Notes under the pieces: model-generated
Database searches by the model: none
Told to the model about the DNA's origin: nothing
The model's input: the letters and a program-made list of their open reading frames with translations, nothing else
Assembly: GCA_021808485.1 (NCBI GenBank)
Contig: JAKBBN010000002.1
Coordinates: 1 to 64,000, forward strand
Reading direction: 5' to 3'
DNA from: Planctomycetota bacterium
GTDB lineage: Bacteria > Planctomycetota > Phycisphaerae > WQYP01
DNA length: 64,000 nucleotides
Translations under genes and position numbers: made by a program
In this document: piece by piece, positions 1-64,000 of the stretch
Layout of the letters: the number at the start of each line of letters is the position of its first letter
How positions within the stretch are numbered: the stretch's first letter is position 1

Positions 1-160
1 CTTGTTCAAAAAGCTTTTTCTGCCATTCGTAGAACATGCCGGGTGTTATGCCATGTTTTTGGCACACATTGGAAACATTGGCCCTCTCAAGCAGGGCCTC
101 CCGCAGGATGGCCATCTTTTCCTCCCCGATATAGTTGCGACGTGGGTTGCTGCTGGACAT
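1..160 (-). CDS. IS transposase OrfA-type HTH protein (partial, N-terminal 53 residues)
   Basis: Reading the complement from the ATG at 160 gives a frame that stays open to the window edge. It begins MSSSNPRRNYIGEEK and continues through AILREALLE and KHGITPGMFYEWQKK. This is the N-terminal helix-turn-helix of the IS3/IS66-type OrfA transposase family (COG2963), which binds the transposon ends. AAGGAGT sits 6 bases before the ATG. The protein is cut by the window edge, so its length and integrity cannot be judged. The plus-strand open frame over the same bases is a shadow. The IS family assignment is inference from this short segment. Confidence 0.8.
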   Translation of the reverse strand, partial: MSSSNPRRNYIGEEKMAILREALLERANVSNVCQKHGITPGMFYEWQKKLFEQ

Positions 161-261
161 AAACGGACTCCTTTTCGGCACCAGATCATACCTTATACCA
201 AAAACCTGTTTCTCCTTTTCCGACTGAAGCAGAACATTCCGCTCATCGACAGCATCCGACA
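1..261 (-). mobile_element. Left portion of an insertion sequence, outer end tentatively near 261
   Basis: The transposase start lies at 160. On the minus strand, about 100 bases of leader precede it and contain TGTCGGATGCTGTCGATGAG beginning at 261, a plausible terminal sequence. The partner inverted repeat and any target duplication lie outside the window, so the boundary is a guess. The element sits at the end of the accessory block that contains the Rhs remnants. Confidence 0.4.
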
Positions 262-337
262 ATTGCCCTTATGAACCACGGGTCAGGCGATACGTGATGG
301 TCGCCGGGGTGGCGGGCAGTGGGCTATCCGCACGCCG

Positions 338-709
338 TTACGTATAAAGAAATGTACATATTAATGCTACAACACCAACTGCCACACCGAGCCCGCTTAT
401 AATGCAGCCGGCAATGGCAAGCGTACGCGGCTTTTTGCTCAATCCGGCCAGGCTGAGACCCAAGGCGACCGGTATAAGAATAAAGAAAGGCGGCGTCAAA
501 CTTACAATCGATGCAATAAATCCGAGCAGTCCCATCGTATTGTTTTCACGGGAAAAAAAGCCTTTCCGTGATTGTCCGTCCGCCAAGGCAGCCGCCGTCT
601 TATCCCCGGAGGCGCTGTGCGAAGAGCAGCCGCCAACTCCGTTCTCACCCGGCGGCGCCGTCTGCGCGTCAGAAAGCTCGCGCCCGCACAGCTTGCATTT
701 GTCAGCCAT
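338..709 (-). CDS. Small membrane protein, DUF4190-like, with one N-terminal CxxC
   Basis: A 123-residue protein of unknown function. It starts with CKLC (residues 5-8), as in a zinc-ribbon header, but no second CxxC pair is visible; only a lone Cys near residue 28 follows. Residues 10-55 are polar and low in complexity. Two hydrophobic segments follow (about 60-90 and 97-121), rich in Gly and small residues and separated by a basic loop SKKPR, as in DUF4190-type membrane proteins. GAGGA lies 7 bases before the ATG. It is the last gene before the IS, and the gene at 740 lies just upstream on the same strand. The DUF4190 likeness is from memory of the pattern. Confidence 0.6.
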   Translation of the reverse strand: MADKCKLCGRELSDAQTAPPGENGVGGCSSHSASGDKTAAALADGQSRKGFFSRENNTMGLLGFIASIVSLTPPFFILIPVALGLSLAGLSKKPRTLAIAGCIISGLGVAVGVVALICTFLYT

Positions 710-739
710 TTGTTAGTCCTCGCGATACAGGGGCCGCAT

Positions 740-1021
740 CTATTTATCCGAAAGCTTTACGTCCACTACATGGCCATTTTTGAAAATAACCGAGTACCGG
801 TATTCCTCCCAGCGCCACCAGGCATTTGCGTAGATGAGTACCGGCCCACCCCTGTAGGTGGCTTTTAATTCCGGTCTCCCCAGCCTTGCGATTACCTGGC
901 CTTCAGTAAGGCCGCGCAACCGCGACAACCTGTAGGCGGGATCCGGATATGAACCAAACCAAAGATAGGCGATCACCAGCACGACGGCCATGCCCGCTAT
1001 CAACAGGTCCCGTTTAGACAT
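740..1021 (-). CDS. Membrane-anchored small protein with a BamE/SmpA-like domain
   Basis: Ninety-three residues. An N-terminal membrane anchor (about 5-23) is followed by a short globular part with LRGLTEGQVIARLGRPE, then an aromatic strand region WWRWEEYRYSVIFKNGHVVDV. The pattern 'G-x-T-x-x-Q-V-x-x-x-x-G-x-P ... W/Y ... F-x-N-G-x-V' is that of the SmpA/BamE fold found in small periplasmic proteins. The ATG at 1021 was chosen over the longer frame to 1225 because GGGAGG lies about 8 bases upstream and the longer frame runs into a degenerate intergenic repeat. Function is unknown, and the fold is inferred from pattern only. Confidence 0.6.
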   Translation of the reverse strand: MSKRDLLIAGMAVVLVIAYLWFGSYPDPAYRLSRLRGLTEGQVIARLGRPELKATYRGGPVLIYANAWWRWEEYRYSVIFKNGHVVDVKLSDK

Positions 1022-1137
1022 TTCCGAACCTCCCGGAGCCGGAACGCGTCCGACCCAGCCGTCGGCCAGTCCGCGGATCGCCTGCCAGCGGCACAGGCCC
1101 GAATACCAGTTTGCCCGGCATTCCCGCCGCGGCGGCC

Positions 1138-1220
1138 AGGGCTTCCTGGCCTTGTGCCTGTATGCCTTTGTAGTGAAACTGTTCGTCCAGTGCGACCATG
1201 ATTTTCTTCCAATTGCTTTC
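1138..1220 (-). repeat. Degenerate short intergenic repeat, copy A
   Basis: On the minus strand this reads ATGGTCGCACTGGACGAAC followed by an imperfect run of 8-9 base units (CACTACAAAGGCATACAGGC, then ACAAGGCCAGGAAGCC). The same ATGGTCGCAC head is found near 4172 and 6216. The unit resembles the CACAAAGGCACAAAG-type elements often seen between genes in environmental bacteria. That comparison is from memory; the repeat itself is seen directly. Confidence 0.6.
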
Positions 1221-1271
1221 GCCATTGATCCTTGATTATTGGTTATTATTCGTTCACTTTTGCCGGTCCCT

Positions 1272-2246
1272 TTACAATCGGCCGGTCCGTTTCACAAGCC
1301 GCGCCGCCGGGCGAGCGTAATTTAAGAACATTTTCAGCTCGCGCAGAATGATAACGGCAGATATCGATGCGGCCATCGCGCCGAATAGCCCAAACTCTCC
1401 TAATACCCATAATTTCAGTGCGGTTACCTTATACACCACAAATATACACGCATCTGCATATGATGCAAAAGCTGAAAAACCCACAAGCGTAGTCGCCAGT
1501 CGCTTCCAAGGAGAAGAAAGCCCGGGCGCCGATAATCCTCCCGGACGCCACAGTCCAATGTAGATCAATAAGAGCCCGCTTATCAGGCATAAACTAAGTC
1601 CAGGCAGCATTAGTGGTTCCCATCCGGCTGGGTAGGCCCACGCCAGGACATTAGCGGCTGGTTTAACCAAGGCCATAATTGTCTGAATGAGCACGAACAT
1701 CCATAAACCCATGAGGATTCTTGCGACCAAATTGGTAAGCCATCCGGATTGCTTGCCGCCATCGGCAGATTTAGAACCAACGGCCGGTCCAGATTTTAAC
1801 ACCCTTAATAAAAGCCATATAAACACGATCGAGCCGAAACCCATGGAACAAATCGTGGCCGCAGCAGCGAGGGCCCCGAACACACCTACCCCGGCAACAT
1901 ATCCAGCAGGAAGCAGAGAAAAAGCGATTGCTTTCGCCCCTATGCCTACTATTATCAATACGCGGCCAATTAGCGCTAAATTGCGTATTATTCCCGGGAC
2001 CAATTTCCAATCGTTATAGGACACGGCGAACAATAACGTCAAGCAGGCAAGCGTCGGCAAGGTGCCCGATGGCCAATCTGCTATTCTTACCACGTACGTC
2101 CAAATGGGATCGCGGCCACCGTACTTTGCTTGATAGGCGAACAAATTTAAGTAGATCAGGATTGGAGCCAAGCTGGCCGCGCAAAGAGCCAGCACAAGTA
2201 CTACAACTGCGAGCATGGACGCGCGATCGGTGATCTGCACTTTCAT
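1272..2246 (-). CDS. Polytopic membrane protein of unknown function
   Basis: A 324-residue protein dominated by hydrophobic segments. I count about eight possible membrane spans, beginning with MLAVVVLVLALCAASLAPIL and ending near residue 300, followed by a basic tail (LVKRTGRL). No catalytic or transporter motif is recognised. A TTG two codons upstream extends the frame to 2252, but the ATG at 2246 has GGGGTG at better spacing (8 bases) and is preferred. It lies in the minus-strand run of orphan genes between the Rhs remnants and the IS, about 150 bases downstream of the beta-propeller gene. It could be an immunity-type membrane protein, but nothing in the sequence proves that. Confidence 0.6.
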   Translation of the reverse strand: MKVQITDRASMLAVVVLVLALCAASLAPILIYLNLFAYQAKYGGRDPIWTYVVRIADWPSGTLPTLACLTLLFAVSYNDWKLVPGIIRNLALIGRVLIIVGIGAKAIAFSLLPAGYVAGVGVFGALAAAATICSMGFGSIVFIWLLLRVLKSGPAVGSKSADGGKQSGWLTNLVARILMGLWMFVLIQTIMALVKPAANVLAWAYPAGWEPLMLPGLSLCLISGLLLIYIGLWRPGGLSAPGLSSPWKRLATTLVGFSAFASYADACIFVVYKVTALKLWVLGEFGLFGAMAASISAVIILRELKMFLNYARPAARLVKRTGRL

Positions 2247-2395
2247 TGCCAAAACACCCCGTACTCAATCCATGGCGATATTTAGCGTCGTGATGAACCG
2301 CCAGCCGGAACAAGCGGCTATACGAAAACGTTTTACCATTACCCATATCCTTTAGCAGCGGATATTAAATGACATTGATTGGCCCAATGATCCGG

Positions 2396-3586
2396 TTATC
2401 GCCTGATCGACCACTCCACCACATGTGTGCCCGGCGTTCCGGTGCTCACGCCGCTGGTAACAAATGTGTCGTTGTTTACCCACGTCCCGACGGCAAGCTG
2501 CCGACTGGGCCGAACCGGAGACTTCCATAAGACGTCCAGATTCTTCACATTGAGAATAAGCAGTTGCGTATATCCCTCCGGATTCGCCCCCAAACTGAAG
2601 GCATAAACGCAGCAGAGACACAGCCGGCCGTTTGGCGAAATCTGCAGTATTTCCGGCGACCATGGAAGCAGCGAACCGGACAGTCTGGCCAGCCGCCGTA
2701 ATGTCCACCGCCGGATACGCACAATCCCCATGCGGTTAACCAGTTCGATATGCCCCTGCGAGCCGACGAGGATGGCGCCGCCGCCGGGAGTGACAGTGCT
2801 TGCCACGCACAAACGAGGCGTGCGCGGGACAATAGGCGTCTCCTTTGCATTTGCTGCAGGAAGACCCTTCTTGATCGCCCATACCTGAATTGTCGGCGGC
2901 GGGTGTGAAATTGACGATCCGTGAATTGCCCCGATGTAACCTGGTGCGGTCGTCAGCCTGGAATGCAGCTGCGGGCGAAGTGTTTCCATCAGCCGGCCCG
3001 TGTGAACATCAAATAGCCGGGCTAATCCGCCCGCAAGCCTCACCACCGCAAATCGATGACCGATCAGCATTACCGATTTGGGGCGCGACACAATCGGATC
3101 CCGCCAAATCATTTTTGGACCGGATTCCGACATCCGGAGCATACAGAGGTTCTGGAACGCGGTATCGGCGTCACGCCAATTTTTCGTGGTCCTCCGGAAA
3201 GTGCAGCCGATGACGCAGTCGCCAATGGAAACTTCCGGATCAAACCACGTGCCGGCCGCCAACGGCTTTCCAACGGTGAACCAACGACCCAGTAGTTTGC
3301 CGGCGGGCAGCTGCCACAAATCGACACAATATTCGGGAGTCCCGAATTCGCGCGGATAGGCGTGGCCCGGAAGCGACGGATTCTGAGGCGATGAAAAAAG
3401 GGTTAAAATCCTGCCGTCCGCCGGCGGTCCAAGCAGCACACCCTGACTCGCAATAATTTTCCCGGTAATATGCAGGCCGCCGCTGCGTCCATCGGCACCG
3501 GCCGCACCGGGACAATCGGACACCAGCAGGCCCGCGAGCAGCGCGATCCCACCTACCCAAAAGAAATCGCGCCGTTTTTTTCGCAT
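2396..3586 (-). CDS. Secreted beta-propeller-like protein (paralogue of 4591-5787)
   Basis: A 396-residue protein with a basic N-terminus (MRKKRRDFF) and a signal peptide or anchor ending near GAAGADG. The body shows weak WD40/propeller-like blades: strand-rich segments such as RFAVVRLAGGLARLFDVHTGR and a late blade with EILQISPNGRLCLC. It ends HVVEWSIRR, much as its neighbour at 4591 ends IRLWAVARRP. Both have similar length, a signal peptide and the same strand, so I infer distant paralogy. The ATG at 3586 has GGAG 9-10 bases upstream; the frame to 3604 would need a TTG. Likely periplasmic or surface exposed. Ligand and function are unknown. Confidence 0.6.
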   Translation of the reverse strand: MRKKRRDFFWVGGIALLAGLLVSDCPGAAGADGRSGGLHITGKIIASQGVLLGPPADGRILTLFSSPQNPSLPGHAYPREFGTPEYCVDLWQLPAGKLLGRWFTVGKPLAAGTWFDPEVSIGDCVIGCTFRRTTKNWRDADTAFQNLCMLRMSESGPKMIWRDPIVSRPKSVMLIGHRFAVVRLAGGLARLFDVHTGRLMETLRPQLHSRLTTAPGYIGAIHGSSISHPPPTIQVWAIKKGLPAANAKETPIVPRTPRLCVASTVTPGGGAILVGSQGHIELVNRMGIVRIRRWTLRRLARLSGSLLPWSPEILQISPNGRLCLCCVYAFSLGANPEGYTQLLILNVKNLDVLWKSPVRPSRQLAVGTWVNNDTFVTSGVSTGTPGTHVVEWSIRR

Positions 3587-3656
3587 CCTATGCTCCGAAC
3601 TCAATCAAATCCGCTGCAATCACCCAGGTTCGTATGGCGCAGCCCAGGGGCGATAG

Positions 3657-4085
3657 TCAGTCATGATAATAAACCACAATACCCCGCTCGGATTGCCGCT
3701 CAAGCGTGATGGTCACCCGGCCGTCGGGACTCTCGTAAAACGGAACCTTTACAATGTGGTACCGCCTAAATGCACTTTCATCCAGGTTATACCAGCGGTG
3801 AAACGTTACGCCGTTAATCCGAACCGTCTTATCCGCAGCAAGGAGCCGTGAAAGCGGTGACCGCCGCGGCACGCGGCTTATCTTGATTTTCAATATAAAC
3901 TGAAATTTTCCATTGGAAAAAGGGACAACAAGCGCTGTCCCCGCCTTGATTGGTCCCACGAAATCGGATTTTTGAGGCACACGGCGTCCGCAACCGGCTG
4001 CAAAAAGTGAGAATAACAGCAGAAGCAACCACAATACCGGTGGGCTGCCAATTCGCTTGCCCGCAACGTCAGCTTTTGTTTTCAC
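3657..4085 (-). CDS. Putative lipoprotein of unknown function
   Basis: About 142 residues. A hydrophobic stretch VLWLLLLLFSLFAAGCG gives a signal peptide with a lipobox-like AAGC, so the mature protein would start at that Cys and be lipid-anchored. The remainder has strand-like segments (GTALVVPFSNGKFQFILKI, GRVTITLERQ) and no known motif. The start is uncertain. A GTG at 4085 gives a normal signal peptide. The open frame continues to an ATG at 4172, but those extra 29 codons lie wholly within a repeat element that also occurs upstream of the 740 gene and in the Rhs remnant. It may use the repeat-borne start, giving 171 residues. Confidence 0.5.
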   Translation of the reverse strand: MKTKADVAGKRIGSPPVLWLLLLLFSLFAAGCGRRVPQKSDFVGPIKAGTALVVPFSNGKFQFILKIKISRVPRRSPLSRLLAADKTVRINGVTFHRWYNLDESAFRRYHIVKVPFYESPDGRVTITLERQSERGIVVYYHD

Positions 4086-4094
4086 GGATTGCGT

Positions 4095-4176
4095 GCATTG
4101 ACCGCGGCAGACCCGACCGCTTCGCGGCTTTGTGTCGCCGTTTTGCTGACAATGTTCGTCCAGTGCGACCATAAAC
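4095..4176 (-). repeat. Degenerate short intergenic repeat, copy B
   Basis: The minus strand reads ATGGTCGCACTGGACGAACA, then about 35 bases that include CGACACAAAGCCGCGAAGCG, which is shared almost exactly with copy C near 6165-6217. It lies directly upstream of the lipoprotein gene and supplies an in-frame ATG for it. Boundaries are approximate. Confidence 0.6.
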
Positions 4177-4256
4177 CTGCCTTGAAATAGGTCGACGTAA
4201 TCCTGATAGTTGAATCATACGCCGGCAATCGCGGTGTGCCAAGGCAATTCACCTTC

Positions 4257-4390
4257 TTAGCCATCAATTATTGCGATAACCGAGTTGCCCTTACCATCAA
4301 CGCTTACCGTCTGGTTCCCCCGGCTGTCATAGCCGGTAAGGGTGAAGATGGTCGCTGGTTGCGAACCCTGACTGGCTGGTTTTGGCGCCC
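4257..4390 (-). pseudogene. Rhs/YD-repeat fragment (C-terminal scrap with stop)
   Basis: Complement translation gives SQPATIFTLTGYDSRGNQTV followed by SVDGKGN and a TAA stop at 4257-4259. GYDSRGNQ ... DGKGN is the tyrosine-aspartate repeat of Rhs proteins, large secreted toxin-delivery or surface proteins made of many such repeats. Only one to two repeats remain and there is no start, so this is a remnant. A second Rhs fragment lies at 5899-6080 on the same strand, with an intact gene between them. Confidence 0.7.
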
Positions 4391-4590
4391 CCCCGCGACA
4401 GCATAGAAACGGGTCGCTCGGGTGCGTGACAATCTACGCGGGCCGAGTTTGCGGATTAAAGGAGTGTTGATATTTTCTAAAGACTTTTGGCTTTGGTTGC
4501 ACCCTATAGCCGCTTTTACGACCAAACCACGAAGGTCGGGCTAACGAAAATAAGCGGCTCCCAAATCAGGAGGCCAATTCAGGCCCGTTA
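4391..4590. other. Non-coding stretch between Rhs scrap and beta-propeller gene
   Basis: No supported gene. With the adjoining Rhs scrap and copy B, it makes up the roughly 500 bases between the genes at 3657 and 4591. A run of seven C lies near 4388-4394. The short minus-strand frame through 4304-4525 is the wrong frame of the YD remnant. Confidence 0.5.
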
Positions 4591-5787
4591 CTAAGGTCTG
4601 CGTGCGACGGCCCATAGGCGAATCGAGCCTGCGGTAGCGCCCAAAAGTTCCCGCCCGTTCGGCGACAGCGACGCCGACCACAGCCCGCCCATAATTGCGC
4701 CAGATTTTGCCACCGCATCGCCGGTCTTCAAATCGAATACAATATACCTTCCAAACCCACCCGGAAAGGGTTGTCTAATATCGCCGCTTACCTGCTCGGC
4801 AATGGCCGCGACCTCACCTTTCGCCGCTACTGAAAGGCACGTTCCCATCGCATTAAACCAAGGATTCCGTCCTCCTGTCGCGCTCAGTTTTCGCGCCAGA
4901 CGGTTGGGAAATCGGAATGCGCGCTTCAGTCGTCCGGAGGCAGCCGTATAGACCCACACCGGCAATTCCGCCTTGGTCCCGCTCCAACCTGAGCAGACCA
5001 GGATGTTACCGGCGTCGGCCGGAATCATGCAAGAAAAGCCGCTTCGCTTGCGATCGGCCATCGCCTTGCGGTATATCATTCGGCCACCCGGCAAGGTCCA
5101 TGCCATAAGGTGCTGCACCGAGGCGGCAACGATCCTGTCACCGCCAGCGAAACATATCCCTACCAGGCCGCCTGAATTTTTTAGGTTTGGCAGCGGGAGC
5201 CGGAATGCAATCGTTCCTCCTTTAACCCGCACGACATGTAAACTCCCGTCGCTGCCGCGAAACACGATGCGCCGCCCGTGTAATGACAGTGCGAGGTGAG
5301 CCGGGCCAGTCCGGAAATTGCGAGCCCTGTGTAGGACTATCCGACTGATACAACGCTTGCTTTTCACGCTCCAGATGCAAATAGCAGGCACCCCCCCCGG
5401 CCCGGTTATCGAAGACGCAAACACCGCGCCATCGCCGGAGAGACACCCTCTGGCTGAATAATGGACCTTTAATTCCGGTGAGATCTGCGAAAGGTCCTGG
5501 TGGATAATCCCGTGAGTGCCCAGCGGTGAACCAAAGCCCAGCGATGGCCACCAGTTATGCGCTGTAGCGATGGATGTCGGTCCCGTCCAGCGGCTTTCCA
5601 CGACGCCATGAACCCCATCGGGCAGGAACTGTACAAATTGGCAACCAATTAGGGCATGATTGGAGGGCCAGAACCGGAGAACGCTCACCTTTCGGGGGCC
5701 GTCGGCCCTAAGGCCAGCTGCGCAAAATGAAAGAAAAACAATCACGGCTGCCAACCATGGAGCCAAAGAACGAGATGTCCCCATCAT
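4591..5787 (-). CDS. Secreted WD40/beta-propeller-like protein
   Basis: A 398-residue protein with a clear signal peptide (hydrophobic LAAVIVFLSFCAAGLRADG). Repeated blades of about 40-50 residues follow, several ending in aromatic-x-hydrophobic strands, for example AICIWSVKSKRC, IVFDLKTGDAV and the last blade WSASLSPNGRELLGATAGS followed by IRLW. This is a WD40-type propeller, probably a periplasmic scaffold. No enzymatic motif is seen. Two adjacent ATG codons (5787, 5784) follow AAGGGTG. It is flanked on both sides by Rhs fragments and resembles the protein at 2396. An eight-base G run interrupts neither frame nor blade (complement of 5391-5398). Confidence 0.7.
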   Translation of the reverse strand: MMGTSRSLAPWLAAVIVFLSFCAAGLRADGPRKVSVLRFWPSNHALIGCQFVQFLPDGVHGVVESRWTGPTSIATAHNWWPSLGFGSPLGTHGIIHQDLSQISPELKVHYSARGCLSGDGAVFASSITGPGGVPAICIWSVKSKRCISRIVLHRARNFRTGPAHLALSLHGRRIVFRGSDGSLHVVRVKGGTIAFRLPLPNLKNSGGLVGICFAGGDRIVAASVQHLMAWTLPGGRMIYRKAMADRKRSGFSCMIPADAGNILVCSGWSGTKAELPVWVYTAASGRLKRAFRFPNRLARKLSATGGRNPWFNAMGTCLSVAAKGEVAAIAEQVSGDIRQPFPGGFGRYIVFDLKTGDAVAKSGAIMGGLWSASLSPNGRELLGATAGSIRLWAVARRP

Positions 5788-5898
5788 AAAACACCCTTAA
5801 AAATATTGCTATTCCGCCCGCCGGGCCAGGGCTTCGCATTCTTGGATATGGGCTGGGCCGCCCGCTGCGCGAGGCGAAGGCAGCCCGGCGACGGAGAG

Positions 5899-6080
5899 CA
5901 GGTTAATCTGCAGGCATTCATCAATGTATGTGCCCCATACATATTGCTTCGTTGGCGTATCAGTGCTGCCGCTACCGCCGAACGGATTTCTTTCCTCCAT
6001 CGTCTGCCATCCCTGCCAGACGTAATCCGTTGTGCCATTGGGAATGTTGCCCGTCAGCCCGCCGTTGGGATAATTGCCAG
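5899..6080 (-). pseudogene. Rhs core C-terminal fragment
   Basis: The complement encodes NYPNGGLTGNIPNGTTDYVW, then QGWQTMEER and KQYVWGTYIDECLQ. 'DYVWxGWQ-x-x-EER ... QYVWG-x-Y-I-D-E' is the hallmark of the end of the Rhs core, just before the variable toxin tip. The similarity ends near 5899, where the frame runs into unrelated sequence, and upstream it is fused to short repeats rather than to further YD repeats. It is therefore a remnant of a once larger gene read toward lower coordinates. Confidence 0.75.
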
Positions 6081-6081
6081 C

Positions 6082-6126
6082 CACAGAGATCACAGAGGAC
6101 TCAGAGGCCGCAGGGGCCGCAGGGGA
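6082..6126. repeat. Five-unit 9-base tandem repeat
   Basis: Read on the plus strand the units are CACAGAGAT, CACAGAGGA, CTCAGAGGC, CGCAGGGGC and CGCAGGGGA, exactly 9 bases each. This is the CACAGAGGA-type short tandem element often scattered between genes in environmental genomes (from memory). It abuts the Rhs fragment directly and keeps its reading frame. Confidence 0.75.
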
Positions 6127-6154
6127 TTTGCCATAGCGCCCGAATCGGTCCTTC

Positions 6155-6230
6155 CGGCGGCGACCGCTTCGCGGCCTTGTGTCGTTGCGGCAAAGTTTTT
6201 CGCCAAGTGCGACCATGCAGCTTTCCCAAT
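6155..6230 (-). repeat. Degenerate short intergenic repeat, copy C
   Basis: The minus strand reads ATGGTCGCACTTGGCGAAAA, then CGACACAAGGCCGCGAAGCG. It shares the head with copies A and B and the tail with copy B. The bases just before the head (GATTGGGAAAGCTGC) also resemble those before copy A (AATTGGAAGAAAATC), so the shared unit is somewhat longer than the head. Confidence 0.6.
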
Positions 6231-6702
6231 CTCGATCAAAATGATCATGGAACCACTTTACCACAAATCCCCGGTTTGCAAACCATCAGGTATTGGCCGG
6301 ATTGGAAATACCCGGCTCTGCCCTAAAACCGTCCAAGTGGAGCGCATTGCGTATATTCACAACACCGCGCCCCGCAACGGCAAGGTGTTTGCGTATGAAA
6401 CGACACGGGCTTGCGGATGCGCCATGAGCAGTAGTCAGTTATCGGTGGGCGGGCAATGCCTCGGGCGGCGGAAGGAATAAGGCCGCATCGGTACGCGGCT
6501 TGAAAAACCGGCGGTCAATTTTCATGTATACCCCAACCGGCGATGATCCGCCGATACCCCGGCTGCCGTTCCAAGACAGAGCCTTGCCCCCTATTGGCCA
6601 ATGAACGCTTTACCGGTATTCTGCACCACGGAAACGATGGCGTAACCACGCAGACGCGGCGGCGGACAACTTGGAATTACCGAGCCGGAAAGGTCCGTAT
6701 TT

Positions 6703-8562
6703 ATGCAGTCCATACCCAATCAAAATCAGGCCGCCCCCACACCCCCGCCGGTTGCGGATTTCAGCCGCCAATCCCGGCACACCGCGGACAACATTCCACC
6801 CGGCTTTCCTTCCGTGCCGAACGCCCGCGCCGCGGCTTGGATACGCTGGTGCACGGATATGTGCCGTCCGGACCGCGTCGTACTGTTGGACGGCACGCCG
6901 CGGCAGCGGGCCCAATTGCTGGAACAGGGCGTCGCCGAAGGCGTTTTCATCCGGCTCAACCAATCCCTGCTGCCGGGCTGTTACCTGCACCGCTCCAATC
7001 CCAATGATGTCGCCCGCTCCGAACAGAACACCTATATTTGCACACCGGCTCGCGATATGGCCGGCCCCACGAACAACTGGCTGGACAGCCGCTCCGCCTA
7101 CGAAACACTGCGCAAACTTTTTGACGGCTGCATGGCCGGGCGAACACTCTACATCGTTCCATTTGTGATGGGGCCGATCGGTTCTCCGCTCACCCGTGTG
7201 GGCATTCAGTTAACCGACAGCCTGTATGCGGCCGCGAGCATGGGCGTTATGACGCGCATGGGGGATATTGCGTGGGAGGTGCTGGGTCAAAGCGATGATT
7301 TCACGCACTGCCTGCACAGCATCGGCGACTGCGATCCGGACCGCCGCTACATCTGCCATTTCCCGCTGGATAACACCATATGGAGTTTCGGCTCCGGTTA
7401 CGGCGGCAACGCCCTGCTGGGTAAAAAGTGCATGGCGCTGCGGATAGCCGGTTTCCAGGGTTTCGCCCAGGGGTGGATGGCCGAGCATATGCTTATCAGC
7501 GGGGTTCAAATCGACCATGAAAAAACCTATGTTGCCGCCGCATTCCCCAGCGCGTGCGGCAAAACCAACTTCGCCATGCTTATCCCCCCGGATGATTACA
7601 AACGCGCCGGCTGGCGGGTATCCACCGTTGGAGACGACATCGCCTGGATGTGGGTGGACCATGCCACCGGACGCCTGCGCGCCATTAATCCCGAAGCCGG
7701 CTATTTCGGGGTTCTGCCCGGCACCAGTCCGGCCACCAATCCAAACGCCATGGCCGCCATGGCCCGTGATACGATTTATACCAATGCCGCACTGTTGCCG
7801 GATGGCGATGTCTGGTGGGAAGGTAAAACAGCGCATCCCCCCGCCCACTGTGTGGACTGGCTCGGACAACCCTGGACACCCGGCTGCGGGCGAAAGGCCG
7901 CCCATCCCAACAGCCGCTTCACCGCCCCCATGCGGAATAATCCCGCATTGGACCCCGCCGCCGAAGACCCGGCCGGAGTGGAAATAAGTGCGATTATTTT
8001 CGGCGGACGGCGCTCCAGCGCCGTGCCGCTGGTCTACCAGGCATTTAACTGGATGCACGGGGTATATGTGGGGGCTACGCTCGGCAGCGAAACCACGGCG
8101 GCCGCATCCGGAAAAATTGGCGTGGTCCGCCGCGATCCCATGGCCATGCTGCCCTTCATCGGCTACAACATTCGCGACTATTTCCTGCACTGGTTCCGCA
8201 TGCGCACCGCCATGACCGATTGCCCGCGCATATTCCATGTCAACTGGTTTCGCAAAAACAGCGGCGGCGGGTTTATGTGGCCCGGCTTCGGCGAAAACAT
8301 CCGCATCCTGGAGTGGATCATCCACCGCTGCCGCGGCCGGGCATATGCCATGGAAACGCTTCTGGGCTGGATGCCCCGCCCGGAGGACATCAATTTGAAG
8401 GGCCTCGCACTGTCACCGGCTGATTTCGCCGCCGCGCAAAAGGTTAATGTGGAAGAATTCAAGGCGGAAATCCTGGCGGAAGAAGAGCTTTTCATTAAAC
8501 TTGCCGGGGACCTGCCCAAGGAGATCATCTTCATCCGCGAACTGCTGATCAGCCGCCTGTAA
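6703..8562 (+). CDS. pckG: Phosphoenolpyruvate carboxykinase (GTP)
   Basis: A 619-residue cytosolic enzyme converting oxaloacetate plus GTP to phosphoenolpyruvate, CO2 and GDP (EC 4.1.1.32), the entry step of gluconeogenesis. The length matches the GTP-type family, and its signatures are present. The P-loop FPSACGKTNFAML (about 281-293) carries the hyper-reactive Cys. GDDIAWM (about 310) is the metal/nucleotide site, and FGGRRSSAVPLVYQAFNW and WPGFGENIRILEW are further conserved blocks. The substrate loop region SGYGGNALLGKK is intact. GGAAAGG lies 9 bases before the ATG. It begins the plus-strand housekeeping run. Confidence is high because several family blocks are exact. Confidence 0.97.
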   Translation: MQSIPNQNQAAPTPPPVADFSRQSRHTADNIPPGFPSVPNARAAAWIRWCTDMCRPDRVVLLDGTPRQRAQLLEQGVAEGVFIRLNQSLLPGCYLHRSNPNDVARSEQNTYICTPARDMAGPTNNWLDSRSAYETLRKLFDGCMAGRTLYIVPFVMGPIGSPLTRVGIQLTDSLYAAASMGVMTRMGDIAWEVLGQSDDFTHCLHSIGDCDPDRRYICHFPLDNTIWSFGSGYGGNALLGKKCMALRIAGFQGFAQGWMAEHMLISGVQIDHEKTYVAAAFPSACGKTNFAMLIPPDDYKRAGWRVSTVGDDIAWMWVDHATGRLRAINPEAGYFGVLPGTSPATNPNAMAAMARDTIYTNAALLPDGDVWWEGKTAHPPAHCVDWLGQPWTPGCGRKAAHPNSRFTAPMRNNPALDPAAEDPAGVEISAIIFGGRRSSAVPLVYQAFNWMHGVYVGATLGSETTAAASGKIGVVRRDPMAMLPFIGYNIRDYFLHWFRMRTAMTDCPRIFHVNWFRKNSGGGFMWPGFGENIRILEWIIHRCRGRAYAMETLLGWMPRPEDINLKGLALSPADFAAAQKVNVEEFKAEILAEEELFIKLAGDLPKEIIFIRELLISRL

Positions 8563-8713
8563 CCCGCAAATTGCCGCCGGCGCCGGCCGCGCATGCATGA
8601 TCCCCTTTCACATTATCCCCGCCTGTCCGCCAAATCCGACGGCAACCTACCGCGTCAGGCGAAAATGCGGTAACCTATCATTGTGCAGAACAGGCCTTAT
8701 GAAAGGGTTTTCC

Positions 8714-8983
8714 ATGCACCGCATAACTCTTTTGATCAAACCGGATTCGGATGCCTGCCGCGCGGTACGCCGTGTCATTGAATTGGTGGTCACGCCGCAT
8801 GTGCCCGCCGTCATTGAAGAAATTGACATCACCCGCGATCCGGCCCTGCTGGAAAAATATCAGGACCGCGTTCCCGTGGTGCTGATTGATGGAAATGAAA
8901 AATTCACCGGCACGGTGGACCCGGACAAACTCGCCCAGCTGTTTTACGATGAACTGGGTGAAAAACTGATCGGCTTTAATTGA
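8714..8983 (+). CDS. Glutaredoxin-like (DUF836-type) thioredoxin-fold protein
   Basis: An 89-residue single-domain protein: HRITLLIKPDSDACRAVRR, then EEIDITRDPALLEKYQDRVP and VVLIDGNEKFTGTVD. The 'D-I-T-x-D-x-x-L-x-x-K-Y-x-x-x-V-P-V-V' pattern with the cis-Pro (RVPVV) is that of the small glutaredoxin-like family. Only one Cys (DAC) stands at the active-site position; the usual CxxC is missing, so disulfide exchange would have to be monothiol. The ATG at 8714 is preferred because AAGGG lies 6-8 bases upstream; longer frames begin inside non-conserved sequence. The thioesterase gene follows 85 bases downstream. Confidence 0.8.
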   Translation: MHRITLLIKPDSDACRAVRRVIELVVTPHVPAVIEEIDITRDPALLEKYQDRVPVVLIDGNEKFTGTVDPDKLAQLFYDELGEKLIGFN

Positions 8984-9068
8984 TTCGTCCGGTCCGCCGG
9001 TCGCGGCGTCCGGCCCATCCGCGGCAAATCCGCCGGCTCCATGCGCCGGCCCCTGGAGATTTTATAAC

Positions 9069-9500
9069 ATGACACCGTACACGCCCGACTCCTCCGTACC
9101 ATCCGTCGCGGAACACCGCATAAAAATCCGCGTAAGATATGTGGAATGCGATCCGATGGGATATTTGCATCATTCCAATTACCTGCCGTTTTTTGAAATG
9201 GGCCGTACGGAACTGCTGCGGATGCAAGGCATGAACTACCGCGATCTGGAACAGGAGGGATTCTTTTTTGTCGTCGCAAAAATAAATGTGTCATTTAAAC
9301 GCCCCGCCCGCTATGACGACGAGCTTGAACTTTGCACGCGCGTCATGCGCCGGACTCACGTGCGCATAGACCATGCCTATGAACTTTATAATCTGGCTGA
9401 CAACCGCCTGATCTGCACTGCGGAAACCACCATCGCCTGCGTCAACCCTCGGGGACAGGTCATCGCCATTCCCCAGCGGCTCGCGGCGGAAACACAATAA
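9069..9500 (+). CDS. Acyl-CoA thioesterase, 4HBT/YbgC-FadM type
   Basis: A 143-residue hotdog-fold protein. RVRYVECDPMGYLHHSNYLP contains the family motif with the catalytic Asp (D-P-M-G-x-x-H-H-x-x-Y), and the rest follows the YbgC/FadM pattern, with FFEMGRTELLR on the long helix and VSFKRPARYDDELEL. It would hydrolyse acyl-CoA thioesters in the cytosol; the chain-length preference cannot be read. GGAG lies 12 bases before the ATG. It lies between the glutaredoxin-like gene and the flavoprotein gene, same strand, possibly one transcript. Confidence 0.88.
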   Translation: MTPYTPDSSVPSVAEHRIKIRVRYVECDPMGYLHHSNYLPFFEMGRTELLRMQGMNYRDLEQEGFFFVVAKINVSFKRPARYDDELELCTRVMRRTHVRIDHAYELYNLADNRLICTAETTIACVNPRGQVIAIPQRLAAETQ

Positions 9501-9573
9501 CCGCCGGTGTGCCCCGCGACCGCGCCGAATCGCAGCTTCGCCGCCGCAAACCATCTTATTGACTGCCCATGCC

Positions 9574-10974
9574 ATGCAAGACAATCAATTACCTCCCCTG
9601 CCGGCCGCCACCACCCCATCGCCGCCTGCCGCGGCGGATACACCGCCTGCAGCGCATGCGGATTTTTTGATTCTGGGCGCCGGCGCCGCGGGCATGATGG
9701 CCGCTGCCGCGTGCGGCGAATTGCTGAACAAGCGACGTCACCCGCCTATCCGGATCGTGGTCCTGGAAAAAAATCCGCGGCCGGGCATCAAGGTGCTGGT
9801 GTGCGGCGGCGGACGGTGCAATGTCACCAATGCCGGTGATCTGGACTATTTAATCGCGCAGTTCGGCCGCAACGGGCGTTTTCTCACGCCGGCATTGCAG
9901 GCACTGGACAACAACGCCCTGCGGACATGGCTGGCCGGGCACGGCGTGCCGACCCATGAGGAACATGACGGAAAAATTTATCCGGATTCCAACAAGGCCA
10001 GCAGCGTGGTGAATGCATTTCTTGACGCCATGGCCGAAGCCGGGGTGGAAGTCCATTCCGGTGCGGATCATGCCGCCGCGGATGTCACGCACGATGCGGC
10101 CGACGGAAAATTCGTTGTCCGCACCAGTGGCGGCGCGGTATGGAGGGCCGGAGTTCTGCTGATTTGCGTCGGCGGCCAAAGCTATACCCGCATGGGCACC
10201 ACCGGTGACGGGTACCGCTTCGCCGCCGCACTCGGCCACGACCTGGTAACGCCGCGGCCCGCCATTGTTCCCTTGCTGTGCAAACAAGCATGGATCAGCG
10301 AACTGCAGGGCTTGGCCGTGCCGGATGTGGAAGTCCGGATTGAATCACCCGGACCGCTGCCGCGGCTGGCCACCGGCAAGCCGGCGCCCAGCATCAACGA
10401 TCTATTGTTCACGCACTTCGGCCTGTCCGGACCCGCGGTGCTCAACCTGTCGGAAATCGTCGCCGAACTTCTCGAAAAATTCCCGGATTTAACGCTCAGA
10501 ATTGATTTTGCCCGTCATAGCCCGCGCGATGAATTATCCGCACGGATACGCCGTTGGCACGATACCGACGGCCGCAAACTGGCGCGCACAATGCTGGCGG
10601 AAATAGTACCCCAACGCCTGGCGGACATGATCTGCCGGCTGTCCGGCATTGACGATGCGGGAATTTGCAGCCAATTGTCCGCCGGGCAGGCCCATGCCAT
10701 TGTTGAACACCTCAAGGCATGCCGCGTTACCGTTTATGCCACCCGCGGATTTAAGGAGGCAATGGTCACCGCCGGCGGAGTGAAGCTTGATCAGGTGAAT
10801 CCGAAAAATATGGAATCGCGCATCTGCCCCGGGCTTCTGCTTGCCGGTGAAGTGCTGGACCTTACCGGCCCCAGCGGCGGATACAACCTGCAACTGGCGT
10901 TCTCCACCGGATATCTCGCCGGCATCACCGCCTCCCGGCTGATACGCAATCCCGCCGCTCCCGGGATGGTTTGA
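9574..10974 (+). CDS. HI0933/YhiN-type FAD-dependent oxidoreductase (aminoacetone oxidase family)
   Basis: About 466 residues. After a Pro/Ala-rich start comes a Rossmann FAD-binding motif DFLILGAGAAGMMAA, and then GIKVLVCGGGRCNVTNAG, the diagnostic block of the HI0933 (YhiN/BaiN-like) flavoproteins. LICVGGQSYTRMGTTGDGY in the middle and LLLAGEVLDLTGPSGGYNLQ near the end complete the FAD-binding site. The start is uncertain: the ATG at 9574 lies five codons after a TTG at 9559, and neither has a clear ribosome site. The exact substrate of the family is poorly defined. tyrA follows 31 bases downstream. Confidence 0.9.
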   Translation: MQDNQLPPLPAATTPSPPAAADTPPAAHADFLILGAGAAGMMAAAACGELLNKRRHPPIRIVVLEKNPRPGIKVLVCGGGRCNVTNAGDLDYLIAQFGRNGRFLTPALQALDNNALRTWLAGHGVPTHEEHDGKIYPDSNKASSVVNAFLDAMAEAGVEVHSGADHAAADVTHDAADGKFVVRTSGGAVWRAGVLLICVGGQSYTRMGTTGDGYRFAAALGHDLVTPRPAIVPLLCKQAWISELQGLAVPDVEVRIESPGPLPRLATGKPAPSINDLLFTHFGLSGPAVLNLSEIVAELLEKFPDLTLRIDFARHSPRDELSARIRRWHDTDGRKLARTMLAEIVPQRLADMICRLSGIDDAGICSQLSAGQAHAIVEHLKACRVTVYATRGFKEAMVTAGGVKLDQVNPKNMESRICPGLLLAGEVLDLTGPSGGYNLQLAFSTGYLAGITASRLIRNPAAPGMV

Positions 10975-11005
10975 TGGAAATCCGCGGACAATTTACACTT
11001 CTCGC

Positions 11006-11986
11006 ATGATGGATGAAGCAACCAATCAAGCTGACCCGCCCCTTGCCGCCTGCCTGGCCATCGCCGGTGTCGGACTACTTGGAGCCTCGCTCGGCCTGGC
11101 GCTTAAGGAGCGCAAACTTTGCCGCCGCGTTATCGGCATAGGCCGCGCGGATTCGCCGTCCCTCGCGCAAGCCCGGGAAATAGGCGCGATTGATGAAGGT
11201 TTTACGGATCCGCAAGCCGCCGCGGAGGCGCAAATTGTGGTTCTGGCGACGAATGTGGGACTGTTTCCCGATCTTATGCGGCGCATGGGGCCGGTGCTGG
11301 CCCCCGGCACCCTGGTCACAGACGTAGGCTCCACCAAAGTGCAGGTTATGCGGTGGGCCGCCAGATATCTGCCCGCGGCGGTGGATTTCATCGGTTCCCA
11401 TCCCATGGCCGGTTCGGAAAAACGCGGCCCGCTGGCCGCAAAACCGGATCTGTTCAACAATGCGATCTGTTTGCTCTGTCCGCCGCCGGCGCGCGGCCGC
11501 GGCCGCGGCACGCCGGCGCGCATTCATGCCGCCATGACCCGCACCCAATCCATGTGGCGGAATATCGGCATGCAAACGCGGCAACTCCCCCCTGAAGCCC
11601 ATGACGCATGGGTTGCCGCCATCAGCCATTTGCCGCATGCCGCGGCGATGGCCGTTGTACTGAGTGCCGCACGCACGCCGGATGCATTCCCCGCCGTCGC
11701 CGGCGGTTTTTTGGATACCACCCGTATTGCCGGTGGTGACGCCGCGATGTGGGCGGATATATTTCTCACTAACCGCGGGCCGGTTCGCCGTGAAATCGGC
11801 AACATCATCCGCGAACTCAAGCAGTTGCAGGCCGCCATTGCCGGCAATGATCGGCCGAAAGTGCTGGCCATGCTGGAACAGGCCCGCGAAATGCGCGGCC
11901 GGATCGCCGCGGCGCGGGCCGCCGCCAAATTGCCCGCCGGCGCCGCACCGGCCTCCAGCCCGGCGGGAGCACAAGGGGATTTATAA
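11006..11986 (+). CDS. tyrA: Prephenate dehydrogenase
   Basis: A 326-residue enzyme oxidatively decarboxylating prephenate to 4-hydroxyphenylpyruvate with NAD, in tyrosine synthesis. AIAGVGLLGASLGLALKER is the N-terminal dinucleotide-binding motif, VTDVGSTKVQVM follows the Rossmann domain, and GSHPMAGSEKRGP carries the catalytic His. The helical C-terminal half contains HDAWVAAISHLPHAAA. The C-terminus is a long Ala-rich tail without an ACT domain. No strong ribosome site precedes the ATG (another ATG lies one codon later), so translation may be coupled to the gene before it. Confidence 0.93.
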   Translation: MMDEATNQADPPLAACLAIAGVGLLGASLGLALKERKLCRRVIGIGRADSPSLAQAREIGAIDEGFTDPQAAAEAQIVVLATNVGLFPDLMRRMGPVLAPGTLVTDVGSTKVQVMRWAARYLPAAVDFIGSHPMAGSEKRGPLAAKPDLFNNAICLLCPPPARGRGRGTPARIHAAMTRTQSMWRNIGMQTRQLPPEAHDAWVAAISHLPHAAAMAVVLSAARTPDAFPAVAGGFLDTTRIAGGDAAMWADIFLTNRGPVRREIGNIIRELKQLQAAIAGNDRPKVLAMLEQAREMRGRIAAARAAAKLPAGAAPASSPAGAQGDL

Positions 11987-12171
11987 GCGGGCCGTCATCG
12001 CGCATAATAGCTGCTTGCAATGGCTGCCGGGGAGGCGGCCTGAAGACCGCGGACAGTATTTTGCGGGATACAGGGCAGGCCGGGGGATTACGTAACTCCC
12101 GGTGGCGACGGAATGTTGATATCGCCGCCGGACAGGATCATCACCGGCTGCGAGATTCGGAGATTGGTTGC

Positions 12172-15138
12172 ATGGCAGTATTTCGTGTTGAAATTCATCC
12201 GCGGAACCCCGCGGATGATCCCTCCGGCGCAGCGCTGATGAACGAAATTCACCAATTGGGAATTTCCGGTGTTGAGCAGGTTCGCACCGCCCGGCTCTTT
12301 TTGATCCAGGGGACAATCGACTCCACGGACGCCCTGTCCACGTTGCAGGTGCAGCGCATCGCCGATGAACTTCTCGCCGATCCGGTAACGGAAAAAGCGG
12401 TGCTTGGAACCGCCGATTCGCATGATGGAAAAGTGGTGGAAGTGCATTTGAAACCTGGGGTTATGGACCCGGTCGCCGCCAGCACCGAAATGGCCATCGC
12501 CGATCTGCTGGGTTCACCGCGCAATTCGGCCCGGCTGCCCGCCCAGGTGCGCACCGGAAGACAGTACATTCTCCGCGGCAGTCTGGATGAAAAAGCGGCC
12601 GCTGAACTCGCCGACCGGCTGCTGGCCAATGACAGTATTGAGGAAATTCACTTCGCGCCCTTTTGCCCCGCGCAGTTTCCCGCCGGCCGCGAATACGAAT
12701 TCAAACGCATTGAAGCGCCCATCTGCAATTTATCCGCCGATGAACTCGCTCGGCTTTCGCGCCGCGGCCACCTGTTTCTTGATACGGCGGAAATGCAGGC
12801 CATCCAGGATTATTTTCGCCGGCAGGGTCGGGAGCCGACGGATGTGGAGCTTGAAACCCTCGCGCAGACCTGGAGCGAGCATTGCGTTCATAAAACGCTC
12901 AAGGCCAGGATCCGGTTCACCCATCATCCCGCGCAGACGGGCAATTGCGGCCATGAACACCATGCGCCCGGGGATCATGCTGAAACCATCGATAATCTTG
13001 TGAAATCCACGATTTTTCGTGCCACCAGCGAACTTAACCTCGATTGGACGCTCAGCGTGTTCAAGGACAATGCCGGGGTCATCGCCCTGGATGACCGCCA
13101 TGCCGTGTGCATGAAGGTGGAAACGCACAACCGGCCATCGGCGATTGAACCCTACGGCGGAGCGGCCACCGGCATCGGCGGATGCATCCGCGATGTGATC
13201 GGAACCGGCGGCGGGGCAAAGCCCTTCGCCGCCACGGATATTTTCTGCTTTGCCGATCCGCAAACGCCGCTGGACAAAGTTCCCGCCGGTGTTATTCATC
13301 CCCGGCGCACCGCCCAGCGCGTGGTGGCCGGCGTACGGGATTACGGCAACCGCATGGGTATTCCCACGGTGAACGGCGCGGTCTATTTTGATCAGCGTTA
13401 TATCGGCAATCCCCTTGTTTTTTGCGGCGCCGTCGGCATTCTTCCGCGGCATCTCGCCGCCAAAGGCGCTGCCAAACCCGGGGATCGTATCATTCTTGTG
13501 GGCGGGCGCACCGGACGCGATGGTATTCACGGGGCCACATTTTCCAGCGACGTAATTACCGACAAGCATGGGGATGAATTCAGCCATGCCGTTCAGATCG
13601 GCAATGCCATAACCGAAAAAAAGATGCTGGACGTTATTTTGCAGGCCCGCGATATGCCCGAAGGGCCGCTGTTTAACGCCATTACCGACTGCGGCGCCGG
13701 CGGACTTTCCAGCGCCATCGGTGAAATGGGCGAAAAAACCGGCGCGGTCGTGGAATTGGACCGCGCTCCGCTTAAATACCAGGGCCTTACCTATGCCGAA
13801 ATCTGGATCAGTGAAGCCCAGGAACGCATGATCCTGGCCGTTGACCCGGCAAAAGTCCCCGCCCTGTTGAACCTCGCCGCCATGGAAGATGTTGAGGCGG
13901 TTGATATCGGCGAATTTGACGGATTGGGCCGCCTGACACTGCATTATCAGGGCCATACGGTGGCGGATTTGGATATGGCCTTTGTGCATGACGGCCTTCC
14001 GCGGCCCACACGCACCGCCGTCTGGCAGGAACCGGTGCTCGCGGACCCGGTGCTGCCCCCGCTGCAGGATTATGCGGCGGTTCTTGAATCACTTTTTGCC
14101 ATGCCCTCTCTCGCCGCCAAGCACTGGATCATCCGTCAATATGATCATGAAGTGCAGGGCGCAACCGTCATCAAACCCCTCGTCGGACCGCAACAGGACG
14201 GCCCATCGGACGCCGCGGTGCTGCGCCCCGTACCGGATTCCAGCCGCGGCGTGGCCCTGGCCGTGGGCTGCCAGCCGTTGTTCGGCGATATTGATCCGTA
14301 TCAGATGGCGCTCAACGGCCTGGATGAGGCGCTGCGAAATGTGGTATGTGTCGGCGGTGATCCGGCACTCACGGCCGTCCTGGATAATTTCTGCTGGCCC
14401 AAATGTTCCGATCCCATGCATCTGGGGGCTTTGGTCCGGGCCTGTCAGGCCTGCTACGACGGCGCCATGGCGTTTCGCACCCCGTTTATTTCCGGTAAAG
14501 ATTCCTTGTCCAATGAATTTATCACGGATACCGGTCGGCGCATCTGCATTCCCTACACCCTGCTGATCAGCGCTATCAGCATTGTGCCGGACATCCGCCG
14601 CTGCATCACCATGGATGCCAAAGCCGCCGGAAATCATCTGATCATCGTGGGAAATACGGCGCGCGAACTGGGCGGATCGTTTTACTGGCACTCCCGCGGG
14701 CATACCGGCCGCAGCGTTCCGAAAGTGGATCTTGCATCCGCTCCCGGCGTGCACGCCGCCGTCGCCGCGCTTATTTCCCGCGGGCTGGTCGCTTCCGCTC
14801 ATGATCTTTCGGAAGGCGGACTGGCCGTGGCCGTAACCGAAATGCTGTTCGCCGGAAGGCTTGGCGCAACCGTTGACCTCGCGGCGGTTCCCTGCACCGA
14901 AGACGCGGACAGTGACGAGGTCCTGCTTTTTGCCGAATCCGCCACGCGCTATATCCTGGAAGTAACCCCGGAACATTTTGACGCGGTGGTTAAATCACTC
15001 CGCGGCCATCGTTTCGGCCTGTTGGGACAGATAACCGCCAAACCACACCTGGTTATCCGCTCCGCACACGCCGGATTCCTGATGGACGAACCGGTGGAGC
15101 GATTCCGGCTGGCCTGGATGAGCCCCTTAAACTGGTAA
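12172..15138 (+). CDS. purL: Phosphoribosylformylglycinamidine synthase, PurL with two N-terminal PurS-like domains
   Basis: A 988-residue enzyme for the fourth step of purine synthesis (FGAR to FGAM). Residues 1-80 (FRVEIHPRNPADDPSGAALM) and about 85-170 (VVEVHLKPGVMDPVAASTEM, then VRTGRQYILRG) each look like PurS, the small subunit that normally bridges PurL and PurQ. The PurL core follows, with SEHCVHKTLKARI, the ATP-site segment KVETHNRPSAIEPYGGAATG, and CGAGGLSSAIGEMGEKTGA. No glutaminase domain is present, so a separate PurQ is expected elsewhere. The ATG at 12172 has GGAG upstream; the longer frame starts at TTG in non-conserved sequence. The double PurS-like arrangement is inferred by eye. 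Confidence 0.93.
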   Translation: MAVFRVEIHPRNPADDPSGAALMNEIHQLGISGVEQVRTARLFLIQGTIDSTDALSTLQVQRIADELLADPVTEKAVLGTADSHDGKVVEVHLKPGVMDPVAASTEMAIADLLGSPRNSARLPAQVRTGRQYILRGSLDEKAAAELADRLLANDSIEEIHFAPFCPAQFPAGREYEFKRIEAPICNLSADELARLSRRGHLFLDTAEMQAIQDYFRRQGREPTDVELETLAQTWSEHCVHKTLKARIRFTHHPAQTGNCGHEHHAPGDHAETIDNLVKSTIFRATSELNLDWTLSVFKDNAGVIALDDRHAVCMKVETHNRPSAIEPYGGAATGIGGCIRDVIGTGGGAKPFAATDIFCFADPQTPLDKVPAGVIHPRRTAQRVVAGVRDYGNRMGIPTVNGAVYFDQRYIGNPLVFCGAVGILPRHLAAKGAAKPGDRIILVGGRTGRDGIHGATFSSDVITDKHGDEFSHAVQIGNAITEKKMLDVILQARDMPEGPLFNAITDCGAGGLSSAIGEMGEKTGAVVELDRAPLKYQGLTYAEIWISEAQERMILAVDPAKVPALLNLAAMEDVEAVDIGEFDGLGRLTLHYQGHTVADLDMAFVHDGLPRPTRTAVWQEPVLADPVLPPLQDYAAVLESLFAMPSLAAKHWIIRQYDHEVQGATVIKPLVGPQQDGPSDAAVLRPVPDSSRGVALAVGCQPLFGDIDPYQMALNGLDEALRNVVCVGGDPALTAVLDNFCWPKCSDPMHLGALVRACQACYDGAMAFRTPFISGKDSLSNEFITDTGRRICIPYTLLISAISIVPDIRRCITMDAKAAGNHLIIVGNTARELGGSFYWHSRGHTGRSVPKVDLASAPGVHAAVAALISRGLVASAHDLSEGGLAVAVTEMLFAGRLGATVDLAAVPCTEDADSDEVLLFAESATRYILEVTPEHFDAVVKSLRGHRFGLLGQITAKPHLVIRSAHAGFLMDEPVERFRLAWMSPLNW

Positions 15139-15163
15139 GCGCTCGGCACGGCTCACCCGCGAA

Positions 15164-16057
15164 TCAGGTTCCGCTGCCGACGTTTCCCTGCCCCTGCAGG
15201 CCCATAATTTTTACAATAGCGGCGCTTCGTGATGTAACGCCCAGAATTTCAAGGATATTTTCCACGTGCTTTTCCACCGTGCGGCGGCTTAAATGCAGTT
15301 CCGCGGCAATCTCCACCGTCGCCCGTCCCCGTAAAATATGCCCCATCACCTGTGCCTGGCGCGGCGAAAGCCCCAGCGCCGCAAGATGGCCCGCATCCGC
15401 CGGATCCCGGACAGGCGCCGCCTGCAGCATATACCGCTCGCCACCCAATAACGCCCGCAATTGCAAGGTCAGCCGACCGCTCATCGTCTGCAGCGTGTCT
15501 TGCATCTGCCCGCCCTCCGCCGCTACCGCGGCAATTGCGTTTTGAACCCACGTTCTTATCGCCGGCGGCAATACGCATTCAACGCCGGATTGCGATCGCA
15601 ATTTAAGAATCTCCATCGCGCGGTCATTGATATAACTGATCGCGGCATCCGGCCGCACCACCACCAAGCCCAAATCCAGTGAATTCACCATATTCTGGAA
15701 TTCCAGCAGATTGCTGACCAGGTCCTGGTTTGTCCGCACATGTTGCCACATTCGGCTGACATGCGGCTCCATGGCATTGAGCACATCCCGGCCGTACGCC
15801 GCCGCACGCCGGTCACCGAGCCGCCGCAGAATATACGCCCTGGCCTGATCCCACTCCACAGGTGTGTGCACATTGGCCTCCGGATGGTCCCTCCCGGCGT
15901 CAATCTCGCCGCGCAGGCGCTCGCCGGCCGCCGGTTCCGCCTTCATGGATCGCCGCTTCCAGGGCGGACTTGTGCGAACCGTCGACATGGCGGACACATG
16001 CACTTGCACCATGGTTTCAAGAAGACAAAACAGATCACGTGGATTCAGTGGAATCAT
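15164..16057 (-). CDS. LuxR-type transcriptional regulator with PAS-like middle domain
   Basis: About 297 residues. The C-terminal 60 residues are a LuxR/GerE helix-turn-helix: LGLSPRQAQVMGHILRGRAT, then IAAELHLSRRTVEKHVENIL. The middle (LVVVRPDAAISYINDRAMEI) resembles a PAS sensor domain. The N-terminal part may be helical and holds no receiver Asp pattern, so this is probably a one-component sensor. The start is uncertain: ATG at 16057 is used, a GTG lies at 16069, and ATGs further in are possible. It is convergent with purL, 25 bases away. Its target is unknown, and the adjacent kinase/phosphatase cluster is on the same strand. Confidence 0.8.
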   Translation of the reverse strand: MIPLNPRDLFCLLETMVQVHVSAMSTVRTSPPWKRRSMKAEPAAGERLRGEIDAGRDHPEANVHTPVEWDQARAYILRRLGDRRAAAYGRDVLNAMEPHVSRMWQHVRTNQDLVSNLLEFQNMVNSLDLGLVVVRPDAAISYINDRAMEILKLRSQSGVECVLPPAIRTWVQNAIAAVAAEGGQMQDTLQTMSGRLTLQLRALLGGERYMLQAAPVRDPADAGHLAALGLSPRQAQVMGHILRGRATVEIAAELHLSRRTVEKHVENILEILGVTSRSAAIVKIMGLQGQGNVGSGT

Positions 16058-16370
16058 CGGAACAATCACGACTATTTGTACAAGCCGGGGAACTTACCGC
16101 AATTACCGCAGTCGCGGGCAAATCCAGCCCGGGCCAGCTTGTTGTATTATACATCAACACAGTTGCCGCAACATGCCGGGCGGTTTTTTACTGGAAACCC
16201 GGCGGCCGATCGGTCAGGCGGCCGCAGCACCGGCCGTGGCTTTGGCAATAATGATGCGATTGTGTTTCGCAAAAACGCGAATGCGGGGCAGCCGCGGGAA
16301 AAATCCGATCGCCTGCCGCAGCAATACCGGCCAGGCCGATGGCAGCCGAAATCATCCGATCCAATTGTTA
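16058..16370. other. 313-base gap between regulator and phosphoesterase genes
   Basis: No gene supported. It would carry the regulator promoter (minus strand) and the 3' end of the phosphoesterase transcript. Open frames here are shadows without ribosome sites. Confidence 0.5.
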
Positions 16371-17222
16371 TCATGCCAAGGAGGCCAGTGGAATCGCCGC
16401 CTTCAGCAGATCATCCATGGTGTATTGCCGGTTGAGCATCAGCGGCAGAATGGCGCCATGATTATGCGACGAATCCACGATGAGCATATTCTTGCCCAGT
16501 GTGCCAAACCCCGTGTCCTGCCCCTGGTGTCCGCATATAAAAAGGTCCGCCCACCAGAGCTTGCCAAGCTGGGCCAGCAGGTCCGATGTCTGGAACCGGC
16601 CCCAGCACATTTTATAAACGGATCCCCCGCGCAGATAATCCGTCAGCGTCAGTTTGCGCTTCACAATTCCGGGATCAAAGTCATCCATATCGCGCACACC
16701 CGGCAGCGAATGACTTAAAAATATCCCCGACGCCGTGATGCCGGCCAGCGGCATGGAGAATACAAACTGCTTGAATGCCGCCAATACATTGACTCCTTGC
16801 GGCCCGTAAAAGGCGGTAAATGAACGGGTGAAGCGGTCGGTCAAATCGTAACCGTCTTTTAAAATAGGCACGCCCGTCACCTGGGCGACATCATGGTTGG
16901 CCAATATGAAATGAACCTGCCCCGGAAACTGCAGCGCCCAGTCCGCGGCATCCAGCACCAGTTCAATGCTGGTGTCTTCCCCGTCCGGACCCAGCGCTCC
17001 ACCATGAATCATTTCCTGGAGGATAACGTGCCGCTGCGGAAAATTTTCCAGGGCGGCGAAGTTGACGATCCGCTCAAAATTCCGGCGGTGATTATGCAGG
17101 TCCGCCGTCACCACCAATTCACCCTCGGAGGGGAAATGCAGCAGGTTGCCGTTACGCAGCGGATTAAACTGATTGATCTCGGCTGCCTGTGTGAGAATAT
17201 CGATAACTTGTCGGGATGACAT
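16371..17222 (-). CDS. Calcineurin-like metallophosphoesterase
   Basis: A 283-residue protein with the metal-binding motifs of the family in order: ELVVTADLHNHRRNFERIV (D-x-H, in place of the common G-D-x-H), a helix with Asp residues, HFILANHDVAQVTG (N-H-D), and FICGHQGQDTGFG (G-H-x) with a His at VDSSHNHG. It would hydrolyse phosphomonoesters or phosphoproteins in the cytosol. GGAAG lies 5 bases before the ATG at 17222. It follows a Hanks-type kinase gene by 102 bases on the same strand, suggesting a kinase/phosphatase pair, though substrate specificity cannot be read from the sequence. Confidence 0.85.
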   Translation of the reverse strand: MSSRQVIDILTQAAEINQFNPLRNGNLLHFPSEGELVVTADLHNHRRNFERIVNFAALENFPQRHVILQEMIHGGALGPDGEDTSIELVLDAADWALQFPGQVHFILANHDVAQVTGVPILKDGYDLTDRFTRSFTAFYGPQGVNVLAAFKQFVFSMPLAGITASGIFLSHSLPGVRDMDDFDPGIVKRKLTLTDYLRGGSVYKMCWGRFQTSDLLAQLGKLWWADLFICGHQGQDTGFGTLGKNMLIVDSSHNHGAILPLMLNRQYTMDDLLKAAIPLASLA

Positions 17223-17324
17223 AATTCTTCCAGTTCCTCGGCAGTCGCACGCAACCGCACCCATCTATATCGGATATATCGGACGAATCAAGCCGATAAA
17301 ATCAGGCGGGTATTCGGACCTTAT

Positions 17325-18227
17325 TCAAGTCACGGTGTCCGCATCCGCGTTGGATTCGGGCGTTTCCGGGGTTTCAGCCGGTTTTGGACCATTCTGGCCC
17401 AGCAGAATGCTGGCGGTCATGCTTTGCACAAGCTCCAGGCGGTGGTAAACGTCGTCCATATTGGGCGGCCTGTTGGACGGACGATTCTCCACACAGTCCA
17501 GAATCAGTCGGGAAAAAGCCGCTGGAATACGTGGATTCAACTCGCTTGGCGGAATAAGCGTTCGAGAATCCACATTGGCCACGGAAGTTTTCTTTTTGGG
17601 GATTACCGTCGGCACATGCCGATCGGTAACACACCAGTAAAGAGTGGCGCCAAAATTGAAAATATCCGTCGCCGGGGTCAGCGGACCAAGGGCCACCTGC
17701 TCCGGGGCGATATAGTCCGGCGTGCCTTGAATGCGGCTCTTTACCGTGCCGATGGCGCAGCTTTGGCCAAAATCAATGATTTTGCATTGAGTCTCGCTGT
17801 TGACCAGAATATTGTTCGGCTTAATATCCGCATGCACGTAGCCCATTTTATGCATAACTCCCAGGCCCTGTGCCACCTGGCATGCAATGTGAATCAAAGC
17901 TTGAAGGCTTTCCGGTCGCGTCGAATCCAGTGAAGACCCGTCAAACATATCCATCAACAGATGCAGTTCAGACACGGTCATAAATTTTCTTTTGCGTATC
18001 ATTCGATGGCTTTTACGCAAAACAGGATGACTGAACTGGCTGCTGATGGCATATTCCTGCTCGGCCTGCTCCAAAAAGCGGTCATCCTCCGCAGTACGAC
18101 GAAGCACACGCTTCAGCGCATAAATTTGACGCGTGCGTTCTTCACAGACCGCGTAGATCGTACTCCGTGCCCCGTAACCAAGACAGGATATGACTTCAAA
18201 ATCCGGAATATCGGGTAATATTTCCAT
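17325..18227 (-). CDS. Hanks-type serine/threonine protein kinase
   Basis: A 300-residue kinase with a full catalytic domain: glycine loop CLGYGARSTIYAV (16-27), ATP-anchoring Lys39 in YALKRV, catalytic loop HADIKPNN (132-139) with Asp134 and Asn139, metal-binding DFG (152-154), and GTPDYIAPEQ (168-177). The residue before the catalytic Asp is Ala rather than Arg, so it is a non-RD kinase. There is no membrane segment or sensor domain, only a short acidic Pro/Thr tail, so it is probably soluble. GGAAAG precedes the ATG. It lies directly upstream of the metallophosphoesterase and downstream of the PGRP-like gene. Confidence 0.93.
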   Translation of the reverse strand: MEILPDIPDFEVISCLGYGARSTIYAVCEERTRQIYALKRVLRRTAEDDRFLEQAEQEYAISSQFSHPVLRKSHRMIRKRKFMTVSELHLLMDMFDGSSLDSTRPESLQALIHIACQVAQGLGVMHKMGYVHADIKPNNILVNSETQCKIIDFGQSCAIGTVKSRIQGTPDYIAPEQVALGPLTPATDIFNFGATLYWCVTDRHVPTVIPKKKTSVANVDSRTLIPPSELNPRIPAAFSRLILDCVENRPSNRPPNMDDVYHRLELVQSMTASILLGQNGPKPAETPETPESNADADTVT

Positions 18228-18451
18228 TAAGCTTTCCGCTAATCATCTTCCCACCAGCCGGTTGCAGCCAACATCCGACCCTCTCTGCATAATCGGCAAA
18301 CAATATACATCACAACAGGCACTTTGTCAGAGCCTGTAGATGTATATTCCAAAATATAAAATTGCGGATAAATTTGGCAGGAATAACCGCTTACAGCAAC
18401 TTTCGCGCCCCGAATGCGCGAATTGCACACGGACGGAATGTCGCAAAAGCG

Positions 18452-19180
18452 TTAATATCGATCCAGCATGGCGTAAAACGCCCGGCTGAAGGCAGACTGA
18501 TTGGCCGTAACGGGCTTTCCGCCCGTGACACTCGGACTCCACTGAAACTTAACACGAGAATCCGGTATATTCAGCCGCACTTGCAGAGAGCGAACTAACC
18601 GCACCAGCGAACGAACCTGGCTTCCGGTAAATGGACGACGATTGATATTTCCGATCAGGCAAACGCCGACAGCATTGGCATAGGGCGAATAAAAATGATG
18701 ATTAAAATGAGGCCATGAAAAGAAAGGTGCAGTGGAAAACTGTTCCTTCCAAGCCGTGCCAACCTCAACGTTGCCGTCCGGTCTGTGGATTCCGTTGGCG
18801 GCATTGTCCACCACGAAATGAAAATCAACACCCAAACCCGGCTGGGTCACTCTGTTTCCTGCGCCAACACCTCCAATCATCTGGCCGGTGGCCAAATCAG
18901 ACGAATTGCCGGATAGGCCTCCAGACTGGTAAATGATGATATAGTCCCAACGACGGGGAGGCAACGGTGCAGCGGTCTTTAACAGCCGACTTAGATTCTG
19001 GTTGGAAATGGTGGCACTGAGCATGTACGGGCGCGACCAATGCACAGGGCGCCCGCCCGCCACAGCCAGCACCGCCACTGTAAGAGTCAATGTGACAACC
19101 AGTGCGCCCAGCACATAAATCACCCGATGAATGTCCACCGGTTTTTTCGCAGGACTTTTTTTGTTTGCCGTAACAGCCAT
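18452..19180 (-). CDS. Membrane-anchored PGRP/amidase-2-like protein, probably non-catalytic
   Basis: A 242-residue protein with one N-terminal membrane anchor (20-42) and an amidase_2/PGRP-like domain. Segments RWDYIIIYQSGGLSGN, DFHFVVDNAANG and GVCLIGNINRRPFTGSQ align in order with the 'I-V-I-H-H-S', 'Y-H-F-V' and 'G-I-C-L-V-G-N' blocks of N-acetylmuramoyl-L-alanine amidases. The first zinc ligand (His of I-H-H-S) is Tyr/Gln here, and the C-terminal 'D-C-P-G' ligand block is absent. It may bind peptidoglycan without cleaving it. The ATG lacks an obvious ribosome site. It heads the kinase/phosphatase cluster on the minus strand. Confidence 0.75.
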   Translation of the reverse strand: MAVTANKKSPAKKPVDIHRVIYVLGALVVTLTLTVAVLAVAGGRPVHWSRPYMLSATISNQNLSRLLKTAAPLPPRRWDYIIIYQSGGLSGNSSDLATGQMIGGVGAGNRVTQPGLGVDFHFVVDNAANGIHRPDGNVEVGTAWKEQFSTAPFFSWPHFNHHFYSPYANAVGVCLIGNINRRPFTGSQVRSLVRLVRSLQVRLNIPDSRVKFQWSPSVTGGKPVTANQSAFSRAFYAMLDRY

Positions 19181-20064
19181 GTTAAAACCAAGAAATTAAG
19201 CCGTGTAAATGCTGCTCACATTACGTATTTCACGCCTGACCCAACCGGTCATCAAAAGCATATATCGGACCGGGAGACGTAAAAAAACAACTTTTTTCGT
19301 AAATTTAAGTCAATTTACGACCATTGTACCAGCCAGACACAACCGGCGGGCCAACCGGCGGGCCAACCTGTTTTGCAGCGCATCGCCGCCGATCTGTTTG
19401 GATGACGCCCCGGCCTGCCGCGCCGCATCATAATATAGATGCCAAACGCCTCAATCCAAGACTTTACTGAAGATACCGATTACTGGATCAGAAATCAAAT
19501 TTTCATATGAATTAAGGCAATTATTTTCAATTTTGTGTCAATTCAAACATCTGGAACAGGCCAACGATGGCAACAATACCCCGAATTGTCGGCTAAAGAG
19601 CCGTTTTTAATAAATTTCACGAGGGACGCAATACCCGCAAAATTCCCCTCTCAATTTCATATATTTACGTATTTTTAGAGCTTCCAGGGGGCATTTTCTG
19701 TAATTCGACTCACCAATTTTCATTAAATTCGTCGATTTGTAACACAAGTCGTACTCACCGACCGCAACTGCCGTACAATGATATGAGTCGGCAGTTCGGT
19801 CGGAAGGACTGATAATATCGGATGGATTGCCGCGTTATGCCGATAATCGGGCAAGCTTGGCGGCCATCGCCTTTGACAGCCGCAGCCGTCGGCAGCACAA
19901 TAAAGGATTATTGCCCCCTTTGTCCGGGTCAGTAACTTTTGAAGCAATCACATGCGCGGCAACGCGGACGAAGTTATCGGGCGATAGTTGGTCTCATCCA
20001 GAGAAGGCACAGGAATTGTCGCGGCCGGGCGGACCGACTGCAATTGATACCGGAGGATGGATCC
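19181..20064. other. 884-base divergent intergenic region, AT-rich centre
   Basis: No gene supported on either strand. It separates the divergently read PGRP-like gene and the gene at 20065. A 12-base unit AACCGGCGGGCC is duplicated in tandem at 19341-19364. About 19440-19770 is clearly richer in A and T than the rest of the window, for example ATTTCATATATTTACG near 19655. It could hold promoters or an untranslated RNA, but no fold or motif was recognised. Confidence 0.5.
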
Positions 20065-21084
20065 ATGAACCTTGAAAAGACAGCCAAGCGGGCCAAAGCT
20101 CTCACCATTCTTATTGGATGCCTGGGAGTGCTGGTCCTTATATTTGGGGTCGCGACGCTGATTGTTTCCATCTCCCAGATTCAGGGAGCGGGCATTGCGG
20201 CCCGGTTATCCGGATCAATACCGGAGCTGGTGATTGCCGGCTTCGGGCTATTGGTGGTATGCGCCGTAGTGCTGCTTTATCCGCTGATTGAAATTCGTGC
20301 GCGATCACTGTCGGATGAAGGTTGGAGATATGAACAAATTCGCGGTTCGCTGGAAACCATGCGTCAACTGCTGGAAACCATCCGCGACAGCACATCGCTT
20401 TCCGACGCCGCCAAGCAGACGGCCTACCGGCATAAAGACCGCGAGGCGCTGCGACACGCGATCCGGGAAGATATTGAGAAAAATGATTACGAGGCGGCAC
20501 ACTGGCTGGTTTCGGAAATGGAACGGCGCTTCGGCAACCGGCAGGAAGCATCGCAATTCCGCGAAATGATTGAGACATCGCGGCAACAGTTCATTGACCG
20601 GGAACTGCATGAAAGCCTGGAACATTTTTCACGGCTTGTGGAAAAATACGCCTGGACGGACTGCCAGCGTGAAATTGAACACTTGACGCGCATTTTCCCC
20701 GGCAACCCGGAAATCATGGCATTGCCGGAACGGGTTGCCTCCGCCAAAGCGGTGCACAAGCGGGACTTGCTGAAGGAATGGAAGGATGCCGTAGCGCGCG
20801 ATGATGTGGATCGCAGCGTGGAGTTGCTTAAACAGCTGGACCAGTACCTTACGCCGGCGGAAGGCGAGGAATACAAGGAAGTGGCCCGGGAGGTATTCCG
20901 CAAAAAGCTCCAGCAGCTTGGCGTGCAGTTTGAACTGCATTGGAAGGACAAAAACTGGTCCGAGGCACTGCGGATCGGCCTGCAGATTACGGATGAATAT
21001 CCCAATGCCCGAATCGCGGCGGAAGTACGCGAACGCCTTGCGGTGCTTAAGGAGCGGGCCGGACAGTCATCCGTGGCGATCTGA
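20065..21084 (+). CDS. Inner-membrane protein with long helical C-terminal domain
   Basis: A 339-residue protein. Two membrane spans (about 12-38 and 54-78) are followed by a long charged alpha-helical region with TPR-like helices, for example YEAAHWLVSEMERRFGNRQE, PEIMALPERVASAKAVHKRD and WSEALRIGLQITDEYPNAR. It probably exposes a scaffold domain to the cytosol. No catalytic motif is present. GGAGG lies 8 bases before the ATG at 20065; the open frame upstream to 19939 is not supported by a ribosome site. fmt follows 95 bases downstream. Function unknown. Confidence 0.75.
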   Translation: MNLEKTAKRAKALTILIGCLGVLVLIFGVATLIVSISQIQGAGIAARLSGSIPELVIAGFGLLVVCAVVLLYPLIEIRARSLSDEGWRYEQIRGSLETMRQLLETIRDSTSLSDAAKQTAYRHKDREALRHAIREDIEKNDYEAAHWLVSEMERRFGNRQEASQFREMIETSRQQFIDRELHESLEHFSRLVEKYAWTDCQREIEHLTRIFPGNPEIMALPERVASAKAVHKRDLLKEWKDAVARDDVDRSVELLKQLDQYLTPAEGEEYKEVAREVFRKKLQQLGVQFELHWKDKNWSEALRIGLQITDEYPNARIAAEVRERLAVLKERAGQSSVAI

Positions 21085-21179
21085 CCGCAACATACACGCG
21101 GCCCGGCCGCGGAAGTCCTCCGCGGCCGCCAAAGGGCCGATCCATTTACGCAGGTTCCTGTCGGATAGACCAAAACCCG

Positions 21180-22145
21180 ATGAAAGTACTTTTTTTTGCC
21201 TCCGGCGCATTTGCCATTCCCGCATTTGACGCCCTGCGGAAATCCGCTCATTCCATTGTCGGTGTTGTAAGCCAGCCGGACCGGCCCGCCGGGCGCGGCC
21301 GATCGCTGACTTCCACACCGCTGGCCGCCCATGCGGCGGCGGCGGGTTTTGATGTAAAAAAAATCCAGAACGCAAACAGTCCGGAATTCATCGATTTTGC
21401 CGCAACCATCCATGCGGATGTCATTGCAGCGATCGCATTCGGCCAGAAGCTGTCCGACGAGTTGCTGGCCTCCGCGACCTGCGGGGGCATTAACCTGCAT
21501 GGTTCTCTGCTGCCGGCATTTCGGGGCGCGGCCCCCGTGAATGCGGCGATTTTAAGCGGCCGGAAAACCACCGGAGTGACGGTCATCCGCCTGACGAACG
21601 TGATGGATGGCGGAGACATTCTGGCATCGCGGGAAACGGAGATTGGAGATACCCAGACGGCCGGCGAACTGCATGACCAGCTTGCGGTGCTTGGCGGTGG
21701 ACTGGTGCCCATGGTATTGGACAGGTTCGAATCCGGAGATTTTTCCGGCCGGCCGCAGCAACTGGAACTTGTTTCCAAGGCGCCGAAACTTTCCAAGGCG
21801 ATGGCCTGGGTTGATTTTACCGCCCCCGCGGAAGCCGTTTCCGCCCGCATCCGGGGACTTTCCCCCTGGCCGGGATGCCAAGTGCACTTTGTTTCACCGG
21901 ACGGAACCAGACGGATTTCAGCGCAACTGCTGCGATGCCGCGCGGAACAGAGCGGCGCGGGCCCCGCGGGTACCGTTCTGCACAACCTGCAGGTAGGCTG
22001 CGGGCAGGGCACCATCCAGCTGATGGATATTGTACCGCAGGGACGCAAGCAAATGGACGTGAAGGCCTTTGCCAACGGTTATGGGTTGAAACCCGGCTGG
22101 CAGGTCAAATCCGGAGCCGCGGACACATTGTCAGCGGTCCAATGA
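21180..22145 (+). CDS. fmt: Methionyl-tRNA formyltransferase
   Basis: A 321-residue cytosolic enzyme transferring a formyl group from 10-formyl-THF to initiator Met-tRNA. The N-terminal half shows VGVVSQPDRPAGRGRSLTS and INLHGSLLPAFRGAAPVNAA, the family's active-site block (Asn, His, with VMDGGDIL further on). The C-terminal domain begins near AWVDFTAPAEAVSARIRGL and SPWPGC. Length and order are normal. The ATG has no clear Shine-Dalgarno sequence. Confidence 0.95.
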   Translation: MKVLFFASGAFAIPAFDALRKSAHSIVGVVSQPDRPAGRGRSLTSTPLAAHAAAAGFDVKKIQNANSPEFIDFAATIHADVIAAIAFGQKLSDELLASATCGGINLHGSLLPAFRGAAPVNAAILSGRKTTGVTVIRLTNVMDGGDILASRETEIGDTQTAGELHDQLAVLGGGLVPMVLDRFESGDFSGRPQQLELVSKAPKLSKAMAWVDFTAPAEAVSARIRGLSPWPGCQVHFVSPDGTRRISAQLLRCRAEQSGAGPAGTVLHNLQVGCGQGTIQLMDIVPQGRKQMDVKAFANGYGLKPGWQVKSGAADTLSAVQ

Positions 22146-22337
22146 ATCCGGCGGGCAACCGGACGCGGTCTGCAACGGCTTAATTCGCCGGAACAGTCCT
22201 TGATCCGATGGATCACCTGCAATTCAAATGACAATACCGCGAAAGTCTGTTATAAATTCTCCTCATTCGGCGGACTATGGGGGGAATAATGCCATCGGGA
22301 ATGTACCGCGTGCGGTTTTTGCCAGGAGGTTGTGACG

Positions 22338-23810
22338 ATGAATAGCCTTTTGAAGTTTTCCGTATGGGCCATTGGGTGTATCGGCTGCTGCACGGCGGCA
22401 TTCGCCGCGCCCGGCAACGGCATCCTGACAATCCATGATTCACCCGCGAACCCCGGTCAACCCATGGTGCAACACGCCGCCGCAAAACCCGTTAAAGGGC
22501 AACAACCGGCCGCCACGGGGCGGAATTCAGGAGTGGCGGCTTCGCCAGAGCGCAGCTCACCGACGGAAAAGCAGATCAAGGTATGGATCAAGGAACTCGA
22601 CTCGCAGCGCTACGTTCAGCGTGCCAGGGCAAAAAAACATTTGATCGCGGCGGGTGACATGGTGCGGGCGGATATACACAAAGAAATGGCCGGCCTTACG
22701 ACGCCGGAAATGCGGCATGAAATGCGGGCGGTACTTCATGCACTGAATAATCTCCGTCTGCTGCGCGGCAAATTGATTACACTGGATTTGAAGGACGCTT
22801 CGGCCGCGCAGGCATTTAAAAAGATCGGCCGGGCGGCGGGTGTTACATTTAACCAGTGGCCGCCGCAATTATTCCAGCAGACAGCCGGCCATGTGACATT
22901 GCATGCGCATCATGAGCCGTTGCTGCGGGTTTTGTGGTCCGTGGCCAGGCAGACAAATATATCAATGTCCAACATGAACTTTAATAACATGTTCAACGTG
23001 ATAGCCGCGAACGGAAGCATGAATGCGCACAACCCGGTCGATTTTGAAGGCGCGTTTCTTACTGAAATTACCGAGATCGACTATCACAAAATGCTCATTT
23101 TCAATACATCGCGGCCGCAGAGCACGAAACAATTAATGGTATCCATGACGCTGGTATCCGATCCAACACTGCGCATATTGGATCCTGTAAACCAGGCGAC
23201 CGTCACCGAAGCAACGGACGATCTGGGACATTCGTTGGTGATACCCGCCAACCCGGGGCCGAATGTTTATTACGGCTACTGGGGAAATATGGGGACCGTG
23301 TATAATCTTACCGTGAATCTGCATACAGTTAAGGGAATGGGCACAAAACTCAAGGTTCTCAAGGGCAGTGTGCCGGTGGTTGCAGGCGCACAGGAAAAAA
23401 CGATCATCTTCAAGCATTTGCATAAGGCACAACATCAGGACATCGCGGGCATTCGTATTTCAGTCGCGAATTTTACGCTGCTTAATCAGAATCAGTATCA
23501 GGTGCAGGTAAGCTTCGGCCCGCGAACGCCCCCCGTCAACAATTCCCTGTCACCGGATCAGCAGGCGATAGTGCAAAGTCTGGAAAACAGCGGCAATTAT
23601 ACCTTGACGGATGCCAAGGGCCGCAGCATTGTCGGCAACATGCAGGGCGGCGGCGGCGGACCAACTCAATTTCAATATAACTTCGGATTTTTTAATAATA
23701 ATAATAATAACAACGTGATCGGGAAGCCGACGAAACTGGTTATCACCGTCGTGACAAGACAAAAGATTATTCATGTGCCGTTTGAGTTCAGGAATGTGCC
23801 GCTGCCGTAA
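22338..23810 (+). CDS. Secreted protein with STN/secretin-N-like segment and poly-Asn tract
   Basis: A 490-residue protein with a signal peptide ending near AAFAAPGNG. A helical stretch at about 75-140 is followed by LITLDLKDASAAQAFKKIGR, then TFNQWPPQLFQQTAGHVTLH, which resembles the STN (secretin and TonB N-terminus) short domain seen in many planctomycete periplasmic proteins. A strand-rich C-terminal half follows. Near the end is a run of seven Asn encoded by five AAT then two AAC codons (23694-23714). AGGAGG lies 8 bases before the ATG at 22338, better than a GTG two codons earlier. It is convergent with the PEP-CTERM gene. Function unknown. Confidence 0.65.
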   Translation: MNSLLKFSVWAIGCIGCCTAAFAAPGNGILTIHDSPANPGQPMVQHAAAKPVKGQQPAATGRNSGVAASPERSSPTEKQIKVWIKELDSQRYVQRARAKKHLIAAGDMVRADIHKEMAGLTTPEMRHEMRAVLHALNNLRLLRGKLITLDLKDASAAQAFKKIGRAAGVTFNQWPPQLFQQTAGHVTLHAHHEPLLRVLWSVARQTNISMSNMNFNNMFNVIAANGSMNAHNPVDFEGAFLTEITEIDYHKMLIFNTSRPQSTKQLMVSMTLVSDPTLRILDPVNQATVTEATDDLGHSLVIPANPGPNVYYGYWGNMGTVYNLTVNLHTVKGMGTKLKVLKGSVPVVAGAQEKTIIFKHLHKAQHQDIAGIRISVANFTLLNQNQYQVQVSFGPRTPPVNNSLSPDQQAIVQSLENSGNYTLTDAKGRSIVGNMQGGGGGPTQFQYNFGFFNNNNNNNVIGKPTKLVITVVTRQKIIHVPFEFRNVPLP

Positions 23811-23849
23811 CACGCGAAATACAGCGCGGGATCCCGCCCCGGACGCATA

Positions 23850-23867
23850 AGCCCGGCAATCCGGGCT
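23850..23867. terminator. Possible shared hairpin between convergent genes
   Basis: AGCCCGG-CAAT-CCGGGCT forms a 7-bp stem with a 4-base loop, 40 bases after the plus gene and about 90 after the minus gene. There is no T-run on either side, so it is only a weak candidate. Confidence 0.3.
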
Positions 23868-23955
23868 GCGGCCAACCGTGTTCAAGCACCGCGCACAACG
23901 TACATTGCCGATTGAATTAAGAAGCGAGGAACAGCCTGGTAATCCGGCGGACCGC

Positions 23956-25542
23956 TCACGCCTGCGGCCGTTGCCCAGGAATGATTCTATTTCGCCGCCT
24001 GCCAAGTAAACAAACAGCGCCGATGCACAGCAGCATCAGGCCGGCCGGTTCCGGAGTTAAAATTTCCGTAACCTGTGTGGACCAGGTGCCGTCCGCGGCA
24101 GGCAGTTCCTGGAAGGTCCAGAATGCATTGGGATTGGTCGGATCAACCACCGTGGTGCTGTAATCACCCCAGCGGTATGTACCGGTATTGAGCGTATAGG
24201 TTGCCGTTCCGGCTTTAAGCAGAAACGGCGTACCAAGGGATAACATTCCGCTGCCGTTGATATGGCCGACCGCCGCATATGCGCCGACATATTGGGTGCC
24301 GGAGCTTTCATTAAAAGCGATTACGACGGTGCTGTCAGTGGATACCGCTATGGAGCCGTAATAAAGCGAACTGTCGGGATGGTTTGGATCGGACAGTACG
24401 ATTTCATTGGTAAGAACGGGGCTGGTATTGTCCGCAGTCGCCGGGGTGACGCCAAAAATCCGCAGGGAGGAAATGGAGCTGTTGGCCGAGTTGGCGATGG
24501 TTTGCGCACCCCATACCTGTCCATTCGCAAACACCAGACTCGAACTAAGCCGGTCATCGCCGGAATCAATGGCGTTGGCGGAGCCCGGCTGGGCCGCACC
24601 GGCGGTGGGTCCTCCGGTCTGGGTGTTAAACGTGGCGAGATTAAAGTTAATATCCAGAGACACCGGATTGCCCGGGACTACATTGGTCTGATTCAGGTTT
24701 TCCGTATAGCCGACGGCATTGAACGCGGATTGCTGATAATTGGAGAAAAGATACGTGGTGTGACCGGTATTGCCGCTGTAATCATTGACCGGTTGATTGG
24801 TAAATCCGAGATTGCTGAATGGATAATTAAACAACTGACCGCCGGTGACGGCGCCGGCGACAACGCTGGACTTGGGGAGTACAAGCACATCCGCATTGGC
24901 GGCGGAACTCGTGAAATTATTGAGTGTGCTGGGTACGGTATACATGTTGCCGGCGAGCGTGACGTAATTGGCTGTGACGCCCAGCGTCGGAAAATCCGCG
25001 AATTCCGGGGTGGAGGTGGAGGACGGCTGCGCGGCATACGTAATGCCGTGCCAACCGGTGAGCGGATCGGCGGTTTCAGCCAGCAGAAAATCATTTGACC
25101 CGCTGACGCCGGAGCTGTTTTCCGGAACGGTAATGGAACTGGCGAACCAGTCTCCGGAGGCCGGGTCGTACACAATCCGCGGATCACTGATGCCCACGCT
25201 TGTTGCGGAACCGGACGGGGTAAACGCGGCGCTGTAATCGCCGGAGCTTAATGCGCTTTTCCAGAATGATTTGAGGTTTTCGGAAAATACCGGCGTATTG
25301 GCCGCGCCGCTGAGAGTCTTGTTGTACACAAGATATTGGCCGTTGATCAACTCGGCTATATTCGCCGTCCCGACCGCGCCATTCGTATCCGGCGGGGCAA
25401 ATCCGGAAACATATCCGCTGCTGCTAAGACTGCCGGCTGCGAAATTAACCGGAAGCGAATAACTGCCGGCCGCCCAGGCGGCATGGCCAAGCAGCAAGGT
25501 TGAGGCGGAAACCACGCAGACGGGGATTGATTTCAGTCGCAT
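23956..25542 (-). CDS. PEP-CTERM exported protein
   Basis: A 528-residue exported protein. The signal peptide ends near HAAWAAGS. The C-terminus has the PEP-CTERM sorting signal: LTPEPAGLMLLCIGAVCLLG and then GRRRN, i.e. the PEP motif, a membrane span and a basic tail. Such proteins are processed by exosortase and anchored or released at the surface. The body is rich in Ser, Thr, Asn and Gly, with GFAPPDTNGAVG near the start and a repeated-strand look suggestive of a beta-propeller; residues around SDPRIVYDPASGDWFASS fit blade ends. GAGGGTG precedes the ATG. No exosortase gene is visible in the window. Confidence 0.85.
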   Translation of the reverse strand: MRLKSIPVCVVSASTLLLGHAAWAAGSYSLPVNFAAGSLSSSGYVSGFAPPDTNGAVGTANIAELINGQYLVYNKTLSGAANTPVFSENLKSFWKSALSSGDYSAAFTPSGSATSVGISDPRIVYDPASGDWFASSITVPENSSGVSGSNDFLLAETADPLTGWHGITYAAQPSSTSTPEFADFPTLGVTANYVTLAGNMYTVPSTLNNFTSSAANADVLVLPKSSVVAGAVTGGQLFNYPFSNLGFTNQPVNDYSGNTGHTTYLFSNYQQSAFNAVGYTENLNQTNVVPGNPVSLDINFNLATFNTQTGGPTAGAAQPGSANAIDSGDDRLSSSLVFANGQVWGAQTIANSANSSISSLRIFGVTPATADNTSPVLTNEIVLSDPNHPDSSLYYGSIAVSTDSTVVIAFNESSGTQYVGAYAAVGHINGSGMLSLGTPFLLKAGTATYTLNTGTYRWGDYSTTVVDPTNPNAFWTFQELPAADGTWSTQVTEILTPEPAGLMLLCIGAVCLLGRRRNRIIPGQRPQA

Positions 25543-25828
25543 GCGGCACCCTCAATAAGCGTTCAAGCAATGAATAACGAAGCGGTATCGGCCCATCAGC
25601 CTGCACTCCCTGAATGGCGGCATTCTAGCCTGCAGGGAATCAACCGACAAGATAAATCACCATGGGATTCAAGCGACGTGGAGCGACAACAGGGCTGTTG
25701 GTTGGAAACCGACGACAATTTTCCAATGAAAAATGAAGGTGACGTTGCTGATCCGGTTGCAATAATCCAAGACCTTGGTACGTTATGGAGAAATATTTTA
25801 ACCAGATGCTGGTTTTTTGTAGAGGAAA
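25543..25828. other. Divergent intergenic region of PEP-CTERM and fucosidase genes
   Basis: 286 bases with no gene supported, carrying the upstream regions of two divergent genes. No clear operator was recognised. Confidence 0.45.
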
Positions 25829-27634
25829 ATGGATATGAAAAGGCGCGATTTCTGCAAATTAATGGCCGTTTCCGCGATCGCAACGGCGGGCTTGAATGCG
25901 TCACGATCGGCCGAAGCCGGAACGATTGCCGGCGGTTTTGATCAGTTGAATGAAAATTATCCGCAGTTTTGCGGCACACCTGCCGCGGATCGCACATTTT
26001 ACGCTTTGGAGCAGGGGAATATCGTTGCGGAAAAGTTAAACAACAATCATTGGCGCCCCACGGGCTGGGGCGGTCCGCCGGGGCTGCCGGTAAAAGGCGG
26101 TTCATGGGACGGCGTGCCGATGGACGCACCGATTTCGGGCCTTTCCGGCAAAGGACCCTACAAACCGACATGGCAATCAATGCTGGAATACGAATGTCCG
26201 GAATGGTACCGGGACGCCAAATTCGCCATCTGGAATCATTGGAGTCCCCAATGCGTTCCGGAGGATGGCGACTGGTATGCGCGCAACATGTACATTCAGG
26301 GGTCCGGACAGAACCGTTATCAATGTCAACATTACGGGCCGCCATCGCGCTTCGGCTATAAAGACCTTTGTGCACAATGGACGCTGTTAAACTGGGAACC
26401 GGCGCACCTGATGGATCTTTATAAAAAGGCGGGGGCGAAATTATTCCTGACGCTGGCCAATCACCATGATGGATTTGACACGTGGAATTCGCGGCACCAT
26501 CAATGGAATGCGCACAACATTGGTCCGCACCGGGATGTGGTGGGCACATGGGCGGCGGAAGCCAGAAAGCGAGGCTTGCGCGTGGGCGTGACGGTGCACC
26601 AGGCGCGGAACTGGTGGTGGTTTCAGACGTCGCACGGAGCGGACAAGACCGGCCCACTGGCCGGGGTTCCGTATGACGGCATTCTCACCAAAGCGGACGG
26701 GAAGGGGCAATGGTGGCAAGGTTTTGACCCCCAGCAGCTTTACGGGGCCAAACATCCGCACAATGCGCTGCCGGATGCTTCTTATGTTAAGAATTTTTAC
26801 GATCGGACTCGCGATCTGGTGGATCAACACGATCCGGATCTTCTGTATTTTGACAACAGCCTGTTCCCGCTGGGCTGGGGCGGTATGAATATTGGGGCTT
26901 ATTTTTACAACCACAATCTTAAAACGCGGGGCAAAATGGAAGGTGTCGTCACTATCAAAGGGGTTCCGGCGCATTTGGCCAAGGCCGTGGTGGCGGATAT
27001 TGAACGCGGCATCACCAGCGGAATTGTGCCGCATCCCTGGCAATCTGAAACCTGCATCGGCCAGTGGCATTACCAGCGGGCGTTGTTTGACCACCCCGGG
27101 GAATACGGCGGCTACCTTCACCCGCAGACAATTATCCACTGGTTGTGCGATGCGGTAAGCAAAAATGGAACATTTGTGCTCAATATTCCGGGTAAACCGG
27201 ACGGCACGATAGACCGCAAGGAAAAGCTTATTCTGGAGCGGCTTGCCGAATGGTTCGCCATCAATGGCGAAGCGATTTATGCCACGCGCCCCTGGAAGAT
27301 ATTCGGCCAGGGGGCCACGCAGGCCGCCAAAGGCTGGGGTAACGGCTACAACACGATCAAGAATCTTGGGCCGAACGACATCCGATTTACACGCAACAAG
27401 GCCGACACCGTTGTTTATGCCATATTCATGGGTTGGCCGAACGGCGCATTTAATGTGCCGGCGATGGGAACGGCCGCCGCTACAAATCCCGGAAAAATTG
27501 CCCATGTGCAATTGCTGGGTGTGGATGAACCAGTGCAGTGGAAACAGTCTGCCGCGGGCTTAACGGTTCAAAAACCCAACCATGCCCCCAAGACGGCGCA
27601 TGATGCGGTGTCGTTGAAGGTAACGCTGGCATAA
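25829..27634 (+). CDS. Alpha-L-fucosidase, GH29 family, Tat-exported
   Basis: A 601-residue glycoside hydrolase releasing terminal L-fucose from glycans. The N-terminus MKRRDFCKLMAVSAIATAGL is a twin-arginine signal. The catalytic domain shows WYRDAKFAIWNHWSPQCVPE, LFLTLANHHDGFDTWNSR and PDLLYFDNSLFPLG, the last corresponding to the segment with the Asp nucleophile of GH29. GIVPHPWQSETCIGQW and NGTFVLNIPGKPDGTI also fit the family. GAGG lies 3 bases before the ATG at 25829 and 9 before the one at 25835, so the true start may be the second. It is divergent from the PEP-CTERM gene. Likely periplasmic. Confidence 0.9.
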   Translation: MDMKRRDFCKLMAVSAIATAGLNASRSAEAGTIAGGFDQLNENYPQFCGTPAADRTFYALEQGNIVAEKLNNNHWRPTGWGGPPGLPVKGGSWDGVPMDAPISGLSGKGPYKPTWQSMLEYECPEWYRDAKFAIWNHWSPQCVPEDGDWYARNMYIQGSGQNRYQCQHYGPPSRFGYKDLCAQWTLLNWEPAHLMDLYKKAGAKLFLTLANHHDGFDTWNSRHHQWNAHNIGPHRDVVGTWAAEARKRGLRVGVTVHQARNWWWFQTSHGADKTGPLAGVPYDGILTKADGKGQWWQGFDPQQLYGAKHPHNALPDASYVKNFYDRTRDLVDQHDPDLLYFDNSLFPLGWGGMNIGAYFYNHNLKTRGKMEGVVTIKGVPAHLAKAVVADIERGITSGIVPHPWQSETCIGQWHYQRALFDHPGEYGGYLHPQTIIHWLCDAVSKNGTFVLNIPGKPDGTIDRKEKLILERLAEWFAINGEAIYATRPWKIFGQGATQAAKGWGNGYNTIKNLGPNDIRFTRNKADTVVYAIFMGWPNGAFNVPAMGTAAATNPGKIAHVQLLGVDEPVQWKQSAAGLTVQKPNHAPKTAHDAVSLKVTLA

Positions 27635-27751
27635 TCACCCGATCAGGTGCAACAAAACCTGTGGGAGTCTGAAATCAATCGCGACGAGAACTGCGGCTGC
27701 GCCGGCCAGAACGGAGTTCGCTGCGCCGGCGACCATCCACAACAGGCGACA

Positions 27752-28813
27752 TCATTTCTTCAATGCCAGGTCGGCAAGGTGATGAAGTTCAATAAGGCCG
27801 GAAGCGGCGGCAATGTCCACCTTGGCGTCCGGGTCGGCCAGCATTTTCCGCAGGACATGGGCATTGTAGGCAATGGGAATGGAGCCGAGGGCCAAAGCCG
27901 CCAGCACGCGCAACTGCGCGTTCTTGGCCTTGGAATAGGCCAGCACGTTTTTTTCACCAAGAGTGCTGTTGCGCTGCCCCAAGCCGCGTGCCGCGATCAA
28001 TTGCGCCGCCGGCAACGGGTCATGCAGGCCATTGAGCAGCACGTTAATCGCCAGGGGATTCGGCAAAGAGCGGCAGGTACTCATGGCCGCCAGATGGTAT
28101 TGTGCGTATTTGCTCATGCTCATGGCGATCAGACTGTTCACGGCCCGCGGATCACCTAGGCGGGCCAGAGCGGACGTGACGGCCATGCGCACGGCGGAAT
28201 TCCTGTCATTGACACGGGATTTAAGCAGGATTATTGCGGAGGGATCTCCCAGTCGGCCAAGCACAAATGCAGTATTGGCGCGGACGGTGGGATTTTTATT
28301 GTCGAGTGTTTGCGCCAGTTCGCCCATATGGCGGATATGGCCAAGCCGGGACAAGGCATATATCGCCGCCACCCGCACGCTTATGTCCGGATCCTTGAGC
28401 AATTGCTGCAGGCTGGGCAACAGCGATTTAATTCGTCGTTTGCCCGCGACCATCGCCGCGGAAAAACGGACCATCGAACTTTTATCCGCCAGTCCGCGGG
28501 CTACAAGAACCCGCGTTATCGGCGCATTAAGACGTTTAAGGCTTTCGATAGCCGCAGCGCGAATCGAGGCATGCGGGCTTTTCACCATACGCGCCAGCAG
28601 GTCTTCCACGGGTGCCAGATGAATGTGCGGCGGAGCGGGATGGGCGAGAGCCGGCCGCAACCCGGCGCCGCAGACGACGGCCAGCGCCACGACCAGACCG
28701 GCAGCCGCGATTGAGGATTTCTTCCGCCGACAGCCGCGGCACAACGGCCGTGATTTCCGTGAATCCTCCCGCCCGGTCGCCGATTCGATTACCCTGGAAG
28801 CAGGTAAGATCAT
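27752..28813 (-). CDS. HEAT-repeat protein, exported
   Basis: A 353-residue protein. After a polar N-terminus with CRGCRRKK comes a membrane-signal segment (about 34-57), then HEAT repeats of 30-32 residues, for example PDISVRVAAIYALSRLGHI, NPTVRANTAFVLGRLGDPSA and NSAVRMAVTSALARLGDPRA. These alpha-solenoids serve as scaffolds. The fold is clear; the partner is not. AAAGG lies 6 bases upstream of the ATG. It follows lnt by 56 bases and is likely co-transcribed. Confidence 0.8.
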   Translation of the reverse strand: MILPASRVIESATGREDSRKSRPLCRGCRRKKSSIAAAGLVVALAVVCGAGLRPALAHPAPPHIHLAPVEDLLARMVKSPHASIRAAAIESLKRLNAPITRVLVARGLADKSSMVRFSAAMVAGKRRIKSLLPSLQQLLKDPDISVRVAAIYALSRLGHIRHMGELAQTLDNKNPTVRANTAFVLGRLGDPSAIILLKSRVNDRNSAVRMAVTSALARLGDPRAVNSLIAMSMSKYAQYHLAAMSTCRSLPNPLAINVLLNGLHDPLPAAQLIAARGLGQRNSTLGEKNVLAYSKAKNAQLRVLAALALGSIPIAYNAHVLRKMLADPDAKVDIAAASGLIELHHLADLALKK

Positions 28814-28869
28814 AAAAAGCCTTTCGTATCGCCGGCCTTATATGGGCGGGCGAAGATATAATAACATTG

Positions 28870-30663
28870 TTACGCCTGTTTTGCAGTCTTTTTTCGGATG
28901 CGATGCAGTAGGCGTCCCAGCCCCTGCATCCATACGCCAAGCACCGCAAGCAGGTTCAAAAGCACCAGGGCGCGGACCGGCAGATCGCCTATGCGGTCAA
29001 AAAGAGTGATGCGGCTGTCCAGCGGAAGCCGCGCCACGGCATAGCCCTGTACCTGGTGCTTCCATCCACCCGCGGGGGCACGGACCCTTTTGATTATGGA
29101 CCCATCGGAATTAATGATGGCGGAATCCCCGCCATTGACGCTGCGGGCGATAGACACACGATTTTCCACGGCGCGAACTTCAGTCAGTTGAAGGTGCTGC
29201 AGCAGTTCCGCCCGACTGGCGTACCATCCGTCATTGCTTATGCTGACCAGAAAATTGACTCCCTTTTTTCCGTTTCGGGGCCTGGCGAACATGCGGCAGG
29301 GATGGGGCATGGCATCTTCATAGCAGATGGGAGTGCCGAATTTCCAATGGTGACGGCGGACGTGCAGGCTGAAACGCCGCCATTTTTTTCCCGGCGTGAG
29401 GCTGTAGGCTCCCTGCGGCCCATACGGCGTAAGGTACATCAACCATTTGTGAAACAATGATCCAGCCTGCTGGAATGGAATGTATTCGCCAAAAGGGACC
29501 AGATGATGTTTGGCGTAGGGATGCCCGGTCAGGCCGTGTTGCGGGGTAAAATAAACCGCGATGTTCTGCAATTTATCGGGGCGGCCGTCCGGACCGAAAT
29601 GGATTCCGCCGGAACCGACCAGCAGCGATGCTCCGCTGCGGCGCGACAATGCCGCCAGAGCTTTGGCATACCCGTGATCGCGGGACAGCTCGCCACGACC
29701 GTGGCCCGGCAAAAAGTCATCCGCGGCCATGGCCAGCCAGGATCGATTCAGGTCGCCGGGGACCATGGTTTCCGGCCATGCGATAAGATTAATCCCCGGA
29801 TGACTCCGCAGCGCTTTTTGTGATTGCGCGACAAATCGGTCAAACATGGCCTGCTCATCGGCCGGCGTTTGATTGTCTTTCAGGGACTGCGGTATTCGGC
29901 TTTCAATCACGGCTACCAGCGGTCCGGGCGACAAGACATGCGGTTGGGTAAGCCGATAGCCGCCATAAACGGTCGCGAGAGCCAGCAGCACCAGTGCCAG
30001 GATCGGCCGAACAGGGATTCGCCGCGATTGAGGCGATTTCGGATCATCGCCGCGGTGCAACAATTCAACCAGAGCGCCTGCGGTGAGTCCGCATAGAAAG
30101 GTAAGGCCGGATACCCCGAACAAATCCGCACATTGCAGAAGGGGTTTATTCGCCGCCAATGCGGTTCCCACCATAAACCAGGAAAACCCGGACATCAGCG
30201 TGCTGCGAACGTATTCAGCGGCCGTAAACGCCAGCGGAACGGCGAGCGTGGGCGGGATTTTGAGTTTAAAAACCCACATCCGCAGCAGCAGGGCGAACAC
30301 GGGAAAATAAAATCCCATGTAAATCGACAAACCGATATATCCGCCTACCGTCACCGGAATAAGCCAGGAACTGGCGACGAGAAAATACACAATTCCAGCC
30401 GACCAGATGAGCAGCCACGCACCCTTGCGAAAAGTCCGGCCCAGAACAGCCAGGGATAGCGGCGCCAGCGCAAACAGAGCCAGGGGCCATACACCAAGGG
30501 GTGGAAAAGCGAGCCACAACATTGTATCCGCAGCCAATATCAGGGCGGCGAACGTCAGCAGGGACAATTCACGCTTCCGCGGGGATTCAGCGGTCCCGGC
30601 GGGTTGAGAAGTGCGTGGTGCGGCGACAGGCGCGGAGCTTTTATCGGGAGAAGACAAACTCAT
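28870..30663 (-). CDS. lnt: Apolipoprotein N-acyltransferase
   Basis: A 597-residue inner-membrane enzyme adding the third acyl chain to lipoproteins. About six membrane spans precede a nitrilase-fold domain holding the catalytic triad: Glu in NLIAWPETMVPG, Lys in YAKHHLVPFGEYIPF, and Cys in FGTPICYEDAMPHP. FLVSISNDGWYASRAELLQH and ENRVSIARSVNGGDSAI are further family blocks. The C-terminal span (VLLNLLAVLGVW) is present. It lies in a minus-strand run with the PhoD-like gene upstream and the HEAT gene downstream, fitting an envelope theme. Confidence 0.95.
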   Translation of the reverse strand: MSLSSPDKSSAPVAAPRTSQPAGTAESPRKRELSLLTFAALILAADTMLWLAFPPLGVWPLALFALAPLSLAVLGRTFRKGAWLLIWSAGIVYFLVASSWLIPVTVGGYIGLSIYMGFYFPVFALLLRMWVFKLKIPPTLAVPLAFTAAEYVRSTLMSGFSWFMVGTALAANKPLLQCADLFGVSGLTFLCGLTAGALVELLHRGDDPKSPQSRRIPVRPILALVLLALATVYGGYRLTQPHVLSPGPLVAVIESRIPQSLKDNQTPADEQAMFDRFVAQSQKALRSHPGINLIAWPETMVPGDLNRSWLAMAADDFLPGHGRGELSRDHGYAKALAALSRRSGASLLVGSGGIHFGPDGRPDKLQNIAVYFTPQHGLTGHPYAKHHLVPFGEYIPFQQAGSLFHKWLMYLTPYGPQGAYSLTPGKKWRRFSLHVRRHHWKFGTPICYEDAMPHPCRMFARPRNGKKGVNFLVSISNDGWYASRAELLQHLQLTEVRAVENRVSIARSVNGGDSAIINSDGSIIKRVRAPAGGWKHQVQGYAVARLPLDSRITLFDRIGDLPVRALVLLNLLAVLGVWMQGLGRLLHRIRKKTAKQA

Positions 30664-30741
30664 AAATCAGGCTGTGCCCTTTTCGCTTGTGCGGAAACCC
30701 ACCCGGGGCGGGTTCATACCTTTAAAAACCCACCGCCACAA

Positions 30742-32085
30742 TTACTGCGCCGCCTGCAGCTGGTTCTGTGAAATCGTCCTGGTGAGCAGCGTGTCGCCGG
30801 CCGCATTTTTTAATTCCAGCGTCACATGCCGCAGACCCGCCGGACCGCCGACGCGGATCAAGCCGAAATTATTGACGAGAACCTGCGGTCCAACCCGGCC
30901 GGGATTGTGATACAACGCCGCCTGAGCGGCAGTGAGCGGTCGGTCGGCAAGCGACGAACTGGTAAGGTCATACAGCGGGTATTGGCCGAAAACACCCGGC
31001 CCGGGCCGGCGAAGGGTCAATTCACCGAAACGCCGATGACCGGTCAGAAAGATAACGCCGTCGACATCGTGTGCAAATATCCAGGCCAGCAGCCGGCGGC
31101 GTTCCCGCGGAAAGTTTCCCCAGCTTTCATGACCGGGATAGTCCGTAAGCATCGGATCACCATCCACAATGAATTTGAAATCCGCATGACTGCGGAGCAA
31201 TCGCTTTTTCAACCAGTTGATCTGAACATTTCCGAGCATGACGCCCGGTTTGCCTTTTGCGGCCGGAACGCGAAAAGTACGATCATCCAGCAGAAAGAAC
31301 TCGGCGTCCCCAACGGTAAAGTGACAGAATGCCGCCACCTGCGGGCCGCTGCCATATCCCGGGTTAAGCCAATAGCGCTGGAATGCGATCATCGATTCTC
31401 CGGCAAAAACGAATTTAGCGCCGCTGCCGGGAATGCCGAAATCACGGTCATCCCACGTTGCATAGATGGGGCAGATGCGCATCAAAGGTTGGATACCCTT
31501 AAAGCGCCGTGCTTGTTCGTATTTGTCAAGAATAAACCGCAGTGCGTGAATGTAGGTGTACGGAAACTTGGCCAGCGTGCGCGGCAGGTAAACCGAATTG
31601 CCGGCAAAAATAAATGCCCGCGGCTGAAGATTGGCGATGGTGTGCCAGATTGTGCGGCCGGGATAGCGCCGGGTATCCGCACAGGAACCAAAAGCAAAGG
31701 TGTAATTTTGATCGGATCCGCGGACGGGATAGGTGCGGATTATCAGCGGCGGGCCGGGAAGCGGCCGCCGCCGGCCGTTCACGAACACGCGCAGGCGGTA
31801 ATCATGGTCCGGTTCCAGACCGCCAATGGCCGCGGCGCCGACAAACGGCGGCGGGCCATGCACACTTTCGCCCCAGGCGGATACTTCGCTGCCGGTGTTA
31901 AGGTCAAAAGCCTGCACGTGCAGACGGTCCGAGGTGCTAAGTTCCATCCAAATCCGGGCGGAAGTGGGCGTAACGGACCCGATAACCGGGCCGGCGACAA
32001 TATGACCGGCGCGGCACGACGTACAGTTCGCGGCGGCGACAACGGCGATTCCCAACAGGCCAAAAACAGATCCGAATAACCTCAT
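30742..32085 (-). CDS. PhoD-like phosphatase-family protein with altered metal ligands
   Basis: About 447 residues with a signal peptide. An Ig-like N-terminal domain (GPVIGSVTPTSARIWME) is followed by a PhoD-type domain starting YTFAFGSCAD. Expected metal-binding blocks are present but changed: AGNSVYL where 'G-D-x-x-Y' is usual, ATWDDRDFG where 'T-W-D-D-H-D-Y-G' is usual, and LTGHRRFGEL where 'S-G-D-R-H-x-x-E' is usual. Loss of three ligands suggests an inactive or differently acting family member. The ATG at 32085 fits the signal peptide better than that at 32103; neither has a strong ribosome site. It is just upstream of lnt. Confidence 0.8.
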   Translation of the reverse strand: MRLFGSVFGLLGIAVVAAANCTSCRAGHIVAGPVIGSVTPTSARIWMELSTSDRLHVQAFDLNTGSEVSAWGESVHGPPPFVGAAAIGGLEPDHDYRLRVFVNGRRRPLPGPPLIIRTYPVRGSDQNYTFAFGSCADTRRYPGRTIWHTIANLQPRAFIFAGNSVYLPRTLAKFPYTYIHALRFILDKYEQARRFKGIQPLMRICPIYATWDDRDFGIPGSGAKFVFAGESMIAFQRYWLNPGYGSGPQVAAFCHFTVGDAEFFLLDDRTFRVPAAKGKPGVMLGNVQINWLKKRLLRSHADFKFIVDGDPMLTDYPGHESWGNFPRERRRLLAWIFAHDVDGVIFLTGHRRFGELTLRRPGPGVFGQYPLYDLTSSSLADRPLTAAQAALYHNPGRVGPQVLVNNFGLIRVGGPAGLRHVTLELKNAAGDTLLTRTISQNQLQAAQ

Positions 32086-32216
32086 GGCGGAGAAGTGTAG
32101 CATAAACCCGCGGCATGTTCAGCAAGCCGGCACAAGTTCGCCGGGAGCTGCGGAACGCCGTTTTCTTCCGCGCCGGCGCGGCACGGGAAGCGGGCGGTGG
32201 GCAGAGCGGCGAATGG

Positions 32217-33131
32217 TCACCAACCGAAGTAAGTGTTCACGCGCAAAGACCGCACGCGAATGTTGCTTTCGGGGACCCAGGCGACGGAACCGTCGTTATA
32301 GGCTTCATGCATACCGGAGGGCAGGTTATGGCCCAGGCTTTGGTGTGTGTGATTGGAAAGAGGGCTGGAGGTTCCGATCCAGATTTCGCCGGTAGTGCCG
32401 CGCGGATTGCCGAACGCGGCGATGTCGCTCAGGAGGAGCGATCCGGGACTGGATTGGGCGTTGAGCGCCGGCTCATGCTTGGGATCGTTGTTATACCAAG
32501 CCCAACCGCCGCCGCCGTTCATCCAGGCCGGCATGAGGTCATAGGCGGCGGAATAATCGGGGGATGGCGTTCCGGTCATAACGCCGGGGCCGGCCGTGGC
32601 GTAAGGAGCGCCGCTGTAATAGCCATGGTCAACCCAGTAGCAATAACTGGAGAAGAAATAGAAACTCGTCAGGTTACCCTGCAAATTATAATAATTTGAA
32701 GGGATGAGATTTTCGCTGGCAAAACCGGCTTCCGGAGAAAACATTAGTGCCACACCGGTGGCATTGGGTGTAAGGATCCCCGGCTGAACGATTTGATCCT
32801 GCGGGGTTGAGTTGGTAGGGGCAGGACCGCCGTAATACAGAAGTTCCAGGCCGTACCCGGGAATATTGTATTGATACGGCCGGCCGGAATACGAGCCAAA
32901 TGGATAATTGCTGGCGATCGTGGGCATGTATTGCCCGCGATATTCGCCGGCATATTCGCGTGTAGCCAGGGCCAGCTGGCGTAAATTGCTGGCGCATACC
33001 ACGCGCATGGCCTGCGCTTTGGCCCTGGCCAGGGCGGGGAGAAGCAGAGCGATCAGAAGGGCGATAATGGAAATAACAACCAGCAATTCAACAAGGGTAA
33101 AACCACGCATCCCACGGTATTTGACGGCCAT
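32217..33131 (-). CDS. Type II secretion pseudopilin-like protein (planctomycete type)
   Basis: A 304-residue protein. The N-terminus [20 protein letters not shown] is the prepilin signal (cleaved after Gly before Phe by prepilin peptidase, with the Glu at position 5) and the long assembly helix. The rest is a large globular domain rich in Tyr, Gly and Pro, as in the many copies of this family in planctomycetes; [19 protein letters not shown] marks its start. GGAG lies about 9 bases before the ATG. Ends follow the H-x-G-G/DGSVAWV pattern of the family ([11 protein letters not shown]). Confidence 0.92.
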
Positions 33132-33227
33132 AACATGTCTCCATTGGCGGCGACCCCGCCGATTTAATTATTTTTGTCTATATAACTTCATGTGTTTATG
33201 CAAACGACAACCCATGGCGGATGAACA

Positions 33228-33257
33228 GAGGGCCGGTCCATTTCATGGCCGGCCCTC
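33228..33257 (-). terminator. Candidate hairpin terminator after the 33292 PEP-CTERM gene
   Basis: GAGGGCCGG and CCGGCCCTC form a 9-bp stem around a 12-base loop, 35 bases after the stop of the minus-strand gene. The following tract on the minus strand (TGTTCAT) is only weakly T-rich. Confidence 0.45.
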
Positions 33258-33291
33258 CACGTAAAACCATTCACGCGGTAATCCCGCAGAT

Positions 33292-34131
33292 TCAGATTCG
33301 GCTCGTCAATCTGCGACGCGAGAGCAACAGCAGGCCGGCCGAGCCGGCGGCAAATACGGCCAGCGAGGCCGGCTCCGGCGTGGCAACCTGCGTCAGTGAC
33401 AGATTGCTGAATGTCGCCGGAGCCTGATCGCCGCGAAGAGCGATGAAAATAGCGCCGGGAGCCGTCGGCAATGTTGCATAAGTAAATTGGCCAACCTGAG
33501 TAAGGCTGGAAGCGTTGGCCCCGTTGCCCAACGAAAGCGCCACCGCCCCGGATGCAAGGTTATAAGTCATTTCCACGGTGGTGGTGCCGGTGTAAGTGCT
33601 GCTGGTAACCCCCATCGCCTTGTTGGCGGTGCCCGGCCCCTCGAACAATTGATACCCACCCGTGCTGGTATTAATTAACGCCCATGGTTCCGCATTGCTG
33701 ATCGCATCCACAGTCGTCGCGGAGGGCGCAAAACCGATAGCCGCCCATTCGCTCGCGGCATTGTAAGTGATGTTTGCTTCCAGAGTGAGCGTACCATTAC
33801 TGGCGGGAGTAATGGCGATGCCGGCGTTGTTATCGATAAAGTTACCGTTGGCCGTTGTCTGCAGGGTTACATAACCGGCGGTTGAACCGGAGGGCGGCGT
33901 AATGACGGCGGTCGCGGTACCGGTGGAACCATTGGAAACCGTACTTAATGGCGCCCATGTACCGCCAATGTCGGCGGTGGAACCCGCGAGTGCGTTGGAG
34001 GTGGAGGGACTGGCCTGGAACGTATCAAGCACGAGGGTACTTACAGCAGCATTCGCCGTACCAATTGAGGCAAGAGCCGAAATCCCGGCGACTGCCGCAA
34101 AATATTTTGACATTCTGACGTGATTTTTCAT
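33292..34131 (-). CDS. PEP-CTERM exported protein
   Basis: A 279-residue exported protein with a signal peptide (about 1-28, ending TANA) and a C-terminal PEP-CTERM signal: ATPEPASLAVFAAGSAGLLL followed by SRRR. The body is Ser/Thr/Ala-rich and strand-like, with low-complexity repeats, for example SNGSTGTATAVITPPSGSTA. AGAAGGAGC provides a strong ribosome site. A sigma-70-like promoter is visible upstream. Not related in body to the PEP-CTERM protein at 23956. Function unknown. Confidence 0.85.
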   Translation of the reverse strand: MKNHVRMSKYFAAVAGISALASIGTANAAVSTLVLDTFQASPSTSNALAGSTADIGGTWAPLSTVSNGSTGTATAVITPPSGSTAGYVTLQTTANGNFIDNNAGIAITPASNGTLTLEANITYNAASEWAAIGFAPSATTVDAISNAEPWALINTSTGGYQLFEGPGTANKAMGVTSSTYTGTTTVEMTYNLASGAVALSLGNGANASSLTQVGQFTYATLPTAPGAIFIALRGDQAPATFSNLSLTQVATPEPASLAVFAAGSAGLLLLSRRRLTSRI

Positions 34132-34582
34132 TTCTACTGCTCCTTCTAATTTCTTTTAACGAATAACAAATTACCTTTAGTGGACATTCAACAAAGATCA
34201 ACTATCGCGACATCCGTAACCTGCCCTTTTGAGTTCTCGAATCCCGGATGAACTCCCTCAAACAGAGCGCACGCTTCGCAATGTTCCATCATCTTTGTAT
34301 TTTGCACAGACCTCCTTCCCTGCCGTCATCGCCTGCAGGTGTAGATTTTTAACCCTATGCCGGACGATGCGAAGCTTGGACAACAATTCACGATCTCGAC
34401 TGTCCGGGTAGCACCACCGGAACAGACCGGACCGGCAACACCAACCGAGGACAACCGGAGATTAGACCAAAGATAACAACCGGGCAAGACCGATTTACGC
34501 AATATATGATCGTTTTGCGCATACCGGTGGGAAGGACCAGGGGGACATCATGCCGCACAACCGGCGTCAACGGGGCCATTTT
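34132..34582. other. 451-base intergenic region
   Basis: It lies upstream of the PEP-CTERM gene and downstream of the XylR gene (both minus strand). Apart from the promoter at 34163-34191 I see no gene or RNA feature. Confidence 0.45.
34163..34191 (-). promoter_or_regulatory. Sigma-70-like promoter of the 33292 gene
   Basis: On the minus strand TTGAAT, a 17-base spacer, then TGTTAT (4 of 6 matches each) sit about 35-60 bases upstream of the ATG. Good spacing, moderate boxes. Confidence 0.4.
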
Positions 34583-35779
34583 TTAGCGTTTTTTAACGTC
34601 CGGCCGGGATGCCGGGGCAATTGGCGATTTCCGCGAGCGATCGCGAAACTGACCCGGCGTCAGACCGGTGAGCCGCTGAAAATTCTGGCTTAATCGCAGG
34701 CCGCTGTTAAACCCGCACTCAATGGCGATTTTGTACAAAGATTCCGGCGTATCCATCAGCAGAACCTTGGCATGCTCAATCCGCATCTGCAAAATATGTT
34801 CGTAGGGGCCGCGCCCAAGCGCCTGTCTGAAACGATGCTCCAATGTGCGGCGCGGCATGTTTAAATGGCGGCATAAATCAGGCACACCGATCGGATCACG
34901 AAACCGCATCTGAATAAGCGACAGCGCCCGGCCCACCACCGGATCGGAGGTGAGCGCCCGCCGTGTGGACCCGCGCACATACACAAAACTGCCGCCGGGC
35001 AGAACATTGACCTCCGGCACTTTGCGGCCGTGAAAAAGGCTGTTCAATGCCGCGGCGCATTGATAGCCCAATTGTTCAAACGGCGACTGCACGCTGCTTA
35101 AAGCCGGTGAAACACTGTCACAAATCAGTTCGTCATTATCCACGCCCACAATGGAAACATCACCGGGCACATTCAGGCCGACCTCATGGCATGCATCCGC
35201 GGCAAATGCCCCGATACTGTCATTGTAAGCCAACAGCCCGACGGCGCCGCCGGCGCTTTTACGCAATGCGGCAAGCACCTTTCCAAAAATGCGGGCCGGC
35301 TTGCGATCGTCAATGGTAATGACCGTCGGGGACGGCCTTCCCGCGGCGACAACGGTTTCCCGGAATCCTTCCTCGCGTAATTGCGACAGGCGTCCCGGAC
35401 GGCGGATATACGCATAATGATTGATTTCCAACCGCAGCAGATGTTCCGCCGCGGTCCGTCCCTTGTCATAATCATTGGTTACAAAGATGGGAGCTTTTCC
35501 CACCAGATCATAATTAATGACCCCCACCAGGCACGTTCGCGGGGACATCCAGCCTTTGTAGGTTATTTTTCCAAAGTTCCAGACGATCGCGCCATCCACG
35601 GGATCTGTCCAGCTGTTGAGCCAGCGATCATCCGCAAAGCGCCATCCGGGATGGCTCACGATACGCCACGGCGGCTGGTGCTCACGCATGTACCGGCTGA
35701 TCCCCAGGCGGCAATCACGGCCGATGCTTAAAACCGGAGACAGCACGATCATGACCCGCTTGACGGAACTGGTTTTCAT
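34583..35779 (-). CDS. XylR-type transcriptional regulator (LacI-like sensor + AraC HTH)
   Basis: A 398-residue regulator. The N-terminal two thirds is a periplasmic-binding/LacI-like sensor: PIFVTNDYDKGRTAAEHLL, LLAYNDSIGAFAADACHEVG, then VSIVGVDNDELICD. The C-terminal 110 residues are an AraC double helix-turn-helix with MRIEHAKVLLMDTPESLYKI and IAIECGFNSGLRLSQNFQRL. It lacks the usual N-terminal LacI HTH, as in the XylR family that binds sugars or glycan breakdown products. GAGGAC precedes the ATG. No sugar operon lies beside it; the fucosidase is 7 kb away, so the target is unknown. Confidence 0.9.
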   Translation of the reverse strand: MKTSSVKRVMIVLSPVLSIGRDCRLGISRYMREHQPPWRIVSHPGWRFADDRWLNSWTDPVDGAIVWNFGKITYKGWMSPRTCLVGVINYDLVGKAPIFVTNDYDKGRTAAEHLLRLEINHYAYIRRPGRLSQLREEGFRETVVAAGRPSPTVITIDDRKPARIFGKVLAALRKSAGGAVGLLAYNDSIGAFAADACHEVGLNVPGDVSIVGVDNDELICDSVSPALSSVQSPFEQLGYQCAAALNSLFHGRKVPEVNVLPGGSFVYVRGSTRRALTSDPVVGRALSLIQMRFRDPIGVPDLCRHLNMPRRTLEHRFRQALGRGPYEHILQMRIEHAKVLLMDTPESLYKIAIECGFNSGLRLSQNFQRLTGLTPGQFRDRSRKSPIAPASRPDVKKR

Positions 35780-35983
35780 GGGGTGTCCTCATGCCGGCGA
35801 CCGAGAATATCGCCGCAATACCCGCGGAATGCAATGGGACCAAAAACAGGACGTAGACAGGATAAAAAAGTCAACGGGTAGCGTCGTCCATCGCCCGCAT
35901 CACGAAAAAGACAAAGCCGCCGGCGCGGTCCGCTGCATGTCCATCATCAGTGATGATGTCCAGGCGACGGCCTTAAGGGCGCG

Positions 35984-36568
35984 TCAGGATGCGGTGAGGG
36001 TTGAATTTTCCATTGCCAGCATGCGTTTTTTAGTTGCAATTCCGCCGGCGCCGGAAAACCCGGTGAGTTTGCCGCCCGCACCAAGCACCCGATGGCACGG
36101 AATAAGCACCGGCCACGGATTGCGCCCAAGCGCGGCCCCTACCGCTCGAGCGGCGCCGGCCCGTCCGATACCCGCGGCCACCTCGCCGTAGGTGCACGTA
36201 CGGCCCCAGGCAATGCCCGCGGTAAACAGAAGCACCTGCCGGTCAAAATCGCCGACTTGTCCCCAATCTATCAGTGGCGAGGCCCGCTTGATGGCGGCTT
36301 TTTGATCCACGGACTGCGCCCCGCCGCTGTAATAGGATTGCAGAAATGCGGCGGCGGCCGCGGCGGCCGAGCCCGGCTTTGCCTCCGTGATTGCCGCAAT
36401 ATTCCGGCCGTACCGGCGGTGAATATCCTGGAGCAGTTTTTCTTTTGTCGGACAAGGCATGTAAATCCGGATCAATTTTCCGCCGGCACTGCCGGGTTGG
36501 AAAATAAGGCCGGCATATCCACCGCGGACCGCTACGATATGCATCGCAGGATTTGCAGGCAGCATCAT
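35984..36568 (-). CDS. ogt: Methylated-DNA--protein-cysteine S-methyltransferase
   Basis: A 194-residue DNA repair protein removing O6-alkyl groups from guanine by self-alkylation. WGRTCTYGEVAAGIGRAGAA is the helix-turn-helix with the Arg finger region, and NPWPVLIPCHRVLGAGGKL contains the active-site PCHRV with its acceptor Cys and the following Gly-rich loop. The ATG at 36568 is chosen over that at 36589 because GGAGG lies 8 bases upstream. It lies 39 bases downstream of the AMP ligase gene, same strand. Confidence 0.93.
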   Translation of the reverse strand: MMLPANPAMHIVAVRGGYAGLIFQPGSAGGKLIRIYMPCPTKEKLLQDIHRRYGRNIAAITEAKPGSAAAAAAAFLQSYYSGGAQSVDQKAAIKRASPLIDWGQVGDFDRQVLLFTAGIAWGRTCTYGEVAAGIGRAGAARAVGAALGRNPWPVLIPCHRVLGAGGKLTGFSGAGGIATKKRMLAMENSTLTAS

Positions 36569-36607
36569 GGGTATTTCCTCCGCAGGCATACGATAAAATC
36601 GACCTGA

Positions 36608-38113
36608 TTATAGCAGCCCGGTGCCGGCAGGTGGAATCAGCTCTCTTTTCAGGATTTTACCGGTTGCCGAACGCGGCATTTCCGTAAGTATATGCACATC
36701 ACGGGGGGTTTTGTACGGCGCCAGCCGCTGGCGGACAAATGCCCGCAGATCGGCAGAAGTGGCTTGCGCATCGGGTTCAAGCTGCACAAAGGCGACCGGT
36801 ACTTCACCCCGCTGCGCGTCTTTGACGCCGATAACGGCCGCGAGCAGCACCGCAGGATGCTGCCGCAGGCATTCCTCGATTTCGCCCGGGGCGACTTTTT
36901 CCCCGGCCATGATGATCATTTCCTTTTTCCGCCCGGTGATATGCAGAAAACCCTCGGCGTCGATCCGGGCTATATCACCCGTTTTCAACCAGCCGTCGGC
37001 GGAAAGCACAGCCGCGGTTTCCGCGGGCCGCCTGAAATAGCCGCCCATCACGTTCGGCCCTTTCACCAGCAATTCGCCATCCATACCGGACGGCACATCC
37101 GCGCCCAGGTCATCCACAATGCGAAGCTGCTGGCCCGGGATCGGCTTGCCGACGCTGCCGGGCTTGTGATCCCAGGGCGTGGAAAAGCTGACCATGGGAG
37201 ATGTTTCGGTAAGGCCGAAGCCCTCGAGTATGGACAGGCCGAAGCGGGATTCAAACCTCTCCATCAGAGAACGCGACAGGGGTTCGCCGCCGCTGATAAC
37301 ATACCGCACGGATGCCAGGCTGTCGCGCCCTGCATTCTTGGCGTTGGCCAGCATGGCGTACATGCTGGGAACAGCAATAAGCACCTGCACCTGATGCTCC
37401 GCGATGGCTTGCAGGACCGCGGGGACGGAAAACCGCGCCAGGTAAACCATCCGGCAGGCCAGGCTCAGCGGTACAAGGCAGCATCCCATAAGCCCCAGGG
37501 CATGAAACATGGGCAGCACACCCAGAAATGTCATTTGCCCGTTAAACCGTGCGTGGGCGATGGAGCCGGCGGCATTGGAATCAAGGTTGCCATTGGTCAA
37601 TACGACGCCCTTGGGCCTTGCACTGGTACCGCTGGTGTACAAAATGACGGCCGGATCGGCGGAGTCGCATTTGGGCGGCTTGCGACGCAGAATCGCGGCC
37701 TTTATTTTGGCTATCCTCGGCAGCGGCAAGAGATCCTGCAGGTATACCACGCGGATTCCCCCGGCTTCCAAAGCGGTTGCCAGGGAATTGAACAGCGGAT
37801 GGCGAACGGTAAAAACGGTTTTCAGTTCCGCATCGCGGCAGATGTCCAGCAGTTCGGCCGGCCGCAGCAGGTAATTCAACGGTACAGCCACGCGATTTGT
37901 CCACCGGACGGCCATGAACAACATGGCGAATGCCGCGGACTGGGGGACCAGCAGGCCGATGTGCGGCTGGCCGGGAAATTCGCGATCAATCATATCCGCA
38001 AAAATCTGTCCGCCGACAAGCAGTTCACGGAAGGTGGTGCGGCGCACATCATCAATGATGGCGATCTGCCCCCCCCGCTTCCTCCCCTGCTCTAAAATCG
38101 TTTCAAGAAGCAT
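36608..38113 (-). CDS. AMP-dependent acyl-CoA synthetase/ligase
   Basis: A 501-residue enzyme activating a carboxylic acid as acyl-AMP and transferring it to CoA. Motifs in order: VILYTSGTSARPKGVVLTNG (phosphate-binding loop), GFGLTETSPMVSFS (acyl/AMP site), LKTGDIARIDAEGFLHITGR, and ATGKILKREL with the catalytic Lys. Length fits medium/long-chain acyl-CoA synthetases; the substrate cannot be decided. The ATG at 38113 is preferred; the frame to 38203 is unsupported. An eight-base G run lies in codons 15-17, and the frame is intact here. glmS lies upstream. Confidence 0.9.
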   Translation of the reverse strand: MLLETILEQGRKRGGQIAIIDDVRRTTFRELLVGGQIFADMIDREFPGQPHIGLLVPQSAAFAMLFMAVRWTNRVAVPLNYLLRPAELLDICRDAELKTVFTVRHPLFNSLATALEAGGIRVVYLQDLLPLPRIAKIKAAILRRKPPKCDSADPAVILYTSGTSARPKGVVLTNGNLDSNAAGSIAHARFNGQMTFLGVLPMFHALGLMGCCLVPLSLACRMVYLARFSVPAVLQAIAEHQVQVLIAVPSMYAMLANAKNAGRDSLASVRYVISGGEPLSRSLMERFESRFGLSILEGFGLTETSPMVSFSTPWDHKPGSVGKPIPGQQLRIVDDLGADVPSGMDGELLVKGPNVMGGYFRRPAETAAVLSADGWLKTGDIARIDAEGFLHITGRKKEMIIMAGEKVAPGEIEECLRQHPAVLLAAVIGVKDAQRGEVPVAFVQLEPDAQATSADLRAFVRQRLAPYKTPRDVHILTEMPRSATGKILKRELIPPAGTGLL

Positions 38114-38272
38114 GCAGCAGAACCGCCCATTGCGCACCGGCAACGCAGCCCATTGCCGCCTCGCCCATCGGATGACTGTAATCGCCCGGCGCCGGTGATA
38201 CAAGACGCCGCCGGAATTCAGCCGGTCGGCGCAGATGCCGCGTCCGCGGCCGACGGACCGGCGTTCGCGGCA

Positions 38273-40105
38273 TTATTCCACGGTAACGCTTTTGGCCAGA
38301 TTTCGCGGCTTGTCCACATTGCATCCACGGGCCACGGCCGCATGATAGGCCAGCAATTGCAGCGGCAGCACCGTCAGCAGCGGCTGGAGCGGCTCAATGG
38401 TATCCGGAACCGTAAACACATGGTCGGCCACGGAACGGATATGCTCGTCGCCTTCGGATGCCACGGCGATAACCCGGCCGCTGCGGGCCTTGACCTCCTG
38501 AATATTGCCCAGCAGTTTTTCATACTGTGTGCCGCGTGTGGCGATGAAGACCACCGGCATGCCTGGATTGATCAAGGCGATCGGCCCGTGCTTCATTTCC
38601 GCCGCGGGCAGGCCTTCCGCGTGAATATAGCTTATTTCCTTGAGTTTCAGCGCGCCTTCCAGCGCCACGGGATAGTTAAAACCGCGGCCCAGAAACAGCC
38701 AGTTTTCACGGTGGCAATACTGCGTGGTTACCTCACGAATCTGATCGCTTTGATCCAGCACGCGGCGCATCTGACCGGGGATTTTTTCCAGAGCAGCAAG
38801 GAACTGATCCAGCACGGTCTGGGACATGTATTTCCGGCGGGCGATGGAAAGGGCCAGCAATGTTTCCACCACAATCTGCCCGCAAAATGCCTTGGTGCTG
38901 GCCACGCCGATTTCCGGACCCACGTGCAGATAAATGCCGGCATCCGTTTCCCGCGCAATCGTACTGCCCACGACGTTCACGATCCCCAGACTCATGGCCC
39001 CGCGGTCCTTGGCCTCGCGCAGCGCCGCCAGCGTATCGGCAGTTTCGCCGCTCTGGCTGATCGCCAGCACGATGGTGCCGTCCTCAATAATTGGATTGCG
39101 GTAGCGGAATTCGCTGGCGTATTCCACCTCCGTGGGGATTTTGGCGAGTTCCTCAAGCAAAAATTCGCCCACAAGCCCCGCGTGCCACGCCGTTCCGCAG
39201 GCCGTAATAATAATCCGCCGCGCCCGCACAACATCGCGGCTCAACTGGGATATGCCTCCGAGCACCACGCGGCCTTCGTTTTTGTCAACCCGGCCGCGGA
39301 GACAATTGGCCATCGCCTCCGGCTGCTCAAAGATTTCCTTGAGCATGAAATGCGGATAGCCGCCCAATTCAATCTGCTGCAACGAGAATTCCACCTCTTT
39401 GATCTGTTTGCTTACCGGCACGTCATCAATTGTGGTGGTGGAAAATGATTTGGGTGTCAGCAGGGCCATTTCATTATCATTCAAATACACCACCTGCGTG
39501 GTGTGCTCCACGATGGCGGCGGCATCGGAGGCCACAATATATTCATCCTTGCCCACACCGATGATCAACGGCGAACCGCGCCGCGCCACGACCAGGTGGT
39601 CCGGTTCATCCGAAGCCATGACAGCCATGCCGTAGGTGCCGCGAACTTCATGCAACGCCGCCTGCACCGCCTTGAGCAAATTCCCCTGATAAAAATGCCC
39701 GATCAACACCGCGAGCACTTCCGTATCCGTCTGGCTGTTGAAGGTGTGCCCCTTTTCCTGCAGAAACTGCTTGATGGCCGTGTAGTTTTCAATAATTCCG
39801 TTGTGCACCAGCGCGATGCGCCCCTGATCATCGGTATGCGGGTGGGCGTTGCATTCCGTGGGAGCTCCATGCGTGGCCCAGCGCGTATGGGCCATGCCCA
39901 CATGACCATGCGGAACGCTGTGCTCTTCATCAAGGACCGCTTCCAGCACGCTGATGCGGCCGACCGCCTTGCGAATAAAAAAGCCGTCCGCCGATCCGAT
40001 GCAGATTCCCGAGGAATCGTAGCCGCGGTATTCAAGCCGTTTTAATCCCTCCAACAGCAGTGAGCCAACCTGCTTTTTGCCTATGTAGGCCACGATTCCG
40101 CACAT
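38273..40105 (-). CDS. glmS: Glutamine--fructose-6-phosphate aminotransferase (isomerizing)
   Basis: A 610-residue enzyme making glucosamine-6-phosphate from fructose-6-phosphate and glutamine, the first step to UDP-GlcNAc for cell envelope. The N-terminus MCGIVAYIGKK exposes the glutaminase Cys. HTRWATHGAPTECNAHPH is the glutamine-binding block. The two SIS sugar-isomerase domains show ACGTAWHAGLVGEFLLEELA and SQSGETADTLAALREAK, and the protein ends PRNLAKSVTVE, exactly as in the family. AGGAG lies 9 bases before the ATG. No glmS ribozyme is apparent. Confidence 0.97.
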   Translation of the reverse strand: MCGIVAYIGKKQVGSLLLEGLKRLEYRGYDSSGICIGSADGFFIRKAVGRISVLEAVLDEEHSVPHGHVGMAHTRWATHGAPTECNAHPHTDDQGRIALVHNGIIENYTAIKQFLQEKGHTFNSQTDTEVLAVLIGHFYQGNLLKAVQAALHEVRGTYGMAVMASDEPDHLVVARRGSPLIIGVGKDEYIVASDAAAIVEHTTQVVYLNDNEMALLTPKSFSTTTIDDVPVSKQIKEVEFSLQQIELGGYPHFMLKEIFEQPEAMANCLRGRVDKNEGRVVLGGISQLSRDVVRARRIIITACGTAWHAGLVGEFLLEELAKIPTEVEYASEFRYRNPIIEDGTIVLAISQSGETADTLAALREAKDRGAMSLGIVNVVGSTIARETDAGIYLHVGPEIGVASTKAFCGQIVVETLLALSIARRKYMSQTVLDQFLAALEKIPGQMRRVLDQSDQIREVTTQYCHRENWLFLGRGFNYPVALEGALKLKEISYIHAEGLPAAEMKHGPIALINPGMPVVFIATRGTQYEKLLGNIQEVKARSGRVIAVASEGDEHIRSVADHVFTVPDTIEPLQPLLTVLPLQLLAYHAAVARGCNVDKPRNLAKSVTVE

Positions 40106-40416
40106 GCCAGTGTTCTCCTGCTTTCTTCCAAGCGCCGGTCTTCCATTAGGTTATCGGAATAACCCTACCCCATACTATAGCACAATTTGGCTCCCCGCCG
40201 ATGATTGGGGAATCCGCCGGAATTTACGCCTTTACGTGATACACCAGTTCCGACAGCGCCGTGGATTACCGCGGTGTTCGCCGCGGCGGCGGTGAACCGG
40301 CATTATTCCCGCATTGCAAATGCGCCGGAGCGGCCGCACTGTTTCCTAAATTCGCTTTGTTGCTAGAATACGTTTACAAACGGCAAGTAAACAGGCGACC
40401 AACGAGGAGTTCCCGC
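40106..40416. other. Divergent promoter region of glmS and the EF-G-like gene
   Basis: 311 bases without a gene. It contains the extended -10 for glmS described at 40174-40182. TAGAAT near 40371 is a possible -10 for the plus-strand gene, without a good -35. Confidence 0.45.
40174..40182 (-). promoter_or_regulatory. Extended -10 promoter of glmS
   Basis: TGCTATAGT on the minus strand is a TGn-TATAAT-type extended -10 with five of six bases matching, about 70 bases upstream of the glmS ATG. No good -35 is visible, which such promoters do not need. Confidence 0.4.
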
Positions 40417-42477
40417 ATGAATCCATTGCCAAGTTACCGGCCTGAGCAGATACGCAACATTGTCCTGCTGGGACATTCCGGCGCCGGCAAAACAACTCTG
40501 GCCGAAGCCATTGCCCATCACTGCGGTGTTACCACGCGCATGGGCAGTGTGGAGGACGCCAATACGGTTTCCGATTTTGAACCAGAGGCCCGCCTGCACA
40601 AACACTCCACGAATTCCGTTCTTATGTTCGCCAATTATCAGGACAAGGAAATCAACCTGATTGACACGCCCGGCTATCCGGATTTCGTGGGGCAGGCGCT
40701 GGCGGCTATTCCCGCAGTGGAAACAGCGGTTATTGTGGTTAACGCGTTGCAGGGTGTGGAATTTAATACGCGCCGGCTGTTCCACGCCGCCGGAGAAATG
40801 GGCCTGGCCCGGATGATCGTCATCAATCGTATTGATCAGGCGACTGACTTGGCCGGTCTGGTGCAACAGCTTAAAGCCAGCCTTGGCTCGCAGCTGCACT
40901 GCATCAATCTGCCCTGCAACAACAAGACGGATGTTATTGACTGCTTTGACCAGCTTACCGGCACGGCGGATTTCGGCGGCGTCGCGGACATCCACCGGGA
41001 AATGGTGGAATCCGTGGTGGAGATGGATGATGCGCAGATGGAAAAATACCTGGCGGGGGAACCGATTGACCTTGCCCAATTGCGCAACTGCTTTATCCAG
41101 GCGATGAACAGCGGCCATGTGGTGCCTGTTCTGTTTACCAGCGCCAAAACCGGTGTGGGCATTGAGGACCTGCTCCATATTCTGGCCGAAGATGTGCCTT
41201 CGCCGGTCAGCGGCAGGGCCAAACGCCTGATCGCCGGGGGATCCAATCCGGAAGCCTCCGCTTCGCCCATCGAATTTCCGGCCGATCCGGACGCCCCCCT
41301 GCTGGCGCATGTGTTCAAAGTTACCAGTGATCCATACGTGGGCAAGCTCTGTATGATGCGCATTTTGCAGGGAAAGCTGGAAGCCGCCACGGCCTTTGTT
41401 TATGGAGCGGAGAAACGGACGCATAAGGCCGGCCATGTGCTGAAGGTTGAAGGCCGCGAGCACCCGGAGGCCTCGGTCGCATATGCCGGTGATATTGTGG
41501 CGGTGGCCAAGCTTGATGACCTGCATGTGGACGCGGTTGTTCATTCTCCCGTTGCGCCGAATAACCTGCGGCCGATTCTGCCGCACTATCCGACGCCCAT
41601 GTTTTCGGTGGCGGTTACGCCGAAATCCCGCGGCGATGAGGCCAAAATATCGGCCGCCCTGGCCAAACTGATGGAAGAAGACCCCACATTCCGCGCATCG
41701 CATGACCCGCAAACCCATGAACTGGTGATTCATGGATTGGGCGACCTGCATTTGCGGGTCGTCCTGGAGAAAATGAAGAACCGCTTTAACCTGGAGGTGT
41801 CCGCGGCGCCGCCGCGAATCGCGTACCGTGAAAGCATCGGGTTATTTGCGGAAGGTCATTACCGGCATAAAAAGCAGTCCGGAGGCGCCGGGCAGTTCGG
41901 GGAAGTTTACCTGCGGGTGGAACCGCTGGAGCGCGGCAAGGGTTTTGAGTTTGTCAACGAAGTCTTCGGCGGGGCAATACCCGGACAGTACATCACCTCG
42001 GTGGAAAAGGGGGTACACGACGCCATAGAACGCGGCCCGCTGGCGGGATACCCCGTGCAGGATGTTCGTGTGACGGTATACGATGGAAAGAGCCACCCGG
42101 TGGATTCCAAGGATATCGCCTTCCGCATAGCGGGCAAAATGGCGTTTCTAGATGCAATTCTCAAGGCCCGTCCGGTGATGCTTGAACCGATCGTGACGAT
42201 GGAAGTGGTGGTGCCGGAATCGCACCTGGGTTCCACAACCGGCGATCTTAACGGCCGGCGGGGCCGCATCGTGGGCACGGACCTTCTACCCGGAGGACTT
42301 GCCGTGATCCGCGCCGCCGCACCGCTGGCGGAACTGACGCAATACGACAACCAGTTGCGCTCCGCAACCGGCGGACAGGGAAGTTTTGTGATGGAATTTT
42401 CCCACTATGAAGCAGTGCCGCCCGCAATGCAAATAAAGCTTGCCGCACAATACAAAGCCCCGGCGATGGATAATTGA
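40417..42477 (+). CDS. Elongation factor G-like GTPase (EF-G2 type)
   Basis: A 686-residue multidomain translational GTPase. The P-loop GHSGAGKTTLAEAIAHHCG is intact. G3 reads LIDTPGYPDFVGQ, with Tyr at the place of the His that promotes GTP hydrolysis in EF-G, and the switch I 'RGIT' block is replaced by HKHSTNSVL. Domains II-V follow (LRVVLEKMKNRFNLEVSAAP; HKKQSGGAGQFGEVYLRVEP; MEFSHYEAVPPAMQ). These features match the EF-G-like paralogue family rather than canonical FusA. The ATG at 40417 has GAGGAG 9 bases upstream; the open frame to 40261 is unsupported. Confidence 0.9.
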   Translation: MNPLPSYRPEQIRNIVLLGHSGAGKTTLAEAIAHHCGVTTRMGSVEDANTVSDFEPEARLHKHSTNSVLMFANYQDKEINLIDTPGYPDFVGQALAAIPAVETAVIVVNALQGVEFNTRRLFHAAGEMGLARMIVINRIDQATDLAGLVQQLKASLGSQLHCINLPCNNKTDVIDCFDQLTGTADFGGVADIHREMVESVVEMDDAQMEKYLAGEPIDLAQLRNCFIQAMNSGHVVPVLFTSAKTGVGIEDLLHILAEDVPSPVSGRAKRLIAGGSNPEASASPIEFPADPDAPLLAHVFKVTSDPYVGKLCMMRILQGKLEAATAFVYGAEKRTHKAGHVLKVEGREHPEASVAYAGDIVAVAKLDDLHVDAVVHSPVAPNNLRPILPHYPTPMFSVAVTPKSRGDEAKISAALAKLMEEDPTFRASHDPQTHELVIHGLGDLHLRVVLEKMKNRFNLEVSAAPPRIAYRESIGLFAEGHYRHKKQSGGAGQFGEVYLRVEPLERGKGFEFVNEVFGGAIPGQYITSVEKGVHDAIERGPLAGYPVQDVRVTVYDGKSHPVDSKDIAFRIAGKMAFLDAILKARPVMLEPIVTMEVVVPESHLGSTTGDLNGRRGRIVGTDLLPGGLAVIRAAAPLAELTQYDNQLRSATGGQGSFVMEFSHYEAVPPAMQIKLAAQYKAPAMDN

Positions 42478-42555
42478 TCCAATACCGGGGGGGGGATTGC
42501 GTGCAAAACAGGGGCGGCCGCCGCAACAACGGCGTTATGACGGCCGGCGCAGCGG

Positions 42556-44100
42556 TCAATGCGTGAGGGCGTACACCAGAATATTCGTACCGAGCTTCAA
42601 CGCATCGGGTGTGGAGTAGGCCTTGGCATAGGGATTGGGCAGATCTTCCCATCCGTTGGACAGGGAAAACCGCGAATAGATGACCACCGGATTGCCGTCG
42701 ATGGTGGCGGCTTCCAGCACCGGGTTATTCAGTCCAGGCGCGGCCGTGGCCACCACCGGCGAATAGGTGACATGCCGGACATTAAACACATCGTTGTATA
42801 TCGGCGAATTCATCGGCAGCATCTGCAATTTATGATGCGGCAGCACCAAGCGAATTTCCTTGCGGAAGGCCGTATCAAACGCACCGGCCCCCATGGCATC
42901 GTCCACCAGAATCACACCGCCGGCATGCAGATAGTTGTGCAGGTTTTTGATTTCCGTCGGCGTCCAGGCGAAATTACGCAACCCAGTCATGTAGATGAAC
43001 GGATATTTTCCCACCCGCAGGCTGTCCAGCGTAACTTTTGCACGCTTGAACTGCACGCTGACGGTCGTCTTTTGATCGATAAATTTAAGCAGATTCGGCA
43101 AGCCGTGCGGCGTAGGATTCCAGTCGCCGTTGTTCACAACCTGGGCGATCACCACTTGATCGCGTGTGGCGATGCGCGACTGCTGATAGATTTTCTGTAT
43201 CTCGAAAGCCCGGCCGTATTGAAAATTGGCCAGTACATAGGTCAAGATATTGGCTCCCAGCCGCAGGGCGTCCTGCTGGGCGTAAAGCGTTCCGCCCTTG
43301 ATCGGGTGCGCCCCGGCATCCCAGCCCCAACTCATGTCCACCGGGGAAAAAATGATGCCCGCCCGGCAGCCCATGTACATCACCCGCAGGTAAGCCGGTA
43401 TCTGTTTCCATGGCCCGTCGCCGACCCGGAGCCGCATGGTCTTGATCCGGTTAAGATCATGAAACATCGGATCGTCCAGCGGAAGAGCGCCAAATGGATG
43501 GTGGGGAAACAATTCATGTTCAAAAACCATCACGCTCTGATTAAACTTGGGCCGGCCGCAGCTGGAATTAATGAGAATCGTTCCCCCGGCCACCACATAC
43601 CCGCGCAGACGCGCCAAAATAGCGGGGCTGAATTTCGGCAGCGGCGTCCAGCCGGTGATGTATAGCACCGGCAGTTGCGTGGGGCTGTAGCTGAATCGTA
43701 CCGGATCCACCTGGACATAACGGTAGTGGAGGCCCAACTGCGAGTTGGTCCAGTTCATCAGTGTTTCGATATCCAGCGTTTCCGTGGGATAGTTAACCAC
43801 CCGATGGTCTTTGATAACGTTTAAATTCAACATTCCAATAAGCGCGGGCGGAGCGGGCTTGCGATGGTGTTCGGAACGGCGCACGGGTGTGGCAGGCAAG
43901 GGCAGGGGCGCCGTGGCCTCGCCTCCGGCCAGCCGACTGCGGTGCGCCCGTGGCGGCACCCACGCCTTGGGATTCACAAAAGCAGCGCCGGCCGGAATGG
44001 CGGTGAACAGGATTGCCCCCGCCAGCAGGCCGTTAAAAATGGAAACGCTACGCGCGGGACAAGACGCGAGATTGCCGGTTCGCCGATTGAATAATCGCAT
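42556..44100 (-). CDS. Exported protein with two tandem DUF4159 domains
   Basis: A 514-residue exported protein. After a signal segment (about 20-45, ending PAGAAF) two similar domains follow (about 95-315 and 320-514). Each runs from a strand/helix start (FSYSPTQLPVLYITGWTPLP; VGKYPFIYMTGLRNFAWTPT) through 'L-R-x-Y-V/L-x-A-G-G-x-I-L-I/V' (LRGYVVAGGTILINSSCGRP; LHNYLHAGGVILVDDAMGAG) to 'DALRLGANILTYVL / DALKLGTNILVYAL'. This is the DUF4159 family, uncharacterised and sometimes linked to gliding or surface complexes. The ATG at 44100 has GGGGTG upstream and is preferred over 44133. Confidence 0.85.
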   Translation of the reverse strand: MRLFNRRTGNLASCPARSVSIFNGLLAGAILFTAIPAGAAFVNPKAWVPPRAHRSRLAGGEATAPLPLPATPVRRSEHHRKPAPPALIGMLNLNVIKDHRVVNYPTETLDIETLMNWTNSQLGLHYRYVQVDPVRFSYSPTQLPVLYITGWTPLPKFSPAILARLRGYVVAGGTILINSSCGRPKFNQSVMVFEHELFPHHPFGALPLDDPMFHDLNRIKTMRLRVGDGPWKQIPAYLRVMYMGCRAGIIFSPVDMSWGWDAGAHPIKGGTLYAQQDALRLGANILTYVLANFQYGRAFEIQKIYQQSRIATRDQVVIAQVVNNGDWNPTPHGLPNLLKFIDQKTTVSVQFKRAKVTLDSLRVGKYPFIYMTGLRNFAWTPTEIKNLHNYLHAGGVILVDDAMGAGAFDTAFRKEIRLVLPHHKLQMLPMNSPIYNDVFNVRHVTYSPVVATAAPGLNNPVLEAATIDGNPVVIYSRFSLSNGWEDLPNPYAKAYSTPDALKLGTNILVYALTH

Positions 44101-44357
44101 GACGCACCCCGTTACGAAAAATATTGAGGACATTTAATCAGCAAGGCGGATTCTCCGCGGCGCACGCTGACAGTCAGTAAGTATAACGGCAAATGCAATA
44201 AAATGATTGCGAAATATACAATTTTACCGATTGGCGGCGAAGGGATGGCGGCAAAAAGCCATAGAACGCCAATTTGTTCGCGATCGCGGATATACAGCGT
44301 GAGCCCCGGGAAATTCGGCGTAACCGGATCGTATGCCTGCGCGTACGCGATTTTTTC

Positions 44358-44966
44358 TTACTTTCCCCGTTCCGCGAGTTGCCGGGTGATTACCCGCAGG
44401 ATTTGTGCCGACTGGGGCTTTATCGGGGAACGAAAACGGGCCACTATTTTGCCGGTGCGGGAAATGATAAATTTCTCAAAATTCCATCCGACCGGACCGG
44501 GAAACTTTGGGTCAGTCTTTGACGATGTCAAAAAATGATAAAGCGGGCATTGCCGCGGCCCTTTGACATGTATTTTGGAGAACATGGGAAATGTGACGCC
44601 ATAATTCCGCGTGCAAAAAATGCTGATTTGCTTGTCCGTGCCGGGTTCCTGGTGGGCAAAATCATTGGCTGGAAATCCAAGAATCACCAATCCGCGTGAA
44701 TGGTATTTTTTGTACAGAGCTTCCAAGCCGGCATATTGCGGTGTAAATCCGCATTTGCTGGCGGTGTTGACGATCATGACCACTTTCCCCAGATAACGCG
44801 ATAAATGCACTGTTTTGCCATCCAGGGACTGCATCGTGAACGCAAGCACAGGCGGCGTGGACCGGGCCCCGGCCGCGCCGCGTGCCGACGGAGTTGCGTT
44901 TTGGCAGAGCCACAAAGCACCAAAGCCACAGGTGAGAACCAGCGCTGCAAATATCAATCGCTGCAT
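44358..44966 (-). CDS. Glutathione peroxidase family protein, exported
   Basis: A 202-residue thiol peroxidase with an N-terminal signal/anchor (about 1-21). VNTASKCGFTPQYAGLEALY carries the peroxidatic Cys (about 72). GFPANDFAHQEPGTDKQI is the second conserved block; Asp replaces the Gln that assists catalysis in classical GPx, a variation known in bacterial members. GWNFEKFIISRTGKIVARF carries the catalytic Trp and Asn. It probably reduces hydroperoxides in the periplasm using thioredoxin-like donors. GAGG precedes the ATG by 9 bases. Confidence 0.9.
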   Translation of the reverse strand: MQRLIFAALVLTCGFGALWLCQNATPSARGAAGARSTPPVLAFTMQSLDGKTVHLSRYLGKVVMIVNTASKCGFTPQYAGLEALYKKYHSRGLVILGFPANDFAHQEPGTDKQISIFCTRNYGVTFPMFSKIHVKGPRQCPLYHFLTSSKTDPKFPGPVGWNFEKFIISRTGKIVARFRSPIKPQSAQILRVITRQLAERGK

Positions 44967-45292
44967 GGCAAAACCTCAATTATCGTTCATCGGACGACGC
45001 GAAAATGCCCGCCCGTACAGATTTGTGGATATTACGGCATTGAAGAACGGTAAGTCAAGGTTGAAACCGGTATTTGCCGCCGAAGGATGCACCCGTAATT
45101 ATCCGGAATTGCCCCAATGCCGACGGAACGCCTGTTTGAGCTTTACGGTGAATACCCTTCCGCCAGCCTGAACGTGGCCGCGGAAAGCCGCGATCCCAAT
45201 GACCTGCTTGGCGACACGCCGAGTGTTCTTAAGGTTCCCGATTTAAACGGGCACAGCCATACCCGCCGGTCCCGGGCGATTAATCCCGGCCG
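44967..45292. other. 326-base gap, one doubtful small ORF
   Basis: It lies between the peroxidase start and the beta-helix stop (both minus strand). Only the small plus-strand ORF at 45117 is a candidate gene. Confidence 0.4.
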
Positions 45293-45296
45293 TTAA
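45117..45296 (+). CDS. Doubtful 59-residue ORF
   Basis: An ATG frame closed upstream by TAA reads MPTERLFELYGEYPSASLNV and ends in RAINPGR with TAA at 45294-45296, overlapping the last bases of the beta-helix gene by 4. It has no ribosome site and no recognised family. It may be chance or a scrap of a decayed gene. Confidence 0.2.
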   Translation: MPTERLFELYGEYPSASLNVAAESRDPNDLLGDTPSVLKVPDLNGHSHTRRSRAINPGR

Positions 45297-46558
45297 TTCC
45301 GCCCCGCACCGGCGGACAGTCCCGGCCAGGGCGTCAATTTCCCGTGGCGCAACCGCATCAAATGCCGGTCTTTTACCGGGAGTCCGGTGCGCGGCAACAG
45401 GCGGCGCACCTGCCGCCAAGATAGCAGCGGACCGCCGAGATTTTTCCGCCATTGACCGTATCCGCTTGAGAGCAAATTGCCCCGACCGGAAAAATTGCCT
45501 TCCTTTGCGCCATGAACAAACATTGTCAGACTGTCGCCGCCGCGCGGGCCGGTGATGCGGTTATCGCAGCAGAAGATTTTCGCCCCTTGGGCGGACAGTA
45601 CAAATACCGGGCTGGACCATGGTGTGCGAATAGTATTGTGTATGACAAACAGGGTGCCGTTATGCGGTCCCCCGCCGTCCTGGCCGAAATGGATGACCTG
45701 ATGATTTCCGGCGCCCCCGCCCTTGACTATCAGGCACCCAAGAACAACCGCATCGCTGTTCGCGGCCGCGGTGTTGGCCCGGTCATCAACCAAATCGAAT
45801 TCGCGGTTTGATGACCCATGCACATAGCAATACTCCACCCAGGTGATATGGCACCGACTTTTTATGTCATGGCCGGTTAACGGATGGGAAATATCACAAC
45901 CCAGAATCAAAGCGCTGGTTCCATCCAGGTAAAGGTTGTGATTATAACCCGGATCTTTGTAACTGCCGTTGCCGGTGATGCGGCAGAACTCGATCCGCTG
46001 GTTTGCGCCGGTACCGCGGTGAAAATTTCCGTTGCTCATAATGCCCATGTCATTGCCGTGTATATAACAATGCGTGACAAGCACATTGTCAGCGGCATTG
46101 ATGCGAATACCGGCTCCGTTAAACGAATGATTGTGGGCGCCGTGCAGGTCAAAACCGCGCAGCACGCAATTATCCGCATTCGGGTTGAACTGGAAGACGG
46201 CGCGCGGCACCTGCCCCCGGCCGGAGTAATTGAATCCCTCCGCGTTGATCCGGATCAGCTTTCCCGGAATGGCGGGCTCAATCGTTAGACCGGCGGTGTT
46301 CACTTCCACGGCGGTGCGGGTATAACTGCCGCCGTGAGCCGGCCAGACTTTGATAACATCACCGGGACGTGCCGCGGCCACCGCTTTTGCAATACCGCTG
46401 AACTGCATTCCCGGCCCCACCCGCAGCGTACGTGAAAATGCCGCAGCAGGCGACAATAACGCACTGAACAGGAGAAACCGGCACGACCACACCATCCACC
46501 GGGCCAACCGGCCGGCCGGAGGCGTTGAGTCCATTGAAACAGGAGCATGATCAAGCAT
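45293..46558 (-). CDS. Right-handed parallel beta-helix protein, exported
   Basis: A 421-residue protein with a signal peptide (about 22-41). The body is a parallel beta-helix. It begins MQFSGIAKAVAAARPGDVIK, the usual N-terminal cap of pectate-lyase-like proteins, and repeats such as NCVLRGFDLHGAHNH, VLVTHCYIHGNDMGIMSNG and IEFCRITGNGSYKDP give the N-x-x-I/C-x-x-C coil pattern. There is no clear catalytic cluster, so it may be a lyase, an isomerase or only a binding scaffold. GGAGG lies 8 bases before the ATG. Confidence 0.8.
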   Translation of the reverse strand: MLDHAPVSMDSTPPAGRLARWMVWSCRFLLFSALLSPAAAFSRTLRVGPGMQFSGIAKAVAAARPGDVIKVWPAHGGSYTRTAVEVNTAGLTIEPAIPGKLIRINAEGFNYSGRGQVPRAVFQFNPNADNCVLRGFDLHGAHNHSFNGAGIRINAADNVLVTHCYIHGNDMGIMSNGNFHRGTGANQRIEFCRITGNGSYKDPGYNHNLYLDGTSALILGCDISHPLTGHDIKSRCHITWVEYCYVHGSSNREFDLVDDRANTAAANSDAVVLGCLIVKGGGAGNHQVIHFGQDGGGPHNGTLFVIHNTIRTPWSSPVFVLSAQGAKIFCCDNRITGPRGGDSLTMFVHGAKEGNFSGRGNLLSSGYGQWRKNLGGPLLSWRQVRRLLPRTGLPVKDRHLMRLRHGKLTPWPGLSAGAGRN

Positions 46559-47013
46559 CGGCCAATCCTCCGTTTAATATCAGGACCTGATAGAAAATGC
46601 GTACCGTATCCGCCGGAATGCCCGGGGACATTGCCTTACCCGCGGACAAGCTTGGGGACAATTATAATCGGAGGTTCCCGCCGATGCCCGTCTTTGTTGT
46701 GGGGCGGGGCACGCAAGGCGGTGGAAGCCCACCCGCGAACAAAGCCGGCACCCTGCGGGCGGACGACGGAACGGGGAATGGTGCGAAGCCGCGGGGCTCT
46801 GGAAAAAATACGGGCCGGTTCACATGAACCGGCCCGTTGCCTGTGGTTTTGTCAGCTCGCCTGATGGAAACAACATCTGTTGCCAGAACTATTTCATCAG
46901 CGCGCTCATCGTGGCGGCGAAGTGCCGCCGGGGAAAAAGGTTAAACTAAACTTGCTTCAATTAACCGGGAAGCTCCGGTACAAAAGCGCTCGGATTCAAA
47001 GAGCGATAATCGC
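46559..47013. other. 455-base gap carrying a terminator
   Basis: It lies between the zinc-ribbon stop and the beta-helix start on the minus strand. The terminator at 46801-46837 is the only feature recognised. Confidence 0.5.
46801..46837 (-). terminator. Rho-independent terminator of the zinc-ribbon gene
   Basis: A perfect 12-bp stem (ACGGGCCGGTTC/GAACCGGCCCGT) with a 4-base loop; on the minus strand it is followed immediately by ATTTTTT. It lies about 180 bases after the zinc-ribbon stop at 47014 and isolates the beta-helix gene downstream. Confidence 0.8.
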
Positions 47014-47397
47014 TTAGCGACCACCGGCCCGCTGAGCCTGGAAGCAATCCCGGCAATAAACCGGACGGTTGCCTGACGGCTTAAACGGAACTTCGGTCGG
47101 CTGGCCGCAGGATGCGCAGGTGGCCGGGAACATTTGACGGGGGCCGGATGAAAATCCACGTCCTCCGCCGGAGCGTCCGCCGCCGGAGAAGCCGCGTCCA
47201 CCACCACCGCCGCCGCCGCTGCCACCACCACGATGACCGCCGTCACCCTGTTGTGCTTTGCGATTGTCCCTGCAGGTTTTGCAACGTTTGGGTTCATTGG
47301 TAAATCCACGTTCTGCGAACCGTTGCTGTTCGTCCGCGGTGAACGTGAACTCTGTGCCACAATCGACACATACAATTGTCTTGTCGTCATACGACAT
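47014..47397 (-). CDS. Zinc-ribbon protein with Gly/Arg-rich linker
   Basis: A 127-residue protein: CVDCGTEFTFTADEQ and then CKTCR (zf-trcl-like CxxC ... CxxC), a Gly/Arg/Ser-rich linker of about 45 residues with RGF repeats, and a second pair CASCGQPTEVPF ... CRDCFQAQR. It resembles the small zinc-ribbon proteins of bacteria suspected to bind nucleic acid. The RGG-like linker supports RNA or DNA contact, but this is inference. The start at 47397 has GGAG upstream; the longer frame is not supported. It has its own promoter and terminator. Confidence 0.8.
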   Translation of the reverse strand: MSYDDKTIVCVDCGTEFTFTADEQQRFAERGFTNEPKRCKTCRDNRKAQQGDGGHRGGGSGGGGGGGRGFSGGGRSGGGRGFSSGPRQMFPATCASCGQPTEVPFKPSGNRPVYCRDCFQAQRAGGR

Positions 47398-47858
47398 ACG
47401 TGTGCTCCACTGGATAAACCAGAAATGAGAGGAATAGAGCGATGGGCGGTGCGGGAATGGCTTCGGCCAACCTCGAACTCGGGCGCTACAGCCCACAGGC
47501 GAAGTAGAGTATACCCGAAATGGAATGAAACGCAAACAGATTTCTTTGAATTTTGATATTTGTAAATCCACGAGCCCAAACTCCTCCCCGGCCGGCTATT
47601 ATCAGCAGTTGAGCAGCATGGCGGTTTTGCCGGTAATTGGGCGGCCTGATTGGCCGGATTGCCCGGGCGCAGCCATCGGCTGTTCACGCGATGCGCTGCT
47701 TTCCACCACATCCTAGCCGCAAGATGCCTTTTTACACCGCTGATTTGCGCAGCTTACGCCTCAGGCCAAGGCCCGCCAGACCCACACGGCCAAGCCGCTG
47801 GAATCAGTCGGTCTTTCACGGCGGCAGGCAGAAACATTCCGGCTCGCATGCCGATGCT
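47398..47858. other. 461-base gap holding the zinc-ribbon promoter
   Basis: Apart from the promoter at 47508-47535, no gene or RNA is recognised. It is upstream of the zinc-ribbon gene and downstream of the PH-like gene. Confidence 0.45.
47508..47535 (-). promoter_or_regulatory. Sigma-70-like promoter of the zinc-ribbon gene
   Basis: On the minus strand TTGCGT, a 16-base spacer, then TATACT (five of six) lie about 110 bases upstream of the ATG. This leaves a leader of roughly 100 bases. Confidence 0.45.
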
Positions 47859-48377
47859 TTAAGCCGCTCCGGATTCACTTGCGGACGCTTCCGGCGCGGG
47901 GGCGGCTTCGCTTACGGCGGGCGGAACCGTCGCGGCCGCCTGCGCCGCGTTGATGCGAGCCTGCAAGGCGTCAAGGAAAAGGCGGTTTTGCTTATCACTC
48001 ATCGCGCCTTGGACCCGGTGAATCGCGCCGGCGCGGTAAATGGCAATGTTCCGCGTTTTTTCTCTTGCGATTCGAGTCGCAATCACTACAAAAAGGACGC
48101 AGAAACACCCGCCGATAATGGCGCCCCACATATTGTTCTGGACCGCAAACAAAATGGTGATCAATATGCCGGCAAGCAGCGCCGCAAAAGCCAACAGCAG
48201 CGCCACAATTCTGTCCTGATTCCACGCGAACACAAATCCCACCTGATCATAATATATCCGCAGCACCCGGTCAGTCAGTGTTGATTCCGCCCGCAAAATA
48301 GTCGCGGCATCGTCCGAAAGCAGGACAACCGTCCGCCCCAGAAAACCAGTAAACTTGAACCGGGCAAATTTCGCCAT
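47859..48377 (-). CDS. Small membrane protein, PH-like domain interrupted by a membrane hairpin
   Basis: A 172-residue protein. An N-terminal strand-rich part (VVLLSDDAATILRAESTLTD, RIYYDQVGFVFAW) is followed by two membrane spans (about 59-81 and 85-103), then a basic strand/helix (NIAIYRAGAIHRVQGAMSDK) and an Ala/Pro-rich tail. Strands, a hairpin and a final helix with Arg residues suggest a bacterial PH-like fold split by a membrane hairpin, a pattern known in planctomycetes; this is inference. GGAG lies 7 bases before the ATG at 48377. It follows the B-box-like gene by 27 bases in one operon. Confidence 0.6.
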   Translation of the reverse strand: MAKFARFKFTGFLGRTVVLLSDDAATILRAESTLTDRVLRIYYDQVGFVFAWNQDRIVALLLAFAALLAGILITILFAVQNNMWGAIIGGCFCVLFVVIATRIAREKTRNIAIYRAGAIHRVQGAMSDKQNRLFLDALQARINAAQAAATVPPAVSEAAPAPEASASESGAA

Positions 48378-48404
48378 TATTCGCTCCACGCAATTGCAGT
48401 CCGG

Positions 48405-49148
48405 CTAACCATGTGCGAACCAATTAAACATCCAGTAAACGGATGAAGCCGCACTCAGCCCGCCGATACACATAAATATTATCGCGATAACGAGCAATCG
48501 CGTTCGGCTGACAAATTGGGCATATAAAGGATTTGCAAGTCGCTGCCGCGCTGCCTGCCGCCACTGATAAATACCGTATGGGAACCAGATGACAGACGTA
48601 AGCCAGAGCCCCAAACCAAGCGGCGGCAGCACAAGCAGCACCATCAACAGGGTCATGGCGCGTTCAGGACGCGGCAGATTGAGATCAAACTTTCCGGCCA
48701 GGACATCTTTGCCGCGCGGCGAATCCAGAAATTGCACGCTGTAAACAGCGCCGCCAACGGTGACACTGCATAAGGGGCAAATAAAGTTGCCGGTACCCGC
48801 GCATGTATTCACTGCCTTTTTTTCAGGGTGATAGGCACATACCGCGTCATCGGAAAGAGCCGGTTCACTGTACTCTATTTTCCGTGCGATCGGGCGAAAC
48901 ACCATCTCTATGGCTTCAACGCCGCAGAAGTTGCACCGCGAATAGACTGTACCCGAAGGCGTGGGCAGCGGCCGCATGGTACCAGTGCATCCTTTTACCG
49001 GGCAGTGCGGCCCGACCGGTGCTTTCACCACACCAGGCCGGGGCGGCTCCCCGGCACCCGCCGCCGGAGCGGCGCTCGCCGATGCCTCCGCGGTTAACAC
49101 CCCTTGACCGTCCGCCGGCGGCTGAACTTCCACGTTGTCATCAACCAT
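48405..49148 (-). CDS. Zinc-binding (ribbon plus B-box-like) membrane protein
   Basis: A 247-residue protein. After a Pro/Ala-rich start, HCPVKGCTGTMRPLPTPSG ... CNFC looks like a zinc ribbon. CAYHPEKKAVNTCAGTGNFI followed by CPLC is a B-box-type zinc finger as found in bacterial membrane proteins. Two membrane spans follow (about 165-188 and 220-242). The metal sites suggest a ligand- or protein-binding role at the membrane. The ATG at 49148 is used rather than the TTG two codons earlier. The gene leads a small operon with the PH-like gene. Confidence 0.65.
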   Translation of the reverse strand: MVDDNVEVQPPADGQGVLTAEASASAAPAAGAGEPPRPGVVKAPVGPHCPVKGCTGTMRPLPTPSGTVYSRCNFCGVEAIEMVFRPIARKIEYSEPALSDDAVCAYHPEKKAVNTCAGTGNFICPLCSVTVGGAVYSVQFLDSPRGKDVLAGKFDLNLPRPERAMTLLMVLLVLPPLGLGLWLTSVIWFPYGIYQWRQAARQRLANPLYAQFVSRTRLLVIAIIFMCIGGLSAASSVYWMFNWFAHG

Positions 49149-49556
49149 GCGCAATAATCCAAAGGGTGATCAACGGAGCTTAACACAACATCTTTCAGAG
49201 AAATGATACTCGAACCGTTTGCGGCCGCAAACGGGATTTTTAAGCGCGGCCTGGCGCGGATCGGTCAATTTTCCCAATTTGTGGTGAATAGCTCGCAAGG
49301 GGCAATATCAGGGCAATAGTGCGGCTGACGCGACTGTAAGTCTGTATACTGGCATGGAATTGATCGGTTTTACAAGAGGCGGCGTCCCCATGACTGGAAA
49401 TAAGCTGCTAAGTTCTCCCCACGACCCGCACCCCGGTGAAGAATCGAATATCATCGCGCGGTGCTTTATTGATACATGGAGTTGCAAAGATAACGGCAGG
49501 GACAGGCTCACCTGGAGTCCCAAAGGGAAGCGGTAAATGGAGTGAGGTAATTTCCC
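49149..49556. other. 408-base divergent region with a perfect palindrome
   Basis: It lies between the minus B-box-like gene and the plus GloVer gene. It holds the palindrome at 49215-49234 and a possible short plus-strand ORF (49354-49536) without support. Confidence 0.5.
49215..49234. promoter_or_regulatory. Perfect 20-base palindrome
   Basis: CCGTTTGCGGCCGCAAACGG is its own reverse complement. On the plus strand GATTTTT follows it, so it could be a hairpin terminator, but no plus-strand gene lies upstream. An operator of the divergent pair is the alternative. Confidence 0.4.
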
Positions 49557-51947
49557 ATGAGCATTGTGCGGAAAAAGTATGCCCGGTTGTCAACAGGCGG
49601 GGTGATGATCCGGTGCTTCCACGGATGCGGGCCAATTTGGTCGCTGGTCATTCCTTTGTTTATAAGCGGCATTGCCGCTGCCGCCCAGCCGCTGAATATC
49701 GTAGACACTGCCGCGAAACCCAGTACTGTTTCCAAAAAATTCAGCGCGATGAACTGGTCCACTGATCTATTGGAGCAATCTGCACCGAGAAACGTCACGC
49801 AAACGGCATTCTGTCGTGAAATTAGCACGCCGGCATTTGTCCTGTGGATTCGTAACGCACCGGCGTCACTTTGGCGACATGTGGCGGAAAGTTCCGCTTA
49901 TTCCGGCGGAGAGCATCAATTTGCAGCGTGCCAATTGCTTGCCTCCCAGGCGATGCCGGGGGAAACACTGGCATCGCTGAAAAAAAGTCTGGGCAAATGT
50001 ACGTGGCTGTCCCGGAATCATATCTCGCGTGCGCAGCCGCCTGTGATGACCGCCGGCACACCGCGTTCGGCAATGGCGATACATCTGGGGCCCGCCGGAA
50101 TAGTCTTCCTGGCATTTAACCAAGCTGTTTCAGCCGACGCGTTGTACGGGGCCCTCCATCATAAGAAAAGCAACATATCAACGATCGGCGTCACACTTGC
50201 GGCGGTTGGTTGGGGCGCGCCGGGCACAACGGCAAATACCCGTGGAAACGTGACACTTCGGCCGGCATTTTGGCTTTCGATGCCGGGCGGCGGACAAAAA
50301 GCGGTTGGACGGTCATTATCAGCATGGGCACAAACAGCTTACAGCCCCCGGTGGAATACGGTATCGGCATCCACCATTGCCGCACGGGTGTTTCTTACCA
50401 TGCGCGTAAAGCCATGTGCACTCTGGCGGCGTATGGCAGATGACCGCCATTGTGCCCGGCGACAGAGACTGTGGGCCGCCGACAACTATCTGCTTTGCAC
50501 GATTCGGCCGGGTGATTCACTAAAGCAAGCCGCCAAGGCGTTTACGGGCGCTCCGCGGCTTGAACCGTCAATGGTTGAATCCGTTTCCATGTTCGACTTT
50601 CCTCCTGTTCCATTTTTCAGGCGCGACTTGCTGCGGCGAGGTTCTTTCTATTACATCAATGATGTGTGTATATCCCTTAACGGATTTATGTCCGCCAAGC
50701 AGTTGCGGTTATCCTTACGCAATGAAGGGCGTCAGAAATGGCGGCACGTGCGTGTGGTGGGTATTGAGTGGGACGGCGGTCCAATTGGCGAAACGTACCG
50801 TACAATCTCCAACCCTGGCGCCGCCGGAACCAAAACCGTAGAAACTTCCAACCTGCATACCATCATCAATTTTAACGGCGGCAACGGGGCTAACCCGCAT
50901 GGACGCATAATTTTTGACAGGGCTGGAAATTATTTTGGAACTACCACACGCGGCGGACCTAAAGGCGGCGGTACGGTATTCAGAATCACGCCGACCGGTA
51001 AACTTGCTACCTTAGCCACGCTGTCGAAGTCCAAGAGTGAGGATGTGCCTAATGGACTGGCAATTGACAAGAATGGTAATTTATTCGGCGCAATCTTTGG
51101 TCTAAACCGAGGTGGAAACGGCGGCATTTTCAAATTAACCTCAGCCGGCATTTTCACCGTCTTGGTGAGCTTTAATCGTAAAGATCGCATGGCCGGCCCA
51201 TCGGGCAGCCCGCTTCTTGACAGTGCCGGCAATATCTATGGAACAACGGCGTTGGGCGGTGATTCATACTACCGGGGCGTCATTTTTAAGCTCACGCGAG
51301 CCGGGAAGTTGATGACATTGGTCAAGGTAGGTGACATTGGCGGTGACTTTCCGGAGGGGTGTATGGCTATGGATAAATATGGTAATTTATATGGTACAAC
51401 ATCAAGGGGAGGTATTCATACGGCCGGCGATCCGTCCGGTTGTGGAATGATTTTTAAGTTAACCCCGCACGATAAACTGATCGCGTTATTGAAATTTCGA
51501 CAAAGTGATGGAGCGGATCCGAAGAGCGGCCTGATTATGGATCGACACGGAAATCTTTATGGAACAACATCCGAAGGCGGTATCCATAGTAATAATGTCG
51601 AGCGTACCGGATATGGGACGGTATTTAAATTCACCTCCTCAGGTAAGCTTATTACATTGGTAAACTTTAATGGTTATGACGGAGCCGCCCCGTTTGGTCG
51701 TCTGGCCAAGGCGCCGAACGGCGATTTGTATGGGGTAACTTCCTGGGGAGGTGCGTATGGCATGGGGACGGTCTATAAGATTGGAATGGATGGAAAACAG
51801 AAGGTTCTTGTCAACTTTAACGGTGTCAACGGAGCAGACCCTGAGGGTGGATTAACTTTTGATAAGGCCGGCAATATATATGGAACAACTTCGTGGGGCG
51901 GATCACATGGCAAGGGCACAGTCTTTGTGCTGCCCGTACACAAATGA
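49557..51947 (+). CDS. Large exported protein with GloVer tandem repeats
   Basis: A 796-residue protein. A signal or anchor lies at about 25-45. The N-terminal ~400 residues are not recognised. From about 425 on, seven to eight repeats of ~45 residues follow: NLYGTTSEGG, GTVFKFTSSGKLITLVNFNG and DGAAPFGRLAKAPNGDLYGV are examples. The pattern 'G-A-x-P-x-G-x-L-x-x-D-x-x-G-N-L/I-Y-G-T-T-x-x-G-G-x-x-G-x-G-T-V-F-K' is the TIGR03803 (GloVer) tandem repeat, likely a beta-propeller. GAGG lies about 10 bases before the ATG. A surface or secreted location is inferred. Confidence 0.8.
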   Translation: MSIVRKKYARLSTGGVMIRCFHGCGPIWSLVIPLFISGIAAAAQPLNIVDTAAKPSTVSKKFSAMNWSTDLLEQSAPRNVTQTAFCREISTPAFVLWIRNAPASLWRHVAESSAYSGGEHQFAACQLLASQAMPGETLASLKKSLGKCTWLSRNHISRAQPPVMTAGTPRSAMAIHLGPAGIVFLAFNQAVSADALYGALHHKKSNISTIGVTLAAVGWGAPGTTANTRGNVTLRPAFWLSMPGGGQKAVGRSLSAWAQTAYSPRWNTVSASTIAARVFLTMRVKPCALWRRMADDRHCARRQRLWAADNYLLCTIRPGDSLKQAAKAFTGAPRLEPSMVESVSMFDFPPVPFFRRDLLRRGSFYYINDVCISLNGFMSAKQLRLSLRNEGRQKWRHVRVVGIEWDGGPIGETYRTISNPGAAGTKTVETSNLHTIINFNGGNGANPHGRIIFDRAGNYFGTTTRGGPKGGGTVFRITPTGKLATLATLSKSKSEDVPNGLAIDKNGNLFGAIFGLNRGGNGGIFKLTSAGIFTVLVSFNRKDRMAGPSGSPLLDSAGNIYGTTALGGDSYYRGVIFKLTRAGKLMTLVKVGDIGGDFPEGCMAMDKYGNLYGTTSRGGIHTAGDPSGCGMIFKLTPHDKLIALLKFRQSDGADPKSGLIMDRHGNLYGTTSEGGIHSNNVERTGYGTVFKFTSSGKLITLVNFNGYDGAAPFGRLAKAPNGDLYGVTSWGGAYGMGTVYKIGMDGKQKVLVNFNGVNGADPEGGLTFDKAGNIYGTTSWGGSHGKGTVFVLPVHK

Positions 51948-52521
51948 GAACGGTAGAAAGTGACGCGCAAGACGGTCCCACCAGAAAGGCCGAAAGCACT
52001 GGCGGCGCATTGGGATTGGCAACACCCATGGTATACTTCCTTCAGCAGGCTTTGGATCAGGACCGGTGGCCGTTGAAGCCGCTTGGAAAACCGGGGGCGT
52101 GACTTCGTGAGTCGGCCGGACGGGCTATCCAAAAACAGGCCCGACGGCAATTACCCCTTCGAGCTTTAGTAGGCTCCACCGGGCGGGCCGTGGGCTGGCC
52201 AGATACGATCGCGGGCTCGAAGCCCATAAGCATAATCGACCGGCTCCGAACTAATCGGCCCTGATTCATCCCCGCGGTTTAATTACGAACCGTTATACCC
52301 GGTATGACAACGGATCAACGCTTTCCATTTTACACCCGCCGGAAGGCTATCCGTCGTCCGAGCCAGGGGCAACGGCAGCATGACGCCGCCGGTCGTTCCG
52401 CCGACAGCGATCCGACGCATTCAGCGGAATGCCGGGCAAATTTCATGGTTTGGCCTTGGCAGAATATCCGCCTGCGGCGTATACTGCTGCGTTCTAAATT
52501 TGGCGGCCCGGAGCAGTCTGA
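51948..52521. other. 574-base gap without a recognised gene
   Basis: No gene supported. A minus-strand frame at 52057-52269 (GFEPAIVSGQPTARPVEPTK) has the look of tRNA-antisense artefacts, but no tRNA fold was found there. It includes the upstream region of the gene at 52522. Confidence 0.45.
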
Positions 52522-53241
52522 ATGAAAAGCGAAGAACGGCACGAACTACAGCAAAATGACCTTGTCGGCAGCCTTGCCGGCCTGTACATATTCCTGCGTA
52601 AATACGGCGTTTACATTCTGCTGGTTGCAGCTTTGTGCGTACTGGCGGTGGAAGTTGTGCATATTCGGCGGCAGGCGGCGCAGGCAAAACTGCAAAGCGC
52701 CTGGATCGCCCTGCAAAATGCCGTTTCACCGCATCAATTGCAGACCACCGTATTGGATAAATACAAATTCCCCGCCGTTGACGCCCGGGCCTACGTAAAA
52801 ATCGGCGCCATTTATCTGCAAGCGGCGGGCAATACTTATCTGGCGTCATCAAAGCGATTCAAGCCTACCCGCGCCCAGGCGATAGCCGGGGCAAAAATTG
52901 CGTTTAAAAAGGTAATTGCGGACTATCCGGGGCAGCAGCTTGCGGTTGTGCGCAGCAAGCTGGGGCTGGCACTGGCCTATGAAGACGCCGGCCAATGGGC
53001 CAAGGCCGCGACGATCTATCGTGCGTTCGCCCGCAAGGGGGCTACCGCCATGGAAAAATCCTTCGCCCCGCTGGCCGCGTATCGACTGGCGCACCTGTCC
53101 AACTGGCGGTCGCCGGTGCTGGCGGGTCCGGCGATTGATTTGTCCATGCCGAAGGCCGCCCCGGCCGCGGCAAAATCCGCGGCAACACAAGCAGGAAAAT
53201 CGCCGGCCGCAGCGAGCATGCCGGCGACGACAGGCCGGTGA
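52522..53241 (+). CDS. Membrane-anchored TPR-like protein
   Basis: A 239-residue protein with one membrane anchor (about 28-47), then helix pairs of TPR type: AYVKIGAIYLQAAGNTYLAS, AKIAFKKVIADYPGQQLAVV and RSKLGLALAYEDAGQWAKAA. An Ala/Pro-rich tail ends it. The arrangement resembles YfgM-like inner-membrane proteins with a periplasmic TPR domain; orientation is not certain. GGAG lies 8 bases before the ATG. fchA-like and tadA genes follow on the same strand. Confidence 0.75.
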   Translation: MKSEERHELQQNDLVGSLAGLYIFLRKYGVYILLVAALCVLAVEVVHIRRQAAQAKLQSAWIALQNAVSPHQLQTTVLDKYKFPAVDARAYVKIGAIYLQAAGNTYLASSKRFKPTRAQAIAGAKIAFKKVIADYPGQQLAVVRSKLGLALAYEDAGQWAKAATIYRAFARKGATAMEKSFAPLAAYRLAHLSNWRSPVLAGPAIDLSMPKAAPAAAKSAATQAGKSPAAASMPATTGR

Positions 53242-53301
53242 ATATACGCGGCCGTCATGCGCCGTTCCAGGCGCCGCCGGATCATGGAGAGGCATTTTAG
53301 C

Positions 53302-53946
53302 ATGGCAACGCCGTCCCCCGCCGATCTTTCCGGACTCACAATTCAGGCGTTTTTGAACGCCCTGGCGGATAAGACGCCCACGCCCGGCGGCGGCTCGGTT
53401 GCGGCCATTGTCGGCAGCCTGGCCGGTGCGCAATTACGCATGACCATTGCATATACCCTGGGCAGGAAAAAATTCGCCGCCGTTGAGCCGCTGATGCAGT
53501 CCACCGCCGAAGCCGTCGATCAAATTACCGCCGAATTTCTGCAGCTTATGCAACAGGATGCGGCCGCCTATGAATCGCTCGCCGGATATCTAAAAATGCC
53601 GCCGGAGCAGCGGACACAGAAAGCCGATTTTTCACGCGCCGCCCGACAGGCCATTGATGTTCCCCTGAAATGCGCCCACGCGGCCCGCCAACTCATTGAT
53701 CATGCCGCGGCAATTGCGGATAAGATCAATCCCCATCTTATTTCCGATCTGGGTGTGGCTGTCAGCCTTGCCGGCGGCGTTCTGGCGTGCTGCGAATTAA
53801 ACGTACGCGTCAATCTTCCCATTCTGCCGGACAAAAATGCGGCGGCCGCCTGTGCGCAGGAAATGCATCAGTTGCGGCGGCATGCCCAGGAAACGGCGGA
53901 CCTGGTCGACCGGCAGGTACGTGTCATCATGCCGGCGGCGGATTGA
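53302..53946 (+). CDS. Methenyltetrahydrofolate cyclohydrolase / formiminotransferase-cyclodeaminase-like protein
   Basis: A 214-residue all-helical protein of the cyclodeaminase/FchA family acting on methenyl- or formimino-tetrahydrofolate. The diagnostic N-terminal block is TPTPGGGSVAAIVGSLAGAQ, and DLGVAVSLAGGVLACCELNV is the second helix pair. Length matches single-domain members. The start at 53302 has GGAGAGG 10 bases upstream; the frame from 53257 is not supported. It sits in the run with the TPR-like gene and tadA. The exact reaction (cyclohydrolase or cyclodeaminase) cannot be fixed. Confidence 0.88.
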   Translation: MATPSPADLSGLTIQAFLNALADKTPTPGGGSVAAIVGSLAGAQLRMTIAYTLGRKKFAAVEPLMQSTAEAVDQITAEFLQLMQQDAAAYESLAGYLKMPPEQRTQKADFSRAARQAIDVPLKCAHAARQLIDHAAAIADKINPHLISDLGVAVSLAGGVLACCELNVRVNLPILPDKNAAAACAQEMHQLRRHAQETADLVDRQVRVIMPAAD

Positions 53947-53985
53947 GTTGCCGCGGCATCCGGCTATTATGACGGGATCATTTGA

Positions 53986-54591
53986 ATGGTTCACTCCCCG
54001 GGCAAATCCAAACCGAATCAGCCGATGCAAAGCAGAATGCCGCGATCTTCCGCCGTCGCCGCGGCCGCACCGCCGGCGCCATGGGACGAGCACTTCATGT
54101 CCGCGGCCCTGCAACTTGCCGACAATGCCGCGGCCCACGGCGACATTCCCGTGGGCGCCGTGGTGGTGCAGCACAAGTCGCACCTGCCAAAAGCCGCCGG
54201 CGGCAGACCCGCGGATGCCATACCGGTCATCATCAGCGAAGGGGAAAATCGCCGCCAGCGCGATGCGGACCCCACCGCCCATGCGGAAATTCTGGCGCTG
54301 AAAGCGGCCGGTGAAAAGCTGGGGCGCTGGCAGCTCGCGGACTGTGATTTATATGTCACACTCGAACCCTGTCCGATGTGTGCCGGCGCACTGGTGAACG
54401 CCCGGATCGGCCGGGTCATTTTCGCCTGCACGGATCCGAAGGCCGGAGCCGTGGAAACATTGTTTAAATTAACCAGTGATCCGCGGCTGAATCATCGGGT
54501 GCAGTGGACCGGCGGCATCTGTGCGGCGCAAGCCGCGGCCGCGCTTAAAAAATTTTTCGCACCGCGGCGAAGAAAAAAACGCGCGGGATAG
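53986..54591 (+). CDS. tadA: tRNA-specific adenosine deaminase
   Basis: A 201-residue zinc deaminase converting the wobble adenosine of tRNA-Arg to inosine. Zinc-binding motifs are DPTAHAEILALKAAGEKLGR (H-A-E with catalytic Glu) and VTLEPCPMCAGALVNARIGR (P-C-P-M-C). FACTDPKAGAVETLF follows, as in the family. About 35 extra N-terminal residues and an insert of about 18 residues (SHLPKAAGGRPADAIP) lengthen it. The start at 53986 is tentative. It is convergent with nrnA, 16 bases away. Confidence 0.9.
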   Translation: MVHSPGKSKPNQPMQSRMPRSSAVAAAAPPAPWDEHFMSAALQLADNAAAHGDIPVGAVVVQHKSHLPKAAGGRPADAIPVIISEGENRRQRDADPTAHAEILALKAAGEKLGRWQLADCDLYVTLEPCPMCAGALVNARIGRVIFACTDPKAGAVETLFKLTSDPRLNHRVQWTGGICAAQAAAALKKFFAPRRRKKRAG

Positions 54592-54607
54592 CGCACCTGA
54601 GGGGCGT

Positions 54608-55606
54608 TTAAATCCTGGATTCGACCGCATCAACAAGGCGGCGAACGGCCGCATCCACCGGACCGGAAAGCCGGCAACCGGCGGCACGCGCATGACCGCC
54701 GCCGCCGAACGCGGCACACACGGCATTGACGTCCACCCGGCCCTTGCTGCGCAAGCTGGCGCGAAATTTATTGTCATCCGCTTCGGACAGGCAGGCGGAC
54801 ACTTCCACCTCCCCCACGGACAGCGGCATATCCACCAGCCCCTCGGTTTGCCACGGCTGGACATGGCATTCCGCCATGTCGCTTTTCAGGATATACGTCA
54901 TCGCCAATTTACCCGCGGAAAACCACTGCAGATGTTCCAGCGCCCTTTTCATCAGGTCCAGTTTGGAACGGCTTTCCTGCTGGGCGGTTAATGCATACAC
55001 GTCGCTGGGCGATGCGCCGGCTTCGATTAATTCCGCCGCTAGCCGGTGGGTGGAGGCACGCACGGAATCAAACCGGAACCAACCGGTATCCGCAACAAGC
55101 CCCGCCAGCAGGGCGACCGCCGTCGGCGGATCCAGCGGCACATTCATCCGCCGGTACACATCCGCCACCATCTCCACGCAAGCGGGCACATCGGTATTGC
55201 GGACAAGAATCGCGTGCGGCAGATCACCGGTGAGGTGATGGTCCAGAATAATAATTTTTTCCGCCATGGTGCGGAGCAAATCCGCGGCAGGCTCCAGTTG
55301 CATGGGCGCACTGGTATCCACCACCGCTATTAAATCCATCTGCGGAAGATTGGCCCGGCCCCATTCCGGCGTGTAATCCGCAAAGCCGAAGCCCCCGTCC
55401 GCCAGCAAAAATTTCAGCGGAGCAGGTACGGCGGAAAGACTCACCAGCACAACCTTTTTTCCCAGTCCGGTTAAGAGCCGGCACAAGGCGACCTGCGAAC
55501 CCAACGCATCGGCATCCGGACGAATGTGGGTGAAAACAGCGGCATGCCGCGCGGCTTTCAAGCGGTTGATCCAGGCCGTCATGGCCGTTGCAATGTCTGC
55601 GGTCAT
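54608..55606 (-). CDS. nrnA: DHH/DHHA1 phosphoesterase, NrnA-like oligoribonuclease
   Basis: A 332-residue manganese phosphoesterase of the DHH family, degrading short RNA and cyclic-dinucleotide products (pApA or pGpG) or pAp. Motifs in order: FTHIRPDADALGSQVALCRL, IAVVDTSAPMQL, IIILDHHLTGDLPH (the DHH), VADTGWFRFD, and the DHHA1 end AFGGGGHARAAGCRL. The ATG at 55606 has AGGAGA 8 bases upstream. It follows ribF by 16 bases, probably in one operon. Confidence 0.93.
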   Translation of the reverse strand: MTADIATAMTAWINRLKAARHAAVFTHIRPDADALGSQVALCRLLTGLGKKVVLVSLSAVPAPLKFLLADGGFGFADYTPEWGRANLPQMDLIAVVDTSAPMQLEPAADLLRTMAEKIIILDHHLTGDLPHAILVRNTDVPACVEMVADVYRRMNVPLDPPTAVALLAGLVADTGWFRFDSVRASTHRLAAELIEAGASPSDVYALTAQQESRSKLDLMKRALEHLQWFSAGKLAMTYILKSDMAECHVQPWQTEGLVDMPLSVGEVEVSACLSEADDNKFRASLRSKGRVDVNAVCAAFGGGGHARAAGCRLSGPVDAAVRRLVDAVESRI

Positions 55607-55622
55607 TGGGTCTCCTGTCTGC

Positions 55623-56612
55623 TTAAACATTTACGGCGGCGGCGGTCGGCGGCCCCGGCGGGAAAGATGACATATTGCGTGCCTTAAGTACATCGGAAAT
55701 TTTACGTACATCGTGTGCTATCTGCCGACGAAGCGCCTCCGCATCGGCAAAAACCTGCTGATCGCGCACAAACATGGCGAACGCCAGATCCACCGTTCGG
55801 CCGTACAGGTCCTGGTCAAAATCCAGCAGGAACGCCTCCACCCGGCGCTGCTGTCCTTGAAACGTCGGATTAGTCCCGATGCTGACAGCCGCCTGACAGA
55901 CAGTCCCGGCCGTTACCGCCCATCCGCCGTAAACCCCATCCGCCGGAATAAGCTGCGAGGTTTGCAGATTAACGGTGGGATAGCCAAGCAATCGCCCGCG
56001 CCGGTCTCCCTGTTCCACCTGCCCGCGCAGCGTGAACGGCCGGCCCAGCAGAACGGCGGCATCCTGCATGCGGCCATGGCCCACCAGCCAGCGAATCAGC
56101 GAGCTGCTGACATTCACCAGCGTTTGATCCGCCAGAGCCGCCTCCTGCGTGGGCACAACCATGGCCTTCCAGCCGAACCGCGCCGCATTTTCCATGAGCG
56201 TGTCAACCGTTCCGGCGGCGCCTTTGCCAAACGTAAAATTGGCACCCTCCACCAGGCAGCTGACGGCGAACTGTTCCCGGAGCACGCCGGCCATGAACGC
56301 CTCGGCCGTCATGTCCAGTAATTCCGCATTGGTGCGGTACAACACAACGGCATCGGGCGAAAATGATTCCAATGCCTCCAGTCGCTGCTCCAGCGTCATC
56401 AGCGGCGGCCGCGGGGCGGCGGGTTTTAAAATGTTCATCGGGTGCGGATCAAACGTCATGATCACGAACGGTCGATTGCGCTCCACGGCGATCCGCCGGC
56501 CAGCGGCCAGCATTCGCGCATGGCCCCTGTGGACACCGTCAAAATTGCCGATGCACATGACGCCGCCGCGCCATTGGGGTAAAAAATCGGCCGACGTGTG
56601 AATGACTTTCAT
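55623..56612 (-). CDS. ribF: Bifunctional riboflavin kinase / FAD synthetase
   Basis: A 329-residue enzyme making FMN and FAD. The N-terminal nucleotidyltransferase domain shows MCIGNFDGVHRGHARMLAAG (H-x-G-H motif), and the C-terminal kinase domain shows RPFTLRGQVEQGDRRGRLLG, YPTVNLQTSQLIPADGVYGG and FLLDFDQDLYGRTV. The PTVN block carries the kinase metal site. The ATG at 56612 is used; the frame upstream starts at TTG. It lies between the E2 gene (51 bases upstream) and nrnA. Confidence 0.95.
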   Translation of the reverse strand: MKVIHTSADFLPQWRGGVMCIGNFDGVHRGHARMLAAGRRIAVERNRPFVIMTFDPHPMNILKPAAPRPPLMTLEQRLEALESFSPDAVVLYRTNAELLDMTAEAFMAGVLREQFAVSCLVEGANFTFGKGAAGTVDTLMENAARFGWKAMVVPTQEAALADQTLVNVSSSLIRWLVGHGRMQDAAVLLGRPFTLRGQVEQGDRRGRLLGYPTVNLQTSQLIPADGVYGGWAVTAGTVCQAAVSIGTNPTFQGQQRRVEAFLLDFDQDLYGRTVDLAFAMFVRDQQVFADAEALRRQIAHDVRKISDVLKARNMSSFPPGPPTAAAVNV

Positions 56613-56663
56613 TCCGGCAGTATAGTCGGGCGCATAAATTAATTTCAAATTGCCGCTATGCGG

Positions 56664-57950
56664 TTAAATCAGCATGGCCAGCGGATTTTCCAGTATACCC
56701 TTGAGCCGGCTTAAAAATTCCGCCGCCAGTGCGCCGTCGACCACGCGATGATCCGATGAGAGCGACAACGTCATGACCTGCGCCGGAACCACCTGCCCGT
56801 TTTTTACCACCGGTCGCGCTTCGGTTCCGCCCACGGCCAGAATTGACGCCTCGGGAGGATTGACAATGGCCTGGAATTCGCGGATGCCGTACATCCCCAA
56901 ATTGCTTATCGTAAACGTGCTGCCGCCCATCTGGCCGGCCTTGAGTTTGCGGGTTCTGGCCAAGTCGGCAAGTTCCTTGATCTCCGCGGATATCTGCCGG
57001 ATTCCTTTGGTTTGGGCGTCGCGCACCACCGGCACCACCAGCCCGTCATCAATTGCCACGGCGATTCCCAGGTGCACCGTCCCATGCTGCACAATGGCCG
57101 TGGGTGTAAAGCTCGCATTAATGGCCGGCGTCTGGGAAATGGCGGTGGCCACCGCTTTGGCGATAAAGTCCGTCACGCTGAGCTTCACCGGGGCAAGCTG
57201 CTCATTGGCCGCTTTGCGCAGTGAAAGCAGTGCGTCCATCTGCACATCAATGGATACATAAAAATGCGGAATTGTCTGTTTGGCTTCCAGCAGCCGCCGG
57301 GCAATGGTCTGCCGGATGCTGGACAACGGAATGGTTTTCGCTTCCAGAACCGCGACCGGTGCAGCTGCGGCCGATCGCTTCGCCACGGGGGCGCCGCCGG
57401 TGGATGCGGAAAGCACATCCCGTTTGATAATTCGACCGTCCGGACCGCTGCCTTGCAGGCCGGACAGGTTTACGCCCATTTCCTGAGCAATCTTTTTCGC
57501 CAACGGCGAAATACGCCCGGTCTGGCGCCCGTCCGCCGGCGCCGGGGCTGATGCCGCTGCGGGAGCCGGAGCGGCGGTTACAACCGGCGCGGGGGCCGGT
57601 GCGGGAATCGGGACAGCGGCCGGTGCGGATGTCGCTGGTGCTGCAGCTGCCGGCGCGGCGGCCTTCACCGAACTAGTCGCCACTCCTTTGGCCACCGCGG
57701 CTACATCCTCCCCCGGTTTGGCCAACACCACAATTAAACCGCCCACCGGAACTTTTCCACCTTCCGGGATCACGATTTTAGCCACGGTCCCGGCTTCAAA
57801 CGCCTCCAGTTCCTGAGTCGCCTTGTCCGTCTCGACCTCCGCAAGGATGTCGCCGGGTTTAATCGCTTCATTTTCCTTTTTAACCCAGCGAACAAGTGTG
57901 CCGTCTGTCATGGTGTCGGAAAGCTTGGGCATGGTAATTTCAATGGGCAT
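56664..57950 (-). CDS. Dihydrolipoamide acyltransferase (E2) of a 2-oxo acid dehydrogenase complex
   Basis: A 428-residue E2 subunit. The lipoyl domain has EVETDKATQELEAF with lipoyl Lys43. An Ala/Pro-rich hinge follows, then the E1/E3-binding domain ISPLAKKIAQEMGVNLSGLQ. The catalytic domain has IPHFYVSIDVQMDALLSLRK and SSDHRVVDGALAAEFLSRLK with the catalytic His and Asp. It is probably the pyruvate complex E2, but the E1 and E3 genes are not in the window, so branched-chain or 2-oxoglutarate types are not excluded. AAGGA lies 7 bases before the ATG. Confidence 0.92.
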   Translation of the reverse strand: MPIEITMPKLSDTMTDGTLVRWVKKENEAIKPGDILAEVETDKATQELEAFEAGTVAKIVIPEGGKVPVGGLIVVLAKPGEDVAAVAKGVATSSVKAAAPAAAAPATSAPAAVPIPAPAPAPVVTAAPAPAAASAPAPADGRQTGRISPLAKKIAQEMGVNLSGLQGSGPDGRIIKRDVLSASTGGAPVAKRSAAAAPVAVLEAKTIPLSSIRQTIARRLLEAKQTIPHFYVSIDVQMDALLSLRKAANEQLAPVKLSVTDFIAKAVATAISQTPAINASFTPTAIVQHGTVHLGIAVAIDDGLVVPVVRDAQTKGIRQISAEIKELADLARTRKLKAGQMGGSTFTISNLGMYGIREFQAIVNPPEASILAVGGTEARPVVKNGQVVPAQVMTLSLSSDHRVVDGALAAEFLSRLKGILENPLAMLI

Positions 57951-58005
57951 TTTGGGTCCTTTAATCGCCTTCTTCAGTCCGCGCATCGGACCGGAACATT
58001 GCTAT

Positions 58006-58034
58006 AGTGTAGCCCGGTTTGGCCGGTACGTTAA
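58006..58034 (-). promoter_or_regulatory. Possible promoter of the E2-ribF-nrnA operon
   Basis: TTAACG, a 17-base spacer, then TACACT (four of six each) on the minus strand, about 55-85 bases before the E2 ATG. Confidence 0.3.
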
Positions 58035-58078
58035 GCGCCACGGCGACTTCGGCGGGTCGACCATCCGCCGCCGCGACT

Positions 58079-59290
58079 TTACAGAAGATCAAAGGACTCC
58101 AGCCTGCACTTTTGTTCCCGTTCATACATGGTCAATAATCTCTGCCGCAGGGCGCCATGGTCCGGCGCATAGGCGCTGAAATTCGCCGCCACATCCGTCA
58201 ACAACCGCACCAGTCCGAAAAAATCATCCAGGTGAATCGTTTCCGCCGCAATATGCGCGCCGGCTGTCGGTATTGCCGCCGGGGAGTCCGCGTCGGCCAT
58301 GTTGTGATAATTGCCCAGCGCCAGGCAAACCGCCGCAGCATCATACCCGAAGGCCGCAAACGCCGTTGAATCGCAGGTTCCGCCGTCCATCAACTGCCGC
58401 TGAAAGGCAAACGCGTTGTCCTGATCGGCAATCCCGCCGGCACGCATCGAAATAAATCGCGTCAGCGACGGGCTGAATGTCATTGTTTTATCCCCCACAC
58501 GAATCACCGGCCCGCGTCCCTGAGGGGCATGCGGCATTGCCCGGCTGGTTTCAATGCCGATAACGGCACAGCCGGCGGGAATCAATTCGCGGACGGCCGC
58601 GGCCAGCGCGCCGGCAAAACCGACCTCTTCCGCCCGGGTCAGCAAAAGACGGACATTCGCCGCAACCTTCCCGTCGATCAACCGGTCAAGTACATACAGC
58701 CCCACCGCCGCGCCGGCGAGGTCGTCGCATACGCGGGCGGCAAACATCCGATCAAGGCAATGCGAATCGGGTAAAGCCCACATCCCTATGCTGCCCGGCC
58801 CAATACGCCGCACCTGCTCCGGCAGACATTCCGGCAGCCAGGCGAGCTTGGCGCGAATCGGCGACGTGCCGGAGGCGGCCTCCACCGCCGCCACCCGCGC
58901 CGGCAACCAGCGGCCCGCAGGCAGCAACGGCTGATCATGCGGCAATTTCAAGGCGGCGTCCGGCAGCCAGAATTGCACCTTGGCCCCGGCAAAACAGCTC
59001 GGTTTAACTCCCCCGCGAAAAATAGCCGTGAATTCGCCGTCCGCACCGCACGCCTCCACCAGGAAGCCGGGGTGATCCATATGGGCTTCCAGCACCAGTT
59101 CCGGCACATGGTCCGCCGCGGCGCGGTATAAAAGATGCAGATTGCCGACGGCATCCGTGCGCACCTCAATCGCGGATTTCCGCTCCGGGGATCCGGCCCA
59201 GTGCCGGATATACGCCACGACGTATGCTTCCGCATAAGGTGCGGTGGGAACATCGCACAGACCGGCGAGAATTGTCAGATCTTCGCTCAT
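58079..59290 (-). CDS. M42-family metallopeptidase (aminopeptidase/glutamyl-type)
   Basis: A 403-residue zinc/cobalt peptidase of the M42/M20-like family. VLEAHMDHPGFLVEACGAD holds the first metal His and Asp, RVCDDLAGAAVGLYVLDRL the bridging Asp, and LTRAEEVGFAGALAA the catalytic Glu pair. GIETSRAMPH gives another ligand, and the last His is in GNYHNMAD. It would release N-terminal residues from peptides in the cytosol. Its ATG overlaps the stop of the upstream membrane protein gene by 4 bases (ATGA), which suggests translational coupling. Confidence 0.87.
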   Translation of the reverse strand: MSEDLTILAGLCDVPTAPYAEAYVVAYIRHWAGSPERKSAIEVRTDAVGNLHLLYRAAADHVPELVLEAHMDHPGFLVEACGADGEFTAIFRGGVKPSCFAGAKVQFWLPDAALKLPHDQPLLPAGRWLPARVAAVEAASGTSPIRAKLAWLPECLPEQVRRIGPGSIGMWALPDSHCLDRMFAARVCDDLAGAAVGLYVLDRLIDGKVAANVRLLLTRAEEVGFAGALAAAVRELIPAGCAVIGIETSRAMPHAPQGRGPVIRVGDKTMTFSPSLTRFISMRAGGIADQDNAFAFQRQLMDGGTCDSTAFAAFGYDAAAVCLALGNYHNMADADSPAAIPTAGAHIAAETIHLDDFFGLVRLLTDVAANFSAYAPDHGALRQRLLTMYEREQKCRLESFDLL

Positions 59291-61107
59291 GGTGCTTGCG
59301 TTTCCGATGACTCGCCGCCGAGGTCGGCAGACGCAACCGGCGGCGGCTCGCCGGCGCCCGCGGGTGCGGGAATGGCCGGCATCTTGCGCCCCAGGCCGGT
59401 ATCGCCGACATCGGCCGATACTTCCGTCAGCGGCTGACCGTCCACATTCTGTCTTACCAACAGATACATGATGGTGCTGCTGGTAAAGCCGAATGATATC
59501 ACATACGCGCCCAGCAGGCTTACCAGTAAAAACAGCCAGAAGTAAAGCCCCATCGCCCCGATGTATTCACTCCAGTTCATCGCCCACCAGTTGATCGGCG
59601 GAACAAGACGGCTGAATCGCGGCGCCGCCCACATGCTGTCCAGTTTGCCTCCGCCTGTGTACCATCCGTGCGTCACACCGAAAAAGCTCATGCCCCATCC
59701 GGCAACGGCGTGGGTCGCAGACAGCAGCACAAACAGGGCGAAGGTAAGGAATAAATAGGTCAGCGCGCCGTAAATCAGCGAGCAGATGCTGTAAAACAGC
59801 AGTCGCCACGGCCGGGAGTACACATAGCTGAAACTGCGGCTGATGGCGTCAAACGAATCCGAACCTTCCACCGCCAGCGTGGGATAAATAAGCGTCGCCC
59901 CGCCCAGCAGCCCCAGCACCATCAGCATGATAATCAGGCCGCCCAGCAGAAATACAACAAATCCGAACCCGATCAAAATTTCACCCAGAATCGGAATCGC
60001 GCCGGCCATCGCGATAACACCGAATGCCAGTGACGTGCCGGCAATCGTGGCCAACGGCAGCAACGGTGCTTTGATAAACGACCCAATATGCGCCCGCACA
60101 AACCGAATGACCGGCCGGATCTCCGGATCCTGACCGGCCAGCTTCAACGCCGAATAGCGGCAAATGAAGGCCCCGGCAAATGCAATCGCCGCAAGGCTTA
60201 TCCCCAGAAACACCAGCAAACTCACGATATATCCGGTGCGGCGGAACAACAACACCACCGCACTTTCATGGGCGCCCCGCTGCATGGGAGCGGTGCCCAG
60301 AATAAGCCACTCCGGCACCGTGACAACCATATTAATCAGGCAACCCGCCACCGTATCGGACTTCCATACGCGATGCACGGAACCCGGCGCCACGGCCAGT
60401 TGCAGCCGCCACACCGGCGCCCTGCCGGAACCGTCGCCCTGTGCGGCCGTTGAATTCCCCTCCGGCGCCACGCGAATGATGCCCAGTGCCGCATCCAAAA
60501 GCCGCGAAAACTTCAGACATTCAAAGCGCATCGCCGCGTCAAAAATCCCCCGTCCGACGGTATGCCGCAGCGCGTTCATTTGTGCCAACAGCATTTTGGC
60601 TGCGCGTTGCCGCAGCTTTGAGGGCCTCACGGTGCTGCCGTCGGCCGCGGTGGGGGTAATCTGATAACTGTCCGCGACGCTGCGCTGAAACTGTTTTTCA
60701 AACGCCGCCCGGAGTGAGGCATAGGCCGCCCGCGGATTGCGGCTTTCAGCGGCGATCTGCGCCGAGGACAAATTACCGGCATAGGTATCCAGCACCTGCG
60801 TTAACAACTGCCCGCGGTTATCCTGAGCCTGCAGCACGTAGTGCCGATAGTCGGCAGCTTTCATGGATTGAAATGTACTGATTTCCCCGGAAATAACCTG
60901 CGGACCCCATATGCCGTCAAAAACCCGCCCCGCCGTGTAAATGCAGACAACCGCCAAAAGCGCCGCCAGCCAGTTCGCCGGTTCTATCGCCAGACGAAAC
61001 GCACGAAACAGGCGGCAAAAACCGAATCGCGCCGGCCAGTCCGCCTGCCCGCAGGTCACGAGCTCCGCGGACGGCGTTGGGGATGAAACTGATGATTTCT
61101 GCGTCAT
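59287..61107 (-). CDS. Large polytopic membrane protein of unknown function
   Basis: A 606-residue protein. The N-terminal anchor is at about 45-62. A soluble loop of about 230 residues follows (ADYRHYVLQAQDNRGQLLTQ, RNPRAAYASLRAAFEKQFQR), and then about six spans between 285 and 560, with Gly-rich IAMAGAIPILGEILIGFGF and repeated small residues. The C-terminal tail is acidic and Pro-rich. No transporter motif is recognised. It is coupled to the M42 peptidase gene by a 4-base overlap. Confidence 0.65.
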   Translation of the reverse strand: MTQKSSVSSPTPSAELVTCGQADWPARFGFCRLFRAFRLAIEPANWLAALLAVVCIYTAGRVFDGIWGPQVISGEISTFQSMKAADYRHYVLQAQDNRGQLLTQVLDTYAGNLSSAQIAAESRNPRAAYASLRAAFEKQFQRSVADSYQITPTAADGSTVRPSKLRQRAAKMLLAQMNALRHTVGRGIFDAAMRFECLKFSRLLDAALGIIRVAPEGNSTAAQGDGSGRAPVWRLQLAVAPGSVHRVWKSDTVAGCLINMVVTVPEWLILGTAPMQRGAHESAVVLLFRRTGYIVSLLVFLGISLAAIAFAGAFICRYSALKLAGQDPEIRPVIRFVRAHIGSFIKAPLLPLATIAGTSLAFGVIAMAGAIPILGEILIGFGFVVFLLGGLIIMLMVLGLLGGATLIYPTLAVEGSDSFDAISRSFSYVYSRPWRLLFYSICSLIYGALTYLFLTFALFVLLSATHAVAGWGMSFFGVTHGWYTGGGKLDSMWAAPRFSRLVPPINWWAMNWSEYIGAMGLYFWLFLLVSLLGAYVISFGFTSSTIMYLLVRQNVDGQPLTEVSADVGDTGLGRKMPAIPAPAGAGEPPPVASADLGGESSETQAP

Positions 61108-61224
61108 GGCCGCCTATGGTAACAGGCCCGCGGCGGCAGCAAAAGCCCTCCACCGGGCGGGGTTGCCCGGCCGCCGTACAACCAGCCGCGTAAGGGCCGG
61201 CACGCGCGGCGGCGCATGATCTGC

Positions 61225-62085
61225 TTACGCCATTGGATTCTGCGCCCAGCCCAATTTGCGCGCCAGCATATTCCAGTGAGACAATGCCGGATTCTCCACC
61301 AGCCGCAGGGCATGCGCCGAACGCCGGACAATGATGTGCTGCCCGGCGGCCAACGGCCGATTCACCTGCCCGTCAAAACTGACCATCGTCCCCGGATTTA
61401 CCCGCGTGGCGTCAATTCGCACCACCCCGTCGGCGGACAGCACCACCGGACGAAAGGACAGCGAGTGGGCGCAAATCGGCGTGACCACCAGCGCCGCCAA
61501 TTCCGGTGAAATCAACGGCCCGCCCGCGGAAAGGTTATATCCTGTTGATCCGGAAGCGGTGGACACGATCAGTCCGTCCCCGCGAAAACTTACGGTCGGT
61601 TGGCTGTTGAATGAAACCCGCATGTCCAGCATACGAAACGGCAGACCGGCGTTAAGCGCCACATCATTCAATGCCGGACAGGAAAAAACGCTGCGGTCCG
61701 GCTCGCCGGGTGACGTTCCGGCTTCCCATATCACGCCTTCCAGCATCATGCGCTGCGTTTCCGGTGCGTTGCCGGATAAAATTAAATCCACATTCCGCCC
61801 GAATTCCTCCATGGAAAATGCGGCCAGATAGCCGAGTTTTCCGAAGTTGATTCCCACAATACGGGCATGAATGCCGGCGATAAACCGCGCCGCCTGCAGA
61901 ATGGTGCCGTCCCCGCCGAAAATTACCAGAATATCCGGCTTAAACGCCTCCAGTTGTGCCGGCGCGGCCGGTTCCATGACCTCCAACGCCCCGCAGTTCC
62001 GATGACTTTTCAGCAATTCCAATACATGGCCCGCGGCGCTCACGGCGTCCGGCTTGGTGGAATTGGCTATTAATCCGACTCTCAT
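61225..62085 (-). CDS. nadK: NAD kinase
   Basis: A 286-residue enzyme phosphorylating NAD to NADP. LVIFGGDGTILQAARF holds the GGDGT motif, GINFGKLGYLAAFSMEEF the second block, and DGLIVSTASGSTGYNLSAGG the third. The ATG at 62085 is the conserved start MRVGLIANS; the frame upstream to 62319 is not conserved. It shares a 179-base divergent region with the DnaJ-like gene, and the membrane protein gene lies downstream. Confidence 0.95.
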   Translation of the reverse strand: MRVGLIANSTKPDAVSAAGHVLELLKSHRNCGALEVMEPAAPAQLEAFKPDILVIFGGDGTILQAARFIAGIHARIVGINFGKLGYLAAFSMEEFGRNVDLILSGNAPETQRMMLEGVIWEAGTSPGEPDRSVFSCPALNDVALNAGLPFRMLDMRVSFNSQPTVSFRGDGLIVSTASGSTGYNLSAGGPLISPELAALVVTPICAHSLSFRPVVLSADGVVRIDATRVNPGTMVSFDGQVNRPLAAGQHIIVRRSAHALRLVENPALSHWNMLARKLGWAQNPMA

Positions 62086-62264
62086 GCAGCGTAAAATACC
62101 CGCACCGGCTTTCCACGGCCAGCCCTGCCGTCGGGCCGCCGGGCCGATATAATATCGGGAACCGAGCCGGCGGGCTGCCGGGCGCGGCTGAAGACCGTCC
62201 GGCGGCACGGTCCGCTGTGGACGGCCGCCGTGCAATTTGAACTTGATAGATGAGGTTGTTCGCC

Positions 62265-63248
62265 ATGGCTGGAACACCGCGGGATTATTATGACATTTTG
62301 GGTATCGGCCGAACCGCAAAGCCGGAAGACATCAAGTCCGCCTATCGTAAGCTCGCACGCAAATTCCATCCGGATGTCAACCGGAATGACAAAGCCGCCG
62401 AATCCCGCTTCAAGGAAGTTCAGGAAGCTTATGACATCCTGAGCGATACAAAAAAACGACAGGCCTATGACCAGTTCGGCCATGCTGGCGTCAGCAGCGC
62501 CGCCGCGAGTGAAGCCGCAGCCGCGGCTGCGGGTGGCGGCGGCGGGTTTCGCTATCAACGACCCACCGGCGGCGGCGGCGCCACCATGGACTTCGGTGAA
62601 ATCGACCTTGATGATATCTTCGCCTCATTCGCCCGTGGCGCCGGCCGGGGCCGCGGGCGCGGCCGCACCCAAACCTCGACCGTACCCGATCAGCCGCCCG
62701 CTGCGGATATCATTCATCACGTCACACTGACCTTTGAACAGGCCGCACACGGAACCAGGCTGGACCTGCGGCTGGATACCATGGGGCGGGCTGGTTCCGA
62801 GACCCTGAGCATAAAAATCCCGCCCGGTGTGGAGGAGAATTCCAAAATCCGCGTGCGCGGCAAGGGGCAGCCTGCAGCCGCCGGAACCCGCGGCGACCTG
62901 ATCATTATCACGCACATTACCCCGCACGATTATTTTACACGACAGGGCAAAGATATTATTCTCGACCTGCCCGTATCCCTCACCGAGGCCGCCTCCGGCG
63001 GCACCGTGCGGGTGCCCACGCTTGGAGACCCGCTGGATGTGCGCATCCCACCCGGTATCTCCAGCGGGAAAAAACTGCGCATCAAGGGCCGCGGAATAGC
63101 TTTACCGGATGGCGCCAAGGGGGATCAACTCTGCCGGGTATTGATCCAGCTTCCGCCCGACCTTACCGAAGCCCAACGCCAATCTCTGGCCGCCGTCGAT
63201 GCGGCGCACCCGCACAATCCCCGGGAAAATACGGGATGGCGGATATGA
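62265..63248 (+). CDS. CbpA/DnaJ-type co-chaperone without zinc-finger domain
   Basis: A 327-residue J-domain co-chaperone of DnaK. The J domain DYYDILGIGRTAKPEDIKSA and its HPD (35-37, in FHPDVNRND) stimulate the Hsp70 ATPase. An Ala/Gly-rich linker replaces the G/F region. The C-terminal substrate-binding domains follow (HVTLTFEQAAHGTRLDLRLD; DIILDLPVSLTEAASGGTVR; GISSGKKLRIKGRGIALPDG). The four CxxCxGxG repeats of DnaJ are absent, so it is CbpA-like. The ATG at 62265 has GAGG 9 bases upstream. Confidence 0.92.
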   Translation: MAGTPRDYYDILGIGRTAKPEDIKSAYRKLARKFHPDVNRNDKAAESRFKEVQEAYDILSDTKKRQAYDQFGHAGVSSAAASEAAAAAAGGGGGFRYQRPTGGGGATMDFGEIDLDDIFASFARGAGRGRGRGRTQTSTVPDQPPAADIIHHVTLTFEQAAHGTRLDLRLDTMGRAGSETLSIKIPPGVEENSKIRVRGKGQPAAAGTRGDLIIITHITPHDYFTRQGKDIILDLPVSLTEAASGGTVRVPTLGDPLDVRIPPGISSGKKLRIKGRGIALPDGAKGDQLCRVLIQLPPDLTEAQRQSLAAVDAAHPHNPRENTGWRI

Positions 63249-63285
63249 TCCGGCGGACGAATTTATAATCCCGCGGGAGTATGCA

Positions 63286-63648
63286 ATGGGATTTTTCTTG
63301 CGAGTTGCCGCATTGGCTGTCCTGATTTCCACGGTTGTCGCCGGGGCGCCCGCCTCCGGCGCCGTCCCGACCCAACGCGCCGCAACGACAACTGCCGCCG
63401 GTGTTGCAAAGCACCACCCCCAACGGATGGTGACCCTTCTGGGACTGACAATAGGCGCGGCCCTGACGTTGATTGTAGCGGCGGCAATTCTCAGCCTTTT
63501 ACGCGCCGCACGCCGATTGATCATCGGAAAAGAACTGAAGCATGAAAAAACGCCCTACGTGGACGCATGGAAACTTGCCGGCAAAAGGCTCCGACCGCCC
63601 ACGGAAAAGCGCAACAACGATGAACTTTCGGATTCGCCTGACCCGTAG
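63286..63648 (+). CDS. Small exported or membrane protein
   Basis: A 120-residue protein. The N-terminal signal peptide FFLRVAALAVLISTVVAGAP is followed by an Ala/Thr-rich linker, then a membrane span (about 48-70: MVTLLGLTIGAALTLIVAAA) and a basic cytoplasmic tail. GGGAG lies 7 bases before the ATG at 63286. It follows the DnaJ-like gene by 37 bases. Function unknown. Confidence 0.6.
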   Translation: MGFFLRVAALAVLISTVVAGAPASGAVPTQRAATTTAAGVAKHHPQRMVTLLGLTIGAALTLIVAAAILSLLRAARRLIIGKELKHEKTPYVDAWKLAGKRLRPPTEKRNNDELSDSPDP

Positions 63649-63686
63649 ACACAGACTGATTAATCGCCCCGCCGCGAACGCAAAAG

Positions 63687-64000
63687 TCACACCACGGCTT
63701 CTTCATCCGCCATGCGCACCGCTTGGATAAAGCGCTCCATCAGCAAGGCGTCTTTTATTCCCGGCTCACCGGCGGTCTCCACCCCGCTGGAGACATCCAC
63801 TCCCCACGGCTGCACGCGGAGAACCGCATCACCGACATTTTCCGCGTTTAGTCCTCCCGCCAGAATCATCGGCGGCAGGCTGTCCATCCGTCCTTCGGCT
63901 GCCGCTTCCGCCAGCCAGGTCCAGTCAAATATCTGTCCAGTTCCGCCAATTTTGTCCGCGGCGAACGTATCAAGCACAATACCGTCCGGATGATAACCCA
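63687..64000 (-). CDS. trpF: Phosphoribosylanthranilate isomerase, C-terminal part
   Basis: The frame is open from the right edge. It reads GYHPDGIVLDTFAADKIGGT, GQIFDW, then ILAGGLNAENVGDAV and VDVSSGVETAGEPGIKDALL. LLDTF-x-x-x-x-x-GGTG-x-x-FDW and GVDVSSGVE-x-x-G-x-K-D are family blocks of the TIM-barrel enzyme that isomerises PRA in tryptophan synthesis. The N-terminal half lies outside the window. Confidence 0.93.
   Translation of the reverse strand, partial: GYHPDGIVLDTFAADKIGGTGQIFDWTWLAEAAAEGRMDSLPPMILAGGLNAENVGDAVLRVQPWGVDVSSGVETAGEPGIKDALLMERFIQAVRMADEEAVV

Follow-up and report, generated by a model that had tools for sequence, protein, structure and literature searches.

In a planctomycete genome we found a run of minus-strand genes that we read, with moderate confidence, as the eroded end of an orphan Rhs module array in which a common head leads the modules. 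Rhs proteins are bacterial competition toxins. According to the explanation proposed here, displaced Rhs ends, made up of the pre-core or core, a variable tip and the immunity-type genes downstream of it, would be headed by a common module, the head, giving a promoter, a start codon and a short leader. The fragment would thereby become an ORF able to start by itself, with its immunity gene behind it. The displaced ends would probably have been put behind the heads by homologous recombination in the shared pre-core or core sequence. At the locus studied here the Rhs parts would later have been trimmed, with loss of core and tip, and the secreted and membrane genes downstream left intact, so that the likely present role of the locus would be the expression of orphan immunity or accessory proteins.

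Sequences and searches

The stretch of DNA analysed (the window, 64,000 nucleotides) is C58:1-64000 of a draft genome, a 3.30-Mb MAG of 147 contigs. Contigs of this genome are designated C, the family genomes compared with it G and the loci examined L. Eight Rhs ORFs of near-full length (2094-2194 aa), from relatives of the same family, served to build the Rhs profile HMM, which comprises 2129 positions and was searched against six-frame translations. One of its eight members, L101, matches YD_repeat_2x and Rhs_assc_core, the latter at residues 1897-1964. For counting heads, a match was merged into a better one when their starts lay no more than 150 nt apart, and a truncated type-B copy at C125:1486-1573 was absorbed in this way. 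Promoters were scored in 61 heads with 75 nt of upstream sequence, leaving out 5 of 66 (short upstream sequence, poor anchor, the copy in genome G017). Divergence was estimated on six copies with the same join, trimmed of non-homologous tails.

Results

Between positions 338 and 6286 of the window, every feature of interest is on the minus strand. They are adjoined by a gene of the opposite strand, PEPCK (GTP) (6703-8562, plus strand; Pfam PEPCK_GTP, E 4e-149), a housekeeping gene that borders the array and stands outside it. At the other end, the contig start cuts the N-terminus of a transposase (2-160, minus strand; Pfam HTH_Tnp_1, E 4e-8). Ten relatives have a PEPCK match, and the locus was compared in six of them; none of the six holds an Rhs match, but a search of those stretches did not find any of the four genes to the right of PEPCK either, which leaves them uninformative about this site. 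The PEPCK gene of the window is only 50-51% identical to those of G006:C96 and G008:C25 and 67-74% identical to those of other family genomes, so that the family perhaps carries two lineages of this gene.

Two Rhs fragments were identified in this region by the profile search, as the sequence-only reading had proposed. The first, at 4260-4373 (minus strand), is a YD-repeat fragment matching profile positions 1236-1273 (E 9e-12) and closed by a TAA stop at 4257-4259. The second, at 5884-6066 (minus strand), matches positions 1765-1825 (E 1e-28); it had been taken for the end of the Rhs core, and its place in the profile, upstream of Rhs_assc_core, makes it a pre-core segment instead. Searched with the Rhs profile, no part of the window matches Rhs_assc_core, the region of the DPIG motif, and a toxin tip is absent as well; head-led ORFs elsewhere do carry Rhs_assc_core, with a DPIG motif read by eye. 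The window holds a conserved piece of Rhs and no variable tip; relatives have both. Pfam and NCBIfam gave no match in the ORF that carries the pre-core fragment (5809-6264, minus strand), and at the YD fragment (4260-4373) their scan covered another frame only.

Both fragments have relatives elsewhere in the genome. The pre-core segment has seven further matches, on contigs C66, C115 (two), C33, C65, C135 and C39, six of them at E<=2.4e-8 and the one on C39 weak (E 0.06); in the Rhs ORFs of about 2100 aa found in related genomes it forms an internal part. The 4260-4373 fragment is approximately 90% identical in DNA over 117 nt to C66:20628-20744, and the stretch 4090-4400 has 27 matches in the genome, itself included, at E<=1. 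On their strand the two fragments stand in reversed order, the more 5' one being the more C-terminal, and no single colinear long ORF joins them, which suggests that they derive, most simply, from two different Rhs copies. Three contigs, C111, C119 and C47 (L047, L056 and L043), terminate inside or next to Rhs sequence at the pre-core or core, suggesting that full-length rhs genes were broken by the assembly.

The pre-core segment belongs to a truncated ORF of 135 aa (5809-6216, minus strand) consisting of a leader, a linker, the pre-core and 20-odd unmatched residues before the stop, without core and tip. Its linker of 150 nt is in frame, and both other frames contain stops. The leader is part of the head, a dispersed repeat composed of a promoter-like region, a start codon and a conserved leader, MVALxExFHHNGT. 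When copies were aligned, the most recurrent part proved to be this stretch upstream of the pre-core copies. The head occurs three times in the window (6179-6286, 4137-4174 and 1163-1202, minus strand) and had been overlooked in the first reading.

The heads fall into types according to their upstream sequence. Type A was aligned from nine copies of the window's genome and ten of relatives (alignment A1); most of these have a palindrome, GGTTTGCAAACC, lying across the -35-like hexamer. The 12 copies of type B, all from the window's genome, share a different upstream sequence in which an invariant GGAG precedes the start codon, TTG in all but one copy (CTG). A third type, C, presents TTGGCA and TATGAT separated by 17 nt. 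The head at 6179-6286 (minus strand) is of type A (model match E 1.5e-25), with the leader ATG at 6216, a -35-like TTTGCA inside the palindrome GGTTTGCAAACC (about 6284-6273) and a -10-like TAAAGT (about 6260-6255), which is degraded relative to the family consensus TAGAAT. Its promoter score is 8/12, and it is not among the sites of a general promoter scan of window 1-6700, which found 5 sites vs 4.1 in shuffled sequences. The second head (4137-4242, minus strand) has the type C upstream sequence at 4242-4214, a leader start at 4172 and a scan score of 10/12. Of the third (1163-1202, minus strand) there is the leader part only, with a start at 1199 and no clear promoter (7/12).

Among the 61 heads scored, 42 reached at least 9/12 of the sigma-70 consensus, vs 4% of random positions in the same loci. 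In 52 of the 61 the best promoter-like pair ends 32-42 nt before the start, across several upstream types; copies within one type share ancestry and hence are not independent in these counts. From these features we infer promoter activity of the heads. As an RNA element the head was rejected: covariation was absent (0/22 predicted pairs with changes on both sides) and no stem-loop is conserved. An exact degenerate pattern, a weak test of phage origin, found no head in viral contigs.

Loci of the window's own genome contain 29 head matches, 22 near-complete and 7 partial, the three of the window included. Near-full-length type-A matches were obtained in the window's genome, in five genomes of genus g3 and on one contig of G017, and strong type-B matches in the window's genome only. 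At E<=1e-3 the type-A and type-B models match 9 and 7 of the 28 family genomes, many of these matches covering the leader only. Among these 28 genomes, head-model matches are limited to the window's genome and genus g3, plus the single G017 contig, which is counted here as a copy, and is perhaps a binning error, in view of its 99.97% identity to C66. That identity extends over the 2966 nt shared by the end of C66 (L036 17035-20000) and the G017 contig (L109 1-2966); a recent transfer or a contig binned twice could account for it, and some binning error is possible. A search with the leader/pre-core alignment gave 20 loci, in MAGs of Planctomycetota or Phycisphaerales. Linker motifs such as CCTCTGTGATCTCTGTGGC (window 6080-6110; query ~160-215) match by themselves, with no other part of the head, in many relatives, including some of other families.

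In the loci examined, 24 of 66 heads are followed on the same strand by Rhs sequence within 800 nt, a proportion biased by the choice of the loci, which was made by head or Rhs hits. For the window's genome the count is 10 of 29 heads, and a further three, on contigs C135, C80 and C39, keep shorter pre-core pieces. In 23 of the 24 head-Rhs pairs the two parts are in frame and the frame is open, the exception being a second head before an already paired fragment. After removal of that second head (in L140) and of the 99.97% identical G017 copy, all 22 remaining pairs are in frame and open, vs 6 and 4 of 22 for the other two frames. With linkers of at least 100 nt the frame is open in 19/19, vs 4 and 1 of 19 in the others. 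The joins differ from one another: 15 different linker lengths occur, and the Rhs part begins at profile positions varying from 1634 to 1915. Near-full-length Rhs genes have no head in the 482-4258 nt upstream of them (7/7; the eighth starts at a contig edge).

Head-led ORFs are often short (73-545 aa among the 21 listed) and many end without a core; these features, together with one in G027 that is split over two ORFs, suggest that many may be relics. One in G025 (L113 6716-7591, minus strand; no Pfam match) runs past its Rhs part into what we take to be transposase-like sequence.

Between the two Rhs fragments of the window lies an intact gene (4591-5787, minus strand; 398 aa) with a hydrophobic N-terminal helix, for which the sequence-only reading had predicted a propeller fold. 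An AlphaFold2 model from six sequences agrees with this (pLDDT 76, pTM 0.81): it comprises the N-terminal helix and 27 strands, which would make about seven blades, and its best PDB matches are WD40 propellers. Its product, which may be an orphan immunity protein or an accessory one, shares 50% identity with a protein of C47 (22904-24319) that adjoins an Rhs core fragment. A weak homologue (25% identity, E 6e-7 in a set of 457 proteins) is encoded in G012 (L100), directly after a near-complete Rhs ORF of 2127 aa, open at the contig start, whose end it overlaps. At E<=1e-6 the propeller was found in 1 of the 28 family genomes, the window's own.

Further downstream on the same strand, the second head opens an ORF of 171 aa (3657-4172) that has the leader in frame and appears lipoprotein-like from VLWLLLLLFSLFAAGC, read by eye. 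An internal GTG start is possible, and the first 32 aa match a head-led ORF of C61. It is followed by genes for a secreted-looking protein of 402 aa (2396-3604), 16% identical when aligned with the propeller set by sequence alone, and for a multi-pass membrane protein of 326 aa (1272-2252), so described by eye. An ORF at 740-1225 overlaps the third leader in another frame, and the start of its membrane protein is probably internal to it. Across 81 aa it shares 37% identity with translated plus-strand sequence of C135 located about 0.7 kb before a head. Pfam gave no match for the 171-, 402- and 326-aa products.

The last gene of the run (338-709, minus strand; 123 aa, no Pfam match) encodes a protein with a Cys-rich N-terminus and membrane helices, recognised by eye. 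G019 and G027 have an Rhs-tip block whose third gene is its relative, with 43-45% identity. In G019 the block consists of an Rhs ORF, open at the contig start, a membrane protein of 260 aa and the Cys-rich membrane protein; the three counterparts in G027 (66, 47 and 73% identity) stand behind a head, with the Rhs part spread over two ORFs. A homologue of a gene that neighbours an Rhs tip elsewhere is thus present in the window with 338-709, and more weakly with the propeller, at 25% identity; of the array genes, 338-709 is the one most firmly connected with Rhs tips. Orphan immunity or accessory functions are probable for the propeller, the lipoprotein-like ORF and the membrane proteins. Rhs remnants accompanied by orphan cassettes or immunity genes, the general idea put forward in the sequence-only reading, are retained here, and its single split Rhs gene is given up.

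Alternative explanations

The head-led Rhs ORFs could also be intracellular toxin-antitoxin pairs, as in the orphan rhs of Salmonella, and not serve immunity only. For this possible, though doubtful, reading there is the Salmonella precedent itself (PMC7043789, as far as its available text goes), and relatives do have open head-led ORFs with a core and variable ends. Among eight such ORFs chosen, five exceed the NCBIfam cut-off for Rhs_assc_core (32.5 bits) and the others score 30.7, 28.3 and 18.9, and their C-terminal ends differ. Against it, the window has no tip, and in 10 head-led ORFs Pfam detected no toxin domain, only one sub-threshold RHS_repeat.

An unlikely reading is that of a head which plays no active part, a dispersed repeat (perhaps a seed of recombination or a small mobile element) that happens to lie beside Rhs remnants, with open frames inherited from a few ancestral joins. 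Such a repeat would fit the 42 of 66 heads with no recognisable Rhs within 800 nt downstream, the linker part (query ~160-215) that matches by itself even in other families, and the dN/dS of leader plus linker, about 1.1, by which no amino-acid constraint was found there; translation of the leader is suggested by the open frames and the gap lengths. In nine copies, every gap within leader and linker has a length divisible by three; two gaps in C80, of 33 and 11, belong to a non-homologous tail. Against a passive repeat count the 22 joins out of 22 in frame across 15 linker lengths, the promoter-like pairs at similar spacing in several upstream types, and the confinement, within the 28 family genomes, to genus g3 and the window's genome (one suspect contig apart). 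In the six copies compared, the pre-core differs by 0.51 at synonymous vs 0.11 at other sites, the leader by 0.22 vs 0.18 and the linker by 0.12 vs 0.15. Between C58 and C66 the synonymous difference is 0.09 in head and linker vs 0.50 in the Rhs part. The Rhs part has thus diverged with constraint on its protein and the head without, and neutral sites of Rhs show more divergence than the head. Recombination that exchanges heads or tips, or a constraint on the head at the DNA level, would either of them explain this.

That one resident Rhs gene decayed in place, the propeller having been inserted into it, was the interpretation of the sequence-only reading, and it accommodates a propeller flanked by two Rhs fragments of the same strand; the reversed profile order (1765-1825 lying 5' of 1236-1273), which would call for an extra rearrangement, and the relatives of both fragments elsewhere in the genome make it very improbable. 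Direct repeats on the same strand ahead of successive genes could also point to a cassette array, integron-like or otherwise site-specific, that recombines at the head. This is hardly credible: the genome has four Phage_integrase matches, of which one on C61 (about 54 kb away from the heads of that contig) and one on C128 (where no head was found) span the full domain, one on C101 is short, and one on C39, with a head at a distance of about 3 kb, does not reach the cut-off; no linked recombinase of this family with a structured recombination site was found, the stem-loop not being conserved (0/22 predicted pairs changed on both sides), and the join points vary.

Within the preferred reading of an array of orphan Rhs modules, a further proposal is made tentatively: the head may be a self-spreading start module, copied by recombination onto ever-changing Rhs ends and providing each tip with a promoter, a start and an N-terminal tag. 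The low divergence of head and linker would be expected if heads are exchanged between Rhs ends; constraint at the DNA level would look similar. The common N-terminal tag itself might serve in delivery or regulation. If the proposal is true, this clade maintains an expressed library of tips and antidotes under constant renewal.

Comparison with known systems

No description of such a head was recognised among the papers listed in literature searches on Rhs orphans, their starts and leaders, propeller immunity proteins and planctomycete Rhs or polymorphic toxins. The comparisons below refer to the available parts of the papers cited. The orphan rhs tips of Enterobacteriaceae mostly have no signals for initiating translation (PMC3967940); they are located downstream of full-length rhs genes, and tips are exchanged between orphan and full-length genes (PMC3150448, PMC3967940). 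The array described here resembles these orphan rhs-CT/rhsI modules (PMC3150448, PMC3967940) in its displaced Rhs ends, its conserved coding stretch and its linked immunity-type genes, and differs from them in that the ends are led by a common non-Rhs head with promoter, start and leader that is dispersed across the genome.

In Salmonella, an internal promoter before the main and orphan tips was demonstrated to drive toxin-antitoxin pairs (PMC7043789). Like this promoter, P2, the head places one shared promoter, here promoter-like only, before many tips, which could thereby be made without the delivery part. P2 lies inside the conserved rhs region, whereas the head is outside Rhs, occurs with several upstream types and has its own start codon and leader (PMC7043789). 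Polyimmunity loci and standalone toxin cassettes were described for polymorphic toxin systems by Zhang 2012 (PMC3482391). With these loci the window shares presumed immunity genes in runs of one orientation; polyimmunity loci are, in the available text, never interrupted by toxin genes or cassettes (PMC3482391), whereas here Rhs remnants and heads are interspersed.

The head offers a sequence handle for orphan immunity genes missed by the family models tried (Pfam, NCBIfam). Orphan Rhs tips could be silent stores, banks of antidotes or toxins expressed inside the cell, and a clade with a common, repeated promoter and start on displaced Rhs ends would make this question directly testable. Compared with the systems above, a separate, dispersed module of promoter, start and leader would be a variant of the orphan-rhs theme.
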